64,000 nt of DNA, taken from NCBI RefSeq assembly GCF_002160495.1, contig NZ_NFKR01000013.1, forward strand, positions 1 through 64,000, read 5' to 3'. Positions within the stretch are counted from its first letter, which is position 1; every line of letters begins with the position of its first letter. Below, piece by piece: positions 1-64,000 of this stretch. The stretch is from Erysipelatoclostridium sp. An173 (lineage in GTDB: Bacteria > Bacillota_I > Bacilli_A > Erysipelotrichales > Coprobacillaceae). A program made the position numbers and the translations under genes. The notes under the pieces were generated by a model that saw only the letters and a list, made by a program, of their open reading frames with translations, did no database searches and had not been told where the DNA came from.

Positions 1-93
1 GATGGACACACCTGTACCCATTCCGAACACAGAAGTTAAGCATCATAACGGCGACGATAGTACTTACGTGCAACAATAGCTAGCTGCCGGTTC
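1..93 (+). rRNA. rrf: 5S ribosomal RNA, 3' part (5' end outside window)
   Basis: The window opens inside a 5S rRNA. The conserved core CCGAACACAGAAGTTAAGC lies near 23-41 and is followed by a diverged helix IV/V region. The 5' end lies outside the window. The exact 3' end is uncertain by a few bases; I place it near 93, before the T-rich stretch. A strong terminator at 157-177 closes the operon, so the rRNA operon reads into the window from the left on the + strand. Confidence 0.9.
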
Positions 94-156
94 TTCTTTT
101 TTATTATCTAGAATTCTTTATCAAACGATATATGCTTTTTACAATGTATCCATTTT

Positions 157-177
157 GCCCTTCTAGGGCCTTTTTTT
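157..177 (+). terminator. rRNA operon terminator
   Basis: A short GC-rich hairpin (GCCCT, loop TCT, AGGGC) is followed by C and seven T. It lies about 65 bases past the 5S end and is the obvious stop for the rRNA operon. From here to 296 I see no gene. Confidence 0.8.
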
Positions 178-296
178 ATTTGAAAGATAAATAATTTAGG
201 TAGATTACAAAATTTTTTAGGGGGAATTTTAGTGGATTCTCACTATAAAAATCAGCTTTAAAGAATATTAATGCATTATATTATTTTAACAAAAAG

Positions 297-320
297 AAAA
301 AGTCTCTTGCGAGACTTTTT
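297..320 (-). terminator. ptsI terminator
   Basis: Perfect 10-bp inverted repeat AAAAAGTCTC / GAGACTTTTT with loop TTGC, just past the ptsI stop. On the minus strand the hairpin ends in a T tract. Confidence 0.85.
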
Positions 321-325
321 ACTTA

Positions 326-2035
326 TTATAAATCAACTGCTTCTTTAACTAGAGCAACTACTTCATCCATAGTTCCGCAGTTAATTGCTTTAGCTGCTAA
401 TTCTTCCATTTCAGATTTTTTCATTGATCTGATTAATTTTCTTTGAGATAAAATAGAAGTAGCAGACATAGAGAATTCATCTAATCCTAAACCAATTAGT
501 AATGGGGCTGCGATAGCTTCTCCAGCCATTTCTCCACACATACCAGTCCATTTTCCTTCAGCATGAGCTGATTCAATTACGTGTTTAACTAAACGTAAAA
601 TTGATGGATGGAATGGTTGATATAAGTAAGATACACCAGAAGACATTCTGTCAGCTGCAAATGTATATTGAACTAAGTCATTAGTTCCAATTGAGAAGAA
701 ATCAACTTCTTTAGCTAATTGATCAGCTAATACTGCTGCTGCAGGGATTTCAATCATAATACCAACTTGGAATGTATCAGAAACTTCAATACCTTCGTTA
801 ACTAATTTTTCTTTTTCTTCCATTAAGATTCCTTTAGCTTTTCTAAATTCATCTAATGTAGCAATCATAGGGAACATAATTCTTAAGTCACCATATACTG
901 ATGCTCTTAATAATGCTCTTAATTGTACTCTGAAGATATCTTCTCTTTGGAAGCATAAACGAACCGCACGTACTCCTAAGAATGGATTCATTTCTTCAGG
1001 TAATGGAAGAGCTTCGATTTTCTTATCTCCACCGATATCTAATGTACGTACAACAACTGGTTTACCGTTCATTCCTTCTAATACTTCTTTATAAACGTTA
1101 AATTGTTGTTCTTCAGTAGGTAATTCAGCTGATTCCATGTATAAGAATTCAGTTCTAAATAATCCGACACCTTCACCACCGTTATCAAGAACACCTTGAA
1201 TATCTTTAGGAGAACCAATATTAGCTACTAATTCAACTTGATGTCCATCAACAGTAACTGATTTTTCATTCTTTAATTGTTTTAATTCTTCTTTATATGC
1301 AATGAATGCTTCACGTTTTGCTTCATATTCTTTGATTTCATCATCAGTTGGGTTGATAATTACAACACCAGCTTCTCCATCTAAGATAATCATATCATCA
1401 TCATTAGCTTCTTCTGTAATTGTTTTACAAGAAACAACTGCAGGAATTTCTAATGAACGAGCCATGATTGCAGAGTGAGAAGTTCTTCCACCAATGTTAG
1501 TAGCAAAACCTTTAACTAAATTTTTATTTAATTGAGCTGTATCAGATGGAGTTAAATCATCAGCAATGATTACAACTTCTTCATCAATTAACGCTGGATT
1601 AGGTAATGATTTTCCTAATAAATTAGCTAATAAACGACGTGAAACGTCTTTAATATCAGCAGCTCTTTCTTTAAAGTATGGATCATCCATACTTTCAAAC
1701 ATCATGATGAAAGTATTTGCAACTTCATCTAATGCTGCATCAGCATTAATTTTTTCATTTTTAATTTTGTCTTCAACTTGAGTTTTTAATTCAGGATCTT
1801 GAAGTACTAATGCATGTGCATCAAATACTGCAGCTTCTTCAGCAGAAAGATTTTTTGATGCGGCTTCCTTAATTGATTCTAACTCTTTTGCAGTTTGTGA
1901 CATAGCGTCATCAAATTTTTTGATTTCAGCATCTACATCTTCTACAGTAACTTTAGTTACTGTTAAATCTGGCATAACTAGTTTATAGGCTTTTGCTATC
2001 GCAATACCACTAGAAGCCCCAATACCTTTTATCAT
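326..2035 (-). CDS. ptsI: PTS enzyme I (phosphoenolpyruvate-protein phosphotransferase)
   Basis: Cytoplasmic first enzyme of the sugar phosphotransferase system; it takes phosphate from PEP and passes it to HPr. The protein is 569 aa, normal for the family. It starts with the typical N-terminal [15 protein letters not shown]. The phospho-accepting His is about residue 187 in [13 protein letters not shown], and the C-terminal PEP-binding TIM barrel contains the GTNDLVQY and GMCGEMAG motifs. The start is supported by an AGGAGGTG-type ribosome site on the minus strand. No HPr gene (ptsH) is adjacent. It is transcribed alone with its own terminator, divergent from nagB, and so fits amino-sugar and sugar uptake. 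Confidence 0.97.
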
Positions 2036-2200
2036 ATAAAAACACCTCCATATATATATTCATTTTACCTTATTTATAGAAAAAAATAAAGAATTATTGG
2101 TTTTACTTTTAACTTATTTTTAATTATAATTTATTGTTTAGAATAGTAATAAACTATTAATGATTATAGATAAAAAAGAGCTGATTTTCTGTCTATTAGC

Positions 2201-2229
2201 TTGAACAAAATGCTTTAAAATAGTATCAT
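2201..2229 (+). promoter_or_regulatory. nagB promoter
   Basis: TTGAAC at 2201-2206 and TATCAT at 2224-2229 with a 17-base spacer, about 20 bases before the nagB start. I saw no clear catabolite-repression site beside it. Confidence 0.55.
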
Positions 2230-2248
2230 ATATGCGGAGGGACGTAAA

Positions 2249-2980
2249 ATGAAAGTAATTATAGTAGAAAATTATGAAGAAGCAAGCGTAGAAGCTGCAA
2301 AAGTAATGTTGGAAGTAGTAAAAAATAATCCAACTGCAAATTTAGGATTAGCAACAGGATCAACTCCAATTCGTTTATATGAATTGATGATTGAAGATCA
2401 TAAGAAGAACGGGACTTCTTATAAAGACATTAAAACATTTAACTTAGATGAATATTTTGGTTTAGAACCAACACATCCTCAAAGTTATCATTACTTTATG
2501 GAACAACATTTATTTAAAGATATTGATATCAATCCTGAAAATGTTCATGTACCAAATGGTGCTGGTGAAATTCAAAAAAGCTGTGATGACTATAACGAAT
2601 TATTAGCTAACAATCAATTGGATATCCAATTATTAGGAATTGGATCAAATGGTCATATTGGATTCAATGAACCAGGAACTGCTTTTGATTCAGTAACTCA
2701 TATGATTGAATTAAAAGAAAGTACTCGTCAAGATAACGCTCGTTTATTCTTTAATGGTAATATTGATGAAGTACCAACTCATGCAATTACAATGGGTATC
2801 TCTAATATTTTAGCTGCTAAAAAATTATTATTAGTTGCTTGTGGTGAAAATAAAGCTGTACCAATTAAAGTATTAGTAGAAGGTGAAAAAACTGTAGATG
2901 TACCTGCAAGTGCTTTACAAGATCATGATGATGTTACAGTTATTATTGATAAAGCAGCAGCTAGTTTATTAACTAAATAG
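2249..2980 (+). CDS. nagB: Glucosamine-6-phosphate deaminase
   Basis: Converts glucosamine-6-phosphate to fructose-6-phosphate and ammonia in amino-sugar catabolism. The protein is 243 aa, a normal length for the Firmicutes NagB form. Family marks are the phosphate-binding GLATGSTP near residue 33, the catalytic Asp in FNLDEYFG near 67, and NGHIGFNEPG at 134-143 with the active His. A GGAGG ribosome site precedes the ATG. It is a single-gene unit with its own promoter and terminator. nagA is not nearby. Divergent from ptsI. Confidence 0.96.
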   Translation: MKVIIVENYEEASVEAAKVMLEVVKNNPTANLGLATGSTPIRLYELMIEDHKKNGTSYKDIKTFNLDEYFGLEPTHPQSYHYFMEQHLFKDIDINPENVHVPNGAGEIQKSCDDYNELLANNQLDIQLLGIGSNGHIGFNEPGTAFDSVTHMIELKESTRQDNARLFFNGNIDEVPTHAITMGISNILAAKKLLLVACGENKAVPIKVLVEGEKTVDVPASALQDHDDVTVIIDKAAASLLTK

Positions 2981-2986
2981 ATTTTA

Positions 2987-3014
2987 AAGGAAAGATGTTA
3001 TTCTTTCCTTTTTT
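2987..3014 (+). terminator. nagB terminator
   Basis: Hairpin AAGGAAAGA / TCTTTCCTT with a short loop followed by a T tract, directly after the nagB stop. Confidence 0.85.
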
Positions 3015-3050
3015 AAAACCCTTTTTTTAACTTTAAAATACGCTCTTGAT

Positions 3051-3079
3051 TTGTACTATTATTACATAAAATATATAAT
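3051..3079 (+). promoter_or_regulatory. Promoter of the dGTPase gene
   Basis: TTGTAC at 3051-3056, 17-base spacer, TATAAT at 3074-3079. It lies immediately upstream of the ribosome site of the dGTPase-like gene. Confidence 0.65.
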
Positions 3080-3096
3080 AAAAAAGGGGTATTAAA

Positions 3097-4341
3097 ATGA
3101 CAAAAAATTTATTTATTAATGAGGCTATGAATGAAAACAATAAAAATTATTCATTATCAATAAAACGAGTATCACCGATTTATCAGCGTGATAGTGATTT
3201 ACGTAGTGAGTTTGGTCGTGATTATACTAGAATAATTTTTTCTCAAGCGTATCGTCGTCTTAAACATAAAACTCAAGTTTTTTTCGCAGTTAAAGACGAC
3301 CATGTTTGTACACGTAGTGAACATGTAAATTTAGTAGAATCAATTAGTTATACTATTGCAAATTATTTAGGTTTAAATACAGAATTAACTAAAGCTATTG
3401 CTGTTGGCCATGATTTGGGTCATGCACCTTTTGGGCATGGTGGTGAAACAATCATTAATGATATTGCTAAAAGTAATGGGTTAGATTCATTTTGGCATGA
3501 ACGTAATAGTCTGCATTTTATTGACAATATTGAAACATTAGAGGATGATGAACATGTACGTCATAATCTAAATTTAACTTATGCTGTTAGAGATGGTATT
3601 ATTTCACACTGTGGTGAGATGCAGCAAATGAAAATAAAAAAACGTGATCAAGCGATAGATTTAAACGATTATTTAACACCCGGTCAATATAATCCTTTTA
3701 CATGGGAAGGCTGTGTTGTTAAGGTTGCTGATAAAATAGCATATTTAGCTCGTGATATTGAAGATGCGTTGCGATTAAAAGTTTTAAAAGAAAATAAAGT
3801 TGAAGTCTTAAGAATGTCATTGAATCAGCTTTCTGAAGACTATCAATTCAATGCAATCAATAATGGAACGATAGTTAATTATTTCATTCAGGATGTATGC
3901 AAAAATAGTAATCCTGATGATGGAATTGCATTATCTAAAACAGCATTTGAAATAATGAAAACTATTATGAAATTTAATTATCAAAATATATATAAAATTG
4001 ATCGTGTTAAAATCCATAGTGATTATGTTAGTTTAATGTTACATTCAATTTTTGATTTTTATTATAAGTATGATTTAATAGCTAAGGATTTAAATACTAA
4101 CTTAATTAATGAGTTACTTAAAGATAAAGAACAGTTTCCTAATACTATTAATGGTTTTGTTCATTGGTTAGAAAAATATAGTAATATGAAATATTTTAAA
4201 CGTAATGAAATATATCAAAATAAAGTAATATATGATTTTATTAATGATGATCAAGCGATGATTAAAAGTATAATTGATTATTTATCAGGAATGAGTGATG
4301 CTTATATTATTCAGATTTTTAATGAATTAATTGCGTTTTAG
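3097..4341 (+). CDS. dGTP triphosphohydrolase-like HD-domain protein
   Basis: Deoxyguanosinetriphosphate triphosphohydrolase family (Dgt type), predicted to cut dNTPs into nucleosides and triphosphate. The protein is 414 aa. Visible marks are the N-terminal SDLRSEFGRDYTRIIFSQAYRRLKHKTQVF, His76 in TRSEHVNLVES, His105-Asp106 in GHDLGHAPFGH, and the later Asp in KVADKIAYLARDIEDA, completing the H..HD..D metal site. The start follows AAAAGGGG. The gene has its own promoter, and metAA follows after 56 bases without an obvious terminator between, so the two may be cotranscribed. Substrate preference among dNTPs cannot be read from sequence. Confidence 0.9.
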   Translation: MTKNLFINEAMNENNKNYSLSIKRVSPIYQRDSDLRSEFGRDYTRIIFSQAYRRLKHKTQVFFAVKDDHVCTRSEHVNLVESISYTIANYLGLNTELTKAIAVGHDLGHAPFGHGGETIINDIAKSNGLDSFWHERNSLHFIDNIETLEDDEHVRHNLNLTYAVRDGIISHCGEMQQMKIKKRDQAIDLNDYLTPGQYNPFTWEGCVVKVADKIAYLARDIEDALRLKVLKENKVEVLRMSLNQLSEDYQFNAINNGTIVNYFIQDVCKNSNPDDGIALSKTAFEIMKTIMKFNYQNIYKIDRVKIHSDYVSLMLHSIFDFYYKYDLIAKDLNTNLINELLKDKEQFPNTINGFVHWLEKYSNMKYFKRNEIYQNKVIYDFINDDQAMIKSIIDYLSGMSDAYIIQIFNELIAF

Positions 4342-4397
4342 TCTTAAAATATTTATTAAGTTATGGTAAACTAATGTTTATGTTAGGAGGTTAGCTT

Positions 4398-5345
4398 ATG
4401 CCTATTAAAATACCTAATGATTTACCAGCTAGTAAAATATTAAGAGAAGAAAATATTTTTGTTATGGATGAAAATAGGGCTTTATCGCAAGAAATTCGCC
4501 CGTTACAGCTTTTAATATTGAATATTATGCCAACTAAGATTGTAACTGAAACGCAATTATTAAGAATGCTTTCAAATACACCTTTGCAAATAGAAGTTGA
4601 CTGGATTCATATGGCCAGTCATGAATCTAAAAATACTTCACAAGAGCATTTATTGGCTTTTTATAAAACTTTCAAAGATATAAAAGATAAAAGTTATGAT
4701 GGTTTGATTATTACTGGAGCCCCAGTAGAAAAATTGCCATTTGAAGAAGTTGATTATTGGCAAGAAATGGTAGAAATTTTAGAGTGGGCCAAAACACATG
4801 TCTTCAGTTCTTTTTTCATTTGCTGGTCATCGCAAGCGGCATTGTATCATTATTATGGGATTCCAAAACATAAATTAGATGAAAAATTGACCGGAGTATA
4901 TTTCCATAGTACTAATATTGAAAAGATGAAACGTAAGATATTAAGAGGCTTTGACTATCAATTTTATGCACCTCATTCAAGATATACAACTGTTTTAGCA
5001 AAAGATATTGAAAAAGTTGCTAGTTTAGATATCTTAGCTCAAAGCAAAGAAGCTGGTGTTTATTTAATTGCTGAAAAGGATGGATCACGTTTTTTTGTTA
5101 CCGGTCATCCAGAATACGATCCTGATACATTAGATAAAGAATATAAAAGGGATTTAGCAATTTCTAGTGATGCTACGATGCCTAAAAATTATTATCGTAA
5201 TGATGATATAAATAATGAAATATTGGTTAAATGGCGTTCTCATGCTTATTTATTATTTAGTAACTGGTTAAATTATTATGTTTATCAATTAACACCATAT
5301 GACTTAAATGATTTAGAATCAATTAAGACAGGAAAAAAAGATTAG
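4398..5345 (+). CDS. metAA: Homoserine O-acetyltransferase (MetA family)
   Basis: First committed step of methionine synthesis, acylating homoserine. The protein is 315 aa, 1:1 with MetA along its length. The catalytic Cys is residue 142 in FFICWSSQAA, and the His-Glu pair sits in VTGHPEYD. Residue 111 is Glu (APVEKLPF), which in characterised MetA enzymes goes with acetyl-CoA; Gly111 goes with succinyl-CoA. So despite the old family name the predicted product is O-acetylhomoserine, matching the O-acetylhomoserine sulfhydrylase MetY at 16,680. The ribosome site AGGAGG precedes the ATG. No SAM riboswitch or T-box fits in the 56-base gap upstream. Confidence 0.93.
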   Translation: MPIKIPNDLPASKILREENIFVMDENRALSQEIRPLQLLILNIMPTKIVTETQLLRMLSNTPLQIEVDWIHMASHESKNTSQEHLLAFYKTFKDIKDKSYDGLIITGAPVEKLPFEEVDYWQEMVEILEWAKTHVFSSFFICWSSQAALYHYYGIPKHKLDEKLTGVYFHSTNIEKMKRKILRGFDYQFYAPHSRYTTVLAKDIEKVASLDILAQSKEAGVYLIAEKDGSRFFVTGHPEYDPDTLDKEYKRDLAISSDATMPKNYYRNDDINNEILVKWRSHAYLLFSNWLNYYVYQLTPYDLNDLESIKTGKKD

Positions 5346-5374
5346 AATTTGCATTCTAGTCTTTATTTTTTTTT
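5340..5374 (+). terminator. metAA terminator
   Basis: Hairpin GATTAGAAT / ATTCTAGTC (one G-T pair), loop TTGC, then a long T-rich tail. The stem includes the metAA stop codon. Confidence 0.8.
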
Positions 5375-5381
5375 GATAATT

Positions 5382-5390
5382 TGATAGAAT
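5382..5390 (+). promoter_or_regulatory. Extended -10 promoter of the tRNA pair
   Basis: TGATAGAAT at 5382-5390 is an extended -10 (TG, one base, TAGAAT), about 25 bases before tRNA-Leu. The -35 position falls in the T tract of the metAA terminator and is poor. Confidence 0.4.
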
Positions 5391-5414
5391 CTACTTACGG
5401 CAAGAAGGCCAAAT

Positions 5415-5501
5415 GCAGACATGGCGAAACTGGTATACGCGCTATCTTGAGGGGGTAGTGGGCATTAGCTCGTGCGAGTTCAACTCTCGCTGTCTGCACC
5501 A
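5415..5501 (+). tRNA. tRNA-Leu (anticodon GAG)
   Basis: Class II tRNA with CCA encoded. The acceptor GCAGACA pairs fully with TGTCTGC. The D stem is GCG/CGC, and the anticodon stem CTATC/GGTAG holds loop TTGAGGG, so the anticodon is GAG. A variable arm follows (GGGC/GCTC), and the T arm is GCGAG TTCAACT CTCGC. It reads leucine codons CUC and CUU. One base separates it from the next tRNA. Confidence 0.95.
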
Positions 5502-5502
5502 T

Positions 5503-5576
5503 GCCGGTGTAGTTCAATGGCAGAACGCATGAATGGTAATCATGAAATTCAAGTTCGATTCTTGGCTCCGGCACCA
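5503..5576 (+). tRNA. tRNA-Thr (anticodon GGT)
   Basis: Class I tRNA with CCA. The D arm is GTTC AATGGCA GAAC. The anticodon arm is CATGA ATGGTAA TCATG, giving anticodon GGT for threonine ACC/ACU. The T arm is TCAAG TTCGATT CTTGG, discriminator A. The acceptor GCCGGTG against CTCCGGC has one T-T mismatch at pair 6-67. The D-arm half looks glycine-tRNA-like, but the anticodon loop is clearly threonine. Confidence 0.88.
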
Positions 5577-5616
5577 TTTTAAAGTTAATTGATAGAGCAT
5601 TTATTTTCTAACGTTA

Positions 5617-5647
5617 TTAAAAGACTACAATATTTGTAGTCTTTTAA
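5617..5647. terminator. Bidirectional terminator between tRNA-Thr and the HD gene
   Basis: Perfect 14-bp inverted repeat TTAAAAGACTACAA / TTGTAGTCTTTTAA with a 3-base loop. It lies between two convergent units, so its A/T flanks can serve either strand. Confidence 0.8.
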
Positions 5648-5648
5648 A

Positions 5649-6710
5649 TCATTTATAGGGTTTAAAATCAAAATTAAAGCCAGTATATTTAAAATGCTTT
5701 AGATTTAAATATTGTTCAATATCTCTTGAGGCTTTTAATGAAATATCATTGATACGATATATTTTACCATTATGTTTAACTAGTGGAGTAATATATCTTT
5801 TTTTAACATCGATATTAATACAATACTTATCTTTTTGAAAAGAATTGCTGCCATAAAATGAAATCGTTTTTTGAAATCTAATAAAATTATTTTTAAGATA
5901 ATCATCTTTACAATTTAAAATCTTCTCGATTATTTTTCTTTCTGAAAGCGTATAAAGATCATCGATAGTTAAATAGTCACTAAAATTCATTGATTTTATT
6001 ATATCTGCTATAAACTGCATTGCTGTTCGATCTTTATCACTTATCCATTGAGGCCATAATTTACAAACAGTATCTATGTATTTTTTGGCAACTTTTAAAT
6101 CAGTAAATCCTAACTCAATTATATTATCTTCATTAACAAGTATTTCAATATTTTGATAGATTTCCTTAATTGTATCTAATTGCCAAATCCGGTAAAAACT
6201 AAGACCGCTAGAAAAATTATACTCAAAGCGATCTGCACTTAATCTAGGAGTATCATTATCAGCAATTGGATATATATGATAATCAATAACATCTTCAATT
6301 TTAATATTATCTTTTTTTAATAATGTGCAGATTTCTTTTGAATTTGAAATCATTAGCGCTGTTTTTTCTTCAGTTGCCTCTTGTACTAGCGTATCACCGT
6401 ATAAAAAATCAATACAATGTTTAAAAGCCGGAGTAGTAATATCGTGGAATAAGCCAGCTAAAGTTTGTTTTTTATCATGAGTAAAATGCCAGATAATTAA
6501 TGCTACTGCTACACTATGGTCAAGGGTTGAATACCAGTATTGGATATTAAAAAGTTTACAATAATCTAAACCGCAGTTCATACTAATATCCTTCAATCTT
6601 TGCATTGGCAGTGTATCGATGTAATCAACTAACCAATCTGGAAATTCTGGTGATAAGATTTTAAAATATTCTTTGATTTCAGGATGCAAATTATTTATAT
6701 AGTTGTTCAT
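5649..6710 (-). CDS. HD-domain protein of unknown substrate
   Basis: 353 aa cytoplasmic protein with an HD metal-hydrolase core. Asp64-His65 sits in TLDHSVAVAL, His89-Asp90 in LAGLFHDITTPAFKH, and a late Asp160 in RLSADRFEYN. The LSADRFEY pattern resembles dNTPase and SAMHD1-like HD proteins more than c-di-GMP enzymes, but the overall sequence is diverged and I cannot name a substrate. The C-terminal 150 residues contain no motif I recognise. The gene stands alone, facing the tRNA pair, with a shared terminator; pepV lies upstream after 46 bases on the same strand. Confidence 0.75.
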   Translation of the reverse strand: MNNYINNLHPEIKEYFKILSPEFPDWLVDYIDTLPMQRLKDISMNCGLDYCKLFNIQYWYSTLDHSVAVALIIWHFTHDKKQTLAGLFHDITTPAFKHCIDFLYGDTLVQEATEEKTALMISNSKEICTLLKKDNIKIEDVIDYHIYPIADNDTPRLSADRFEYNFSSGLSFYRIWQLDTIKEIYQNIEILVNEDNIIELGFTDLKVAKKYIDTVCKLWPQWISDKDRTAMQFIADIIKSMNFSDYLTIDDLYTLSERKIIEKILNCKDDYLKNNFIRFQKTISFYGSNSFQKDKYCINIDVKKRYITPLVKHNGKIYRINDISLKASRDIEQYLNLKHFKYTGFNFDFKPYK

Positions 6711-6756
6711 TAATATACTCCGTTTATATAATTGAAAAAAATCTCGTAACGAGATT

Positions 6757-8127
6757 TTAATCAGCTTTTATTAAATTATAAATTGCATGGCAATAAATTT
6801 CAGTTGCTTTAAGTAACGAATCAATTTTAATATTTTCATTATTTCCATGAATAAAATTATCTTCACCTTCAAATTCAGCGCCGAAAGCAACACAGTTTGG
6901 CATTGATTTAGCATAAGTTCCGCCACCAATTGCTTGTGGTTTAGAATTAGTATCACCTGAAACATCAACATATGCTTGATGTAGGGTAGAAACTAATTTA
7001 GATTTAGGATCAATATATAAAGCTTTACCAATATCATGATTTTCGTTTAATTGATAATTACTGCAGGCTGTTTGGAATTTTTCAATCATCTTATCAAAAT
7101 CCATATCATGAGGACAACGTAAATCTAAAGTTATTTTTAAATTTTCTTTGCAATAAGAAATAACACCAAGATTCATAGTTAAAGGTCCCATAGCCCCATT
7201 AAAATCAATTCCTAATTTTTTACCATGGTAATCATCAAGATATTCCAATACAAAATCAACTACTTTATTATCAACTACAGTAGCTAAATATTTGCATAAA
7301 TAAACTACAGCATTAATACCTTCTTCAGGGGTACTAGCATGAGCTGATTTTCCTTTTAAAACCAGTTTAGTATGATTTCCTTCTTCTTCGATAGTTCCAG
7401 TTAAATTATTACTACTTAGAAATTTTTGGAAAGAATCAACATATTGTTTATGATTTCCTTCGATTATTGCTTCACAAGTTTCTGGAACAATATTAGGTCG
7501 TGATCCTGCACATAGATAAATTAAACCATTTTTTTCAACATTACCAGTTATTTCAAAACTGCAACCAGCTTTTTCACCATAAACAACTGGGAAACCAGCA
7601 TCAGGGGTAAATCCCATTGTTGGATAAGGCATTTTAGTAAAATAATATTTGACACAGCTGCTACCTAATTCTTCGTTACATCCAAAAATAACTCTAGTTT
7701 TCATTTTAGTTGGAATGTTTAATGAGTTAACAATTTTAGCAGCATAGTAACTAGCAATTAAAGGTCCTTTATCATCAGCTACACCACGGCCATATAATTT
7801 ACCATCTTTAATAACTACTTCAAAAGGATTAGTATCCCAACCAGCTTCATTTACTGGAACAACATCCAGGTGTCCTAAAATTCCTAGAGTTTCTTCACCA
7901 CTACCAATATCAATATGACCCGCATGTCCATCTACATCTTGAACTTCAAAACCGTCACGGCGTCCAATTTCTAACATGGCATCGAGCGCTTTACGATTGG
8001 CAGCACCATAAGGTGCAAATAAAGCAACCGTGCTATCATCTTGCATTGAAGGAATAGCACATAAATCTTTTATATCTTGAAGCATTTGATCTTTTATTTT
8101 TAGTACTTCCGATTTAAAATCTATCAT
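6757..8127 (-). CDS. pepV: M20-family dipeptidase (PepV/Sapep type)
   Basis: Zinc aminopeptidase-like dipeptidase acting on dipeptides in the cytoplasm. The protein is 456 aa from the chosen start. Metal and catalytic marks are LGHLDVVP (His), GRGVADDKGP (Asp), GCNEELGSS (Glu pair), FTPDAGFPV (Asp) and the C-terminal FIHGNNENI (His). The open frame continues 34 codons further upstream in a hydrophobic stretch, but that part runs through the promoter. The ATG at 8127 has a GAGGTG ribosome site and gives the family N-terminus MIDFKSEV, so I reject the longer start. Divergent from the NUDIX gene. Confidence 0.92.
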   Translation of the reverse strand: MIDFKSEVLKIKDQMLQDIKDLCAIPSMQDDSTVALFAPYGAANRKALDAMLEIGRRDGFEVQDVDGHAGHIDIGSGEETLGILGHLDVVPVNEAGWDTNPFEVVIKDGKLYGRGVADDKGPLIASYYAAKIVNSLNIPTKMKTRVIFGCNEELGSSCVKYYFTKMPYPTMGFTPDAGFPVVYGEKAGCSFEITGNVEKNGLIYLCAGSRPNIVPETCEAIIEGNHKQYVDSFQKFLSSNNLTGTIEEEGNHTKLVLKGKSAHASTPEEGINAVVYLCKYLATVVDNKVVDFVLEYLDDYHGKKLGIDFNGAMGPLTMNLGVISYCKENLKITLDLRCPHDMDFDKMIEKFQTACSNYQLNENHDIGKALYIDPKSKLVSTLHQAYVDVSGDTNSKPQAIGGGTYAKSMPNCVAFGAEFEGEDNFIHGNNENIKIDSLLKATEIYCHAIYNLIKAD

Positions 8128-8149
8128 TATAATCACCTCGAAAATAATT

Positions 8150-8199
8150 ATAACACTATTAGTTGTATTTTTTAACAATTTTAATAATAATAGTGTTAT
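8150..8199. promoter_or_regulatory. Symmetrical divergent promoters in a 12-bp inverted repeat
   Basis: ATAACACTATTA at 8150-8161 and TAATAGTGTTAT at 8188-8199 are perfect inverted copies. Each arm supplies the extended -10 of one divergent promoter: TGTTATAAT for pepV on the minus strand and TGTTATGAT for the NUDIX gene on the plus strand (TATGAT at 8197-8202, possible -35 TTAACA at 8172-8177). It may be an operator for a shared dimeric regulator, or simply mirrored promoters. Confidence 0.6.
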
Positions 8200-8227
8200 G
8201 ATATAGTAAATAATTAGGAGGTAGAGC

Positions 8228-8662
8228 ATGAAAAATGTAAAATTTCACATAACTGTAAAAGGTATTGTCGTATTAGATAATAAGATTTTATTATTAAAAA
8301 GAGTTAAACCCTCAACAGATGGATTAGGTTTTTGGGAATTGCCTGGAGGTGGACTAGAATATGGAGAAACACCTAATCAGGCTTTGATTAGAGAGTTAAA
8401 GGAGGAAACAGGATTAGATATTGTAATAATTAAACCAGCTTACACATTTACAAAAATTAGAGAAGATTATCAGACAGTTGGAATCGGCTTTTTATGTATT
8501 CCAAAAAATGATCATGTTCGCCTTTCCGATGAACACACTGATTATTGTTTTGTAACGATAGAAAAAGCAAAAGAATTGTTAGATAAAGAAATATATAATG
8601 ATATTATTTATACTATTGAAGAATATTATCTAGGGCGTGATTTTAGTAAAGCTAACGTATAA
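8228..8662 (+). CDS. NUDIX hydrolase
   Basis: 144 aa pyrophosphohydrolase. The NUDIX box is complete: GGGLEYGE, then seven residues, then RELKEETGL. Likely substrates are nucleoside diphosphates linked to another group; MutT-like or NUDT-like choices cannot be separated by sequence. AGGAGG lies before the ATG. Divergent from pepV and sharing the symmetric promoter region. A following promoter for tex suggests it is monocistronic. Confidence 0.88.
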   Translation: MKNVKFHITVKGIVVLDNKILLLKRVKPSTDGLGFWELPGGGLEYGETPNQALIRELKEETGLDIVIIKPAYTFTKIREDYQTVGIGFLCIPKNDHVRLSDEHTDYCFVTIEKAKELLDKEIYNDIIYTIEEYYLGRDFSKANV

Positions 8663-8668
8663 TTTTGG

Positions 8669-8696
8669 TTGATAATTTGTAATTTTAAAGTAAAAT
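8669..8696 (+). promoter_or_regulatory. tex promoter
   Basis: TTGATA at 8669-8674, 16-base spacer, TAAAAT at 8691-8696, about 30 bases before the tex start. Confidence 0.45.
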
Positions 8697-8728
8697 AGAG
8701 TGGTCAGACATTTTTCAAAGGAGATTAT

Positions 8729-10873
8729 ATGAACGAAGAAATTATTGGATTAGTAGTAAACGAATTAGAGATAACAAAAAAACAAGTTGAAGCAGTATTG
8801 TCTTTGTTACAGCAAGGAAATACAGTTCCTTTTATAGCACGTTATCGTAAAGAAGCTACTGGTGGTTTAAACGAAGATCAAATCAGAGACATTGATAAAT
8901 ATTATCAATATCAGGTTAATTTATTGAAACGAAAAGAAGATGTTATTCGTTTAATTGATGAAAAGGGAATGTTAACAGACCAGTTAAAAAAAGATATTTT
9001 ACAGGCAACTAAATTAAATATCGTTGAAGATTTATATCGTCCTTATAAAGAAAAAAGAAAAACTAAAGCAACTGAAGCTAAAGCTAAGGGATTAGAGCCA
9101 TTGAGTAAATGGATCTTAAGTTTACCAAATGGTGATATTGAACAAGTTGCAAAAAAATATTTAAATGATAAAGTAACAAGCGAAGCTGAAGCTATCCAGG
9201 GAGCTTTAGATATTATTGCTGAAGTAATTAGTGACGATATTAAATATCGAAAATTTGTTAAAGATATTATGTATAAATCAGGAACAATTGAAACTAAAGT
9301 AAAAAAGAAAAATCCTGATGAAGATAAAGTATATGAAATGTATTATGATTTCCATGAACGAGTAAATCGAATTGTTTCACATCGAATTTTAGCAATAAAT
9401 CGTGCTGAAAAAGAGAAGGTTATTACTGTAAATATCGTGATGGATAAAGAATTTTTGATTCAGTATATAAATCGAGGTGTAACTAGAAATAAAACCAGCA
9501 GCGTTAATGAATATATTTTAAAAGCTGTTGAAGATAGTTTGAATCGATTATTATTACCATCAATTGAACGTGAAGTTCGTCATGAATTAACAGAAAAAGC
9601 TAGTGAACAGGCGCTTAAAGTTTTTTCAGTAAACTTAGAAAAATTATTAATGCAAGCACCGCTTAAAGATAAGATGGTTTTAGGAGTCGATCCAGCATAT
9701 CGAACTGGCTGTAAATTAGCAGTAGTTGATCAAACCGGAAAAGTATTAAAAATTGATAAAGTATTTATTACGATTCCTAAAGATAATTACGATAAAGAAA
9801 AGAAAATTTTATTAGATATAATTAAAAAATATCAGATTGAAATTATTGCTATTGGTAATGGAACAGCTAGCCGTGAAAGTGAAGCTTTTATTTCTAAATT
9901 AATTAAAGATAATCATCTTGATGTAGATTATGCGATAATTTCTGAAGCTGGTGCTTCAGTATACTCTGCAAGCAAACTTGCTAAAGAGGAATTTCCAGAT
10001 TTTCAAGTTGAAGAACGTTCAGCAGTATCGATTGCAAGAAGATTACAAGATCCTTTAGCTGAGCTTGTTAAAATCGAACCTAAAGCAATCAGTGTTGGTC
10101 AATATCAACATGATATTAATCCTAAGCTATTAGAAGAACAGCTAGATTTTGTTGTTGAAAAGGCGGTAAATAGTGTCGGTGTTGATATTAATACTGCTTC
10201 TGCTTCATTATTACAATATGTTTCAGGTTTAAATAGTGGTGTAGCTAAAAATATTATCAAATATCGCGATGAACATGGTAAATTTACTAATCGTAAGGAA
10301 ATAAAAAATGTTAGTAAGTTAGGTGCTAAAACATATCAGCAGGCAATTGGTTTTTTAAGAATACCAGGTGCTAATGAACCTTTTGATGCTACAGCTATTC
10401 ATCCTGAAAACTATAATCAAGCTAAAGCATTGTTAAAGCTAATCAACGCTGATACAAGTATGCTTGGTTCTAAAGAAATTAGTGAAAAATTAGAAACAAT
10501 TGATAAAGAAAAAGTAATTAATGATTTAGGAATTGATTCTTATACTTTAGATGATATTATTGATAGCTTTATTAAACCTAATCGTTCACCAAGAGATGCT
10601 TATCCAACACCATTATTGAAAAAAGACATTTTAAAAATTGAAGATTTAAAACCAGGAATGCAATTAGAAGGAACAGTTAGAAATGTTGTTGATTTTGGAG
10701 CATTTGTTGACATCGGGTTAAAAAATGATGGTTTAGTCCATATTTCTAAGATTTCTAATGAAAGAATTAGACATCCTTTGGATAAACTAAGCATAGGTGA
10801 CATTGTTGAAGTATATGTCATTGATGTTGATGTAAAAAAACATCGTGTTGCCTTAAGTATGATTAAAAATTAA
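8729..10873 (+). CDS. tex: Tex family RNA-binding transcription accessory protein
   Basis: 714 aa, full length for Tex (YhgF). Order of parts: N-terminal helical domain (TVPFIARYRKEATGGLNEDQIRDI), YqgF/RNase H-like core (VLGVDPAYRTGCKLAVVD near residue 320), helix-hairpin-helix region (VGVDINTASASLLQYVSGL), and C-terminal S1 RNA-binding domain (GTVRNVVDFGAFVDIGLK) ending at the stop. Tex binds nucleic acids and affects transcription in other bacteria. A YiiX-like gene follows after 11 bases and is probably cotranscribed. Confidence 0.95.
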   Translation: MNEEIIGLVVNELEITKKQVEAVLSLLQQGNTVPFIARYRKEATGGLNEDQIRDIDKYYQYQVNLLKRKEDVIRLIDEKGMLTDQLKKDILQATKLNIVEDLYRPYKEKRKTKATEAKAKGLEPLSKWILSLPNGDIEQVAKKYLNDKVTSEAEAIQGALDIIAEVISDDIKYRKFVKDIMYKSGTIETKVKKKNPDEDKVYEMYYDFHERVNRIVSHRILAINRAEKEKVITVNIVMDKEFLIQYINRGVTRNKTSSVNEYILKAVEDSLNRLLLPSIEREVRHELTEKASEQALKVFSVNLEKLLMQAPLKDKMVLGVDPAYRTGCKLAVVDQTGKVLKIDKVFITIPKDNYDKEKKILLDIIKKYQIEIIAIGNGTASRESEAFISKLIKDNHLDVDYAIISEAGASVYSASKLAKEEFPDFQVEERSAVSIARRLQDPLAELVKIEPKAISVGQYQHDINPKLLEEQLDFVVEKAVNSVGVDINTASASLLQYVSGLNSGVAKNIIKYRDEHGKFTNRKEIKNVSKLGAKTYQQAIGFLRIPGANEPFDATAIHPENYNQAKALLKLINADTSMLGSKEISEKLETIDKEKVINDLGIDSYTLDDIIDSFIKPNRSPRDAYPTPLLKKDILKIEDLKPGMQLEGTVRNVVDFGAFVDIGLKNDGLVHISKISNERIRHPLDKLSIGDIVEVYVIDVDVKKHRVALSMIKN

Positions 10874-10884
10874 AGGATGAGTTG

Positions 10885-11622
10885 ATGAAAAAAAGATTGT
10901 TTCTACTAGGAATAGTTGTTTTGTTGTTAAGTGTAGTTAGTTTATCAAATTTAAAATCAAACCAGGATCAAGAAGTTGCTTTACCTAAGACAACAACTTT
11001 AGAACCTGAAGTAATTGAATATGACGAACTAACTAGCTATATTGAACTATTTAAAACGGGGGATATTATTAATATTGAAAATTCTAATTATTTAAGTTCA
11101 TATGCTATTCCAGGCCGTTGGAAACATTCAATATTTTATTTAGGGACATATCAGCAGTTCAATGAAGTATTTACTGTTGATGATAAATATTATCAAGAGA
11201 TAAATAATCATTATCAAACTAAAGATGAAATTTTGGTTTTAGATAGCAACTCTACCGGGGTGAAAATCAGGACTCTTGATCAGATGGCTAATTTAAAAAA
11301 AGAATCTTATTTAAAAGCGTTAACCGGATATCGTTTTAATGAAGATAAAAATTTCATAAAAAATTATTTAAATCGAGCTTTAGATTATTTAGATACGCCT
11401 TATGATTATAGTATGACAACTTATGATGATAGTGCTTTATATTGCAGTGAATTAGTCTATTATGCCTTGTTAGCTAATGATATCGAGATAAATAAAACAA
11501 GTACTATAGTTGATCATATAGTTATTACTCCGACGGATTTAAGTGATTTTTTAGAAACATTAGATGATATAGAGCATGTCTATCTATTAGAAAAAAATAA
11601 TGAACAAATAGTAATAACATAA
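10885..11622 (+). CDS. YiiX/YebB-like NlpC/P60-type cysteine hydrolase, membrane anchored
   Basis: 245 aa from the ATG at 10885. A TTG three bases earlier in frame is too close to the AAAGGA ribosome site. Residues 1-22 form a signal or anchor segment (KKRLFLLGIVVLLLSVV), so the protein is exported. The mature part has GDIINIEN, RWKHSIFYLG with the His, and DSALYCSELVYYAL with the Cys, the order seen in permuted papain-like YiiX-type enzymes. The target, a cell-wall peptide or lipid amide, is not readable from sequence. Follows tex and ends in a shared terminator. Confidence 0.7.
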   Translation: MKKRLFLLGIVVLLLSVVSLSNLKSNQDQEVALPKTTTLEPEVIEYDELTSYIELFKTGDIINIENSNYLSSYAIPGRWKHSIFYLGTYQQFNEVFTVDDKYYQEINNHYQTKDEILVLDSNSTGVKIRTLDQMANLKKESYLKALTGYRFNEDKNFIKNYLNRALDYLDTPYDYSMTTYDDSALYCSELVYYALLANDIEINKTSTIVDHIVITPTDLSDFLETLDDIEHVYLLEKNNEQIVIT

Positions 11623-11646
11623 AAAAGATGCCGTGGCATCTTTTTT
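11621..11646. terminator. Bidirectional terminator between YiiX-like gene and cysK
   Basis: AAAAAAGATGC / GCATCTTTTTT hairpin closing on a CGTG loop, with A/T runs on both sides. It overlaps the stop codons of the two convergent genes. Confidence 0.9.
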
Positions 11647-12559
11647 ATTTAAATAATTCAGTTGATAAATAACGTTCACCAGTATCTGGTAATAAAACAA
11701 CAATATTTTTATCTTCACCAGGTAATTTACTAGCACCATGTAAAGCAGCTCCAGCAGTAATACCCACTAATAAACCTTCTTTTTTAGCTAATAATCTTGA
11801 GGCTTGATATGCATCTTCACTAGAAACGGTAATAATACTATCGATTAAATCTAAATCTAAAATATCAGGAATAAAATTTGCTCCAATCCCTTGTAAATCA
11901 TGAGGACCAGCTTTTCCTTTAGAAATTAATGGCGAATCTTCAGGTTCAATTCCAACTATTTTAATATCTGGATACTTTTCTTTTAAAACCCGAGCAATTC
12001 CAGTAATAGTTCCACCAGTACCAATACCAGCAACAAAATAATCAATGTCATCATTAAAATCTTCTATGATTTCTAAAGCAGTGCTTTCTTGATGAGCTAG
12101 AGGATTATTAGGATTGACAAATTGACCAGGAATATAACTGTTTTCAATTTTATCAGCTAATTCGTTAGCTTTATCAACCGAACCTTGCATTCCTTTTTTG
12201 GCTGAAGTCAGTACGATTTTAGCACCATAAGCTTTTAATAATTTTTGTCTTTCAATTGACATCGTTTCTGGCATAGTTAAAATTAACTCATTACCATAGA
12301 TGGCACAAGCAATTGCTAAACCAATGCCAGTATTTCCGCTAGTTGGTTCAATAATAGTAGTTTTTTCATTAATTAATCCATCTTGATAAGCTTGTTTAAT
12401 TAATTTTAGACCAACACGATCTTTAACACTGCCACCAGGATTGAAAAATTCTACTTTCGCAAATAGGTTATTATTGATTTTTTTTGCTGCTTTATAACGT
12501 TCTATTTCAATTAATGGTGTTTTTCCGATTGTTTCTAAAACACTTTTTTTAATACTCAT
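11645..12559 (-). CDS. cysK: Cysteine synthase (O-acetylserine sulfhydrylase)
   Basis: PLP enzyme joining sulfide to O-acetylserine. The protein is 304 aa. Lys46 in FFNPGGSVKDRVG is the PLP lysine; TSGNTGIGLA (73-82) binds substrate and GIGTGGTITG binds phosphate. The ribosome site AAAGGATG precedes the ATG at 12559. Divergent from the MocR-type regulator, which is the natural candidate to control it. No serine acetyltransferase gene (cysE) lies in the window. Confidence 0.95.
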   Translation of the reverse strand: MSIKKSVLETIGKTPLIEIERYKAAKKINNNLFAKVEFFNPGGSVKDRVGLKLIKQAYQDGLINEKTTIIEPTSGNTGIGLAIACAIYGNELILTMPETMSIERQKLLKAYGAKIVLTSAKKGMQGSVDKANELADKIENSYIPGQFVNPNNPLAHQESTALEIIEDFNDDIDYFVAGIGTGGTITGIARVLKEKYPDIKIVGIEPEDSPLISKGKAGPHDLQGIGANFIPDILDLDLIDSIITVSSEDAYQASRLLAKKEGLLVGITAGAALHGASKLPGEDKNIVVLLPDTGERYLSTELFK

Positions 12560-12630
12560 AAATTCACATCCTTTTTTTAGTTATACCACTATTTATGAAA
12601 AGATGGTAGAGAAATAATAAATTTATTTCA

Positions 12631-12659
12631 TTGTCATGGAAAAAATTGTTATTTATAAT
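12631..12659 (+). promoter_or_regulatory. Promoter of the MocR-type regulator
   Basis: TTGTCA at 12631-12636, 17-base spacer, TATAAT at 12654-12659. The divergent cysK gene has a possible extended -10 (TGGTATAAC, minus strand, about 12582-12590), so the region 12580-12660 probably holds the binding sites of the regulator. Confidence 0.65.
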
Positions 12660-12679
12660 AATTTTAAAGGGGACTGATT

Positions 12680-14002
12680 ATGAAAGATTATAAATATTTA
12701 CAAGTTTATCAAACAATCATCGATGATATCGAAAATGGTTATTTAAAATATCAGGAAAAAATACCATCAATTAGACAAATGGCTAAACGTTTAGATGTAA
12801 GCAGGACAACGGTAGAAAGCGCATATTTACAATTATTGGTCGAAGGATATATTTTTGCTAAAGAAAAAGTTGGTTATTTTGTTGATGTTCAATATCAAAA
12901 TCAATCAAAAAAAACAGTTAAAGCAGAAAATTCATTAGCATTAGATAATCATACCTATCGTTATGATTTTAGTGGACGTTTAGTCGATAATGAAAGTTTT
13001 AATTTAGATATTTGGAAAAAATACATAAAAAAAGCTTTGAATCAAACTGATGATTTAATGTGCTATGGCGATCCTCTAGGGGAAAAGGCTTTAAGAGCAG
13101 CTTTACAGCAATATTGTCATGAATTTAGAGGATTGAGTCGACCAGTTGACCATTATATCATTGGAGCTGGTTTTCAAATTCTTTTATATCATATTTGCAG
13201 TTTATTTAAAAAAGATAATTTAGTAGGTATAGAAGAAGGCGGTTTTAAACAGGCTGAAGCGGTTTTTCATGACTGCCATATGCAAGTTGTTAAACTACCA
13301 GTTGATGATCAGGGAATAACGATCGAAGGATTGCAGCGGACTAATTTAAAACTGCTTTATTTAAATAGTTCTTCAGGGGGATATCATGGTCATCCTATTA
13401 AACAACAGCGACGATTAGAAATTATTAATTATGCTCGTGCTAATAATGTTTATATAATTGAAGATGATCATAATGGTGAATTGAAGTTTAATAGCAAACC
13501 AATTGATGCGATGTCTAAATTAGAGAATGATCGGATATTTTATATTGGTTCTTTTTCTAAATTGTTGTTACCATCAATTAGAATTAGTTATATGGTTTTA
13601 CCAAATAATTTAGTAAGTGATTTTCTTTTAAAAGTTAATGATTATCATCAAACTGCTTCAAAACTAGAACAATTAGCTTTAGCAATGTATATTGAAGATG
13701 GTCAATTAGCTAGGCATTTAAAACGTTTGCGTAAGCACTATCGTTTTAAAGGAAATCATTTATTAAATGAATTGAAGAAAGCTTTTCCTAATCATCATTT
13801 TGAATTATATGAAACAGCTCTTAAAATCACAATGGCAATAGAAGATGATTTAATAGATTATTATATTGAAACTGCTAAAAGGAATAATATAAATGTTACT
13901 AAAAACAGTAGTAATCAATTAGCACTTTCATTTTCTGGAATCCTAGAAAGTGATATTGATGAAGCGGTAAGTTTATTAAAAAAAATATGGTCAAAAAAAT
14001 AG
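12680..14002 (+). CDS. MocR-family regulator (GntR wHTH fused to aminotransferase fold)
   Basis: 440 aa. Residues 5-70 are a GntR winged helix (EKIPSIRQMAKRLDVSRTTVESAY). From about residue 105 on is a fold-type I aminotransferase domain with PLP lysine 294 in YIGSFSKLLLPS. Two usual MocR motifs are altered: the EDDYD-type site is EDDHNGEL with His for Tyr, and the usual PSHQ-like loop reads LNSSSGGYHGHP. The ligand may therefore differ from that of PdxR or GabR. Placed head to head with cysK, so control of cysteine synthesis is an inference from position. It ends in a terminator shared with the next gene. Confidence 0.88.
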   Translation: MKDYKYLQVYQTIIDDIENGYLKYQEKIPSIRQMAKRLDVSRTTVESAYLQLLVEGYIFAKEKVGYFVDVQYQNQSKKTVKAENSLALDNHTYRYDFSGRLVDNESFNLDIWKKYIKKALNQTDDLMCYGDPLGEKALRAALQQYCHEFRGLSRPVDHYIIGAGFQILLYHICSLFKKDNLVGIEEGGFKQAEAVFHDCHMQVVKLPVDDQGITIEGLQRTNLKLLYLNSSSGGYHGHPIKQQRRLEIINYARANNVYIIEDDHNGELKFNSKPIDAMSKLENDRIFYIGSFSKLLLPSIRISYMVLPNNLVSDFLLKVNDYHQTASKLEQLALAMYIEDGQLARHLKRLRKHYRFKGNHLLNELKKAFPNHHFELYETALKITMAIEDDLIDYYIETAKRNNINVTKNSSNQLALSFSGILESDIDEAVSLLKKIWSKK

Positions 14003-14024
14003 TGGTTGCATTAACCACTATTTT
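13996..14024. terminator. Bidirectional terminator between mocR and the PPi-type pfk
   Basis: AAAATAGTGGTT / AACCACTATTTT with loop GCATT, between convergent stop codons. Confidence 0.9.
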
Positions 14025-15261
14025 AATGATTTAAATGTTTGCAGCTATAATAAGCTGGAATACCATTTTTATAAGTAATATGAACTTCACCTTGAATTAA
14101 TGGGAATAAATAATCATATAGTTCTTTAGTAATACCATTATGATCATCATTGATCCATTCAGTAGGAATCTTTTGTTCTAAATTAGCTACTTCACGAACA
14201 TCAGTAGAAATATAGTCAATAACATATGGGTTATTAGAAATTCGTTTAAATCCCATTACTTGACCAGATTTTTTAGTCATTGCAGTTTCTACTGCTTTTT
14301 GACCAATTACAAAAGATTCATTTAAATCAGTTTTACTTCCAATATGCATAGCACATCTTTGTAGAACATTTAATTCAATACTACGTACTTTACATTGGAA
14401 TTCTTTAAATACTAATGATTCAAGCATTTTACCAGTTCCTGAGTGAAGAACATGACCGAAAGCATCTTTTTTAGCGTATTTTGAATTATCATCAAGGAAA
14501 TGACCATCTTTGTCTTTAATTCCTTCACTAACAGCGATAACAACACAACGTTTACGTTTAAATACTTCACGGATATCATCTAAGAATTTATCTTTATCAA
14601 AGACAACTTCAGGTAGATAAATTAAATCAGGGGCATCATTATATTCATTTCGAGCTAATGCTGCTGCTGCAGTTAACCAGCCAGCATTACGTCCCATGAT
14701 TTCAATGATCGTAACTGATTGTAATTGATAAATTAAACTATCATGAACTACTTCTAGAATTGATGAAGCAACATATTTAGCTGCTGAACCAAAACCAGGG
14801 GTATGATCAGTTCCCATTAAATCATTATCAATAGTTTTAGGAATACCGATAAATTTAATTGGGCTATTGATTGATTGGGCGTAATCATCTAATTTCATAA
14901 CAGTATCCATAGAATCATTACCACCAATATAGAAAAAATCAGTAATTTCTAATTTTCCTAAGATTTCAAATAATTTGACATAAGTTTCTTCGTTTTCTTT
15001 ATATGTAGGTAATTTAAAACGACAAGATCCTAAATACATCGCTGGAGTCTGTTTTAAAGCATTAATTTTTTCTCCGGTATCAAACTCTTTTAATAAGTCC
15101 ATATAACGGCCTTCTAAAAGTCCTTTAATACCATTGATCATTCCATAGACATTTTCATATTCTGCTGTTGATTTTGCTTTATGGATGATACCAGCTAAGC
15201 TTGCATTAATTGCTATTGTGGGTCCTCCAGATTGTCCAATAATACAATTTCTCTTTTTCAT
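14023..15261 (-). CDS. 6-phosphofructokinase, pyrophosphate-dependent type
   Basis: Phosphorylates fructose-6-phosphate. The protein is 412 aa from the ATG at 15261, which has an AAAGGAG ribosome site; eight extra upstream codons lack one. The nucleotide-site motif reads GGNDS (Asp116 where ATP enzymes have Gly), followed by PKTIDND with Lys142. This Asp plus Lys pair is the known signature of PPi-dependent enzymes, so a PPi donor and a reversible reaction are predicted. A second phosphofructokinase at 45,392 has the ATP-type Gly. The gene lies downstream of a lipoprotein gene with 57 bases between and has a possible extended -10 (TGTTAGAAT). Confidence 0.88.
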   Translation of the reverse strand: MKKRNCIIGQSGGPTIAINASLAGIIHKAKSTAEYENVYGMINGIKGLLEGRYMDLLKEFDTGEKINALKQTPAMYLGSCRFKLPTYKENEETYVKLFEILGKLEITDFFYIGGNDSMDTVMKLDDYAQSINSPIKFIGIPKTIDNDLMGTDHTPGFGSAAKYVASSILEVVHDSLIYQLQSVTIIEIMGRNAGWLTAAAALARNEYNDAPDLIYLPEVVFDKDKFLDDIREVFKRKRCVVIAVSEGIKDKDGHFLDDNSKYAKKDAFGHVLHSGTGKMLESLVFKEFQCKVRSIELNVLQRCAMHIGSKTDLNESFVIGQKAVETAMTKKSGQVMGFKRISNNPYVIDYISTDVREVANLEQKIPTEWINDDHNGITKELYDYLFPLIQGEVHITYKNGIPAYYSCKHLNH

Positions 15262-15318
15262 TTTATTCTCCTTTATTACGAACACATTCTAACATTTTTA
15301 GACATTAAAAAAAAGTAG

Positions 15319-15978
15319 TTAATGCTTTTTTCGTAATAAGAAATATAAAGATGTTACTAAAATAATAATTAAAAGAATATTTATTAGGCGACTATCAAAA
15401 TTTTGTTTACTAGAGGTGATTTTAATTTCGGTTGTTTGTTTTTGCGTAATAAAATCTAATAAATTGATTTTAACTTCATTGTTGTTTATGTTACCGTAAT
15501 TAGTTTCCGTGATTTTACCCGGTAGAGAAATTTTTAAATTAATTTCTAATCCCATATTTTCTAAAGATAAAAGAGATGAATTATTGATATCTTGTAACTC
15601 ACTGCTATTTAATAAACTGTCAATAAGATCTTTAGGAAATAGTACTTGATAGGTATTATTTTCTTGATCATAACTAATATAATTTAATAGCATGTTATTA
15701 ATATTATCTGGGGCATTAAGAGCAAAACCGACATAACTTACACCATTGATTGATTCGTTTAATTCTTTAATTTGCCAGTTTTTTAACTGGTTTACTGCAA
15801 GTTTATTTTGAATATCTTCTAATGTTGTATCATATGTAGAAAGTATTTCTTTCTGGCATAATAATTCAATAATTAAATTAGCTTTTTCTAGATTAGTATA
15901 TTTAATATTTACATCTCCTTTGACACAGCCGCTAAGGAAAAGGAGTGAAAAAACAATTAAAATGATTTTTTTGACCAT
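15319..15978 (-). CDS. Putative lipoprotein with C-terminal membrane segment (LppM/DUF3153-like)
   Basis: 219 aa. The N-terminal signal ends in the lipobox LFLSGC with Cys18, followed by VKGDVNIKYTN. The last 25 residues are a transmembrane helix followed by LRKKH, so the protein is tethered at both ends. The beginning GCVKGDVNI and the overall plan resemble LppM/DUF3153-type lipoproteins, but similarity is weak and function unknown. Encoded just upstream of the PPi-type phosphofructokinase on the same strand, probably by chance. Confidence 0.6.
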   Translation of the reverse strand: MVKKIILIVFSLLFLSGCVKGDVNIKYTNLEKANLIIELLCQKEILSTYDTTLEDIQNKLAVNQLKNWQIKELNESINGVSYVGFALNAPDNINNMLLNYISYDQENNTYQVLFPKDLIDSLLNSSELQDINNSSLLSLENMGLEINLKISLPGKITETNYGNINNNEVKINLLDFITQKQTTEIKITSSKQNFDSRLINILLIIILVTSLYFLLRKKH

Positions 15979-16120
15979 GATTTACACCTCAAATAATATT
16001 GTGCCACATTCTTTGATTTATATAATTAAAATATAGATTTGAAAAAATTTATTGTTTATAATTTTAATATGGTTAACATATAGTTCACATTAGCAATTTA
16101 AAATAAAAATGGTGATATCG

Positions 16121-16543
16121 ATGAGAGTAGAAGTAATATATACGAATAAATCCAAACATATTAAACCAGTGGCCGAAGCGATGGCTCGCTGGGTTAAAAC
16201 ATATGCTAAATCAATTAATGATTTTGATAAAAATGCTACTATTGATTTATTACTGATTGGTTTTGATGATTCAGTAAGAAAAGATAGTGAATTAGAAAAT
16301 TTTATTAAAAATTTAGATCGAAAAAATGTCCATAATATTGCACTATTTAATGCTTTCTATTTAAATGATCATAAAATGACCAATATGATTAAATTATGTC
16401 AGGAAACTAATTTACCACTGATGAGAGAACAATATTCATTTAAATTAACATTTAAGCAGTTAAAAGAAATTGATCAATGTGTAATTGATGGGGCTCGATT
16501 ATATATAGAAGATATGGTTAATATAGTACGTGATTATTATTAA
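16121..16543 (+). CDS. Flavodoxin-like small protein
   Basis: 140 aa from ATG 16121, which has GGTGAT in front; an ATG 12 bases earlier has no ribosome site. Begins MRVEVIYTNKSKHIKPVAEAMARW, the beta strand, phosphate loop and helix pattern of flavodoxins, and continues with LLLIGFDD and NIALFNAFYL strands. The phosphate loop is poor (NKSKHI), so FMN binding is uncertain. Length and order fit a short flavodoxin fold. Single gene with its own terminator. Confidence 0.5.
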   Translation: MRVEVIYTNKSKHIKPVAEAMARWVKTYAKSINDFDKNATIDLLLIGFDDSVRKDSELENFIKNLDRKNVHNIALFNAFYLNDHKMTNMIKLCQETNLPLMREQYSFKLTFKQLKEIDQCVIDGARLYIEDMVNIVRDYY

Positions 16544-16589
16544 AGGCAATAATTCAGTTGATTAGCTAACTGGATTTATTGTCTTTTTT
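16542..16589 (+). terminator. Terminator of the flavodoxin-like gene
   Basis: Two-tier hairpin: outer AAAGGCAATAA / TTATTGTCTTT (one G-T pair), inner CAGTT / AACTG, then a T tract. Confidence 0.8.
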
Positions 16590-16679
16590 AATTTGTAGAT
16601 AAATAATTAAATCCAAGATTATATATAGAAAAATGATAATATCTATGATACAATTTTATCAATTTTAGGAGGAATTATT

Positions 16680-17963
16680 ATGGATAATAAAGAATATGGT
16701 TTTGAAACACTACAAATACATGCCGGGCAACAACCTGACCCAGTAACAAAAGCAACAGGATTGCCACTATATTTATCAAATGCTTTTACATTCGAAGATG
16801 CTGATCAAGCAGCTAGAATTTTTGCATTAGAAGAAGGGGGATATTTTTATTCACGATTATCAAATCCTACTGTTGATGCTTTACAAAAAAGAATGGCAGC
16901 ATTAGATGGTGGTGTTGATGCAGTAGCTTTTGCTTCTGGAACAGCAGCCATCATGGGAATGATCATGACAGTTTGTCAAAGTGGTGATGAAATTATTGCT
17001 GCTAACAACTTATATGGGGGAACAATTGGATCTTTATCAGGAACAATGACGGGAATGGGATTTAAATCACATTTTGTAGATCCTAAAGACTTAACAGCTC
17101 TTGAAGAATTGATTAATGATAAAACTAAAATTATTTTTGTTGAGTCTGTAGGAAATCCAAATGGTGATATGCTTGATTTTGATGCCATTAGTGCCATTGC
17201 TAAAAAATATGGAATTTTATTTGTTGTCGATAATACAACACCAACACCATATTTATTTAGACCAATCGAACATGGGGCTGATTTGGTAGTTTATTCAACT
17301 ACTAAATATTTAGCAGGTCATGGTAATGTAATGGGTGGTATTGTTGTAGATTCTGGTAATTTTAACTGGAAAGATAATCCACGTTATCCATTATTTAATA
17401 CACCAGATAAAGCATATCATGATATCGTTTATGCTAATTTAGGACAAGGAGCATTTTGTACTAAAGCAGTAGCAAAAACTTTACGTGATTTAGGTGGATG
17501 TATGTCACCATTTAATGCTTATATGACATTATTAGGGTTAGAAACATTATCACTTCGAATGAAAAAACATGTTGAAAATTCACGAACTCTTGCTAAATTT
17601 TTAAATGAATGTCCTGATGTTGAATGGGTTAGCTATGCTGAATTACCTGATAATCCTAATTATGAATTAGCTAAAAAATATTTCCCTAATGGTTTTGGTG
17701 GATTATATACATTCGGTGTTAAAGGTGGCGTTGAAGGTGGTAAAACAGTTATTAATAATATTAAATTATTTATTCATGTAACTAATTTTGCTGATTCACG
17801 TTCATTACTTACTCATCCTGCAAGTACTACACATGCTCAAATGTCTGAAGAAGAACGATTAGCTGGTGGAGTAAAACAAGAAACTATTAGAATGTCAGTT
17901 GGTTTGGAAGATGTTGAAGATTTAATCACTGATTTAAAACAAGCTTTTGCTAAAATTCAATAA
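16680..17963 (+). CDS. metY: O-acetylhomoserine sulfhydrylase
   Basis: PLP enzyme making homocysteine from O-acetylhomoserine and sulfide. The protein is 427 aa, the long form typical of MetY rather than cystathionine synthases (about 380). Marks: ETLQIHAGQQPDP at the start, SRLSNPT, AFASGTAA, and PLP Lys209 in VVYSTTKYLAGHG. AGGAGG precedes the ATG. Paired logically with MetAA (4,398), which is predicted to make the acetylated substrate. The gene has its own terminator. No SAM riboswitch is visible in the upstream gap. Confidence 0.95.
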   Translation: MDNKEYGFETLQIHAGQQPDPVTKATGLPLYLSNAFTFEDADQAARIFALEEGGYFYSRLSNPTVDALQKRMAALDGGVDAVAFASGTAAIMGMIMTVCQSGDEIIAANNLYGGTIGSLSGTMTGMGFKSHFVDPKDLTALEELINDKTKIIFVESVGNPNGDMLDFDAISAIAKKYGILFVVDNTTPTPYLFRPIEHGADLVVYSTTKYLAGHGNVMGGIVVDSGNFNWKDNPRYPLFNTPDKAYHDIVYANLGQGAFCTKAVAKTLRDLGGCMSPFNAYMTLLGLETLSLRMKKHVENSRTLAKFLNECPDVEWVSYAELPDNPNYELAKKYFPNGFGGLYTFGVKGGVEGGKTVINNIKLFIHVTNFADSRSLLTHPASTTHAQMSEEERLAGGVKQETIRMSVGLEDVEDLITDLKQAFAKIQ

Positions 17964-17967
17964 TAAA

Positions 17968-17998
17968 AAATACTGATATCAAAATGATATCAGTATTT
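17968..17998. terminator. Bidirectional terminator between metY and def
   Basis: Perfect 13-bp stem AAATACTGATATC / GATATCAGTATTT with loop AAAAT, between convergent genes. Confidence 0.9.
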
Positions 17999-18566
17999 AT
18001 TTTATAATCAATGCATTTTCAATTGGCATTAATGGATTATCTTTATCAATTCGATCATAGAATAAAACGCCTTCAAAATGATCTAGTTCATGTTGTAAAC
18101 AAATAGATAAAAAGCCTCTAGCTACAATTTTTACCTCTTGATCAGTTAAAACATCGTAACCTTTAACAGTAACTTTGGCGTAGCGTGGTACGTATCCTTG
18201 AACATCATAATTGACTGATAAACAACCTTCACCATCTTTTAAATAAGATTTTTTTTCAGTGTAAGAAACGATTTTTGGATTTACCAAAGCATAATCATCA
18301 GCTTTAGTAACATTTCCTTCTTCATCAAAATCTAAGACGTGAACAGCTAACATACGTTTAGGAATTCCTAACTGAATAGCAGCGATTCCGACTGCAGGTC
18401 GCAAATCATATTTTTCAGATGTTTCAGGATCTTGAGAATTGACTAAAAACTCATGCATATCTAAAAGCAGTTTACGATCTTCATCGCTAAGAGGTAATTC
18501 TACTTCTTTAGAAACTTCACGAATTAATTTATTTTTATCATCGATTATATCCTGCATTGTTATCAT
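17997..18566 (-). CDS. def: Peptide deformylase
   Basis: Removes the formyl group from new proteins. The protein is 189 aa. All three metal-site motifs are present: GIAAIQLG (motif 1), EGCLSV (motif 2 with Cys) and QHELDH (motif 3). The insert between motifs 1 and 2 and the length fit the type II form of Gram-positives. The GAGGTG ribosome site sits 7 bases before the ATG at 18566 and is part of an inverted repeat described separately. Its promoter is an extended -10 on the minus strand near 18598-18606. Confidence 0.95.
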   Translation of the reverse strand: MITMQDIIDDKNKLIREVSKEVELPLSDEDRKLLLDMHEFLVNSQDPETSEKYDLRPAVGIAAIQLGIPKRMLAVHVLDFDEEGNVTKADDYALVNPKIVSYTEKKSYLKDGEGCLSVNYDVQGYVPRYAKVTVKGYDVLTDQEVKIVARGFLSICLQHELDHFEGVLFYDRIDKDNPLMPIENALIIK

Positions 18567-18570
18567 AAAT

Positions 18571-18621
18571 TTTCACCTCATTTAAAATTCTGATAGTATT
18601 ATATCACAAAATGAGGTGAAA
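18571..18621 (-). promoter_or_regulatory. def promoter and an inverted repeat containing its ribosome site
   Basis: On the minus strand an extended -10 TGATATAAT ends at 18598. A perfect 13-bp inverted repeat, AAATGAGGTGAAA at 18609-18621 and its complement at 18571-18583, flanks it. The downstream arm is the def ribosome site. A transcript starting at the def promoter should lack the upstream arm; a read-through transcript from the small spore-type gene would carry both and could hide the ribosome site. Confidence 0.5.
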
Positions 18622-18628
18622 TAAATAG

Positions 18629-18856
18629 TTATCCGACTCTAATTCTAGAATTTCCGCAAATGATTAATAATAAAAATACTACTAATACAATTGCAAACCA
18701 GTTTGTAGAACCAAAACCACCGCAACTACCACAGCTACAACCGCAATTAGAAAAACCAGTTGAGCAGCTATTGCATCCACAACAACTAAATGGGTTAGTA
18801 ACAAAAGGATTATAGCTATTGCATCCGCAACCAGAATAATTAAATCCGCAGTTCAT
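18629..18856 (-). CDS. Cys/Gly-rich small membrane protein, YjcZ-like
   Basis: 75 aa. The first 45 residues are Gly/Asn/Ser-rich with 11 Cys in CGC and CC arrangements (for example FSCCGCNSC and NCGCSCGSCGG). Residues 53-68 form one membrane helix, WFAIVLVVFLLLIICG. That tail matches the plan of the YjcZ family of short sporulation proteins. AAAGGAGG before the ATG is a strong ribosome site, so the gene is real in spite of its size. I infer a spore-coat or spore-membrane role; no sigma-factor site was identified. Confidence 0.7.
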   Translation of the reverse strand: MNCGFNYSGCGCNSYNPFVTNPFSCCGCNSCSTGFSNCGCSCGSCGGFGSTNWFAIVLVVFLLLIICGNSRIRVG

Positions 18857-18965
18857 ATTATCGCCTCCTTTAGTATATCCTATTCTAATATTTATCTTTT
18901 GTTTGGGTTATTGTAGATAATCGATAAATTTTCAGTTATAATATAAAACATTAAGAGGTGAGAAT

Positions 18966-19232
18966 ATGGAATATAACTATCCGTTAGATTATACATGGTC
19001 AACTGAAGAGATAATCGATGTTATTGGATTATATAATGCAGTTGAAAAAGCGTATGAAAGTGGAATTAGTAAAAAAGAATTTATGGCTGCATATCAAAAG
19101 TTTAAAAAAATTGTTGATAGTAAAAGTGCTGAAAAACAAATTGATAAGGAATTTTATGAAGTGTCTCATTATTCAATTTACCAGGTTGTTAAAGCGGCAA
19201 AAGAACAAGATTTTATTCGTTTAGGTAAATAA
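18966..19232 (+). CDS. UPF0223 family protein (YktA-like)
   Basis: 88 aa, the normal size of UPF0223. Begins MEYNYPLDYTWSTEEIIDVI and continues with KKEFMAAYQKFKKIVDSK and EKQIDKEFYEVSHYS, which match YktA of Bacillus in order and spacing. Function unknown in all members; soluble and helical. GAGGTG precedes the ATG. The ftsW-type gene starts one base after its stop, so the two are translationally coupled. Confidence 0.88.
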   Translation: MEYNYPLDYTWSTEEIIDVIGLYNAVEKAYESGISKKEFMAAYQKFKKIVDSKSAEKQIDKEFYEVSHYSIYQVVKAAKEQDFIRLGK

Positions 19233-19233
19233 A

Positions 19234-20460
19234 ATGGCTGGAATTAGAAAAATTAAAGAATTATTTAAAAGCCGTGGTGTTGATAAGAGTATTTATTTGA
19301 GCACTTTTATTTTAGCAGTATTTGGTATTATTATGATTGGTTCAGCTTCAGTAGGAAGTGTAACTAGATATGGTGTGACTTATGCATTGAAGAATATGAT
19401 TAGTCAAACTGTTTTCGTAATTGCCGGAGCGGGGGTAATGATTTTTATTGCCCGAGTTTTTAAGACAAGGTATATAACATATAGTTCGTCAATGCGTTTA
19501 TTTTTATTAGGAATTTTCCTAATGCTTATTTGTATTTTTTGGAGTGATTCAAAAGGATCACATGCTTGGATCAAATTTGGCAGTTTGTTTAGTATTCAAC
19601 CGGCTGAATTTATGAAAATTGCAATGATCTTAATTATGAGTTATTTTTTAACAGAAAGTGATAAAGCTTTTGTTGTTAAAGGAAGATTTAAAAATCAGGA
19701 AGTAAAAAGTGCTTTTTATAAACAGAAGTTTTTAAATTGTGTCTTTTTACCAATGATGTTAGTAATAATTACTGCTTTAGTAGGGTTAATTATCCAAAAT
19801 GACTTTGGAACAACGGTAATAATTGTTGGGATTTGTTTTGTTTGTTTTATTGCTACCCCGCGTAAGTATTTTAAAAAGTATAAACGAATGGTTTGGGCTT
19901 TTATTGCTTTATGTGCGGTTATTTTATTAATTGTGGGAACAACAGTATTAAAAGGGTACCAGGTAAGCAGAATTACTGCCTGGCTAGATCCGCTATCTGA
20001 TCCTTATAACACTAGTCAACAGCTAGTTAATGCTTTGATTGCTTTTAAAAATGGTGGTTTATTTGGGTTAGGGTTAGGAAATTCGACTCAAAAATTTGGG
20101 TACATCCCTGAAGCCCATAATGACTTTATTGGAGCAATAATTTATGAAGAATTAGGAATAATCGGGTTAGGACTAATTATAATTCCAACATGTATTATTA
20201 TTTTTAAATTATTAAATTATTCACAAAAAATAAAAGAAAATAAATCTAGAATTATTTTATTAGGAATAGCATCTTATTTTTTCTTACATTTATTAATTAA
20301 TTTAGGTGGTGTTTCTGGTTTGATTCCAATGACAGGGGTTCCTTTATTATTTATTTCTTCAGGGGGATCATCAACTGTTACAGCATTTGTAGCTATCGGA
20401 ATTGCTCAAGCGATTATCGCTCGTTATAATCGTCAAAAATTAGACACCGAATCAATGTAG
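19234..20460 (+). CDS. FtsW/RodA/SpoVE family peptidoglycan polymerase
   Basis: SEDS-family glycosyltransferase that polymerises lipid II at the membrane. The protein is 408 aa with about ten membrane helices. The family segments GSHAWIKFGSLFSIQPAEFMKI, QNDFGTT, GYQVSRITAWLDP, PEAHNDFIGAIIYEELG and the C-terminal ISSGGSSTVTAF are all present. ISSGGSS is closer to FtsW/SpoVE than to RodA. Starts one base after the UPF0223 stop with a weak ribosome site. FtsW and SpoVE cannot be told apart here. The ylb-rsmD-coaD genes follow. Confidence 0.88.
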   Translation: MAGIRKIKELFKSRGVDKSIYLSTFILAVFGIIMIGSASVGSVTRYGVTYALKNMISQTVFVIAGAGVMIFIARVFKTRYITYSSSMRLFLLGIFLMLICIFWSDSKGSHAWIKFGSLFSIQPAEFMKIAMILIMSYFLTESDKAFVVKGRFKNQEVKSAFYKQKFLNCVFLPMMLVIITALVGLIIQNDFGTTVIIVGICFVCFIATPRKYFKKYKRMVWAFIALCAVILLIVGTTVLKGYQVSRITAWLDPLSDPYNTSQQLVNALIAFKNGGLFGLGLGNSTQKFGYIPEAHNDFIGAIIYEELGIIGLGLIIIPTCIIIFKLLNYSQKIKENKSRIILLGIASYFFLHLLINLGGVSGLIPMTGVPLLFISSGGSSTVTAFVAIGIAQAIIARYNRQKLDTESM

Positions 20461-20486
20461 ATACATATAATATACTAGGTGATTTT

Positions 20487-20789
20487 ATGGATGAGTTTAA
20501 AGAGTTTTTAAAAACAATCCCTAGTATAAAACAGGATGTATTAAATGGCCGCTATACATGGCAGCAATTGTATGAAATTTATGTAATGTATGGAAAAGAT
20601 GATAAATTCTGGCAACCATATAAAACAAATGGTAATTTAAATTTAAATGTACTTATTGATGTTATTAAAAACATTGATTTAAATGCTTTATCTAACAGTT
20701 TAACTTCTTTAGAAAAAGTATTGAATGTAGTTAATACTTTTATTGAAAGAAAAGAGCCAGAGCATGAAAGAAAATGGTACGATGAATGA
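20487..20789 (+). CDS. ylbD: YlbD-like spore coat family protein
   Basis: 100 aa. The segment IPSIKQDVLNGRYTWQQLY followed by EIYVMYGKDDKFWQPY is the family signature (short helix, TWQ-LYE, acidic -W). In Bacillus YlbD is a putative coat protein. Position in the order ylbD-ylbE-ylbF-rsmD-coaD supports the name. The C-terminal third is shorter and less charged than in Bacillus. Its last bases overlap the ylbE start. Confidence 0.75.
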   Translation: MDEFKEFLKTIPSIKQDVLNGRYTWQQLYEIYVMYGKDDKFWQPYKTNGNLNLNVLIDVIKNIDLNALSNSLTSLEKVLNVVNTFIERKEPEHERKWYDE

Positions 20790-20961
20790 TCAGATAAGAT
20801 ACTATTTACGGTATAATCCTAAATGGTATCTTATCTTATCTAGATATCCTAAAGAGTATTCACGTTTAGTTCAAGAGTACAAAGATGGTAAGAATAAAGC
20901 ATTTATTGATAAAATTGAACAAGTATCAATGTTAATAAATATGATAGAAATGATGATGTAA
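20782..20961 (+). CDS. ylbE: YlbE-like protein
   Basis: 59 aa from ATG 20782 (65 aa if the in-frame ATG at 20764 is used); neither start has a strong ribosome site. YLRYNPKWYLILSRYPKEYS is the YlbE family core. Function unknown. Overlaps ylbD by 8 bases in another frame and is followed one base later by a GTG-started ylbF, which points to translational coupling. Confidence 0.7.
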   Translation: MNDQIRYYLRYNPKWYLILSRYPKEYSRLVQEYKDGKNKAFIDKIEQVSMLINMIEMMM

Positions 20962-20962
20962 A

Positions 20963-21310
20963 GTGGAAGAGATATTAGATAGATTAATTGAACAAATTAA
21001 ATTAGATCAGCGTTATCTTGATTATATTGAAGCTGAAAAGAAATTGCATGATGATGATATTGAATCATTATTGAAGGAATATCAAGATAAATTAAGTGAA
21101 TATGAAGATTTAAAAAAATATGAGCAATATATAGATAATCAAGAGATAAAAAATGAAATTAGAAAATTAAAAAAGGAGATTGGTGAAAATCCGGTCATTA
21201 TTGATTATTATCAAAAATATCATAATTTAAATGATTTTCTAGAACAAATCACAAAAATTGTTTTTGGTAATATTTCCAAGCAATTAGACTTATCACCATA
21301 TGAATTTTAA
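20963..21310 (+). CDS. ylbF: YlbF/YmcA family protein (RicF-like)
   Basis: 115 aa, all helical and highly charged, matching YlbF. In Bacillus YlbF (RicF), YmcA and YaaT form an Fe-S complex that affects RNase Y and developmental phosphorelay. Here no Cys is present in this subunit. The start is GTG at 20963; no ATG exists in the first part of the frame, and the ribosome site is weak. Next to ylbE and rsmD as in Bacillus, but ylbG is missing. Confidence 0.78.
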   Translation: MEEILDRLIEQIKLDQRYLDYIEAEKKLHDDDIESLLKEYQDKLSEYEDLKKYEQYIDNQEIKNEIRKLKKEIGENPVIIDYYQKYHNLNDFLEQITKIVFGNISKQLDLSPYEF

Positions 21311-21313
21311 GAT

Positions 21314-21865
21314 ATGAGAGTTATAGCAGGTAAATATCGAAGTAGACAATTAAAGACAGTTAAATCTAATTTGACTAGACCAACAACTGATCGAAATAAA
21401 GAAAATATGTTTAATATTATTGGTCCTTATTTTGATGGAGGGGTAGTTTTAGATTTATTTGCTGGTAGTGGTGGTTTAGGAATTGAAGCTTTATCAAGAG
21501 GGTGTCATCAATTATATAGTGTTGATAAACAATATGCTGCTTTTAAAGTTATAAAGGAAAACTTTGAGTTATTGAAACTTGATAATGCTAAAGTATTTAA
21601 ACTTGATTATCAAAAGGCATTGCATAAATTTGCTGATGAGAAAATTAAATTTGATTTAGTTATTTTAGATCCACCATATGGTAAAAATATGGTAAATGGG
21701 ATTTTAGAATTTTTGATTGATAAAAAAATGTTGCAAGATAATTGTATAGTTGTTGTTGAAGAGTTAAAGGAAGTAGTTTTTCCAGCCTTTGATAATTTAC
21801 AATTAGTAAAAAAATATCAATATGGAATTACTGCTTTAAATATTTTTAAATACGGGGTAAGATAA
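21314..21865 (+). CDS. rsmD: 16S rRNA (guanine-966-N2)-methyltransferase
   Basis: 183 aa SAM-dependent methyltransferase modifying G966 of 16S rRNA. Marks: MRVIAGKYRSRQLKT, RPTTDRNKENMFNII, SAM loop VLDLFAGSGGLGIEALSRG, and catalytic LDPPYGK. Its stop overlaps the coaD start (TAATG). rsmD-coaD pairing is widely conserved in Firmicutes. Confidence 0.95.
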   Translation: MRVIAGKYRSRQLKTVKSNLTRPTTDRNKENMFNIIGPYFDGGVVLDLFAGSGGLGIEALSRGCHQLYSVDKQYAAFKVIKENFELLKLDNAKVFKLDYQKALHKFADEKIKFDLVILDPPYGKNMVNGILEFLIDKKMLQDNCIVVVEELKEVVFPAFDNLQLVKKYQYGITALNIFKYGVR

Positions 21866-22347
21866 TGAAAAAAAATATTGCAGTATATGTGGGAACTTTT
21901 GATCCAGTTACTAACGGGCATCTTGATATTATTGAAAGAGCTAGCAGGATGTTTGATACTTTATATGTAACAATTTGTATTAACCCTAATAAACAGGGAT
22001 TATTTACAGTTGCAGAACGTAAAGAATTATTAAAAGAAGCGTGTAAAGATTTTGAAAATGTAATTATTGATGCTTCAGATAAATTATCAGTAGAATATGC
22101 TCGTGATGTTGGTTCAAAAATTTTAGTTCGTGGTATTCGGGCTACTATGGATTTTGAATATGAATTACAATTAGCTTTTTCTAATCAATATTTAGATAAA
22201 GAAGTAGATATGGTTTTTTTAATGACTAAACCATCACATTCTTTTATTTCGTCATCAGCGGTTAAAGAAATGGTTAGTCATCATCGTAGTGTCGCTGGAC
22301 TAGTGCCACCATGTGTGGAAGCAGCGCTACAAAAAAAATATGAATAA
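21865..22347 (+). CDS. coaD: Phosphopantetheine adenylyltransferase
   Basis: Fourth step of coenzyme A synthesis, transferring AMP from ATP to phosphopantetheine. The protein is 160 aa. Marks: YVGTFDPVTNGHLDIIERA with the HxGH-type nucleotidyl-transferase motif (NGHLDI), LVRGIRATMDFEYE, and the C-terminal SSSAVKEMV. Translationally coupled to rsmD. It releases PPi. Confidence 0.96.
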   Translation: MKKNIAVYVGTFDPVTNGHLDIIERASRMFDTLYVTICINPNKQGLFTVAERKELLKEACKDFENVIIDASDKLSVEYARDVGSKILVRGIRATMDFEYELQLAFSNQYLDKEVDMVFLMTKPSHSFISSSAVKEMVSHHRSVAGLVPPCVEAALQKKYE

Positions 22348-22393
22348 TAATACTTTAGTTGTTTTAATTAAACTTATTTTTGATGGATATTAA

Positions 22394-22422
22394 TTGTCAA
22401 ATGAACATTAATTTGATATGAT
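22394..22422 (+). promoter_or_regulatory. pyr operon promoter
   Basis: TTGTCA at 22394-22399, 17-base spacer, TATGAT at 22417-22422. Transcription should begin near 22428-22430, leaving a leader of only about 80 bases before pyrB. Confidence 0.75.
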
Positions 22423-22443
22423 GAAAAAAGAAATAAGGCAACT

Positions 22444-22494
22444 GGGGTATAATGAATATTATTTCCCAATTATACCTCGCAAGAGGTATTTTTT
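22444..22494 (+). promoter_or_regulatory. pyrB transcription attenuator (mutually exclusive hairpins)
   Basis: The terminator ATACCTC / GAGGTAT (22472-22489, loop GCAA) ends in six T. Its left arm is also the right arm of an alternative hairpin, GGGGTATAAT at 22444-22453 with ATTATACCTC at 22469-22478. Only one of the two can form. Fewer than 20 bases precede the structure, which leaves no room for a PyrR-binding stem-loop or a usual riboswitch. An ATG at 22452 opens a reading frame through the terminator and in frame into pyrB. Confidence 0.75.
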
Positions 22495-22508
22495 ATGGAG
22501 GCAAACAG

Positions 22509-23381
22509 ATGAACGTATTTACATTAAAAGATTTCTCGGTTGATGAAATCAATCAGATTTTAGATGAAGCAGAAGAATTTAAAGCAGGGAAGAAAGTTGA
22601 CTTTAAGGGTCAAAAAGTTGTTGCAAACTTATTTTTTGAACCATCAACAAGAACTCATTATAGTTTTGATAAAGCTGCTTTTAATCTTGGCTGTCGAACT
22701 CAAAATTTTGAAGCAGCAAATTCTAGTGTTCAAAAAGGAGAAAGCCTTTATGACACTGTTAAATTTTTTGAATCAATTGGATGTGATGCTGTTGTAATTA
22801 GACACCCTAAAGAAAATTATTATAATGATTTAGTAGGACGAATTAGCATACCAGTTGTAAGTGGTGGTGACGGAACTGGAAATCATCCTAGTCAATCTTT
22901 ATTGGACTTAATGACAATTCGTGAAGAATTTGGACATTTTGAAGGTTTAAAGATCGTAATTGTTGGTGATATAGTTCATTCACGAGTTGCTCATAGTAAC
23001 TATGAAATTATGAAACGTTTAGGAATGGAAGTATATACAAGTGGACCTAAACAATTTGAAGAACCAGGATACAACTATGTTGATTTTGATAAGATATTAC
23101 CAGAAGTAGATATTGTAATGTTATTACGAGTTCAACATGAACGTCATCATGAATTAATGCGTTTAACAACTGAACAATATCATGATATGTTTGGATTAAA
23201 TCAAAAACGAGTTGATAAAATGAAGAAAGGAGCAATAATAATGCATCCAGCACCATTTAATCGCAATGTAGAAATTGCTGATGATATTGTTGAATGTTCA
23301 AAGAGTCGTATTTTTAAACAAATGACAAATGGTGTATATGTACGGATGGCATTATTAAATCGGGTTTTAAGCAATGACTAA
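22509..23381 (+). CDS. pyrB: Aspartate carbamoyltransferase catalytic chain
   Basis: Second step of pyrimidine synthesis. The protein is 290 aa from ATG 22509, which has GGAGG 8 bases before it; the in-frame ATG at 22452 lies inside the attenuator and would add a 19-residue non-family extension. Carbamoyl-phosphate loop FEPSTRTHYSF, GDGTGNHPSQSLLDLMTI and the C-terminal MHPAPFNRNVE are intact. No regulatory chain (pyrI) follows. Overlaps pyrC by 8 bases. Confidence 0.96.
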   Translation: MNVFTLKDFSVDEINQILDEAEEFKAGKKVDFKGQKVVANLFFEPSTRTHYSFDKAAFNLGCRTQNFEAANSSVQKGESLYDTVKFFESIGCDAVVIRHPKENYYNDLVGRISIPVVSGGDGTGNHPSQSLLDLMTIREEFGHFEGLKIVIVGDIVHSRVAHSNYEIMKRLGMEVYTSGPKQFEEPGYNYVDFDKILPEVDIVMLLRVQHERHHELMRLTTEQYHDMFGLNQKRVDKMKKGAIIMHPAPFNRNVEIADDIVECSKSRIFKQMTNGVYVRMALLNRVLSND

Positions 23382-24642
23382 GACATTATTTAAAAATGGT
23401 AATGTATTTTACCATGGGAAATTACAAAAATTGGATGTATTAATTGAAGATGAATTAATTTCAAAAGTTGCAAAATCAATTGATGAAGGTGATCAAGTAA
23501 TTGATTTACAAGGAAAACTATTAACACCAGGTTTTGTAGATCTTCATGTTCATTTAAGAGAACCGGGCTTTGAACACAAAGAAACAATTGCAACAGGAAC
23601 AAATAGTGCTAAATATGGTGGTTATAGTCATATTGTAGCAATGGCTAATACTAAACCTTGTATGGATGATGTTGAAACAATTAGAGATTTTGCTAATCGG
23701 GTAAAAAAAGATGCTAAGATTCATACTTATACATATAGTGCAATTACTACTGATTTAAAAGGTCAAGAATTAGTAGATTTTAAAGCAAATAGCCAAGAAG
23801 ATATCGTCGCTGGTTTTTCTGATGATGGTAGAGGAGTTCAGTCTACAGAAATGATGGAAGCAGCAATGAAAGCAGCCAAATCAGTTAATAGCATTATTGT
23901 TGCTCATTGTGAAGATGAAAGTGAACTACAGCCAGGAGCGTGTGTTAATTTAGGAGATTTTTCTAAAGAAAACAATCTTGTTGGTATTAATAATGCTTCT
24001 GAATATAAACATGCGATGCGTGATTTACAGTTAGCAAACGAAATAGGAAATCGTTATCATATTTGTCATATTTCGACTAAAGAAACTGTTGCAGCTTTAA
24101 AAAAAGCGCGTCAAACTAATCCGCTTGTAAGTGGGGAAGCTTGTCCGCATCATTTAATTTTAACAGATGAAAATATTAAAGATTTAAATCCAAATTATAA
24201 AATGAATCCACCTCTTAGAAGCAAAGAAGATCTTGAAGCTTTAATTGAAGGAATTAATGAAGGAGTTGTAACAGTAATTTCTACTGATCATGCTCCTCAT
24301 GCTGAAAATGAAAAACAACAGCATATCTCTAAGGCACCTTTTGGAATTATTGGTAGCCAGCATGCATTTAGTTTAATGTATACTTATCTAGTAAAAAAAG
24401 GTCTTATTCCTTTAGAAACAGTATTAGCATGTATGAGTATTAATCCGGCTAAGGTAATTGGAATTAAACATGATTTAGAGGTTGGATATAAGGCTAATCT
24501 AGCAGTTTTTGATCTTGATGAAGAATATTTAATTACAAAAGAAAGTATTAAGTCAAAATCAACCAATACACCATTTTTACAAACAAAATGTTTTGGGGCA
24601 TTGAAGTATCATGTTTTAGATGGTAAGATAACTAAAATTTAG
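23374..24642 (+). CDS. pyrC: Dihydroorotase
   Basis: Zinc amidohydrolase closing carbamoyl-aspartate to dihydroorotate. The protein is 422 aa, the class I length. Metal marks: DLHVHLREPGFEHKET, then VAHCEDES, HICHIS and STDHAPHA. Overlaps the end of pyrB and is followed 9 bases later by pyrK, with a GGAGG site between. Confidence 0.96.
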   Translation: MTKTLFKNGNVFYHGKLQKLDVLIEDELISKVAKSIDEGDQVIDLQGKLLTPGFVDLHVHLREPGFEHKETIATGTNSAKYGGYSHIVAMANTKPCMDDVETIRDFANRVKKDAKIHTYTYSAITTDLKGQELVDFKANSQEDIVAGFSDDGRGVQSTEMMEAAMKAAKSVNSIIVAHCEDESELQPGACVNLGDFSKENNLVGINNASEYKHAMRDLQLANEIGNRYHICHISTKETVAALKKARQTNPLVSGEACPHHLILTDENIKDLNPNYKMNPPLRSKEDLEALIEGINEGVVTVISTDHAPHAENEKQQHISKAPFGIIGSQHAFSLMYTYLVKKGLIPLETVLACMSINPAKVIGIKHDLEVGYKANLAVFDLDEEYLITKESIKSKSTNTPFLQTKCFGALKYHVLDGKITKI

Positions 24643-24651
24643 GAGGAAATT

Positions 24652-26317
<1,666 letters not shown>

Positions 26318-26324
26318 TAAATAA

Positions 26325-26353
26325 AGAGAATTGGCTTTTCCAATTCTCTCTTT
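26325..26353 (+). terminator. pyr operon terminator
   Basis: AGAGAATTGG / CCAATTCTCT hairpin with a CTTTT loop followed by a T-rich tail, right after pyrD. Confidence 0.85.
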
Positions 26354-26430
26354 ATTTTAAAATAAAATGAAAATTAAGATATATCATTTATTTTAAAGAT
26401 ATTATATAATGTAAAAATGGTGGTGGTTAA

Positions 26431-28575
26431 ATGGATTTAGATAAATTATTAAATAAAAATCAAAAAGAAGCAGCTGTTTATCTAGATAGTAATCTTAGAA
26501 TAATTGCAGGTGCTGGCTCTGGTAAAACTAGGGTAGTAACTTACCGGATTGCTTATTTAATTGATGAAATTGGTGTTGCTCCTTACAAGATTTTAGCAAT
26601 AACTTTTACAAATAAAGCAGCTAATGAGATGAAAGAAAGGGTTGCTAATTTATTAGGTCCTCATAGTATGGGAACTTTGATTTGTACTATTCATTCATTA
26701 TGTGTAAGAATTTTAAGACAGCATATTAATGTTATTAATTATCCAAGTAATTTTATGATAATGGATGAAGAAGACCAAAAAGCTTTGTTAAAAAAGATTT
26801 ATAATAAATTGACAATTGATTCTAAAGCAATCAGTTTAAAAAGTATGTTAACAACTATTTCAAATTATAAAATGGCTAATGTTTCACCACAAAGAGCCTT
26901 AGAATTAGCTGGTCAATTTGAAGGTGAGATAAAAAAGGCTAAGATTTATCAGGAATATGTTGATTATCAAGAAAATCATTTTATGCTTGATTTTGATGAT
27001 TTGTTATTAAAAACAGTATATATATTTGAAAATTACCCTGATGTATTAGAAAAATGGCAACGTAAATTTCAATATATTCATGTTGATGAGTTTCAAGATG
27101 TTGGAAACATTGAATATCGCCTTGTTAAATTAATGTCAAAATATGCAATTACTTGTGTTGTTGGAGATCCTGATCAGACTATCTATTCCTTTAGAGGGGC
27201 TGATGTTAATTATATATTGGATTTTGATAAAGATTTTAAACCATGTAAAACAGTTATTTTAGATCAAAACTATCGTTCTACTGGAAATATCTTGAATGTT
27301 TCTAATAATTTGATTAGAAAAAATCAAAATCGTTTAAAAAAAGATCTTTATACCCAAGAAACTGGTGGCGCTGAAGTTATTCATTATACTGGAAAAAATG
27401 AACAGGATGAAGCGGATTATATTTGTGGTCAAATTGAAAAAATAATTAGTGAAGTCGATGGTGTTAATTATCGTAATTTTGCTATATTATACCGGGCAAA
27501 TTATTTATCACGAACAATAGAACAATCACTAATATCACATGGTATTGACTATCGAATTTTTGGTGGTTTAAAATTCTTTAGCCGTAAAGAAGTAAAAGAT
27601 GCTTTAAGTTATTTACAATTAGTATGTAATGATGAAGATCTAGCTTTTGAAAGAATCATCAATGTTCCTGCTCGTGGTATTGGTAAAAAAACACTAGAAA
27701 ATATTCAGTTAGTAGCTTTAAATAACCAGGTTAGTTTATATGAAGCATTAACATTATTTAGTGATCAAATTAAATTATCAGGTAAAGCTAAAAAAGAAAT
27801 CGTAAAATTTGTTAAAGCGATTGAAAATGCAAAACAATCAAAATTACCATTACATCAAATGTTTGAAAATTTGATTGAAGATGTTGGATATATTGATATG
27901 TTAAAAAGAGATTTAGAAGATAACCGAATTAATAATATTCAAGAATTACAAAACTCAATTTATACATTTGTTAATCAAAATCCAGAATTAGCGACAATTG
28001 AAAACTATTTACAAGAAATATCTTTATATACTGATAATGATAAATTAGATGATGGTCAATATGTAAGCTTAATGTCGATTCATATGGCTAAGGGTCTTGA
28101 ATTTGACTATGTATTTGTCTTAGGATTATCAGAAGGTATTTTCCCTAGTTTTAGAACATTAAGTGAGTCTAATGATGGTTTAGAAGAAGAACGGCGTTTA
28201 GCTTATGTAGCTTTTACTAGAGCTAAAAAACAATTATTTTTGACAGATAGTGAAGGTTTTAGTTTTGTAACTGATTCACCTAAAATGGCTAGTCGTTTCA
28301 TTGATGAAATGGGTGTTGAAGGGGTTAAACACGTTGGAACTAAAGCAAGATTTAAGACTTCTAATTATATCAATACAGCAAGTAGTAAAGAAGAACTAAT
28401 TGGAAATAATGAAGTTAGTGATTGGGCAATTGGTGATTTTGTTGTTCATGATACCTTTGGAAAAGGTGTTGTTGTTAAAGTCAACGACCGAACATTAGAT
28501 ATTGCTTTTGAATTGCCAGCTGGTTTAAAGACGTTGATGTCTAATCATAAGGCATTAAAGAAGCTAACAAATTAA
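26431..28575 (+). CDS. pcrA: ATP-dependent DNA helicase PcrA (UvrD/Rep family)
   Basis: 3'-5' helicase of DNA repair and rolling-circle replication. The protein is 714 aa. Motifs in order: IAGAGSGKTRVV (Walker A), ITFTNKAANEMKERV, HVDEFQDVG (motif II, with DEFQD), VVGDPDQTIYSFRGA, MSIHMAKGLEFDYVFVLGL, and LAYVAFTRAKKQL. The C-terminal WAIGDFVVHDTFGKGVVVKV is the usual RNA-polymerase-contacting tail. First member of the pcrA-ligA-camS-gatCAB neighbourhood. Confidence 0.95.
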   Translation: MDLDKLLNKNQKEAAVYLDSNLRIIAGAGSGKTRVVTYRIAYLIDEIGVAPYKILAITFTNKAANEMKERVANLLGPHSMGTLICTIHSLCVRILRQHINVINYPSNFMIMDEEDQKALLKKIYNKLTIDSKAISLKSMLTTISNYKMANVSPQRALELAGQFEGEIKKAKIYQEYVDYQENHFMLDFDDLLLKTVYIFENYPDVLEKWQRKFQYIHVDEFQDVGNIEYRLVKLMSKYAITCVVGDPDQTIYSFRGADVNYILDFDKDFKPCKTVILDQNYRSTGNILNVSNNLIRKNQNRLKKDLYTQETGGAEVIHYTGKNEQDEADYICGQIEKIISEVDGVNYRNFAILYRANYLSRTIEQSLISHGIDYRIFGGLKFFSRKEVKDALSYLQLVCNDEDLAFERIINVPARGIGKKTLENIQLVALNNQVSLYEALTLFSDQIKLSGKAKKEIVKFVKAIENAKQSKLPLHQMFENLIEDVGYIDMLKRDLEDNRINNIQELQNSIYTFVNQNPELATIENYLQEISLYTDNDKLDDGQYVSLMSIHMAKGLEFDYVFVLGLSEGIFPSFRTLSESNDGLEEERRLAYVAFTRAKKQLFLTDSEGFSFVTDSPKMASRFIDEMGVEGVKHVGTKARFKTSNYINTASSKEELIGNNEVSDWAIGDFVVHDTFGKGVVVKVNDRTLDIAFELPAGLKTLMSNHKALKKLTN

Positions 28576-28595
28576 GCACTAAGCGTGCTTTTTTT
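28574..28595 (+). terminator. pcrA terminator
   Basis: AAGCAC / GTGCTT hairpin overlapping the pcrA stop, with a 7-T tract. A promoter follows directly. Confidence 0.7.
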
Positions 28596-28603
28596 GTTAT
28601 AAT
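28595..28603 (+). promoter_or_regulatory. Extended -10 promoter of the HAD gene
   Basis: TGTTATAAT at 28595-28603, about 20 bases before the start codon. The -35 region lies in the terminator and is poor. Confidence 0.5.
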
Positions 28604-28623
28604 TAAAAAAAGGAGGTCTTGCA

Positions 28624-29556
28624 ATGACTAAAATAGTTTTTTTAGATATCGATGGTGTTATTTCGCCAACAGAAAATAATGGTCATGAGGTATTACATCC
28701 TGAAAGAATTGGACATTATGACGAGCAATATTACCTGGAAGCTGCAAAAAAACATAGACAGAAATATAATATGAGTTATTTAGATAGCTATGATATGTAT
28801 GTAGTAGATACGTGCTGGTCTACTTTAGCCATGCAAAAAATAAAGAATTTATTACTTGCTACTGATAGTAAAATCGTAATGGAAAGCTCATGGATTCATT
28901 CATATAATGAAAAAAATATGCCTGGATTATTGGCAATGGCGGGATTAAAAGATTTTTATTTAGATATTGCTTATGGTAAGGATAAATTAGATGGAATTAT
29001 TAAATATTTAAATAATCATCCAGAAGTAACTGATTTTGTTATTATTGACGATGAGGATTATTGGTATCTGGCTCAAAATTATGGTTTTTATTTAGTCCAG
29101 AGTAATGATGTAATTAGTGATGAAGATTGTTTAATGGCTAAAGATATTTTACAAAGACGGTATCGATTTACTATTTTAGATAATGATATTTATTTATGGT
29201 ATGATGATAAGAAAATATTAGCTAGTAAATATCGATATAGTCATAGTTCAAGAGGAAAACTATTATTAGTCTACCAAGTAAGAATATTTAATAAGCAAAT
29301 GATAAAACCAGCAATTAGAATATTGATCAAACAGTTAACTAAATATGCATATGATTTAAATTGTGATGATGGATTTGTTCTTGTTGCTAATAGAGAATAT
29401 TTTAAGAGAATAAAAACTGATTTTTGGTTTGTCATTGGCTATCAAAGGGTAAATATTAATGGTGAATTTTTAACAAATATAAATGAGGCAGTTATGGTTC
29501 ATAGTGAATATAGTCCATTAGAGAAAATTGAATTGTGGGAGAAAATGAGGTTTTAG
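28624..29556 (+). CDS. HAD-family protein (SAK-type HAD domain) with unassigned C-terminal half
   Basis: 310 aa. Residues 1 to about 165 are a HAD phosphatase domain: Asp8 and Asp10 in FLDIDGVIS, KIVMESSWI (motif II Ser region) and FVIIDDEDYW (motif IV). This layout fits the HAD domain found in Swiss-army-knife RNA repair proteins. Residues 190-310 do not match a family I know; LLLVYQVRIF followed by a long helix and FWFVIGYQRVN could be a degenerate acetyltransferase fold, which is speculative. Strong AGGAGG site. Has its own promoter and terminator and so is inserted into the conserved pcrA-ligA order. Confidence 0.6.
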   Translation: MTKIVFLDIDGVISPTENNGHEVLHPERIGHYDEQYYLEAAKKHRQKYNMSYLDSYDMYVVDTCWSTLAMQKIKNLLLATDSKIVMESSWIHSYNEKNMPGLLAMAGLKDFYLDIAYGKDKLDGIIKYLNNHPEVTDFVIIDDEDYWYLAQNYGFYLVQSNDVISDEDCLMAKDILQRRYRFTILDNDIYLWYDDKKILASKYRYSHSSRGKLLLVYQVRIFNKQMIKPAIRILIKQLTKYAYDLNCDDGFVLVANREYFKRIKTDFWFVIGYQRVNINGEFLTNINEAVMVHSEYSPLEKIELWEKMRF

Positions 29557-29565
29557 CCTCATTTT
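29542..29565 (+). terminator. Terminator of the HAD gene
   Basis: AAAATGAGG / CCTCATTTT with loop TTTTAG, including the stop codon. Confidence 0.75.
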
Positions 29566-29575
29566 ATTGTTGTAA

Positions 29576-31669
<2,094 letters not shown>

Positions 31670-31715
31670 TTAAAATAGTGTTATAATGCACTCTATAAAG
31701 GAGGAAACTGCCAAT

Positions 31716-32828
31716 ATGAAAAAATTGATTACTTTATTAGTATTAGTTTTGTTGTTAGCGGGATGTAGTGATGCTAAAGAAACAGTAGAAACTCAAACAG
31801 CTAATGATGTTTCATCGGCTGATAGTTTAGATGAAGATTTTTACCGAATTGTAAAATTAGATAGATATGAAAAGCGCGATGATTATTATAACTCATTTGG
31901 AAATACTGATGATTTTCAAACGATAGGACGAGAATTACAGACAATTTCAACCGAGTATTTTTCTACTGATGATTATTATATGTCTGAAGGACAAAATTTA
32001 ACTCGTTCAAATGTTGCTCAATTAGTAGAGCGTGATGACAGTAATCCTGATAAATATCCTCATACATTAGAAAATCAAGCTGGAACAGCTATTGGGGGTA
32101 TCGATAGTCCTAATATGATTACAACTATCTATGAACAAGATTTTTATCAAAAATCTGGTGATGATTATGTTTTAAAAGGTGCTAGTCTAGCAATTGTTCT
32201 TGATCCAACAGATGCTAGTGGTGATGCTTTATTAAGTTATATGGATGAATCTGCGGTAGTTGAATTTGGACAACAGACAATTAGAAATCTTTATGAAGAA
32301 ATTCAAAATTACAATGAAGATGATGAAAATGCTATTAGTGGTTTTAAAGAATTAAAAAATCAACCGCTTCTTATAACTGTTTATTATGCAACCAATACTA
32401 ATGAAAGTGATATTGATGGAAGATATATTTTAAAAAGTTATTGTGATGGAAGCCTTGGCGATATTGAAACATTAGACTACCATACTTACTTATTTACAAG
32501 CAGCGAAGCTTCACAAGCTGATGAAGAAACATATTCACAGTTTGAAATATTTAAAAATAATATGAAGAACGCTTCATTTGAAGCTGTTGGTGTAGTTGGT
32601 TATGGTCGTTATAAAGATGGTGAAATTCAGTCAATGAGAATTAATATTAATGTAAATGTTAAAACCTATACTGAATTGGTTTATTTAGTTGAAACGGCTG
32701 CTGATGAGGTTAATTCACAGTTTAGTAATGACTTTGATATAACAGTACAAGTTAGTTCGCAAGATCAATTAGAAGCGATTATTATTAAAGATCAGGGTGA
32801 AGATGCTAGAAGTATCTTATTATATTAG
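31716..32828 (+). CDS. CamS/YerH family lipoprotein
   Basis: 370 aa from ATG 31716, preceded by AAAGGAGG; ten upstream in-frame codons are not part of the protein. Signal MKKLITLLVLVLLLAGC ends in lipobox LAGC with Cys17. The rest matches CamS (sex pheromone precursor-like) in placement and in the repeated FSTDDYYMSEGQNL and ISGFKELKNQPLLITVYYAT segments. Lies between ligA and gatC as in many Firmicutes. Molecular role unknown; in enterococci and staphylococci the signal peptide of CamS-type proteins yields a pheromone, not assumed here. Confidence 0.85.
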   Translation: MKKLITLLVLVLLLAGCSDAKETVETQTANDVSSADSLDEDFYRIVKLDRYEKRDDYYNSFGNTDDFQTIGRELQTISTEYFSTDDYYMSEGQNLTRSNVAQLVERDDSNPDKYPHTLENQAGTAIGGIDSPNMITTIYEQDFYQKSGDDYVLKGASLAIVLDPTDASGDALLSYMDESAVVEFGQQTIRNLYEEIQNYNEDDENAISGFKELKNQPLLITVYYATNTNESDIDGRYILKSYCDGSLGDIETLDYHTYLFTSSEASQADEETYSQFEIFKNNMKNASFEAVGVVGYGRYKDGEIQSMRININVNVKTYTELVYLVETAADEVNSQFSNDFDITVQVSSQDQLEAIIIKDQGEDARSILLY

Positions 32829-32837
32829 GAGGAAAGT

Positions 32838-33128
32838 ATGGAAAATAAAGAAGCAATGTTAAAAAAGCTGGGACTTAAGACAATGTTTAATATCAGTGAT
32901 GAAGAAATGCCTGAGTTAATAGAAGAGTATGATATCTTCATGAACCATGTTGCTGTATTGGAAAAAATTGATACAGAGGGTGTTGACCCGTTGGCTTATC
33001 CTTATGAAATTGAAACAACTTTTTTACGTGAGGATGAACCAGTAGATATTATTAGTCGTGAAGATGTTTTAAAGAATGCTAAATGCGTTGAAGATAATCA
33101 AATTAAAGTTCCAAAGGTGGTAAAATAA
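32838..33128 (+). CDS. gatC: Asp-tRNA(Asn)/Glu-tRNA(Gln) amidotransferase subunit C
   Basis: 96 aa small subunit holding GatA and GatB together. The N-terminal helix region FNISDEEMPELIEEYDIFM and the later VDPLAYPYEIET (where most members have VEPL.HP) followed by LREDEP are family features. GGAGG site. Its stop overlaps the gatA start (TAATG). Confidence 0.92.
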   Translation: MENKEAMLKKLGLKTMFNISDEEMPELIEEYDIFMNHVAVLEKIDTEGVDPLAYPYEIETTFLREDEPVDIISREDVLKNAKCVEDNQIKVPKVVK

Positions 33129-34576
33129 TGAAAGTAATGTCAATTGAAGAATTGCATCAAAAACTTGTTAATCATGAAATTGATGTAAAAGAATATTATC
33201 AAGAATTATTTGAAGAAGTAGATTTTCAACAAAAAAGACTTAATGCTTTTGTAACAGTTACTAAAGATGAAGCATTGAAAAATATTGAAAATTTAGATGT
33301 AAAAGAAAATGAAATTTTAAAAGGAATTCCTGGTGTGTTTAAAGATAATTATAATACTAAAGGAATTAAGACAACAGCATCTAGTAAAATGCTTGAAGAT
33401 TATGTTCCAGTTTATAACGCAACTGTTGTTGATAAATTATATGAAGCAGGAATTAGTTTAATTGGGAAATCAAGTATGGATGAATTAGCTATGGGTGGTA
33501 CTAATAAATCAGCTTTAACAGGGCCAGTTTTCAATCCATGGGATTCATCAAGAATTGCCGGTGGTTCTTCAGGTGGAAGTGCGGCTTTAGTAGGAAGTGG
33601 TGTTGTACCATTTGCTTTAGGTAGTGATACTGGTGATTCAATTCGTAAACCAGCTGGTTTTTGCGGTGTAGTTGGTTTTAAACCAACATGGGGTAGAATT
33701 TCTCGTTTTGGAGTAATCCCTTATGCTTCAAGTTTAGATCATGTGGGAGCATTTACAAGAAATGTTCGTGATATGGCTATTGTAACTGAAGCATTAGCAG
33801 GTCGTGATGATCGTGATATGACTTCTAGTAATCTACCAGTACCTCATTATTTAGAAAATTTAACTAGTGATATTAAAGGAATGAAGATTGCTGTTTTAAC
33901 AACAGTTAGCGATGAAATTAGAAATAAAGATATTAAAGAAAATTTTGAACATGTCATTGCAACTTTAAAAGAATTAGGAGCTGAAGTTGGTGAAGTAACT
34001 ATTCCTCAATATTTAGCTAGAGCAATCTTACCAACATATACAATTATTGCAAATAGTGAGGCAACAAGTAATCATTCTTGTTTAGATGGTATTAAATATG
34101 GTGATCGCCAGCCTGGAAGTTCAACAGATGAAGTAATGATTAATTCAAGAACTGATGGTTTTGGGGCTCATATCAAACGTCGTTTTATTCTAGGAAACCT
34201 AGCTTTAGCAACAGAAAATCAAGAAAGAATGTTTAGAAAAGCACAACGAGTACGTCGTTTAATTGTTGAAGAATTAAATAAAATTTATAGTGAATATGAT
34301 ATTATTTTAACACCTAATAGTGGTAGTGTAGCACCAAAATTAGATGAAGCTAATGATGATCGTTTGTCAGATGAATATATTATTTTAGAAAATCATTTAG
34401 CACTAGGAAATTTTGCAGGAACACCAAGTATTTCTATTCCTTCTGGATTTAGTGATAAAATGCCGATTGCAGTTAATTTAATGGGGCGAGTTTTTGAAGA
34501 ACAAACTGTATTAAATGCGGCATATGCTTTAGAACAAGCACTTGGTTTTGCAAATCAATATTCAAGAGAGGGGTAA
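33128..34576 (+). CDS. gatA: Asp/Glu-tRNA amidotransferase subunit A
   Basis: 482 aa amidase that frees ammonia from glutamine for tRNA-bound Glu or Asp. The catalytic triad is Lys72 (GVFKDNY), Ser147 (AGGSSGGSAA) and Ser171, with exactly the spacing of characterised GatA. The residue before Ser171 is Asp (SDTGDSIRKP) where most have Gly (TGGSIR). Coupled to gatC and gatB. Confidence 0.95.
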   Translation: MKVMSIEELHQKLVNHEIDVKEYYQELFEEVDFQQKRLNAFVTVTKDEALKNIENLDVKENEILKGIPGVFKDNYNTKGIKTTASSKMLEDYVPVYNATVVDKLYEAGISLIGKSSMDELAMGGTNKSALTGPVFNPWDSSRIAGGSSGGSAALVGSGVVPFALGSDTGDSIRKPAGFCGVVGFKPTWGRISRFGVIPYASSLDHVGAFTRNVRDMAIVTEALAGRDDRDMTSSNLPVPHYLENLTSDIKGMKIAVLTTVSDEIRNKDIKENFEHVIATLKELGAEVGEVTIPQYLARAILPTYTIIANSEATSNHSCLDGIKYGDRQPGSSTDEVMINSRTDGFGAHIKRRFILGNLALATENQERMFRKAQRVRRLIVEELNKIYSEYDIILTPNSGSVAPKLDEANDDRLSDEYIILENHLALGNFAGTPSISIPSGFSDKMPIAVNLMGRVFEEQTVLNAAYALEQALGFANQYSREG

Positions 34577-34582
34577 GAAAAG

Positions 34583-36016
34583 ATGAATTTTGAAACAGTT
34601 ATTGGTTTAGAAGTCCATTGTGAACTTAAAACAAAATCAAAAATGTTTTCGGGTGCCCCGGTAACATTTGGTCAAGCACCAAACACTAATGTAAACATTG
34701 TTGATTTGGGAATGACAGGAGCAATGCCGGTTTTAAATAAAGCGGGTGTTGAATATGCTATTAGAGTATGTAGTGCTTTAAATATGGAAATTGATGAATT
34801 AGTTTGTTTTGATCGTAAAAACTATTATTATTCAGATTTACCTAAAGGTTTCCAAATTACTCAAGATCGTCATCCAATAGGACGTAATGGAACAATGAAT
34901 ATTGAGGTAAATGGTCAAAAGCAAGTTATTGAAATTGAACGTTTACATATGGAAGAAGATACAGCAAAACAATTACATTTTGATGATTATTCTTTAATCG
35001 ATTATAATCGTGCTGGAATTCCTTTGATAGAAATAGTTACCCGTCCTACTATTCGTAGCGGTGCAGCAGCTGCAGCATACTTAGAAAAATTAAGACAAAT
35101 TTTATTATTTACTGATGTCAGTGATGCTAAGATGGAAGAAGGTTCAATGCGTTGTGATGTTAATGTTTCAATTCGTCCATTTGGTAGTGATAAATTTGGA
35201 ACTAGAACAGAAATTAAAAACCTAAATTCTATTTCTAATGTACAAAAAGCAATTGAATACGAAGTAGCACGTCAAGAAAAAGTATTAATTAGCGGCGGTG
35301 AAGTACTTCAAGAAACACGTCGTTATGATGAAGATAAAAAAGAAACAGTTGTAATGCGTGCTAAAGGTGATGCTGTAGATTACAAATATTATCCAGAACC
35401 AAATATTTTACCAATTAGATTAGATCATCAATGGGTTGAAGATATTATTGCTAGAATTCCAGAAATGCCAGAATCTCGAGTAGAACGTTATATCAATGAG
35501 TATAAAATTCCTAAAACTGATGCCTTGATTCTTGTTCAAACTAAAGAAATCTCTGATTTTTTTGAAGCTGTAGTTAAACATACTAAATACTACAAAATTG
35601 CTTGTAACTGGATGTTAGGTGAAGTGCAAGCATATCTAAATAAAAATAATTTAATTATTACTGATACTAAAATGGCACCTGAATATTTAGCTAAAATGAT
35701 CAATTATATTCAAGATGGTACAATTTCAAGTAAACAAGGTAAAAAAGTATTTGAGATTTTAATAAAAGAAGGTAAAGATCCAGAAATTATTATTGAAGAA
35801 AATAATATGAAACAGATATCTTCACCAGAAGAATTAACTGTTATTATTAATGAAGTTTTAGATGCTAATAGCCAATCAATTGAAGATTATCGAAATGGTA
35901 AAGATCGTGCAGTTGGATTTTTAATTGGTCAGATTATGAAAAAAACAGGTGGTCAAGCAAATCCTGCAGTTAGTAACAAATTATTAGTAGAGTTATTAAA
36001 ACAGAGAATTTCATAA
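34583..36016 (+). CDS. gatB: Asp/Glu-tRNA amidotransferase subunit B
   Basis: 477 aa kinase and tRNA-binding subunit. Begins NFETVIGLEVHCELKTKSKMF; DRKNYYYSDLPKGFQITQ and RLHMEEDTAK are the conserved catalytic stretches, and the C-terminal YqeY-like tail (KDRAVGFLIGQIMKKTGGQANPA) is complete. Since AsnA at 48,749 makes free asparagine, this complex supplies Gln-tRNA and perhaps Asn-tRNA. Confidence 0.96.
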   Translation: MNFETVIGLEVHCELKTKSKMFSGAPVTFGQAPNTNVNIVDLGMTGAMPVLNKAGVEYAIRVCSALNMEIDELVCFDRKNYYYSDLPKGFQITQDRHPIGRNGTMNIEVNGQKQVIEIERLHMEEDTAKQLHFDDYSLIDYNRAGIPLIEIVTRPTIRSGAAAAAYLEKLRQILLFTDVSDAKMEEGSMRCDVNVSIRPFGSDKFGTRTEIKNLNSISNVQKAIEYEVARQEKVLISGGEVLQETRRYDEDKKETVVMRAKGDAVDYKYYPEPNILPIRLDHQWVEDIIARIPEMPESRVERYINEYKIPKTDALILVQTKEISDFFEAVVKHTKYYKIACNWMLGEVQAYLNKNNLIITDTKMAPEYLAKMINYIQDGTISSKQGKKVFEILIKEGKDPEIIIEENNMKQISSPEELTVIINEVLDANSQSIEDYRNGKDRAVGFLIGQIMKKTGGQANPAVSNKLLVELLKQRIS

Positions 36017-36064
36017 TGTACAAATATTAAGATATTTGGTACAATTATCAAAGGAGGGATAAGT

Positions 36065-36757
36065 ATGTCTCAAAAAAGATTTAGCTTTGATGATGATTTT
36101 GAAAATACAAGTAATGTTTCTGTTTATCAAGGTCAGGATTCTTTAAATGATCGCTCTGTTACAGCTAATTCAAAAAATGGTAAAAATAAGATGAAAAAAA
36201 AGAAAAAAGGAAAATTTAAAATAAAGAAATGGCAAATTGCATTGATTATCTTTCTTTTGTTGATAATTATCTTTATTGTTTATGTATTTGTAGCTGGTAG
36301 CAACGAGGGACCGGTTTATGGTGATCGTTGTGCTTCGTTAATTGCAATAGATGAAACGAAGTTTGATGGTATTGAAGATACAATTGAAGCAGATGGCAAT
36401 ATTAATAGTGTTAATATTGAAGTTGATTGCCGAATCATTAAAATATCAATGGATTTTATTGATAATACAACTTCAGATACTGCTATTCAACTAGCAACAA
36501 ATGCCTTACATACTTTAGATGATTCGTTAGGTGAAACAAAAGAAGAAGGTAGTGTATATAGTAATTTATTTGGTACTGCAAATGGTCGTGGTCAATACAA
36601 TGTTGAATTTGTTTTGACAAGTAATGGTGATAGTAATTTTCCAATGTTTGGTACTAAACATCCAAGCAGTGATGAAATTACTTTTACAGGAGCTAATGTG
36701 GTTGACCAGGCAGCTACTGATCGTGCTAATAGTACACTAAATCAATCAGGTCAATAG
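36065..36757 (+). CDS. Unknown membrane-anchored protein
   Basis: 230 aa. Residues 1-55 are a charged cytoplasmic head ending in a Lys-rich stretch (KMKKKKKGKFKIKK). Residues 57-77 are a single membrane helix (IALIIFLLLIIIFIVYVFVAG). Residues 80-230 are outside the cell, with two Cys (DRCASL and VDCRII) that could form a disulfide, and a Ser/Asn/Asp-rich end. I recognise no family. GGAGGG site. Sits between gatB and rlmCD, where Bacillus-type clusters have yerQ; it is not a diacylglycerol kinase. Confidence 0.6.
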   Translation: MSQKRFSFDDDFENTSNVSVYQGQDSLNDRSVTANSKNGKNKMKKKKKGKFKIKKWQIALIIFLLLIIIFIVYVFVAGSNEGPVYGDRCASLIAIDETKFDGIEDTIEADGNINSVNIEVDCRIIKISMDFIDNTTSDTAIQLATNALHTLDDSLGETKEEGSVYSNLFGTANGRGQYNVEFVLTSNGDSNFPMFGTKHPSSDEITFTGANVVDQAATDRANSTLNQSGQ

Positions 36758-36779
36758 ACGAGCTAGGCTCGTCTTTTTT
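36757..36779 (+). terminator. Terminator of the ligA-gatB unit
   Basis: GACGAGC / GCTCGTC with loop TAG and a T6 tract, starting at the stop codon of the membrane protein. Confidence 0.9.
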
Positions 36780-36863
36780 AAAGTAAAAAAGCGATATTAT
36801 TAAGATGTATTTTTAATATGAAGTTTGTATCCGAGTAATAAAAGCGGATGGATGGGAGGAATT

Positions 36864-38213
36864 ATGAAGAAAAATGATTATTTTTATGGCGAATGCGTAG
36901 ATTTAACATATGATGGTCAGGGTATCGTAAAAGTTGATAATTTTACTTATTTTGTAAAAGGAATGTTAGTTGGTGAAACTGGTAAATTAAAAGTTATTAA
37001 AGTCTTAAAAAATTACGCAATTGCTCGCTTGATTGAATTAGATCAGGTTTCTAAGTATCGAACTGAACCACAATGTTCGGTGTTTAAAGCTTGTGGTGGG
37101 TGCCAATTACAGCATATCAATATTGGTGGACAAAGAAAGTTCAAGACTAAAAGGGTTCGTGATTGCTTAGAAAGAATTGGTAATTGTCATGTTTTAGTAA
37201 ATGATTGTATTATGATGGATGATCCATGGTATTATCGAAACAAAGTCCAAATGCCAATAGGAATAAAAGATGGACATTTAGTTACAGGATTTTATAAACA
37301 AAAGTCTAACCAGATTATTCCTTGTGATAATTGTTTAATTCAAAATAAATTATCTAATGCTATAACTAATCGAGTAAGGGAGTTGATGGAAGAATTACAA
37401 ATTCACCCTTATGATAAAATGGCTCGTCAAGGGAATATTAAGCATATTTTAACAAAACATGGTTATCACACTAACGAAATAATGTTAGTTTTAATAAGTT
37501 TTCAAAATAAGATCAATAATATTGAAAAACTAGTCAATACAATCACCAAAGAATATCCAATGATTAAAACAGTAGTCCAAAACATTAATCCTCGTGTAGA
37601 TAATGTTATCTTAGGTGATCAAGAAGTTATTCTTTATGGTAAAGGTTATATTTATGATTATTTGCTAGATAATAAATATAAGATTTCGTTAAAATCATTT
37701 TATCAGATTAATCCAATCCAAGTAGAAAAACTATATAGCAAAGCAATAGAATTTGCTCAATTAACTAACGATGATATTGTTTTAGATGCTTATTGTGGAA
37801 TTGGAACAATAACACTTTCTTTGGCAAAATATGTAAAAAAAGTTTATGGTGTAGAGATAGTCGAAGCTGCAATTAATGATGCTAATAATAATGCAAAATT
37901 AAATAATATTGATAATGTTGAATTTAAATGTGATGATGCAGGAAAATATATGGTTGAATTAGTGAATAGAGGACAACATTTAGATGTAGTTTTTGTTGAT
38001 CCACCACGAAAAGGTTGTTCAACTGAATTTTTAGACTATTTAATTAAAGCTAATCCAAAAAAAATCATATATATTTCTTGTGATGTAGCAACACAGGCAC
38101 GTGATATTAAATATTTACAAGAACATAATTATTTTGTAGATCTTTGTCAGCCGGTGGATATGTTCCCACATACAACTCATATTGAAAATATTGTACGTTT
38201 AAATCGTGTTTAG
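36864..38213 (+). CDS. rlmCD: 23S rRNA (uracil-C5)-methyltransferase (RlmCD type)
   Basis: 449 aa from ATG 36864, with GGGAGG ahead; upstream in-frame codons lack a site. TRAM domain at the start (GECVDLTYDGQGIVKVDN), Fe-S cysteines in CSVFKACGGCQLQH plus CDNC, SAM site VLDAYCGIGTITLSLAK, catalytic Cys in IIYISCDVATQARD, and FVDPPRKGCS. In Bacillus one such enzyme methylates both U747 and U1939; which site applies here cannot be read. Single gene with terminators on both sides. Confidence 0.92.
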   Translation: MKKNDYFYGECVDLTYDGQGIVKVDNFTYFVKGMLVGETGKLKVIKVLKNYAIARLIELDQVSKYRTEPQCSVFKACGGCQLQHINIGGQRKFKTKRVRDCLERIGNCHVLVNDCIMMDDPWYYRNKVQMPIGIKDGHLVTGFYKQKSNQIIPCDNCLIQNKLSNAITNRVRELMEELQIHPYDKMARQGNIKHILTKHGYHTNEIMLVLISFQNKINNIEKLVNTITKEYPMIKTVVQNINPRVDNVILGDQEVILYGKGYIYDYLLDNKYKISLKSFYQINPIQVEKLYSKAIEFAQLTNDDIVLDAYCGIGTITLSLAKYVKKVYGVEIVEAAINDANNNAKLNNIDNVEFKCDDAGKYMVELVNRGQHLDVVFVDPPRKGCSTEFLDYLIKANPKKIIYISCDVATQARDIKYLQEHNYFVDLCQPVDMFPHTTHIENIVRLNRV

Positions 38214-38219
38214 AAGATT

Positions 38220-38262
38220 AACTTAAGATGCTAATAGCTATTTAGCTATCTTAAGTTTTTTT
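38220..38262 (+). terminator. rlmCD terminator
   Basis: Long hairpin AACTTAAGAT(G)CTA / TAGCTATCTTAAGTT with one bulge, followed by T7. Confidence 0.8.
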
Positions 38263-38327
38263 ATTTATTAAAAACAACTTTTTACTTATTTATAGTAAAA
38301 TATATAATATTATTAGGAGGAACTTCT

Positions 38328-38882
38328 ATGACTGAAAAAGAAAAAATGATTAATGGTCTAAAATATAATCCTGCTAATTGGAAATTAGTATTAGATAGGG
38401 CAAAAGCCAACCGTATTTGTACTAAATATAATCGACGTGCTTTTAATGAAATTAATATGCGCTCAAGAAAGATGAAAAAGCTGTTAAATACTACTGGTAA
38501 TTTTTGGATCAAACCACCATTTTATGTTGATTATGGCTATAATGTTTTTCTTGGTAAAAATGTAATGTTGAATTATGGATGTGTTATATTAGATGTTTGT
38601 CCAGTTAGAATTGGAGATCATACATTAATTGGACCGGGAACCCATATTTATACAGCGTGTCACTCTTTAAATGCTATGGAACGTAAAGCTGATATTGAGT
38701 GGGGAAAACCGGTTATTATCGGTAAAAATGTATGGATTGGTGGAAATTGTTGTATATTGCCAGGTATAACAATAGGTGATAATACTATCATTGGTGCTGG
38801 TAGTGTAGTTACAAAAGATATACCTGAAAATGTAGTAGCGGTTGGTAATCCATGTAAAGTAATTAGAAAAAATAGTGATTAG
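38328..38882 (+). CDS. Maltose/galactoside O-acetyltransferase family protein
   Basis: 184 aa trimeric left-handed beta-helix acetyltransferase. N-terminal MTEKEKMINGLKYNP is the Maa/LacA cap; His in YTACHSLNAMERK is catalytic; hexapeptide repeats run VIIGKNVWIGGNCCILPGIT and IGAGSVVTKDIPENVVAVGNP. Uses acetyl-CoA on a sugar; the sugar is not known. GGAGG site. Single gene upstream of ucpA, with no terminator seen between. Confidence 0.88.
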   Translation: MTEKEKMINGLKYNPANWKLVLDRAKANRICTKYNRRAFNEINMRSRKMKKLLNTTGNFWIKPPFYVDYGYNVFLGKNVMLNYGCVILDVCPVRIGDHTLIGPGTHIYTACHSLNAMERKADIEWGKPVIIGKNVWIGGNCCILPGITIGDNTIIGAGSVVTKDIPENVVAVGNPCKVIRKNSD

Positions 38883-38963
38883 TATTATGATTTTATCCAA
38901 TTTGAATCTTAGTATTAAATAGGATAGAATATAAATATAATGTTTCAAAGAGGAGGAAAGCAT

Positions 38964-39761
38964 ATGGCTAAATTAGATGGAAAAGTTGCAATTATAACTG
39001 GGGCAGCTGCTGGACTTGGTAAAGGAATTGCGACAGTTTATGCAAAGTATGGAGCTAAGATGTGTTTAATTGATATTGATAAGGAAGTTGTAAATACTGC
39101 TAAACAATTACAAGAAAAATTTCAAACAGAAATAATTAGTTATGTTGGTAGTGTAGCCAATAAAGAACAAATGCAAGAAGCAGCAAAAATAACAGTTGAA
39201 AAATTTGGCAAAATTAATATAGCTTGTTGTAATGCAGGAGTTTGTCGTTTAGCACCGTTTGAGCAGATGAGTGATGAAATTCGGGATTTTCATATCGATG
39301 TAAATATTAAAGGAGTTTGGAATACTTGTCAGGCGGTAATTCCATATATGTTAAAAAATGGTGGCGGTAGTATTGTAATTGCTTCTAGTGTTACAGGTGA
39401 TATTGTTGCTGATGCTGGTGAAGCAGCTTATGCAATGACTAAATCAGCTTTAGTAGGTCTTACAAAGTCTTTAGCAGTTGAATATGCTAGTAGAAATATT
39501 CGTGTAAATTGTTCACAATTAGGATATGCTCGTACTCCAATGGTTGAAAAAATGGCTATTGAATCTAATCCAGATGATCCTGAAAGTGCAATTAATAATA
39601 TTGCTAAAGGGGTACCAATGAACCGTCTTGCTAAACCAACTGAAGTAGGCGAATTATTTGCTTTTTTAGGTAGTGATGAATCTAGTTATCTTACTGGTTC
39701 ACAGATTGTAATTGATGGCGGAAGTACTCTTCCAGAAACAATGAGTATCGGAACTAACTAA
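38964..39761 (+). CDS. ucpA: Short-chain dehydrogenase, UcpA-like
   Basis: 265 aa from ATG 38964 (AGGAGG ahead). Rossmann GAAAGLGKGIA, NAGV, and catalytic Ser (IASSVTGD) and YxxxK (YAMTKSAL). The stretches DFHIDVNIKGVWNT, VTGDIVADAGEAAY and DESSYLTGSQ...DGGSTLPET follow enterobacterial UcpA closely. The usual PG after the active site (CPGYVRTPM) is LG here (QLGYARTPM). UcpA substrate is unknown; hydroxysteroid or sugar alcohol are open options in a gut organism. Confidence 0.82.
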   Translation: MAKLDGKVAIITGAAAGLGKGIATVYAKYGAKMCLIDIDKEVVNTAKQLQEKFQTEIISYVGSVANKEQMQEAAKITVEKFGKINIACCNAGVCRLAPFEQMSDEIRDFHIDVNIKGVWNTCQAVIPYMLKNGGGSIVIASSVTGDIVADAGEAAYAMTKSALVGLTKSLAVEYASRNIRVNCSQLGYARTPMVEKMAIESNPDDPESAINNIAKGVPMNRLAKPTEVGELFAFLGSDESSYLTGSQIVIDGGSTLPETMSIGTN

Positions 39762-39789
39762 TTAAATAAATGAGAAGGTCAAAAAAGTT

Positions 39790-40482
39790 ATGAAAGAAGA
39801 ATGTTTAATTTGTAAAGCACCACTTATTTATCTAGAAGAAGATGAAATGATGGAGTGTGAGTTTTGCCATAAAAAAGAGTTAAGTAAAACTAAATGTGTT
39901 AATGGACATTATGTTTGTAATGAGTGTCATAGTGCTGGTATTGATATAATTATTGATTCTTGCTTACATCAAACAAGTAAAAATCCTTATGATATATTTG
40001 AACAATTAGTATCATTGCCATTTTGTCATATGCATGGACCGGAACATCATATAATAGTTGGTTCTGCTTTGTTGACTGCATATAAAAATTCTGGTGGAGA
40101 TATTGAATTAAAAAAAGCATTAATTGAAATGCAATCTCGAGGAAAACAAGTTCCAGGAGGAACATGTGGATTTTGGGGTGCTTGTGGAGCGGCTATTAGT
40201 TCTGGAATATTTATATCTATTATTACTGGATCGACACCATTAAAAGTAAAAGAGTGGGGATTATCTAATTTAATGACGGCTAAATCATTAGGTGAAATAG
40301 GTAGAATTGGTGGACCTAGATGTTGCAAACGTAATTCTTTTTTGGCAATGACATCAGCGATAGAATTTGTAAAAGAAAATTTAGGAATTGTGATGGAATC
40401 AAGTTCAATTAAGTGCACACATTCAAGTTCTAATAATCAATGTATTAAACAAAGATGTCCATTTAATCAAAGAACAGTTTAA
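39790..40482 (+). CDS. DUF5714 family cysteine-rich protein
   Basis: 230 aa, no signal peptide. N-terminal zinc-ribbon-like pairs (CLIC, CEFC, then CVNGHYVCNECH). The middle has PGGTCGFWGACGAAISSGIF and later RIGGPRCCKRNSFLAM, the Cys/Gly motifs that define DUF5714, and the tail has CTHSSSNNQCIKQRCPF. At least 14 Cys suggest a metal or Fe-S centre. Function unknown. Starts 28 bases after ucpA and is probably cotranscribed. Confidence 0.78.
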   Translation: MKEECLICKAPLIYLEEDEMMECEFCHKKELSKTKCVNGHYVCNECHSAGIDIIIDSCLHQTSKNPYDIFEQLVSLPFCHMHGPEHHIIVGSALLTAYKNSGGDIELKKALIEMQSRGKQVPGGTCGFWGACGAAISSGIFISIITGSTPLKVKEWGLSNLMTAKSLGEIGRIGGPRCCKRNSFLAMTSAIEFVKENLGIVMESSSIKCTHSSSNNQCIKQRCPFNQRTV

Positions 40483-40495
40483 GCTGTTCTTTTTC
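40471..40495 (+). terminator. Terminator of the ucpA-DUF5714 unit
   Basis: AGAACAG / CTGTTCT hairpin with loop TTTAAG, T tail, across the stop codon. Confidence 0.85.
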
Positions 40496-40554
40496 TTTAA
40501 ATCGGTTCTAAAAAGTAGTATTATAAAAATAGATTGTATAAAGGAGAATAGATT

Positions 40555-41331
40555 GTGTTAAATAAATATAAGGATTATATAGGAGTCTTTGACTCTGGTG
40601 TTGGTGGAATAAGTGTATTAAAAGAATTGACAAAAATTTTACCAAATGAAAACTTTATTTTTTTTGGTGATTCAGCTAATGCACCTTATGGGGAAAAATC
40701 AACGGAAGAGGTGAGCACTTTAGTAACTAGAATTGCTGATGATTTAGTTAATCAGGGAGTCAAGGCAATTGTAGTTGCTTGTAATACTGCAACAAGTGTT
40801 GCTATTAGTCAATTAAGAGCTACATATCCTAATATTCCTATTATTGGAATGGAACCGGCAATTAAATTAGCAGCCATGGAACAACCTCATCATAATATTT
40901 TAGTTATGGCAACACCTGTTACTTTAAGATTAGATAAATATCAACAATTATCTAATAAGTTACAAGAGATTTCTAAATTTATTCCGGTGGCTTGTACAGG
41001 ATTGGCTAAAAGAATTGAACAAGGAAATTTAGATGATGATGATATGTATCAATTGTTAAATGATCTGTTATCACAATACATAGGTAAAATAGATTGTGTT
41101 GTTTTAGGATGTACACATTATCCATTTATAAAAAAACAGATTCGTAAAGTTTTGGGAGATGTTCCTTTTTATGATGGAAATCATGGAACCGTAATGGAGT
41201 TAAAAAGACGGTTAGAAATCAATGGCCTTTTAACAAATAATCATAATAATGGAATAATTGAGTTTCAATCATCAAAAAATAATGTAGAGGAGTTACAGTT
41301 ATATAAATGGTTTTATAATCAAGAAATTTAA
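40555..41331 (+). CDS. murI: Glutamate racemase
   Basis: Makes D-glutamate for cell wall. The protein is 258 aa with a GTG start (AAAGGAG ahead). Marks: GVFDSGVGGISVLKEL, the first catalytic Cys in VVACNTATSVA and the second in VLGCTHYPFIKK. Complete. Confidence 0.95.
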   Translation: MLNKYKDYIGVFDSGVGGISVLKELTKILPNENFIFFGDSANAPYGEKSTEEVSTLVTRIADDLVNQGVKAIVVACNTATSVAISQLRATYPNIPIIGMEPAIKLAAMEQPHHNILVMATPVTLRLDKYQQLSNKLQEISKFIPVACTGLAKRIEQGNLDDDDMYQLLNDLLSQYIGKIDCVVLGCTHYPFIKKQIRKVLGDVPFYDGNHGTVMELKRRLEINGLLTNNHNNGIIEFQSSKNNVEELQLYKWFYNQEI

Positions 41332-41405
41332 ATTATTGATAAATATTTTTAATTTGTATAAATATTTAATTAATTGCCAAGATTAAAAATAAAAGGGATG
41401 ATTAA

Positions 41406-43016
41406 ATGCAAAAAATATATTATAATGGCGACATTATTACAATGAATGATATTAATGAAACAGTTTCAGCTATTTTAATTGAAGATGATAGTATTATTTT
41501 TACAGGTGAATTATCAAAAGCAATAAAAATAGCTAATGAAGATGTTGAAATGGTTGATTTAGAAGGTAAAACTATGTTACCTGGATTTATTGATAGTCAT
41601 AGTCATTTTACTGGTGTTGCTAATTCGCTTGGACAGTGTGATTTAAAAGACGCTAAATCATTTATGCAAATAAAAGAAAAAATCATTGATTTTATTAAGA
41701 TAAATAAGATTAAAGAAAACGATTGGGTTTGTGCATTTAATTATGATCATAATAATCTACAAGAGCATTGTCATCCTGATCGTTTCTTTTTAGATACCAT
41801 TTCAACTAAACATCCAATTATTTTGATTCATGTTTCTTCACATATGGGTGTAGTTAACACATTAGCATTGAAAAAAATGAATATTACTAATGATATATCT
41901 GATCCAGAAGGTGGACATTATGGTCGAGATGTAAATAGTGGTGAGTTAAATGGGTATCTTGAAGAAGAAGCATTTATTGAATTTAATAAACAGCGAGGAA
42001 TGTTGCCAATTGAAAAGCTATTAGATTTGATGAAAAAAGCGCAGGATTTATATAGTTCTAATGGTATAACAACTGTTCAAGAGGGTATGGTAAATAGACA
42101 ACTGTTTCAATTGCTTAAATTAGCTGCGAGTAAAAAAATATTTAAGCTTGATTTAATCGGTTATATTGATTTGTTAAAGGATCGTGATTTGTTAATAGAT
42201 AATATTGAAAATAAAGATTATCATAATCATTTTCGAATAGGGGGCTATAAAATTTTTTTAGATGGATCTCCTCAAGGAAGAACTGCCTGGATGATAAAAC
42301 CGTATTTAAATAGTCAGGGATATTGTGGTTATCCTCAATTTAGTGACGATCAATTATATCAGCTGATAGCTCAAGCAATAGAAGACCATCAACAACTATT
42401 AGCACATTGCAATGGTGATAGAGCCTGCCAACAATATATTAGTCAATTTGAGCGATATTTAAATAATTATCAAGGTGCTAAAACTTATGATCCTGTAATG
42501 ATACATGCTCAATTAGTTACTAAAGAACAATTAGTTAAAATGAAGAAAATTCAAATGATTCCATCGTTTTTTATCGCTCATACTTTTTATTGGGGTGATG
42601 TACATATTGAAAATCTAGGTTATCAAAGAGCTAGTCAAATTTCCCCAGCAAAAACGGCTTTTAACCAAGGATTAAAAGTAACTTTTCATAATGATAGTCC
42701 TGTAATTTCATGCGATTTGATGAAAACAATCTGGTGTGCTGTTAATCGAAAAACTAAATCTGGTATCGATTTAGGCAAAGAAGAAACTGTAACTGTATAT
42801 CAAGCTTTACAGGCTATTACGATAAATGGTGCATATATGTATCATGAGGAAAATATTAAAGGAAGTTTAGTGGCTGGTAAAAAAGCTGATTTAGTAATTT
42901 TAAATCAAAACCCATTAAAAACAGAGCCTTTAAATTTAGATAAAATTAAAGTAGTTGAAACTATTAAAGATGGACAAACTGTTTATAAAAGTGAAAAAAA
43001 TCTTACTGGTGAGTAA
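41406..43016 (+). CDS. YtcJ-like amidohydrolase
   Basis: 536 aa metal-dependent hydrolase of the amidohydrolase superfamily 3. N-terminal sandwich domain with DLEGKTMLPGFIDSHSHF (HxH metal pair), later LIHVSSHMG, NGDRACQQ, HAQLV, TFHNDSPV (Asp) and the closing KADLVILNQNPL. Homologues hydrolyse N-acyl or cyclic amides; the substrate is not identifiable. Cytoplasmic, no signal. Single gene after murI, convergent with flavodoxin. Confidence 0.88.
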   Translation: MQKIYYNGDIITMNDINETVSAILIEDDSIIFTGELSKAIKIANEDVEMVDLEGKTMLPGFIDSHSHFTGVANSLGQCDLKDAKSFMQIKEKIIDFIKINKIKENDWVCAFNYDHNNLQEHCHPDRFFLDTISTKHPIILIHVSSHMGVVNTLALKKMNITNDISDPEGGHYGRDVNSGELNGYLEEEAFIEFNKQRGMLPIEKLLDLMKKAQDLYSSNGITTVQEGMVNRQLFQLLKLAASKKIFKLDLIGYIDLLKDRDLLIDNIENKDYHNHFRIGGYKIFLDGSPQGRTAWMIKPYLNSQGYCGYPQFSDDQLYQLIAQAIEDHQQLLAHCNGDRACQQYISQFERYLNNYQGAKTYDPVMIHAQLVTKEQLVKMKKIQMIPSFFIAHTFYWGDVHIENLGYQRASQISPAKTAFNQGLKVTFHNDSPVISCDLMKTIWCAVNRKTKSGIDLGKEETVTVYQALQAITINGAYMYHEENIKGSLVAGKKADLVILNQNPLKTEPLNLDKIKVVETIKDGQTVYKSEKNLTGE

Positions 43017-43024
43017 GATTTTTT
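42995..43024. terminator. Bidirectional terminator between amidohydrolase and flavodoxin genes
   Basis: AAAAAATCTTACT / AGTAAGATTTTTT hairpin with loop GGTG between convergent genes. Confidence 0.9.
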
Positions 43025-43025
43025 A

Positions 43026-43502
43026 TTATAGATTTAAATCACTGATATAACTGTCTAAGTCGTAATTACTATTTAAAAGTTTACATGGTCGCCAATTAAC
43101 AGAATCATCACATAATGAATGTAAAATTTCATCTGTTTTGCCAACACCACTACCACCAGATGTGCAAAATGGAATAATGGTTTTACCAGCAAAATTATAG
43201 CTTTCAATGAAAGTATTAATTATTGTTGGTGCAACATACCACCAAATAGGAAAACCGATAAATATATAATTATAATCTGCAAAGTTTTCAATTTTATTAG
43301 CGATAGCAGGGCGTGAAGCAGGGTCCTTCATTTCGATCGTACTACGACTTTTTTTGTCCATCCAGTTTAAATCAGCATAAGTATATGGTATTTCTGGCTT
43401 AATTTCAAAAAGTGTTCCGTTTGTAGCTTTAGCGATATCACTTGCTACTTTTTTAGTAGTGCCAGTACATGAAAAATAAGCAACTAAAATCTTTTTATCC
43501 AT
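43026..43502 (-). CDS. Flavodoxin
   Basis: 158 aa from the ATG at 43502, preceded by GGAGGT; five further upstream codons are discarded. Phosphate-binding loop YFSCTGTTKKVA, then YNYIFIGFPIWWYVAP (flavin stacking) and IIPFCTSGGSGVGK. A standard FMN flavodoxin of the type found with anaerobic reductases. Monocistronic. Likely electron carrier for POR-type enzymes, by inference. Confidence 0.9.
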   Translation of the reverse strand: MDKKILVAYFSCTGTTKKVASDIAKATNGTLFEIKPEIPYTYADLNWMDKKSRSTIEMKDPASRPAIANKIENFADYNYIFIGFPIWWYVAPTIINTFIESYNFAGKTIIPFCTSGGSGVGKTDEILHSLCDDSVNWRPCKLLNSNYDLDSYISDLNL

Positions 43503-43567
43503 ATTTTTTACCTCCAATATATTATTATTTTAAATGTTAAAGTATACTATAAGTCAATACAATTTAT

Positions 43568-44049
43568 TTAAAATAATAACTTTAAATCATACCATGTTTG
43601 ATTAGCTAAAGATGATTTAGAAATGCCGTAATTTTTAAAACCAAATTTTTGATAATAAGCAATTAGTTCTTTTTTACATGTTAATATACAACCTTTACGA
43701 CCTTGCTTTTTAGCATCACTAATAACCTGTTTCATAATTTTTGAAGCGTAGCCTTGATTTTGATAAAGAGGGTCAGTATTTACCCCTAAAATAGCTTGGT
43801 ATAAGCCATCTTCATGATGAAAAGAAGGATCATGATTCATTTCATCATAAATAGTGTCATAATTAGTAACTGATTCATTAATAAATGCAGTAATATTATT
43901 TCCATCTCGCAATAACCAAAAATGATCAGGGTAGCTTAATAAGCGATAATAATATTCTTCTTTAGTAGCTGCTTCATTTGGAGGATAACATTTTTTCCAA
44001 TTTCGGTTATTCGATCTAAATCACTTATTTTTGCATTTCTTATTATCAT
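43568..44049 (-). pseudogene. GNAT acetyltransferase broken by a one-base frameshift
   Basis: Reading from ATG 44049 on the minus strand gives MIIRNAKISDLDRITEIG, then a frame break in the six-A run at 43991-43996. Adding one A gives continuous KKCYPPNEAATKEEYYYRLL joining LSYPDHFWLLRDGNN and the rest to 43568, a complete 160-aa GNAT enzyme with GVNTDPLYQNQGYASKIMKQ (acetyl-CoA loop) and YYQKFGFKNYG. As written the N-terminal frame stops after about 37 codons, and only an internal start would give a 114-aa remnant lacking the first strands. Could be a true pseudogene, a phase-variable tract or a base-call error. Confidence 0.85.
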
Positions 44050-44073
44050 TATAGTTTTATCCTTTCTACACAA

Positions 44074-44099
44074 TAAATGGTCTATAAATAGACCATTTA
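44074..44099 (-). terminator. Possible terminator after the esterase gene
   Basis: 11-bp inverted repeat TAAATGGTCTA / TAGACCATTTA with loop TAAA directly past the esterase stop. The T tract on the minus strand is weak, so read-through into the GNAT gene is possible. Confidence 0.45.
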
Positions 44100-44100
44100 A

Positions 44101-44931
44101 TTATTTAGTTACATTTCCAGAATTAATTCCCATGTTATTACTTGTAAGTGGTAACCAGTCTAGAATTTTATGAATATATTTGTCCCAGAAGTACCATTCA
44201 TGACCACCACTATCAATAACATATGTATGTTTTACTTGTAATTGATTTAAATATTCATCAAAATCATCTACATTTTTTAATAAGCTATCATCTTTACCTA
44301 TACAGATATATAATTCAGGTAAAGTTACATTTTGTGAAACTAATGTTTTTATTAAATGCTTGTAATCTTTATCAGAACCTTTAATATCTTCAGCTTTGCC
44401 AAATATAAATTCAAAATAATGTGACTCTTTAGGAATCAAAGGAATTTCAAGCGTACCGTTAAGATAATCATCTAACATTAATGCTGGTGAAAGTGCAGCA
44501 ATATAACCAAAAGTTTCATGATATTTTAATCCGTTGATTAAAGCACCATAACCACCCATTGAAAGTCCAGCTATAAAAGTATCTTCTCTTTTATTTGATA
44601 ATGGAAATAATTTACGGGTAAAAGTTACTAACTCTTCACCAATAAATTTACTCCAGCTTTCACCACTATAATTATTATCTAAATAAAACTTGTTTTCTCC
44701 AGCTGGCATAATAACAGCTAAATTATAGTCGTTTGCCCAAGCCTGGATTCTTGTACCACTAACCCAATCAGTATCATTACCAAAGATACCATGAAGCAAA
44801 TATAATGTTTTAAAAGGTTTTACTTCTTGATTATATGTAGTTTCATCGAAATTATCTACGGGAATAATTGCTTGAAAACTTACTGTTCTCATTAAATATT
44901 TACTTAAAAAATCTACTTTAATTAATGCCAT
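44101..44931 (-). CDS. Alpha/beta hydrolase esterase (tributyrin esterase / EstA-like)
   Basis: 276 aa. Start MALIKVDFLSKYLMRTVSFQ is typical of the esterase D/tributyrin esterase group. Nucleophile Ser in GLSMGGYGAL, oxyanion YLLHGIFGNDTDW, later acidic residue near KDDSLLK, and His in DSGGHEWYFW. Cytoplasmic. Acts on short acyl esters; feruloyl or acetyl-sugar esters are possible. Promoter region lies in 44,932-45,073, divergent from glutaredoxin. Confidence 0.88.
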   Translation of the reverse strand: MALIKVDFLSKYLMRTVSFQAIIPVDNFDETTYNQEVKPFKTLYLLHGIFGNDTDWVSGTRIQAWANDYNLAVIMPAGENKFYLDNNYSGESWSKFIGEELVTFTRKLFPLSNKREDTFIAGLSMGGYGALINGLKYHETFGYIAALSPALMLDDYLNGTLEIPLIPKESHYFEFIFGKAEDIKGSDKDYKHLIKTLVSQNVTLPELYICIGKDDSLLKNVDDFDEYLNQLQVKHTYVIDSGGHEWYFWDKYIHKILDWLPLTSNNMGINSGNVTK

Positions 44932-45073
44932 ATTAAAATCTCCTTTGCTATTTAAAATTTTATCATAAAATTGATGATAAAAAAATACTCTGAAAATATT
45001 TAGATAAGCATATTAATTGTTTGGAATCAAAAATCATTGTAGAATAATTTATAGAAGATAGAGGAGAATTAAG

Positions 45074-45355
45074 ATGAAAAAAGTAACTTGTTTTTATTTA
45101 GAAAAATGTCCTTATTGCATTCAAGCAAAAAAAGCCTTAGATGAATTGATTGATGAAAATCCTGATTATGGTCAAGTAGAAATAGATTGGATTGAAGAAT
45201 CAAGAAATCCAGAAATTATTGATCAATATGATTACTATGCAACACCTAGTATGTTTATTGGTCAAGAAAAGTTATATGAAGCTTATTTGTTTGAAACTTA
45301 TGAAGAATGTAAAGCTCACGTAAAAGGAGTTTTAGATCAAGCTTTAGCTAGATAA
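45074..45355 (+). CDS. Glutaredoxin-like protein
   Basis: 93 aa thioredoxin-fold protein with active site CPYC (EKCPYCIQAKKAL) and cis-Pro in YATPSMFIG. AGGAG site. Reduces disulfides or acts as a small thiol carrier. Single gene. Confidence 0.88.
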   Translation: MKKVTCFYLEKCPYCIQAKKALDELIDENPDYGQVEIDWIEESRNPEIIDQYDYYATPSMFIGQEKLYEAYLFETYEECKAHVKGVLDQALAR

Positions 45356-45393
45356 AAATAGTCTCTTGAAAATAATTCAAGAGACTATTTTTT
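45354..45393. terminator. Bidirectional terminator between glutaredoxin and pfk
   Basis: 17-bp inverted repeat around AATAGTCTCTTGAA / TTCAAGAGACTATT with a 5-base loop and A/T ends, between convergent genes. Confidence 0.92.
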
Positions 45394-46459
45394 AATTTCC
45401 AAATGAAATACCTAGTAATTTTGCATCAGTAACTTCAGGACCATTAGGGTCAACAAATTTTAATTTACCTGCTGATTCATTTAACGGAATAGCAGATATT
45501 TCGTTATTTTTCAATACCACTAATTTTCCATAGTCATTAGCCATAACTAGTCTTGCTCCTTCGATACCAAATCTTGTGGAAATTTGACGGTCATAAGGGC
45601 AAGGCTGACCACCACGTTGTGCATGGCCAATACAAGAAACACGGATTTCACTATCAATATATTGTGCTAATTCTTCAGCTACTTCATAAGCTACTGAACG
45701 GCCATTACGAGCTTGAACAATTGCTTTATATTCTTTTTTTGTAAGACGAGCATCTTCTTTAGAAATAGCTCCTTCAGCACAAGCAATAATACTAAATTTT
45801 TTACCATCTTTTTCTCTTTGTTTGATTGCTTTACTTACTTTTTTAATATCGTAAGGAATTTCTGGTAATAAAATAACATCAGCACCTGAAGCGATACCTG
45901 CTGATAAACAAATATGTCCAACTTTATGACCCATTACTTCGATTATAAAGACACGATTGTGACTAGCAGCAGTAGTATGAATTTGATCTAAATAATTAGT
46001 AGCAATATTTATTGCTGATTGATAGCCAAATGTATAATCAGTTCCCCAAGTATCATTATCAATTGTTTTAGGTAAGGCAATGACATTTAATCCTTCTTCA
46101 GATAGTAGATTTGCAGATTTAATAGAACCATTACCACCTAATACTACAAGACAATCTAGTTTTAAATCCTGATATGTTTTTTTCATGGCTGCTACTTTAT
46201 CAAAACCATCTTCAATTACGCGCATCTTTTTAAATGGACATCTTGAAGTACCTAAAATAGTACCACCAACATTTATTATTCCTGAAAAGTCTTTTGGTTT
46301 CATTTTTTGATAATCACCATACATTAGACCTTTATAACCATGTAAAAAACCGATAATTTCTACATCTTCTACATTACGATATAATGTTTTTGCTAAGCCG
46401 CGCATAGTTACGTTTAAGGCTTGACAATCGCCTCCGCTTGTTAATAATCCAACACGCAT
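45392..46459 (-). CDS. pfkA: 6-phosphofructokinase, ATP-type signature
   Basis: 355 aa. Begins MRVGLLTSGGDCQALNVTMR. Nucleotide motif GGNGS has Gly111, as in ATP-dependent enzymes, while PKTIDND has Lys131, as in the long actinobacterial-type (group III) ATP enzymes rather than PGTIDND of PfkA from Bacillus or E. coli. ATP is the likely donor. Follows ppk by 21 bases on the same strand with GAAGGAG before the ATG and no terminator between, so ppk-pfk form an operon. See the second phosphofructokinase at 14,023. Confidence 0.9.
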   Translation of the reverse strand: MRVGLLTSGGDCQALNVTMRGLAKTLYRNVEDVEIIGFLHGYKGLMYGDYQKMKPKDFSGIINVGGTILGTSRCPFKKMRVIEDGFDKVAAMKKTYQDLKLDCLVVLGGNGSIKSANLLSEEGLNVIALPKTIDNDTWGTDYTFGYQSAINIATNYLDQIHTTAASHNRVFIIEVMGHKVGHICLSAGIASGADVILLPEIPYDIKKVSKAIKQREKDGKKFSIIACAEGAISKEDARLTKKEYKAIVQARNGRSVAYEVAEELAQYIDSEIRVSCIGHAQRGGQPCPYDRQISTRFGIEGARLVMANDYGKLVVLKNNEISAIPLNESAGKLKFVDPNGPEVTDAKLLGISFGN

Positions 46460-46480
46460 TTTATCACTCCTTCTTTTATT

Positions 46481-48520
46481 TTATTGACGTTCTTTGAAAA
46501 AATATTCTTGGCTGTTTAATGGCGGCTTTTTATTTTTAACTCTTTTATAAGTACCATCGCTTAAAAGTCGACTAGCTTTAACATTATCTTGAAGCATAGT
46601 TTCAAACATACCTACAACTCTTTTCTTTAATTTCTCATCTAGAACTGGAGCTGCAACTTCAACACGTCTTTCTAGATTACGAGTCATCAAATCAGCAGAA
46701 GAAATAAATACTTCTTGATCTTCACCAGTTCCAAAAATATAGATTCTTGAATGTTCAAGATAACGACCAACAATAGAGATAATATTAATATTTTCAGTTA
46801 GTCCAGGAACACCTGGAAGAATACAACAAATACCACGAACAATCATATCAATTTTTACACCAGCTTGACTAGCTTCTATTAATTTATCAATCATTTCTTT
46901 TGAAGTAACTGAATTACATTTAAAACCAACATATGCTTCTTTTCCTTCTTTTGCTAAGGCAATTTGTTTATCAATTCGTTCAAAAATCTTAGAAATCATA
47001 CAATTTGGAGCAACCATTAATAATTTTTCATCATTATCAGTTTCTCCAAGTGATAAATGATTGAAAATAGTATTCATTTCCTCACCAATTTCATGATTAG
47101 AAGTCATTAAAGATAAATCGGTATATAATTTTGCAGTATTTTCATTGTAATTACCAGTACCAATTTGACAAATATATTGAACCCCTTGATTGTTTTTATA
47201 TGTTATTAAACATAATTTTGAATGAACTTTTAAACCATCTAAACCATAGATAACACGACAACCAGATTCTTCTAATCGTTTTGACCAGTCAATATTATTT
47301 TCTTCATCAAATCTTGCACGTAACTCTACTAATACAACGACTTCTTTACCGTTTTCAGCTGCTTCAATTAATGATTTAATAATTTTAGATTTTTTAGCTA
47401 CCCGATATAAAGTCATTTTAATACTAGCAACATTTGGATCACGACTAGCTTCATCAAGTAATCGTAAAAATGGTGACATTGATTCAAATGGATATGCCAG
47501 TAAAATATCTTTCTTTAAAATCTGTTTAATCATTGGCACTCTATTTTCAACTAATAGACTATTTTGAGCTTCCAAACGTTTATAAAAAATTTCAGGATGA
47601 ATAAAGCGTAAATAATCACGAAGTTTGCTTGTAAAGGATAAATCTAATGGTGCATTACTAGTAAATACTTGATTTTTCTTTAAATTCAAGAAATTCATTA
47701 GCATTAAGACTTCTAAATCTTCTAATCCTGGTGACATTTCTAAACGCATTGGATTTAATTTTCGTCTTTGTTTAATTAATGTCTCCATCATTTCTCGATA
47801 ATCTTCATGTCCCTCTAAAGAATGATCATCTTCATCAATATCAGCACTACGAGTAACGCGAATAAATGCTTTATTTTTAATTTTGTATTTAGAAAAAATC
47901 TTAGAAACAAAATGTAAAATAATATCTTCTACTAAAATAAATTTTCCTTGCATACTAGGAATAGCAATTAATCTTTGATCCATAGCATTAGAACAAGAAA
48001 CAATTCCCATTTTACGTTTTCCTTTTTTAGATTCTAATTGAACAACAATATATAATTCACGATTTTTTAAAAAAGGGAAAGGTTGTCTTTTAGAAATAAC
48101 TTGTGGAGAAACTAAAGGCAAGATTTCTCTTTCAAAATAATCTCCAAAATATTTGCGATCTTCTTTGTTTTTTAAATCTTTATATTTAACAATTCCCCAA
48201 CCTAAAACATTTAATTCATCTAAAATATGTTGATAAATCTGGTCTTTTTTCTTATTTAAATATGTAATTCTTTTTAAACAGGCGCTTAGCTGTTGTTGGG
48301 CAGTCATTCCTGTTTTATTATCTTTAGATGCTGGATAGAATAACATTTGATCATATAATGATCCAATTCTAACCATAAAAAATTCATCTAAATTAGATTG
48401 AAATATTGAAATAAAACTTAATTTTTCTCCTAATGGAACATCTTTATCTTTGGCTTGCAATAAAACACGATTATTAAATTTTAGCCAAGATAACTCTCTG
48501 TTTTCCATGCATATATCCAT
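46481..48520 (-). CDS. ppk: Polyphosphate kinase 1
   Basis: Reversibly moves phosphate from ATP onto polyphosphate. The protein is 679 aa from the ATG at 48520 (AGGAGG ahead; 12 longer codons rejected). PPK1 marks: NRELSWLKFNNRVL at the start, DEFFMVRIG, KMTLYRVAKKSKI, GLKVHSKLCLIT with the phosphorylated His, IGTGNYNE, and HSRIYIFGTG in the C-terminal domain. Upstream of pfk in the same operon. No exopolyphosphatase (ppx) is nearby. Confidence 0.95.
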   Translation of the reverse strand: MDICMENRELSWLKFNNRVLLQAKDKDVPLGEKLSFISIFQSNLDEFFMVRIGSLYDQMLFYPASKDNKTGMTAQQQLSACLKRITYLNKKKDQIYQHILDELNVLGWGIVKYKDLKNKEDRKYFGDYFEREILPLVSPQVISKRQPFPFLKNRELYIVVQLESKKGKRKMGIVSCSNAMDQRLIAIPSMQGKFILVEDIILHFVSKIFSKYKIKNKAFIRVTRSADIDEDDHSLEGHEDYREMMETLIKQRRKLNPMRLEMSPGLEDLEVLMLMNFLNLKKNQVFTSNAPLDLSFTSKLRDYLRFIHPEIFYKRLEAQNSLLVENRVPMIKQILKKDILLAYPFESMSPFLRLLDEASRDPNVASIKMTLYRVAKKSKIIKSLIEAAENGKEVVVLVELRARFDEENNIDWSKRLEESGCRVIYGLDGLKVHSKLCLITYKNNQGVQYICQIGTGNYNENTAKLYTDLSLMTSNHEIGEEMNTIFNHLSLGETDNDEKLLMVAPNCMISKIFERIDKQIALAKEGKEAYVGFKCNSVTSKEMIDKLIEASQAGVKIDMIVRGICCILPGVPGLTENINIISIVGRYLEHSRIYIFGTGEDQEVFISSADLMTRNLERRVEVAAPVLDEKLKKRVVGMFETMLQDNVKASRLLSDGTYKRVKNKKPPLNSQEYFFKERQ

Positions 48521-48714
48521 AAAAAAATTCCTCCTAATTTTTCTTAGAAATAACATAATATTATTTTAGAAATTATTCAAGTAAAAAAGACTATCTTACA
48601 AAACCATAACCAATTCTTTAGATAACCTTAACATTTTGACATGAATTTCTACCATAATATGCCACTGTCTATTTTAATTATACTTTGATTTTATTAGATG
48701 ACAACTTAATTTAT

Positions 48715-48744
48715 TAAAAAAACACCGTAATTTAAAACGGTGTT
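48715..48744 (-). terminator. asnA terminator
   Basis: AACACCGT / ACGGTGTT hairpin with, on the minus strand, an eight-T tract. The ppk upstream region 48,521-48,714 holds no gene. Confidence 0.85.
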
Positions 48745-48748
48745 ATTT

Positions 48749-49756
48749 CTATAATAAATGGATATTATGCTTTTCGCATTCTTCAATCATTTCTTGAGGC
48801 CAGATACTAGCTTGTACTTCGCCAACATGAACTTTATTTAATAATAACATACATAAACGTGATTGACCAATACCACCACCAATTGTATATGGTAATTCTT
48901 TATTTAAAATTTGTTTGTGGAATGGTAATTCTAATCGTTCCAAACAATTTTCTGCTTTTAATTGTTTAACTAAAGTGTCTTCATCAACACGAATTCCCAT
49001 TGAAGATATTTCTAAAGCACATTGTAATGGTTCAAACCAGAATAAAATATCACCATTCAAATCCCAATCATCATAATCAGGAGCGCGACCATCATGTTTA
49101 ATACCGCTTTTTAATTTCTTTCCAACTCCCATTACAAAAACGCAACCTAATTCTTTACAGATTCTGTTTTCTCTTTCTGTAGGAACCAAATCAGGATAAC
49201 GATCTTCAAGTTCTTGAGAAGTGATGAAATGTATTTGATCAGGTAATGGATTAACAGCTTGAGGGTATTTATACCAAACTTCGTGTTCCATATGTTTTAT
49301 TACTTTAAAGATTTCACGTACATGATGTTTTAAAGTTTCTTCATTTCGTTCTTCTTTAGCAATGATTTTTTCCCAATCCCATTGATCTACATAGTATGAA
49401 TGTAAATTATCGACTTCTTCATCTTTTCTAATGGCATTCATGTTAGTATATAAACCTTCATGCATTTTAAAGTTATATTTTTTTAATGCCATTCTTTTCC
49501 ATTTTGCAAGGGAATGAACAACTTCAATTGTTTGTCCAGGAATTTCTTTAATTTCAAAAGAAACCGGAGATTCAAAGCCATTTAAGTTATCATTTAAACC
49601 ACTGTTTCTAGGTACGAATAATGGAGCAGAAATTCTTGATACTCCTAAAACTTTTCCTATTTCTTTTTGAAATGTGTCACGAATGTATTTAATTGCTTCC
49701 TGTGTTTGACGCAAGTCTAAAACAGGATCATAGTTTTCTGGTAAAATCAGTTTCAT
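48749..49756 (-). CDS. asnA: Aspartate-ammonia ligase (asparagine synthetase A)
   Basis: Makes asparagine from aspartate, ammonia and ATP, releasing PPi. The protein is 335 aa from ATG 49756 (AAAGGAG ahead, somewhat distant). Class II synthetase-like motifs: [40 protein letters not shown], and [15 protein letters not shown]. Complete. No T-box upstream. Its product may be consumed by the asparaginase at 58,083 or used for Asn-tRNA. Confidence 0.95.
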
Positions 49757-49842
49757 TGTAGTATTAACTCTCCTTTGATTAATTTTTATCCATTGTAACA
49801 TGTATAAAGACAAGGTTACAACACTAAAATAGTGGATTTTTA

Positions 49843-49871
49843 TTGTAAAAGACTAAAAAAACCGCTAATAT
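49843..49871 (+). promoter_or_regulatory. Promoter of the cysteine desulfidase gene
   Basis: TTGTAA at 49843-49848, 17-base spacer, TAATAT at 49866-49871, 31 bases before the start. Confidence 0.55.
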
Positions 49872-49902
49872 TGTACGTGTGTGATAAAGGAGTGTAATAA
49901 AA

Positions 49903-51177
49903 ATGGTAATCGATAATAAAAAGTATCAGACTTATTTGCAAATTTTAAAAGAAGAATTGGTACCGGCAATGGGTTGTACGGAACCAATTGCATTAGCTTA
50001 TTGTGCAAGTAAAGCGCGTGATGTTTTAAATGCTGTTCCTACGCATTGTTTAGTAGAAGTTAGTGGGAATATTATTAAAAACGTTAAAAGTGTAATTGTT
50101 CCCAATACCCATTCTTTAAAAGGAATTGAAGCAGCTGTTGCAGCTGGAATAATTGCTGGTAAAACAGATCGAATCCTAGAGGTAATTGCAGATGTAAAAA
50201 AGGAACAGATTAGTAAAATAGAAGAATATTTAGCTAAAGATTGTATCGAAATTAAACCGTTGGATAGTGATCATATTTTAGATATTAAAATTACATTGTT
50301 CAATAATAATGATAAGGTAGTAGTTAGAATTGTTGATCAACATACTAATATTATCTTAATTGAAAAAAATGATGAAAAAATATTTGTAAAAGATGAAAAT
50401 TGCAAATGTCAAAAAGAAAATAATAATCGTGATTGTTTAAATGTTGCTGATATATATGAATTTGCAAATACTGTAAAGATAGATGATATCAAAGCAACGA
50501 TTGAACGACAAATAAACTATAATAGTGCTATAGCTAAAGAAGGATTAGAAAATGATTATGGTGCTAATATTGGTAGTGTATTATTAAAGACTGGTGATGA
50601 TATTGCAATCAAAGCTAAAGCTATGGCCGCTGCTGGTAGCGACGCTAGAATGAGTGGATGTGAATTACCAGTTGTAATCAATTCTGGAAGTGGTAATCAA
50701 GGGTTGACTGTTTCATTGCCGGTAATCGAATATGCTAAAGAATTAAAAGTTAGTCAAACAAAATTATATCGGGCTTTAGTACTAGCTAATTTAATTGCAA
50801 TTCATCAAAAATCCGGAATGGGTCGTTTATCAGCATATTGTGGGGCAGTAAGTGCTGGTTGTGCTGCTGGCTGTGGAATTGCTTATTTATATGGTGGCGA
50901 TTATAAATGTATTGCTCACACTATTGTAAATTCATTGGCGATAACTTCAGGAATTATTTGTGATGGAGCAAAGTCTTCTTGTGCAGCTAAAATTGCTGCA
51001 AGTGTTGATGCTGGGATTTTAGGATATCGAATGTATATTGAAGGACAGCAGTTTAAAGATGGTGACGGTATCGTTAAAAAAGGAGTCGAAAATACTATCG
51101 CTAATGTTGTTAGACTTGGTAAAGAAGGCATGAAAGAAACTGATAAAGAAATAATCAAGATTATGACAAATTGTTAG
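49903..51177 (+). CDS. UPF0597 / CyuA-type L-cysteine desulfidase family
   Basis: 424 aa iron-sulfur enzyme predicted to split L-cysteine to sulfide, pyruvate and ammonia, or a related beta-elimination. Marks: ELVPAMGCTEPIALAYCASKA at the N-terminus, INSGSGNQGLTVSLP in the middle, and the cluster cysteines in CGAVSAGCAAGCGIAYL and IICDGAKSSCAAKIA. The N-terminal GCTEP and the length fit CyuA/YhaM. Divergent from asnA. Sulfide released here can be refixed by CysK and MetY. Confidence 0.85.
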   Translation: MVIDNKKYQTYLQILKEELVPAMGCTEPIALAYCASKARDVLNAVPTHCLVEVSGNIIKNVKSVIVPNTHSLKGIEAAVAAGIIAGKTDRILEVIADVKKEQISKIEEYLAKDCIEIKPLDSDHILDIKITLFNNNDKVVVRIVDQHTNIILIEKNDEKIFVKDENCKCQKENNNRDCLNVADIYEFANTVKIDDIKATIERQINYNSAIAKEGLENDYGANIGSVLLKTGDDIAIKAKAMAAAGSDARMSGCELPVVINSGSGNQGLTVSLPVIEYAKELKVSQTKLYRALVLANLIAIHQKSGMGRLSAYCGAVSAGCAAGCGIAYLYGGDYKCIAHTIVNSLAITSGIICDGAKSSCAAKIAASVDAGILGYRMYIEGQQFKDGDGIVKKGVENTIANVVRLGKEGMKETDKEIIKIMTNC

Positions 51178-51180
51178 TTA

Positions 51181-51211
51181 AAAGCTGTCTAGACTATTAG
51201 ATGGCTTTTTT
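51181..51211 (+). terminator. Terminator of the cysteine desulfidase gene
   Basis: AAAGCTGTCTA / TAGATGGCTTT with two G-T pairs and a T tract. Confidence 0.75.
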
Positions 51212-51357
51212 ATTAGAAAATTTGAAAACTAGTAAAAATAGATTGTAAAGATAAAATATTTTAAAATAAACAACTATTTTTTTATTTTTTAAATAAATAC
51301 TTATTATTGGCTTTAGATTAATTATTATGATAAACTAGTCATATGTGAGGTGAAATA

Positions 51358-52149
51358 ATGAGCGCGCGTTATGTTGTAATGGATTTTGAAACTACCGGAA
51401 TCAATAAATATCATGATGATGAAGTAGTACAAGTAGCTATTATTAATCAAGATGATGAAATTTTATTACATGAGTTGTGTTGCCCTAAGCATCATTTTTC
51501 TTGGGTAGATGCTCAAAAAGTTCATGGGATTACACCAGCCATGGTAAAAAATAAAATGCCTTTTGAACATTATTTAGAACAGATTATTAGTATATTTGAA
51601 GATTATGATTTTATTGTTTGTTACAATATTGCTTTTGAAAAAGGAATGTTGGAAAATTATGGTATTGATGTTTCAAAATACCAGTTTCGTGATCCAATGA
51701 AAGAGTTTGCTCCAATTTATGGAGAAAAAAGTTATCGTGGTGGTTATAAATGGAAATCACTGACTGTTTGCGCTCAGTACTTTGGTTTTGAGTTTAAAGC
51801 ACATGATGCTTTAGAAGATGTAAAAGCTACTCGTTATTGTTTTGATAAGATTCAGGAATTAAAAAATCATAAAAAACAATTGCAAGAAGCAACAATTGAT
51901 AATTGGCAAAGTTTATTTAGAAAACAGATAATAAATAATGGACAACAAATATATGACAATAACAGTGTAGATATTATATATCAAGAAAAACAACAGATTG
52001 TAGCTAGTGTTAAAGGTAGTCAAGATTATTTAGTGTCAATTATTGTTGAACAGGGTAAAATAAAAAAGATGGCATGTAATTGTCCTTATGCAATGCGTGG
52101 TAATAAATGTAAGCATATGGCAGCTTTATTGATGAAAATCAATGAGTAG
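51358..52149 (+). CDS. DEDDh exonuclease fused to a SWIM zinc finger
   Basis: 263 aa. Residues 1-165 are a DnaQ-type 3'-5' exonuclease: Asp9 and Glu11 in MDFETTG, CYNIAFEKGML at motif II, and HDALEDVKAT at motif III. Motif II has Glu (FEK) where Asp is usual (NxxFD), a conservative change. After a linker, residues 225-263 hold a SWIM-type zinc finger (CNCPYAMRGNKCKHMAAL, the CxC...CxH pattern), known to bind DNA or protein. The fusion has no partner in a standard replication locus. GAGGTG before the start. Followed by a pRiA4b-like gene that overlaps its end. Confidence 0.82.
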   Translation: MSARYVVMDFETTGINKYHDDEVVQVAIINQDDEILLHELCCPKHHFSWVDAQKVHGITPAMVKNKMPFEHYLEQIISIFEDYDFIVCYNIAFEKGMLENYGIDVSKYQFRDPMKEFAPIYGEKSYRGGYKWKSLTVCAQYFGFEFKAHDALEDVKATRYCFDKIQELKNHKKQLQEATIDNWQSLFRKQIINNGQQIYDNNSVDIIYQEKQQIVASVKGSQDYLVSIIVEQGKIKKMACNCPYAMRGNKCKHMAALLMKINE

Positions 52150-52159
52150 TGGAGGAATT

Positions 52160-52984
52160 ATGGCAAATAAATATCGATTAAAAATTATATATAAAGATAT
52201 AAATGAAGTTTTTGATATTGAACAAGATAAATCATTTGAAGAACTAAGTGATATTATTAATACTATGGTGGGAATTAAAAAATATCACGATTATACTTTT
52301 TTAAAAGGAAAAACTGTATTAGCTGCCAATAACTTGGATACTCGTTTTTGGCAGCTGGCTGGAAATTTAAAATTAGAAGATAAATTATTATATACTGTTA
52401 GTGATAATAAGCGTATATATAGTATTAAAGTAATTGTTTGGGATTATATTATTGAATCAGATAATAAAACAATGGAAAAATTTATCCAGATGGCTAAGCA
52501 TTTAGAAGCAATCAAACCTAAACAAAAATATTATTTATCGGTAAAAAAACAGAATTTTATTGATAAAGCTTTATATGATTGCTATGGTGTCTTAAAGGAT
52601 TTGGATTTTAGTGGTATTTATAATTTTCATTTGTTGAAAAATAATGAAAATTATTCAGTTGTTAAGCTTATTTATTATATTTTAGATGATAAATACGAAT
52701 TATGGATTTATAATAATTTAGATGATAAAGAAAATGATGATTATGAGTATTTGATAACTTTTTACCGTGAGGATCGAGCTTATTTTAAAGGATATCAAGG
52801 CAGCCATCGTAATATTTTTGTCTTGCATCGTGATAATACTTTAAAAAATAGTGATTTTGAAAATGTATTTAATATTTTGAATCGAATTACATATATGTTA
52901 ACTACTGTTGATAGTGATATATTATTTAAAAATCATGAAAATTTTTTAGTATATGATTTTGTAACTGAACAAGTGCTAAAATAA
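52160..52984 (+). CDS. pRiA4b ORF-3-like domain protein
   Basis: 274 aa from ATG 52160 (GGAGG ahead). The first 60 residues (YRLKIIYKDINEVFDIEQDKSFEELSDIIN) have the strand pattern and FEELSDII helix of the plasmid pRiA4b ORF-3 family, whose role is unknown. The rest is charged, with no motif I know; IVWDYIIESDN and KLIYYILDDKYELWIYN look like beta strands. Directly downstream of the exonuclease-SWIM gene with 10 bases between, so they are probably one unit. Confidence 0.5.
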   Translation: MANKYRLKIIYKDINEVFDIEQDKSFEELSDIINTMVGIKKYHDYTFLKGKTVLAANNLDTRFWQLAGNLKLEDKLLYTVSDNKRIYSIKVIVWDYIIESDNKTMEKFIQMAKHLEAIKPKQKYYLSVKKQNFIDKALYDCYGVLKDLDFSGIYNFHLLKNNENYSVVKLIYYILDDKYELWIYNNLDDKENDDYEYLITFYREDRAYFKGYQGSHRNIFVLHRDNTLKNSDFENVFNILNRITYMLTTVDSDILFKNHENFLVYDFVTEQVLK

Positions 52985-53043
52985 AAATGTTTAATATTAA
53001 TGAAAACTAAAGGATAGATATAATTGATTGTCGATAAATTAAC

Positions 53044-53086
53044 AAATAAAGCTATTGGTAACTTTGCTTAACCAATAGCTTTATTT
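53044..53086. terminator. Bidirectional terminator
   Basis: 16-bp perfect stem AAATAAAGCTATTGGT / ACCAATAGCTTTATTT, 11-base loop, between the convergent pRiA4b-like gene and the PH-domain gene. Confidence 0.9.
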
Positions 53087-53467
53087 TTATAAATCAAAAT
53101 CATCTAAATCATCACTACTATCATCAAAGAATTCTTTGCCAACTACTTTTTTACGATCTCTAGCTTCTTCAACAAGATGTGAAATTAGATCTTTTACTTC
53201 TTTTGGATTTTTTACATTTTTTAATAAAACTTCTTTATCACTATCTGCTTTAGTAGATAAAACAATTGTACCAGTACCAAAGATTTTTTGTGCTAATGAT
53301 CTTTTAAGACATAGATCTGTGATTCGGTATAAAAGTAATTCATCATAGTGAGTATTAAAAAGACCGGTTTCTTGATATAAACGTTCATTTTTAATTTCAT
53401 ATTTAGTGAAACTAATTGGAAACCACATAAAATGTTTTCGATCTTTCCAAACAGTATTGTTATTCAT
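53087..53467 (-). CDS. Bacterial PH-domain protein (bPH2/YdbS-like)
   Basis: 126 aa from the ATG at 53467, with an AAAGGTGG site. PH-type core (WFPISFTKYEIKNERLYQETG, then LYRITDLCLKRSLAQKIFGTGTIVLST) as in YdbS/YdbT proteins, but no membrane helices. The C-terminus is acidic (FFDDSSDDLDDFDL). Function unknown. Confidence 0.75.
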   Translation of the reverse strand: MNNNTVWKDRKHFMWFPISFTKYEIKNERLYQETGLFNTHYDELLLYRITDLCLKRSLAQKIFGTGTIVLSTKADSDKEVLLKNVKNPKEVKDLISHLVEEARDRKKVVGKEFFDDSSDDLDDFDL

Positions 53468-53538
53468 AAAGTTCACCACCTTTATTTGCTTTTAAAAATT
53501 ATATCAATAATTTTGGTGTTTTAAAATAAAAAATTAAA

Positions 53539-53567
53539 TTGTATAAGATAAAATTATATGATATACT
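53539..53567 (+). promoter_or_regulatory. Promoter of the DEAD-box helicase gene
   Basis: TTGTAT at 53539-53544, 17-base spacer, TATACT at 53562-53567, 31 bases before the start. Confidence 0.6.
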
Positions 53568-53597
53568 CTCACAGAAATATTTAGAAAGGTATGTAGA

Positions 53598-55199
53598 ATG
53601 ATTGAAAATAAATTTAATGAATTAGGATTAAGTAAAAATGTATTAAAAGCAATTGCAGCAATGGGATTTTCTAACCCTTCACGGATTCAAGAAGAGGCAA
53701 TACCAGTATTATTAACAGGTGTTGATGTAATTGGGCAGGCTCAAACGGGAACTGGAAAAACATTAGCATTTGGAAGTGTTTTATTATCAAAGTTAAAAGC
53801 TGGTAATGATATATTGCCACAGGCAATTGTTTTATCACCAACTCGTGAATTGGCAATGCAGATTCATGAAGAATTGGGACGAATTGGTAAATTCAGTGAT
53901 TGTCGAATTACTTGTGTGTATGGAGGCAGTGAAATTGAACGACAGATTCGTAATATTAAAAAAGGTGTTGATATTATTGTTGGAACACCAGGACGGGTTA
54001 TGGATTTAATGCGCCGTAATGTTTTAAAATTAGACAATATCAAGTATGTTGTATTAGATGAAGCTGATGAAATGTTAAATATGGGATTTGTTGAAGATAT
54101 TGAAACGATCCTTGAAAAAGTCGATGATGATCGTCAAACGATTTTATTTTCAGCAACAATGCCGACAGGAATTAAAAAAATTGCTCAAAATTATATGCAT
54201 GATGATTTTAAACACGTTGCGGTAATTTCCAAACAAACTACAGCAACTTCAGTTAAACAATATTATTATGAAGTAAAGCATAAAGATCGTTTTGAAGCGA
54301 TGTGTAGATTAATCGATGCTGCTGATATTAAAACCGGTATTATTTTTTGCCGTACTAAAAGAAGTGTTGATGAAGTTACAGAAAAAATGCAACAGGCAAA
54401 ATATAATGTTGAAGCTATGCATGGTGATTTATCACAAAATCATCGTTTGAATACGTTAAGAAAGTTTAAAAATGGAACTATTAATTTTTTAGTTGCTACT
54501 GATGTAGCTGCTCGAGGAATCGATGTTGAAAACGTAACCCACGTAATTAATTACGAGTTACCACAAGATATCGAATCTTATGTTCATCGAATTGGACGTA
54601 CTGGTCGTGCTAATAAAGAAGGACAGGCTTATACTATCATTACGCCACGCGAAAAAAGCTTTTTAAGACAAATCGAACGAGTAACTAAAACAACTATTTC
54701 TAAAGCTAAAATACCTACTCTTCAAGAAATTTCTGAAAATAAGATTGGAACATTAGTAAGTCAGGTCGAAGATGAAATTTTAGCTGGAAATCATAAGAAA
54801 TTTAAATCAATTATCAATGAATTAGATCCAACATTATTACCAGATTTTGCTGCAGCATTATTACATATGTTATATCGTCAACAATTAGGATATGATTATA
54901 AACGTGATGAAATTCAAGAGATAACTAATTCTAAAAAACAACGGCAAAGAAATGAAGATGGTTATGTAAGAATTTTTATAACTGCTGGTAGTATGGATCG
55001 CATTAAAGCAAGTAATATTATTAATTTCTTTGTTTCTAAAGCTGGAATTAGAAAAGATGATATTGGTGATATTGATATTAAAAGAAAATTTACTTTTGTC
55101 GATATTAATGAACAGGTAATTAGTAAGGTGTTAAAAAAATGTAATCGTCAAAAGATCAATAATCGTCGAATTGAAATAGAAATTGCAAACCAAAAGTAA
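53598..55199 (+). CDS. DEAD-box RNA helicase with DbpA-type RNA-binding domain
   Basis: 533 aa. Q motif (SNPSRIQEEAIP), AQTGTGKT, VLSPTRELAM, GTPGRVMDLM, LDEADEMLNMG, FSATMP, HGDLSQ, ATDVAARGIDV and HRIGRTGR are all intact. Residues about 455-530 (YVRIFITAGSMDRIKASNI...DIKRKFTFVDI) form the DbpA-type RNA-binding domain, so 23S rRNA is a likely target (YxiN/DbpA group); a CshA-like general role is also possible. Single gene. Confidence 0.9.
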   Translation: MIENKFNELGLSKNVLKAIAAMGFSNPSRIQEEAIPVLLTGVDVIGQAQTGTGKTLAFGSVLLSKLKAGNDILPQAIVLSPTRELAMQIHEELGRIGKFSDCRITCVYGGSEIERQIRNIKKGVDIIVGTPGRVMDLMRRNVLKLDNIKYVVLDEADEMLNMGFVEDIETILEKVDDDRQTILFSATMPTGIKKIAQNYMHDDFKHVAVISKQTTATSVKQYYYEVKHKDRFEAMCRLIDAADIKTGIIFCRTKRSVDEVTEKMQQAKYNVEAMHGDLSQNHRLNTLRKFKNGTINFLVATDVAARGIDVENVTHVINYELPQDIESYVHRIGRTGRANKEGQAYTIITPREKSFLRQIERVTKTTISKAKIPTLQEISENKIGTLVSQVEDEILAGNHKKFKSIINELDPTLLPDFAAALLHMLYRQQLGYDYKRDEIQEITNSKKQRQRNEDGYVRIFITAGSMDRIKASNIINFFVSKAGIRKDDIGDIDIKRKFTFVDINEQVISKVLKKCNRQKINNRRIEIEIANQK

Positions 55200-55204
55200 G
55201 ATAG

Positions 55205-55236
55205 AAAGATTGTGTGAAAGCGCAATCTTTTTTTTG
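55205..55236 (+). terminator. Terminator of the DEAD-box helicase gene
   Basis: AAAGATTGTG / CGCAATCTTT, loop TGAAAG, T run. Confidence 0.85.
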
Positions 55237-55249
55237 GAAAAAATAATTT

Positions 55250-55263
55250 TTAAACCGCTTACA
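55250..55263 (-). promoter_or_regulatory. Candidate CcpA (cre) site upstream of ppdK
   Basis: On the minus strand TGTAAGCGGTTTAA agrees with the cre consensus TGWAANCGNTNWCA at all positions but one (A for C at position 13). It ends one base before the -35 of the ppdK promoter, where CcpA usually activates. Not tested; short matches in AT-rich DNA can arise by chance. Confidence 0.4.
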
Positions 55264-55264
55264 C

Positions 55265-55293
55265 TTGAACCGATTGAATAAGATGTGTATAAT
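55265..55293 (+). promoter_or_regulatory. ppdK promoter
   Basis: TTGAAC at 55265-55270, 17-base spacer, perfect TATAAT at 55288-55293, 36 bases before ppdK. Among the best promoters in the window, as expected for a central metabolic gene. Confidence 0.75.
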
Positions 55294-55329
55294 ATACTCA
55301 TGGATTAATTCTAAGGAGGATTAGATTAG

Positions 55330-57996
55330 ATGAAAAAATATGTTTATATGTTTAGTGAAGGGAACGAAATGATGCGTGACCTTCTTGGTGGTAAAGGTGC
55401 TAACTTAGCTGCTATGGTTAATTTAGGATTACCTGTACCTCAAGGTTTCACTGTTACAACAGAAGCATGTAATGAATATTATGCTGATGGACAAATCATC
55501 AATGATGAAATGAAAAAACAAATTGATGAATGCTTAGAAAGACTTGAAAAATTAGCTGGTAAAAAATTAGGAGATATGGAAAACCCATTATTAGTTTCTG
55601 TACGTTCTGGGGCAAAATTCTCTATGCCAGGTATGATGGATACAATTCTTAACCTAGGTTTAAATGATCAAACTGTTGAAGTAGTAGCAAAACAATCAAA
55701 CAATAGAAGATTTGCTTATGACAGTTATCGTCGTTTTATTCAAATGTACAGTGATGTCGTTTGTGAAATCGACAAAGAAAAATTTGAAGAAAAATTAACT
55801 GAATTAAAAACTAAAAATGGATATGAAAGTGATTTGGATATCACTGCAGATGATTTTGAAAATATTATTATTCCTCAATATAAAGAAATTTTCAAAACAG
55901 AATTAGGAAGAGATTTTCCACAAGATGCTAAAGAACAATTAATGGGGGCTGTTCTAGCTGTATTTAGATCTTGGAATAATGAACGTGCTATTATCTATCG
56001 TAATTTAAACGGTATTTCTCATGATTTAGGTACTGCAGTAAACGTTCAACAAATGGTATTTGGTAATATGGGTAATGACTCAGGAACTGGGGTATTATTT
56101 ACTCGTAATGCTGCTAATGGGGATAATCATATTTATGGTGAATATTTAATTAACGCACAAGGTGAAGACGTTGTTGCTGGTATTAGAACACCTCAAAAAA
56201 TCGCTAAATTAGAAGAAGATATGCCAGAAATCTATGCTCAATTAGTAAAAATTGTTAAGGGCTTAGAAACTCATTATCGTGATATGCAAGACTGTGAATT
56301 TACAGTTGAAAATGGAAAATTATTCATTTTACAAACTCGTAATGGTAAACGTACAGGTCAAGCAGCTTTAAAAATTGCAGTAGATTTAGTACATGAAGGA
56401 TTAATTACAAAACAAGAAGCTTTAACTAGAATTGAAGCTGATCAAGTATCTCAATTATTACATCCAAACTTCACTGAAGAAGCTTTGAAAAATGGTAAAG
56501 AATTAGCAGAAGGTTTACCTGCTTCACCAGGTGCTGGATCAGGTAAAGTATATTTAACAGCTGATAAAGTTCATGAAATGAAAGAAGCTGGAGAAAATGT
56601 TTTATTAGTAAGACATGAAACTTCACCAGAAGATATCCAAGGTATGGTTGACTGCGAAGGTATCTTAACTTCTACTGGTGGTATGACTAGCCATGCAGCT
56701 GTAGTTGCTCGTGGTATGGGTAAATGCTGTATCGTAGGTGCTAAAGCATTATCAATTGATTATGATGCAAGAACATTTACAATTGATGGTGTAACTTATC
56801 CAGAAGGAACTGAATTATCATTAGATGGTACTACTGGTAAAGTATACGAAGGTGTCTTAGAAGTACAAGAATCAGAATTAACTGGTGACTTTGCTGAATT
56901 AATGAGCTGGGCTGATGAAGTTAAAACTTTAGCAGTTCGTGCAAATGCTGATAGTCCTAGAGATGCTGAAGTAGCAATTAAATTTGGTGCTGAAGGTATT
57001 GGATTATGCCGTACAGAACATATGTTCTTTGAAGGAGATAGAATTGAATATGTAAGACAAATGATTCTATCTGATACAGTTGAAGAAAGAATTAAAGCAT
57101 TAGATGAATTATATAAATTCCAAGTAGAAGACTTTAGAGGAATTTACCGTGCTATGGTAGGTTTACCAGTAACAGTACGTTTATTAGATCCACCTCTTCA
57201 TGAATTCTTACCACATACTGATGAAGAATATCAAGCAGTTGCTGATAAATTAGGTAAGACTTTAGAAGAAGTTAAAATTAAAGGTGCTTCATTAAAAGAA
57301 ATGAACCCAATGTTAGGACATCGTGGATCTCGTTTAGCAGTAACTTATCCAGAAATCTACAATATGCAAGTAAAAGCAATTGTTGATGCTGCAATTGATG
57401 TTGAAAGAGAATTAGGATGTACAATTGTTCCAGAAATCATGTTACCATTAATTGGTAGTGAAGCTGAAATTGTATATGTTAAAAATAATGTAGTAAAAGC
57501 TATTGAAGCTGCTAAAGAAGCTAAAAACTCTGATATCCAATATAAGATTGGTACTATGATTGAAATTCCTAGAGCTGCTTTAACTGCTGATCAAATCGCT
57601 AAACATGCAGAATTCTTCTCATTTGGTACAAACGACTTAACTCAAATGACATTTGGATTCTCTCGTGATGATATTGGAAGCTTCTTACCAGATTACATTG
57701 ATAAAAAAGTATTCCAAGTTGACCCATTTGTTTCATTAGATCAAAATGGTGTTGGACAATTAATTGAAATTGCTGCTCAAAAAGGTCGTAGCACTCGTCC
57801 TGATATTAAATTAGGAATCTGTGGAGAACATGGTGGAGATCCTGAATCTATTAAATTCTGCCACAAAGCAGGTTTAAATTACGTTTCTTGTTCACCATAC
57901 CGTGTATTAGTAGCTCGTTTAGCTGCTGCACAAGCTGCTGCAGAACAAATTATCTTAGAACATAACAAAGATAAAGTTATCGTATCTGATAAATAA
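55330..57996 (+). CDS. ppdK: Pyruvate, phosphate dikinase
   Basis: Reversibly interconverts PEP, AMP and PPi with pyruvate, ATP and phosphate. The protein is 888 aa, full length. Nucleotide domain LLGGKGANLAAM, phospho-His in GGMTSHAAVVARGMGKCCIVG, PEP/pyruvate barrel with LRLLDPPLHEF-like VRLLDPPLHEFLP, GTNDLTQMTFG, and catalytic Cys in GICGEHGGDP. In anaerobes it can replace or supplement pyruvate kinase and consumes the PPi made by biosynthesis. Own promoter and terminator. Confidence 0.97.
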   Translation: MKKYVYMFSEGNEMMRDLLGGKGANLAAMVNLGLPVPQGFTVTTEACNEYYADGQIINDEMKKQIDECLERLEKLAGKKLGDMENPLLVSVRSGAKFSMPGMMDTILNLGLNDQTVEVVAKQSNNRRFAYDSYRRFIQMYSDVVCEIDKEKFEEKLTELKTKNGYESDLDITADDFENIIIPQYKEIFKTELGRDFPQDAKEQLMGAVLAVFRSWNNERAIIYRNLNGISHDLGTAVNVQQMVFGNMGNDSGTGVLFTRNAANGDNHIYGEYLINAQGEDVVAGIRTPQKIAKLEEDMPEIYAQLVKIVKGLETHYRDMQDCEFTVENGKLFILQTRNGKRTGQAALKIAVDLVHEGLITKQEALTRIEADQVSQLLHPNFTEEALKNGKELAEGLPASPGAGSGKVYLTADKVHEMKEAGENVLLVRHETSPEDIQGMVDCEGILTSTGGMTSHAAVVARGMGKCCIVGAKALSIDYDARTFTIDGVTYPEGTELSLDGTTGKVYEGVLEVQESELTGDFAELMSWADEVKTLAVRANADSPRDAEVAIKFGAEGIGLCRTEHMFFEGDRIEYVRQMILSDTVEERIKALDELYKFQVEDFRGIYRAMVGLPVTVRLLDPPLHEFLPHTDEEYQAVADKLGKTLEEVKIKGASLKEMNPMLGHRGSRLAVTYPEIYNMQVKAIVDAAIDVERELGCTIVPEIMLPLIGSEAEIVYVKNNVVKAIEAAKEAKNSDIQYKIGTMIEIPRAALTADQIAKHAEFFSFGTNDLTQMTFGFSRDDIGSFLPDYIDKKVFQVDPFVSLDQNGVGQLIEIAAQKGRSTRPDIKLGICGEHGGDPESIKFCHKAGLNYVSCSPYRVLVARLAAAQAAAEQIILEHNKDKVIVSDK

Positions 57997-58008
57997 GATA
58001 ATAAATTT

Positions 58009-58037
58009 AACGTCTCTTGAATAAAGAGACGTTTTTT
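58009..58037 (+). terminator. ppdK terminator
   Basis: AACGTCTCTT / AAGAGACGTT with loop GAATA, then a T6 tract. Confidence 0.9.
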
Positions 58038-58058
58038 CTTTTTATCGTCTAATTATTT

Positions 58059-58067
58059 TGTTATAAT
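58059..58067 (+). promoter_or_regulatory. Extended -10 promoter of the asparaginase operon
   Basis: TGTTATAAT at 58059-58067, 16 bases before the start codon, so the leader is very short. Confidence 0.5.
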
Positions 58068-58082
58068 GTTTTTGGTGATTAA

Positions 58083-59063
58083 ATGAAGAAAATTGTTATA
58101 GTAGCAACAGGTGGTACAATTGCAGGTAGTGGTAAAGCTGGAAAAACAGCTAATTATCATGCTGGTACAATTGCCATCGAAAATATTGTAGAATCTATTC
58201 CGTTAATTAATGATGTTGCAGATTTAGAAGCAATCCAGCTGTTTAATTTTGATAGTAATGAAATGAATGAAGAACGCTGGATTATTTTAGCTAATAAAAT
58301 TAATGAACTAACAAAAAGAGATGATGTTGATGGTGTTGTTGTTACCCATGGGACAGATACGCTCGATGAAACAGCTTATTTTTTGAATTTAACTTTGCAT
58401 ACCTACAAACCGGTAGTTTTAACTGGGGCAATGAGACCAGCTAGCGCTACTAGTGCTGATGGTCCGTTGAATTTATATCAGGCAGTATGCTTAGCATCAA
58501 GTGATGAAGCAATTGGTCATGGTGTTATGGCGGTTTTTTCAAGTACGATATATTCTGGTCGTGATATTCAAAAAACTAATAATTTTAAAACTGATGCTTT
58601 TGATCAAAAAGATTTTGGTTGTCTTGGATATATGAACGATGATAAAGTAATGATGTTTTCAAGAATGTTTAAAAAACATACTTTATTATCAGTGTTTAGT
58701 AAGATGACTTTAGCTAAATTGCCAGCTGTAGGAATTGTATATTATTATGTTGGTGCTGATGCCCGTATTTTAGATTTTATGGCTCAAAATCATCGTGGGA
58801 TTGTCATAATTGGCAGTGGCCGTGGTAATTACAATAAAGCCTGGTTAGAAAAAATTGAAAGTTTAAGTGCAAAAGGCATTGTTTTTGTCCGTGCTTCTCG
58901 AGTACAGCAAGGGATTGTCATTGAAGATGAATATTTTGATCCTGATAATATTTGTGTTCCAGCCAACACTTTATCAGGTCAAAAGGCACGGGTATTATTG
59001 ATGTTATCATTAGCATATACTAATGATATTAAGGAAATTAAGAAGATATTTAATGAATATTAG
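58083..59063 (+). CDS. L-asparaginase
   Basis: 326 aa. First catalytic Thr in VATGGTIAGSGK, second in THGTDTLDETAYFL, with Lys and Asp in TGAMRPASATSADGP. No signal peptide, so cytoplasmic despite similarity to the periplasmic type II group. Hydrolyses asparagine to aspartate and ammonia. First of a likely five-gene run: asparaginase, dprA-like, rhomboid, galU, membrane protein. Confidence 0.9.
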   Translation: MKKIVIVATGGTIAGSGKAGKTANYHAGTIAIENIVESIPLINDVADLEAIQLFNFDSNEMNEERWIILANKINELTKRDDVDGVVVTHGTDTLDETAYFLNLTLHTYKPVVLTGAMRPASATSADGPLNLYQAVCLASSDEAIGHGVMAVFSSTIYSGRDIQKTNNFKTDAFDQKDFGCLGYMNDDKVMMFSRMFKKHTLLSVFSKMTLAKLPAVGIVYYYVGADARILDFMAQNHRGIVIIGSGRGNYNKAWLEKIESLSAKGIVFVRASRVQQGIVIEDEYFDPDNICVPANTLSGQKARVLLMLSLAYTNDIKEIKKIFNEY

Positions 59064-59078
59064 GAAAGGGGCATAATA

Positions 59079-60071
59079 ATGGGACAAATTAGATTAAATC
59101 TTGATAGCATTGCAATGATGTTGTTTTGTGCCCGATTAAAAGCCTATAAAGAAGCGCCTTTATCGAATGACGAATGGCTTGTAGTCGAAAAGGCAATTAA
59201 AAAACATGGGTTAAAAGGACCAGCTAGTTTATTGTCGATGAGTCAAAGTGAATTAGAGGAATTATTAGAGATCAATGAGTTTGTTGCTTATAAAATGAGC
59301 AAGCGAATAAAAACATTAAATATATTTTTAAGTATCTTGAATAATTTTGAAGAAAAAGGTATCAATGTCACTACAAAATACGAAGATAATTTTCCTAATC
59401 TTTTAACAAAACATTTAAGAAAAAGAGCACCGTTATATTTATTTTATTGTGGTGATATTAGCATAATTAAAAATGGTATTTCGTTAATGGGGTTAGTTAA
59501 AGTAACAAAAAAAGATCGAATTCATACTAAACGTTTGATTGATAAAGTTGTGGATGAAGATTATGTATATATTTCTAATGATTCAAAAGGAATTGATACT
59601 GTTGCGTTAAAATATGCTTTACAACATGGCTGTAATTGTGTAAGTTTTGTCTGTGAACGTTTAGCGGCTAAACAAAAAGAATATAGTCGTTATATTAAAA
59701 ATGGGCAATTAGTAATGTTATGTGCAGAAGATCCGAATTCTTACTTTGATGTTACTAATGCTATTGATCGTAATAGTTATGTTTGTGCTTTATCAAAATA
59801 TCAGATTATTATTTCAAGTAGCATTAATAACGGTGCTACCTGGTTTACTGCATTACAGAATTTACATAATAAATGGACAATTCCAATGGCAATTGAAGGG
59901 GTTTATTTAGGAAATGATCGTTTGTTAGATATGGGAGTAACACCGGTGTATGTAAATGATGTTTTATCTGATTATACATTTGATATGATTTATGAAAAAA
60001 ATAAAAAAGTAATTGAAAACAATGAGATAAATATTGATCAAATGTCAATATTTGAATTTATAGGAGAATAA
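59079..60071 (+). CDS. Divergent DprA/Smf-like protein
   Basis: 330 aa. N-terminal helix-hairpin-helix-like part (GPASLLSMSQSELEELLEINEFV). The segment NFPNLLTKHLRKRAPLYLFYCGD corresponds to the YP..L..l.dpP..L...G entry of DprA. YVYISNDSKGIDTVALKYALQHGCNCVSFVCE matches the SGlA.GID..AH..AL stretch, and PMAIEGVYLGNDRLLDMGVTPV the C-terminal part. The usual VGSR is LMGLVK, so the DNA-binding Arg site is altered, and the SGLA turn is ISNDSK. DprA in competent bacteria loads RecA on incoming DNA; here competence function is doubtful. Coupled to the rhomboid gene by one base. Confidence 0.65.
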   Translation: MGQIRLNLDSIAMMLFCARLKAYKEAPLSNDEWLVVEKAIKKHGLKGPASLLSMSQSELEELLEINEFVAYKMSKRIKTLNIFLSILNNFEEKGINVTTKYEDNFPNLLTKHLRKRAPLYLFYCGDISIIKNGISLMGLVKVTKKDRIHTKRLIDKVVDEDYVYISNDSKGIDTVALKYALQHGCNCVSFVCERLAAKQKEYSRYIKNGQLVMLCAEDPNSYFDVTNAIDRNSYVCALSKYQIIISSSINNGATWFTALQNLHNKWTIPMAIEGVYLGNDRLLDMGVTPVYVNDVLSDYTFDMIYEKNKKVIENNEINIDQMSIFEFIGE

Positions 60072-60072
60072 A

Positions 60073-60705
60073 ATGGATTATGATTATCGTAAGTTTCCAG
60101 CAACATCTTTGATTGTTGGAATCTGTATGGTTGTTTATATATATACAACAATAAAATATGGATTTGAAATGAATGCTTATCAGGGAATTGAAGCTGGGGG
60201 ATTTAATCCAATTTTGGTAATTGAACTAAATCAATATTATCGTTTAATAACAGCAAATTTTATTCATTTTGGAATTATGCATATTTTTTGTAACTGTTAT
60301 TCTTTGATAAATTTAGGCTCAGTTATGGAACATTTGTTGGGAATGAAACGTTATTTAATTATATTGTTATCTTCAGCATTGGCAACGACAGTTTTACCAT
60401 GTATTTATTATATGTTTACTGGAAGTGGTGCTAATAGTATAATGGGAGGTATCTCAGGGGCAATTTTCGGTTTAATGGGTTCATTACTTGCTTTGGCTTG
60501 GAAATTTAAAAATGTTTATGCTTACCTGTTTAAACAAATTGCACCTAGTGTTATTTTGATGCTTTTGATTTCTGTATTGATTCCATCAATATCGTTATCT
60601 GGACATGTTTCTGGAATGATAGGCGGGTTTGTTGCAACTTTGTTAGTGATTAAATTTATGCCTCTTTCATTTTGGAAACCAAATGACCATAATTTTGTTA
60701 ATTAA
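60073..60705 (+). CDS. Rhomboid intramembrane serine protease
   Basis: 210 aa, six or seven membrane helices. HFGIMHIFCNCYSL has the His/Asn oxyanion group, GGISGAIFG holds nucleophile Ser128 (GxSG), and SGHVSGMIGG holds His178, so the catalytic dyad is intact. Its substrate is not known. Begins one base after the dprA-like stop and leads into galU. Confidence 0.9.
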   Translation: MDYDYRKFPATSLIVGICMVVYIYTTIKYGFEMNAYQGIEAGGFNPILVIELNQYYRLITANFIHFGIMHIFCNCYSLINLGSVMEHLLGMKRYLIILLSSALATTVLPCIYYMFTGSGANSIMGGISGAIFGLMGSLLALAWKFKNVYAYLFKQIAPSVILMLLISVLIPSISLSGHVSGMIGGFVATLLVIKFMPLSFWKPNDHNFVN

Positions 60706-60719
60706 TAAGGAGAGAAGAA

Positions 60720-61619
60720 ATGAAACAAACAGTAAAAAAAGCAATTATTCCAGCAGCGGGACTTGGAACACGTTTTTTACCTGCTACTAAAGCGTTAGCA
60801 AAGGAAATGCTACCGATTGTTGATACACCAACAATCCAATATATTATTCAAGAAGCTGTTGATAGTGGAATTGAAGAAATTTTGATTATTACTAATTCAA
60901 ATAAACATTCAATGGAAAATCATTTTGATAAATCATATGAATTAGAAGCTCGTTTAACTGAAGCTGGAAAAATGGATCAGGTTAAAATGATCCAGGATAT
61001 TGCCAATATGGCTAATATTTACTATATCCGTCAAAAAGAACCTAAAGGGTTAGGGCATGCTGTATTATGTGCAAAATCGTTTATCGGAGATGAGCCTTTT
61101 GCGGTTTTATTAGGTGATGATGTGGTTGTTAATGAAGGTGGTAAACCGGCTTTAAAACAGTTGATTGATAGTTTTATGAAAAAAGAAGCTTCAGTTGTAG
61201 GAGTGCAGACAGTTGATCATAAAGATGTTAATAAATATGGGATTGTCAGTCCATCTAAATCTCATCCTGTTGAAAGTAATGGCCGTTTAGTTAAACTTAA
61301 TGATATGGTTGAAAAACCAGAAGTTGATAAGGCGCCTAGTGATATGGCGGTGTTAGGACGCTATGTATTAACACCAAAGATTTTTGAATTGTTAGAGACA
61401 CAACAAAAAGGGGCAGGAAATGAAATTCAGTTAACGGATGCTATTAAAAGATTAATGGATATACAGGCAGTATATGCATATGATTTTGAAGGTATTCGTT
61501 ATGATGTAGGAGATAAATTTGGTTTTGTTAAGGCAACAATTGATTTTGCTTTAAAAAGAGATGATTTAAAAGAAAAAGTTCACGATTATATTAAAAAAAT
61601 TGTAGAGGAAGAAATGTAA
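60720..61619 (+). CDS. galU: UTP-glucose-1-phosphate uridylyltransferase
   Basis: 299 aa. Makes UDP-glucose and PPi. AAGLGTRFLPATKALAKEMLP nucleotide loop, PKGLGHAVLCAK, LLGDDVV, MVEKP and GRYVLTP are the family marks. AAGGAG site. The following membrane-protein gene starts directly after its stop. Confidence 0.95.
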   Translation: MKQTVKKAIIPAAGLGTRFLPATKALAKEMLPIVDTPTIQYIIQEAVDSGIEEILIITNSNKHSMENHFDKSYELEARLTEAGKMDQVKMIQDIANMANIYYIRQKEPKGLGHAVLCAKSFIGDEPFAVLLGDDVVVNEGGKPALKQLIDSFMKKEASVVGVQTVDHKDVNKYGIVSPSKSHPVESNGRLVKLNDMVEKPEVDKAPSDMAVLGRYVLTPKIFELLETQQKGAGNEIQLTDAIKRLMDIQAVYAYDFEGIRYDVGDKFGFVKATIDFALKRDDLKEKVHDYIKKIVEEEM

Positions 61620-62075
61620 ATGGGATTTAGTGAAAAATATCAAGAATATAAGCAAAGAAAAGAAGCAAAAGCTTTTTTTAATCAGCATAACACTGAAAAA
61701 GTTCGTGGCAGTGACTATTTAATTGCTTTTGCAGTTGGTATTGCGGTAACAGCGTTTTTAAATGTTCTTCTTATTTCAACTGGATTTAGTTTTATGCTTT
61801 TAACGGTTGTAATTGGAATTATTCAAGCTCAGGCAATACGACGTGTCTTAAATAAAAGTGGACAGCAGTTAGCTATTATTTCTGTCATAACTTATTTTTT
61901 AGGAATGGTTATTTCACAAACTCTATACAGTTATTTGACTTTACCAATAAATGATTTTTCGATTATATTTGATTTATTTTTGACTTATCTTAGATTGTTG
62001 TTTACTGGTGATTTTAGAAGTCTGATAATTTATTTATTTGGGGCAATTGTTTCTTATTTGTCAATTAAAGATTAA
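61620..62075 (+). CDS. Unknown four-helix membrane protein
   Basis: 151 aa; a charged N-terminal 25 residues (EKYQEYKQRKEAKAFF) followed by about four membrane helices (residues 30-60, 61-75, 82-104, 118-148). No family recognised. Its ATG follows galU without a gap, hence translational coupling; a role in envelope polysaccharide linked to UDP-glucose is a guess from position only. Confidence 0.65.
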   Translation: MGFSEKYQEYKQRKEAKAFFNQHNTEKVRGSDYLIAFAVGIAVTAFLNVLLISTGFSFMLLTVVIGIIQAQAIRRVLNKSGQQLAIISVITYFLGMVISQTLYSYLTLPINDFSIIFDLFLTYLRLLFTGDFRSLIIYLFGAIVSYLSIKD

Positions 62076-62153
62076 TAGTAATGTTATTTTATCAATTGAC
62101 TATGTTAAAAAAGATATTTTAAAACATTAATTTTCTATAATCTAATAAAAACA

Positions 62154-62198
62154 CTGTAACTTTAAGTAGTTTTGACTATTTAAAGTTACAGCTTTTTT
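62154..62198 (+). terminator. galU-unit terminator
   Basis: CTGTAACTTTAA / TTAAAGTTACAG hairpin, inner GTAG/CTAT, then CTTTTTT. It ends the asparaginase-to-membrane-protein run. Confidence 0.9.
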
Positions 62199-62637
62199 AT
62201 TTTAAATTATCTTTTAATATAAAAAATTTTAATGTTGGCAATACAAATAATTTTACTATGTTTTAATGTAATAGTGCAATGTAATATAGGCATTGTACTT
62301 AAGGGTAAATGAAAATTATAATTATAGTATAAAAATAATTGTTTTATTATGTGTGTTAATAATATATGGTTTAGTGGTTGTTTTTGCTAAAAAGTTATGA
62401 CTCATTAGATTTAAAAACTATTTAAAAATTTTTAGACATTATTGTAATAATTGAAAACGTTATTTTTATGGAAATATACTACAATTGATTTATAAAGCGT
62501 TTCATACGTGGCTGAATTTTTTGATAAAATCTTATTAATAAATTGAATAAAAATACGATATTCAGGTTTCTAATTTTAATCTTTTAAATAAGTTTAAAAA
62601 ATTGATATTTTTGAGATTTTTCAATAAGTAAAGTCTT
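62199..62637 (+). other. Long gene-free AT-rich stretch before nifJ
   Basis: About 440 bases without a convincing gene on either strand. One hairpin AGTGCAATG / CATTGTACT (one G-T pair) lies at 62273-62299. A 26-codon open frame from 62233 has no ribosome site and is not called. A partial cre-like motif lies at 62452-62465. Long upstream regions like this are common for strongly expressed por/nifJ genes. Confidence 0.6.
62452..62465 (+). promoter_or_regulatory. Weak cre-like motif upstream of nifJ
   Basis: TGAAAACGTTATTT agrees with 12 of 14 positions of TGWAANCGNTNWCA; the final CA is TT. Lies 170 bases before the promoter, so any role would be indirect. Confidence 0.2.
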
Positions 62638-62667
62638 TTGACATTTATATAAACAAAGTAGTATAAT
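62638..62667 (+). promoter_or_regulatory. nifJ promoter
   Basis: Perfect TTGACA at 62638-62643 and TATAAT at 62662-62667 with an 18-base spacer, 29 bases before the start. The strongest promoter match in the window. Confidence 0.85.
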
Positions 62668-62669
62668 GA

Positions 62670-64000
<1,331 letters not shown>

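Follow-up and report, generated by a model that had tools for sequence, protein, structure and literature searches.

A SWIM-bearing DnaQ-fold exonuclease and its β-grasp neighbour form a local gene pair in Thomasclavelia

Two adjacent genes of Erysipelatoclostridium sp. An173, one encoding a DnaQ-type exonuclease fused to a C-terminal SWIM module and the other a protein with an N-terminal β-grasp domain, are a real, genus-level local variation on familiar parts and not a widespread new system. Both lie on the + strand of the window (the whole 64,000-nucleotide stretch of DNA analysed, from contig NZ_NFKR01000013.1), at 51358-52149 (263 aa) and 52160-52984 (274 aa), with a gap of 10 bases; these coordinates, the reading frames and the length of the second protein agree with an earlier note made from the sequence alone. 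In the explanation favoured here, which is given a probability of about 0.5, an active SWIM-targeted two-metal 3'-5' exonuclease trims DNA 3' ends and is co-transcribed with a β-grasp protein that may be an accessory or adaptor.

The DnaQ-like exonuclease domain occupies 51373-51867 on the + strand (about residues 6-170). Residues 6-160 match Pfam RNase_T (PF00929) with an E value of 3e-16 and 60.8 bits against a cut-off of 24. Motif I is D9-x-E11, motif II contains E94 within YNIAFEKG, and motif III is H149...D154 (H-x4-D). All five catalytic positions are unchanged in the 8 orthologues compared (61-74% identity), and dN/dS values of 0.08-0.28 show that the exonuclease is under purifying selection. 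The AF2 model of the whole protein has a pLDDT of 84. Its first 170 residues gave VIA Z scores of about 18.7-20.1, with DinG at 20.1, DnaQ epsilon at 19.6 and PolC at 18.8; RNase T, ISG20 and 3'hExo were also among the structural matches. The exonucleases of DnaQ epsilon, PolC and DinG (PF00929) resemble the fusion in fold, motif I DxE, motif III HxxxxD and domain size, but the fusion carries Glu for Asp in motif II and a C-terminal SWIM module.

The Glu94 codon (51637-51639, + strand) aligns with an Asp of the PolC exonuclease 2p1j. This replacement, pointed out in the earlier note, is fixed in the genus (8/8 orthologues), so that the strict DEDDh signature with Asp in motif II is absent, whereas the nearest exonucleases outside the genus and the phage relatives have Asp. 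On these motifs the protein is counted in the DEDD superfamily, as a DnaQ-fold exonuclease whose motif II is variant, and not as a canonical DEDDh enzyme. The same residue is found in the DUF2779 nucleases (PF11074), in which motif II Glu occurs in all 10 of the proteins inspected, in the near-identical context YNxSFEKxVL (for example VAYNKSFEQGVL). Because Glu is the norm in that family, it is no sign of inactivity. The overall architecture of the DUF2779 nucleases differs, however, and the exonuclease scores 16.2 bits against their model, below the cut-off of 23.3. Since the other four catalytic residues are retained, the enzyme with Glu94 is expected to be active, although the D-to-E change could lower its activity; the nearest relatives have Asp.

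The SWIM module follows at 51877-52146 on the + strand (residues 174-263), with predicted zinc ligands C240, C242, C251 and H253. The Pfam SWIM model (PF04434) covers residues 226-261 with 19.9 bits, barely over its cut-off of 19.6. The ligands, C240-x-C242...C251-x-H253, are invariant in 8/8 orthologues; the fusion described in the earlier note therefore stands, and its C-terminal Cys pattern, the loss of which in relatives would have spoken against the note, is conserved. The SWIM part exceeds the finger itself: about 90 residues match the N-terminus of SWIM proteins of about 550 aa, which are common in the family, one of them being encoded in the same genome as the fusion. This SWIM family of Erysipelotrichia (PF04434; PADLOC PDC-S62) has the same module of about 90 residues, W..LF...I...G..YY ... 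CxCPYAxxGxxCKHMAA, but carries it N-terminally with a long region after it, whereas in the fusion the module is C-terminal to the nuclease. In other nucleic-acid enzymes, too, SWIM modules serve to bind nucleic acid or protein, and the module described here may likewise anchor the exonuclease to its substrate or to a protein partner.

At one locus (L045:3067-9542, G029:C121) genes of this family of about 550 aa stand consecutively, some of them split, as if tandem-amplified. At two others (L040, G000:C2:55000-63000, and L041, G004:C85) a 551-aa SWIM protein of the PADLOC PDC-S62 type is preceded by a 322-aa protein without a Pfam match, and in both of these genomes cas1 lies 10-12 kb away.

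The PDC models are those of defence candidates, and the SWIM module matches PDC-S62 with an E value of 3.4e-12 while the exonuclease matches PDC-S48. An anti-phage role for the pair nevertheless appears improbable: both matches are at the domain level and are also given by the other proteins of DnaQ or SWIM type that were compared, the partner has no PADLOC match, and the site is chromosomal with constant housekeeping genes downstream.

The same two domains are also joined in a single chain in another genus of the family. There, at L043:3569-4426 (G016:C57) and directly after the ATP-synthase genes, a 285-aa protein carries the SWIM part first and the DnaQ part second. Besides the opposite order, it differs from the Thomasclavelia fusion in its branch of exonucleases, in the Asp of its motif II and in having no partner gene. 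In the tree, the Thomasclavelia proteins make up a separate clade (support 1.0), while the exonuclease of the 285-aa protein is placed with an ordinary DnaQ protein (0.97). Thus, judging from these separate positions, the SWIM and DnaQ domains were most likely joined twice, independently. Independent fusions of this kind, occurring twice within one family, suggest a benefit of the SWIM module for 3'-end trimming, and the second fusion is a point in favour of the explanation preferred here.

The partner (52160-52984, + strand) is composed of two parts. Residues 1-99 (52160-52456, + strand) form an N-terminal β-grasp domain of the PRiA4_ORF3/MM3350 fold, predicted by AF2 with a pLDDT of about 74-90. 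This part of the model matches 2i1s (MM3350) with a VIA Z score of 11.7 over 98 residues at 2.2 Å, the next row being 7.2; 2i1s is also the sole PDB entry that a search with a true-PRiA4 profile found (E 3e-17). In hhalign, a profile of the true PRiA4 proteins of the genus aligned with partner residues 1-93 (P 2.5e-5). The PRiA4_ORF3 model of Pfam (PF07929), by comparison, gave an E value of 0.013 and 15.7 bits, under the cut-off of 26.6, and at E values up to 1 it matched just 4 of the 9 partner orthologues, in whose alignment the YDFGDxW of PRiA4_ORF3 is absent. The pRiA4b-like N-terminus claimed by the earlier note is thus right for the predicted fold and not for the family, because the 2i1s fold and the profile match are present but YDFGDxW is missing. 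The partner shares with the PRiA4_ORF3 family (PF07929; 2i1s MM3350) the β-grasp fold of its first 99 residues, and departs from it in its Pfam score, the missing motif and a different C-terminal domain.

This C-terminal domain (52457-52981, + strand; residues 100-274, 175 residues) has a core, FYxxxRAYFKGYQGxxRNIF, that is almost invariant in the 9 partner orthologues. It matched no known family, and no relative of it was found outside the genus. The comparison of the partner model with the PDB is dominated by residues 1-96, and the partner profile had no match among the sequences of solved structures.

Signals around the two genes are consistent with a common transcript. An extended -10-like element, TGATAAACT, lies at 51328-51336 (+ strand); in an alignment of upstream regions, TGrTAAACT or TGGTAGACT stands before the exonuclease in 8 genomes, while a simple promoter scan of the region found nothing above chance. 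A GAGGTG ribosome-binding site for the exonuclease (51347-51352, + strand) is kept in relatives, and a GGAGG for the partner lies at 52151-52155 (+ strand). An alternative partner start at 52142 would give a 280-aa version; the start at 52160 is preferred, because the orthologues align from this second Met and GGAGG precedes it. Downstream, a terminator hairpin at 53044-53086 (no strand assigned; 16-bp stem, -18.5 kcal/mol by folding) is common to the pair and a convergent PH-domain gene, and the gene preceding the pair ends in a hairpin of its own. With the conserved -10-like element, the closing hairpin and the hairpin of the preceding gene, the exonuclease and its partner therefore look like a two-gene transcription unit. 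The convergent gene, a bacterial PH-domain (bPH_2) gene on the - strand at 53087-53479 of the window, is a conserved neighbour of the pair across most of the genus.

The named relatives that have both genes belong mostly to Thomasclavelia. In 8 of 9 genomes of this genus the exonuclease and the partner are adjacent and in the same order, with a short junction in all 8, and in several of them an alternative partner start overlaps the exonuclease stop. Downstream, the PH-domain gene, a DEAD helicase and PPDK are mostly constant; upstream, the flank varies and may hold a cysteine desulfidase, a regulator, a CRISPR locus, a NUDIX gene or a transposase-like ORF. That order and coupled, short or overlapping junctions are kept despite these differing upstream flanks, and that the exonuclease was never observed without the partner, argue against mere co-transcribed neighbours with separate jobs, the β-grasp protein acting apart from the exonuclease. 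The remaining genome, G005, points the other way: in this complete, single-contig sequence the partner is intact, a CRISPR array ends immediately before it, and no trace of an exonuclease remnant was seen. Relaxed selection on this orphan partner was considered, since its rate ratio against the helicase gene seemed raised (4.5 vs 3.1), and was rejected, as the neighbouring PH-domain gene behaves likewise and diverges as fast. Taken with a SWIM-PRiA4 pairing that does not recur elsewhere among the matches listed, the partner of G005, not specially relaxed, leaves separate jobs a serious possibility, if somewhat below even odds. The two-part module proposed in the earlier note accordingly keeps its operon-like pairing in 8/9 genomes, but the partner of G005 without an exonuclease means that it is not obligate. 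For the favoured explanation too, the persistence of this partner and the restriction of the adjacency to one genus are points against.

CRISPR arrays abut the pair, or the lone partner, in 4/9 Thomasclavelia genomes (L048:4500-5700, L052:5700-6620, L053:7050-8030 and L055:6700-6880). In 3 of the 8 genomes with the exonuclease gene (G001, G002 and G007) the array is directly upstream of it, with cas4-cas1-cas2 at the site in G001 and G002, whereas the G007 contig ends within the array. Free-standing DEDDh enzymes are ancillary CRISPR components that in some systems help to capture spacers (PMC10284694), and the protein might serve CRISPR adaptation as an accessory exonuclease that trims prespacers for a neighbouring type I-B Cas1-Cas2 in some strains. 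This is very improbable. No CRISPR locus adjoins the pair in the window or in G003, G004, G006 and G008 (0.7 kb upstream being visible on the G003 contig), G008 keeps the pair without a cas1 hit, and G005 has a CRISPR locus without the exonuclease. Moreover, Cas4 is present at these loci, that of G005 included, while the trimming model concerns systems without Cas4. The PADLOC match 'DEDDh, CAS-associated' was discarded as CRISPR evidence for lack of specificity, since it gives higher scores for six further DnaQ-type proteins.

Searches for the partner beyond the genus gave no match in 395 genomes of the class, in phages, plasmids or viral contigs, or in 11.3 million genome contigs scanned by two peptide patterns. 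The earlier note had looked to recurrent adjacency in distant genomes as support for a module. When the positions of both families were compared across 240 genomes of the order, at least one SWIM-PRiA4 adjacency outside the genus appeared among the matches listed (L122:2700-4648, G016:C104), in which a SWIM gene precedes a PRiA4_ORF3 gene that is split over several frames. With this as the one further case listed, and its PRiA4 gene broken, the expected recurrence fails. The rarity of both parts, claimed by the earlier note, holds only in part: SWIM, DEDDh and PRiA4_ORF3 genes are each common in the order, and the rare element is the domain combination together with the C-terminal domain of the partner, not the single parts. 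An origin of the pair from a phage or plasmid was rejected, since the partner matches none of the phage, plasmid and viral collections, the viral contigs contained no confirmed exonuclease-SWIM relative, and the phage matches of the exonuclease are confined essentially to its nuclease domain. Among phage families, the exonuclease matches phrog_192 best (E 2.8e-39).

In the favoured explanation, the first gene would encode an active two-metal DEDDh 3'-5' exonuclease held in place by its SWIM zinc module, and the second a co-produced β-grasp protein of the PRiA4_ORF3 fold, possibly an accessory or adaptor, that can persist in the absence of the exonuclease. The likeliest job would be the trimming of DNA 3' ends in repair, or the clearing of foreign or damaged DNA; a role in DNA repair or surveillance, as the earlier note also suggested, is a guess. 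A point against the explanation is that DEDDh domains act on DNA as well as on RNA, with enzymes of both kinds among the nearest solved folds. The fold is common to RNase T, ISG20 and 3'hExo, all of them structural matches, and the protein could instead be an RNA-trimming enzyme (oligoribonuclease/RNase T/ISG20-like) whose SWIM module binds RNA or a ribonucleoprotein. This alternative seems doubtful, given that the top matches, by structure and by sequence, are the DNA enzymes DinG, DnaQ epsilon and PolC, and that mobile elements or phage contigs harbour some of the nearest sequence relatives. The substrate is more likely to be DNA, on indications rather than proof, because of these top matches, because nearest relatives of the exonuclease stand beside ParA/ParB genes in one case and a HIRAN gene in another, and because a bacterial SWIM protein falls within the Deinococcus DNA-damage regulon (PMC5552922). 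At the HIRAN locus (L062:647-2016, G210:C96) the HIRAN-domain gene directly precedes the gene of a DEDDh exonuclease that belongs to the same subfamily and has a hydrophobic, probably membrane-bound N-terminus, a neighbourhood hinting at a DNA-end function.

A closer association of the two proteins can also be proposed, in which the exonuclease-SWIM protein and the β-grasp partner form a genuine complex and the subunit of PRiA4_ORF3 fold acts as a switch or targeting factor for the nuclease; this proposal is tentative and rather unlikely. PRiA4_ORF3-like proteins are common, as are bacterial SWIM proteins. In the literature searched, no tested function of PRiA4_ORF3-like proteins was found. 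The two-gene unit places a β-grasp protein of this fold beside a defined enzyme and thus offers a simple biochemical test of an adaptor role. If the complex proved true, it would provide the first mechanistic role for PRiA4_ORF3-like domains, as nuclease adaptors.
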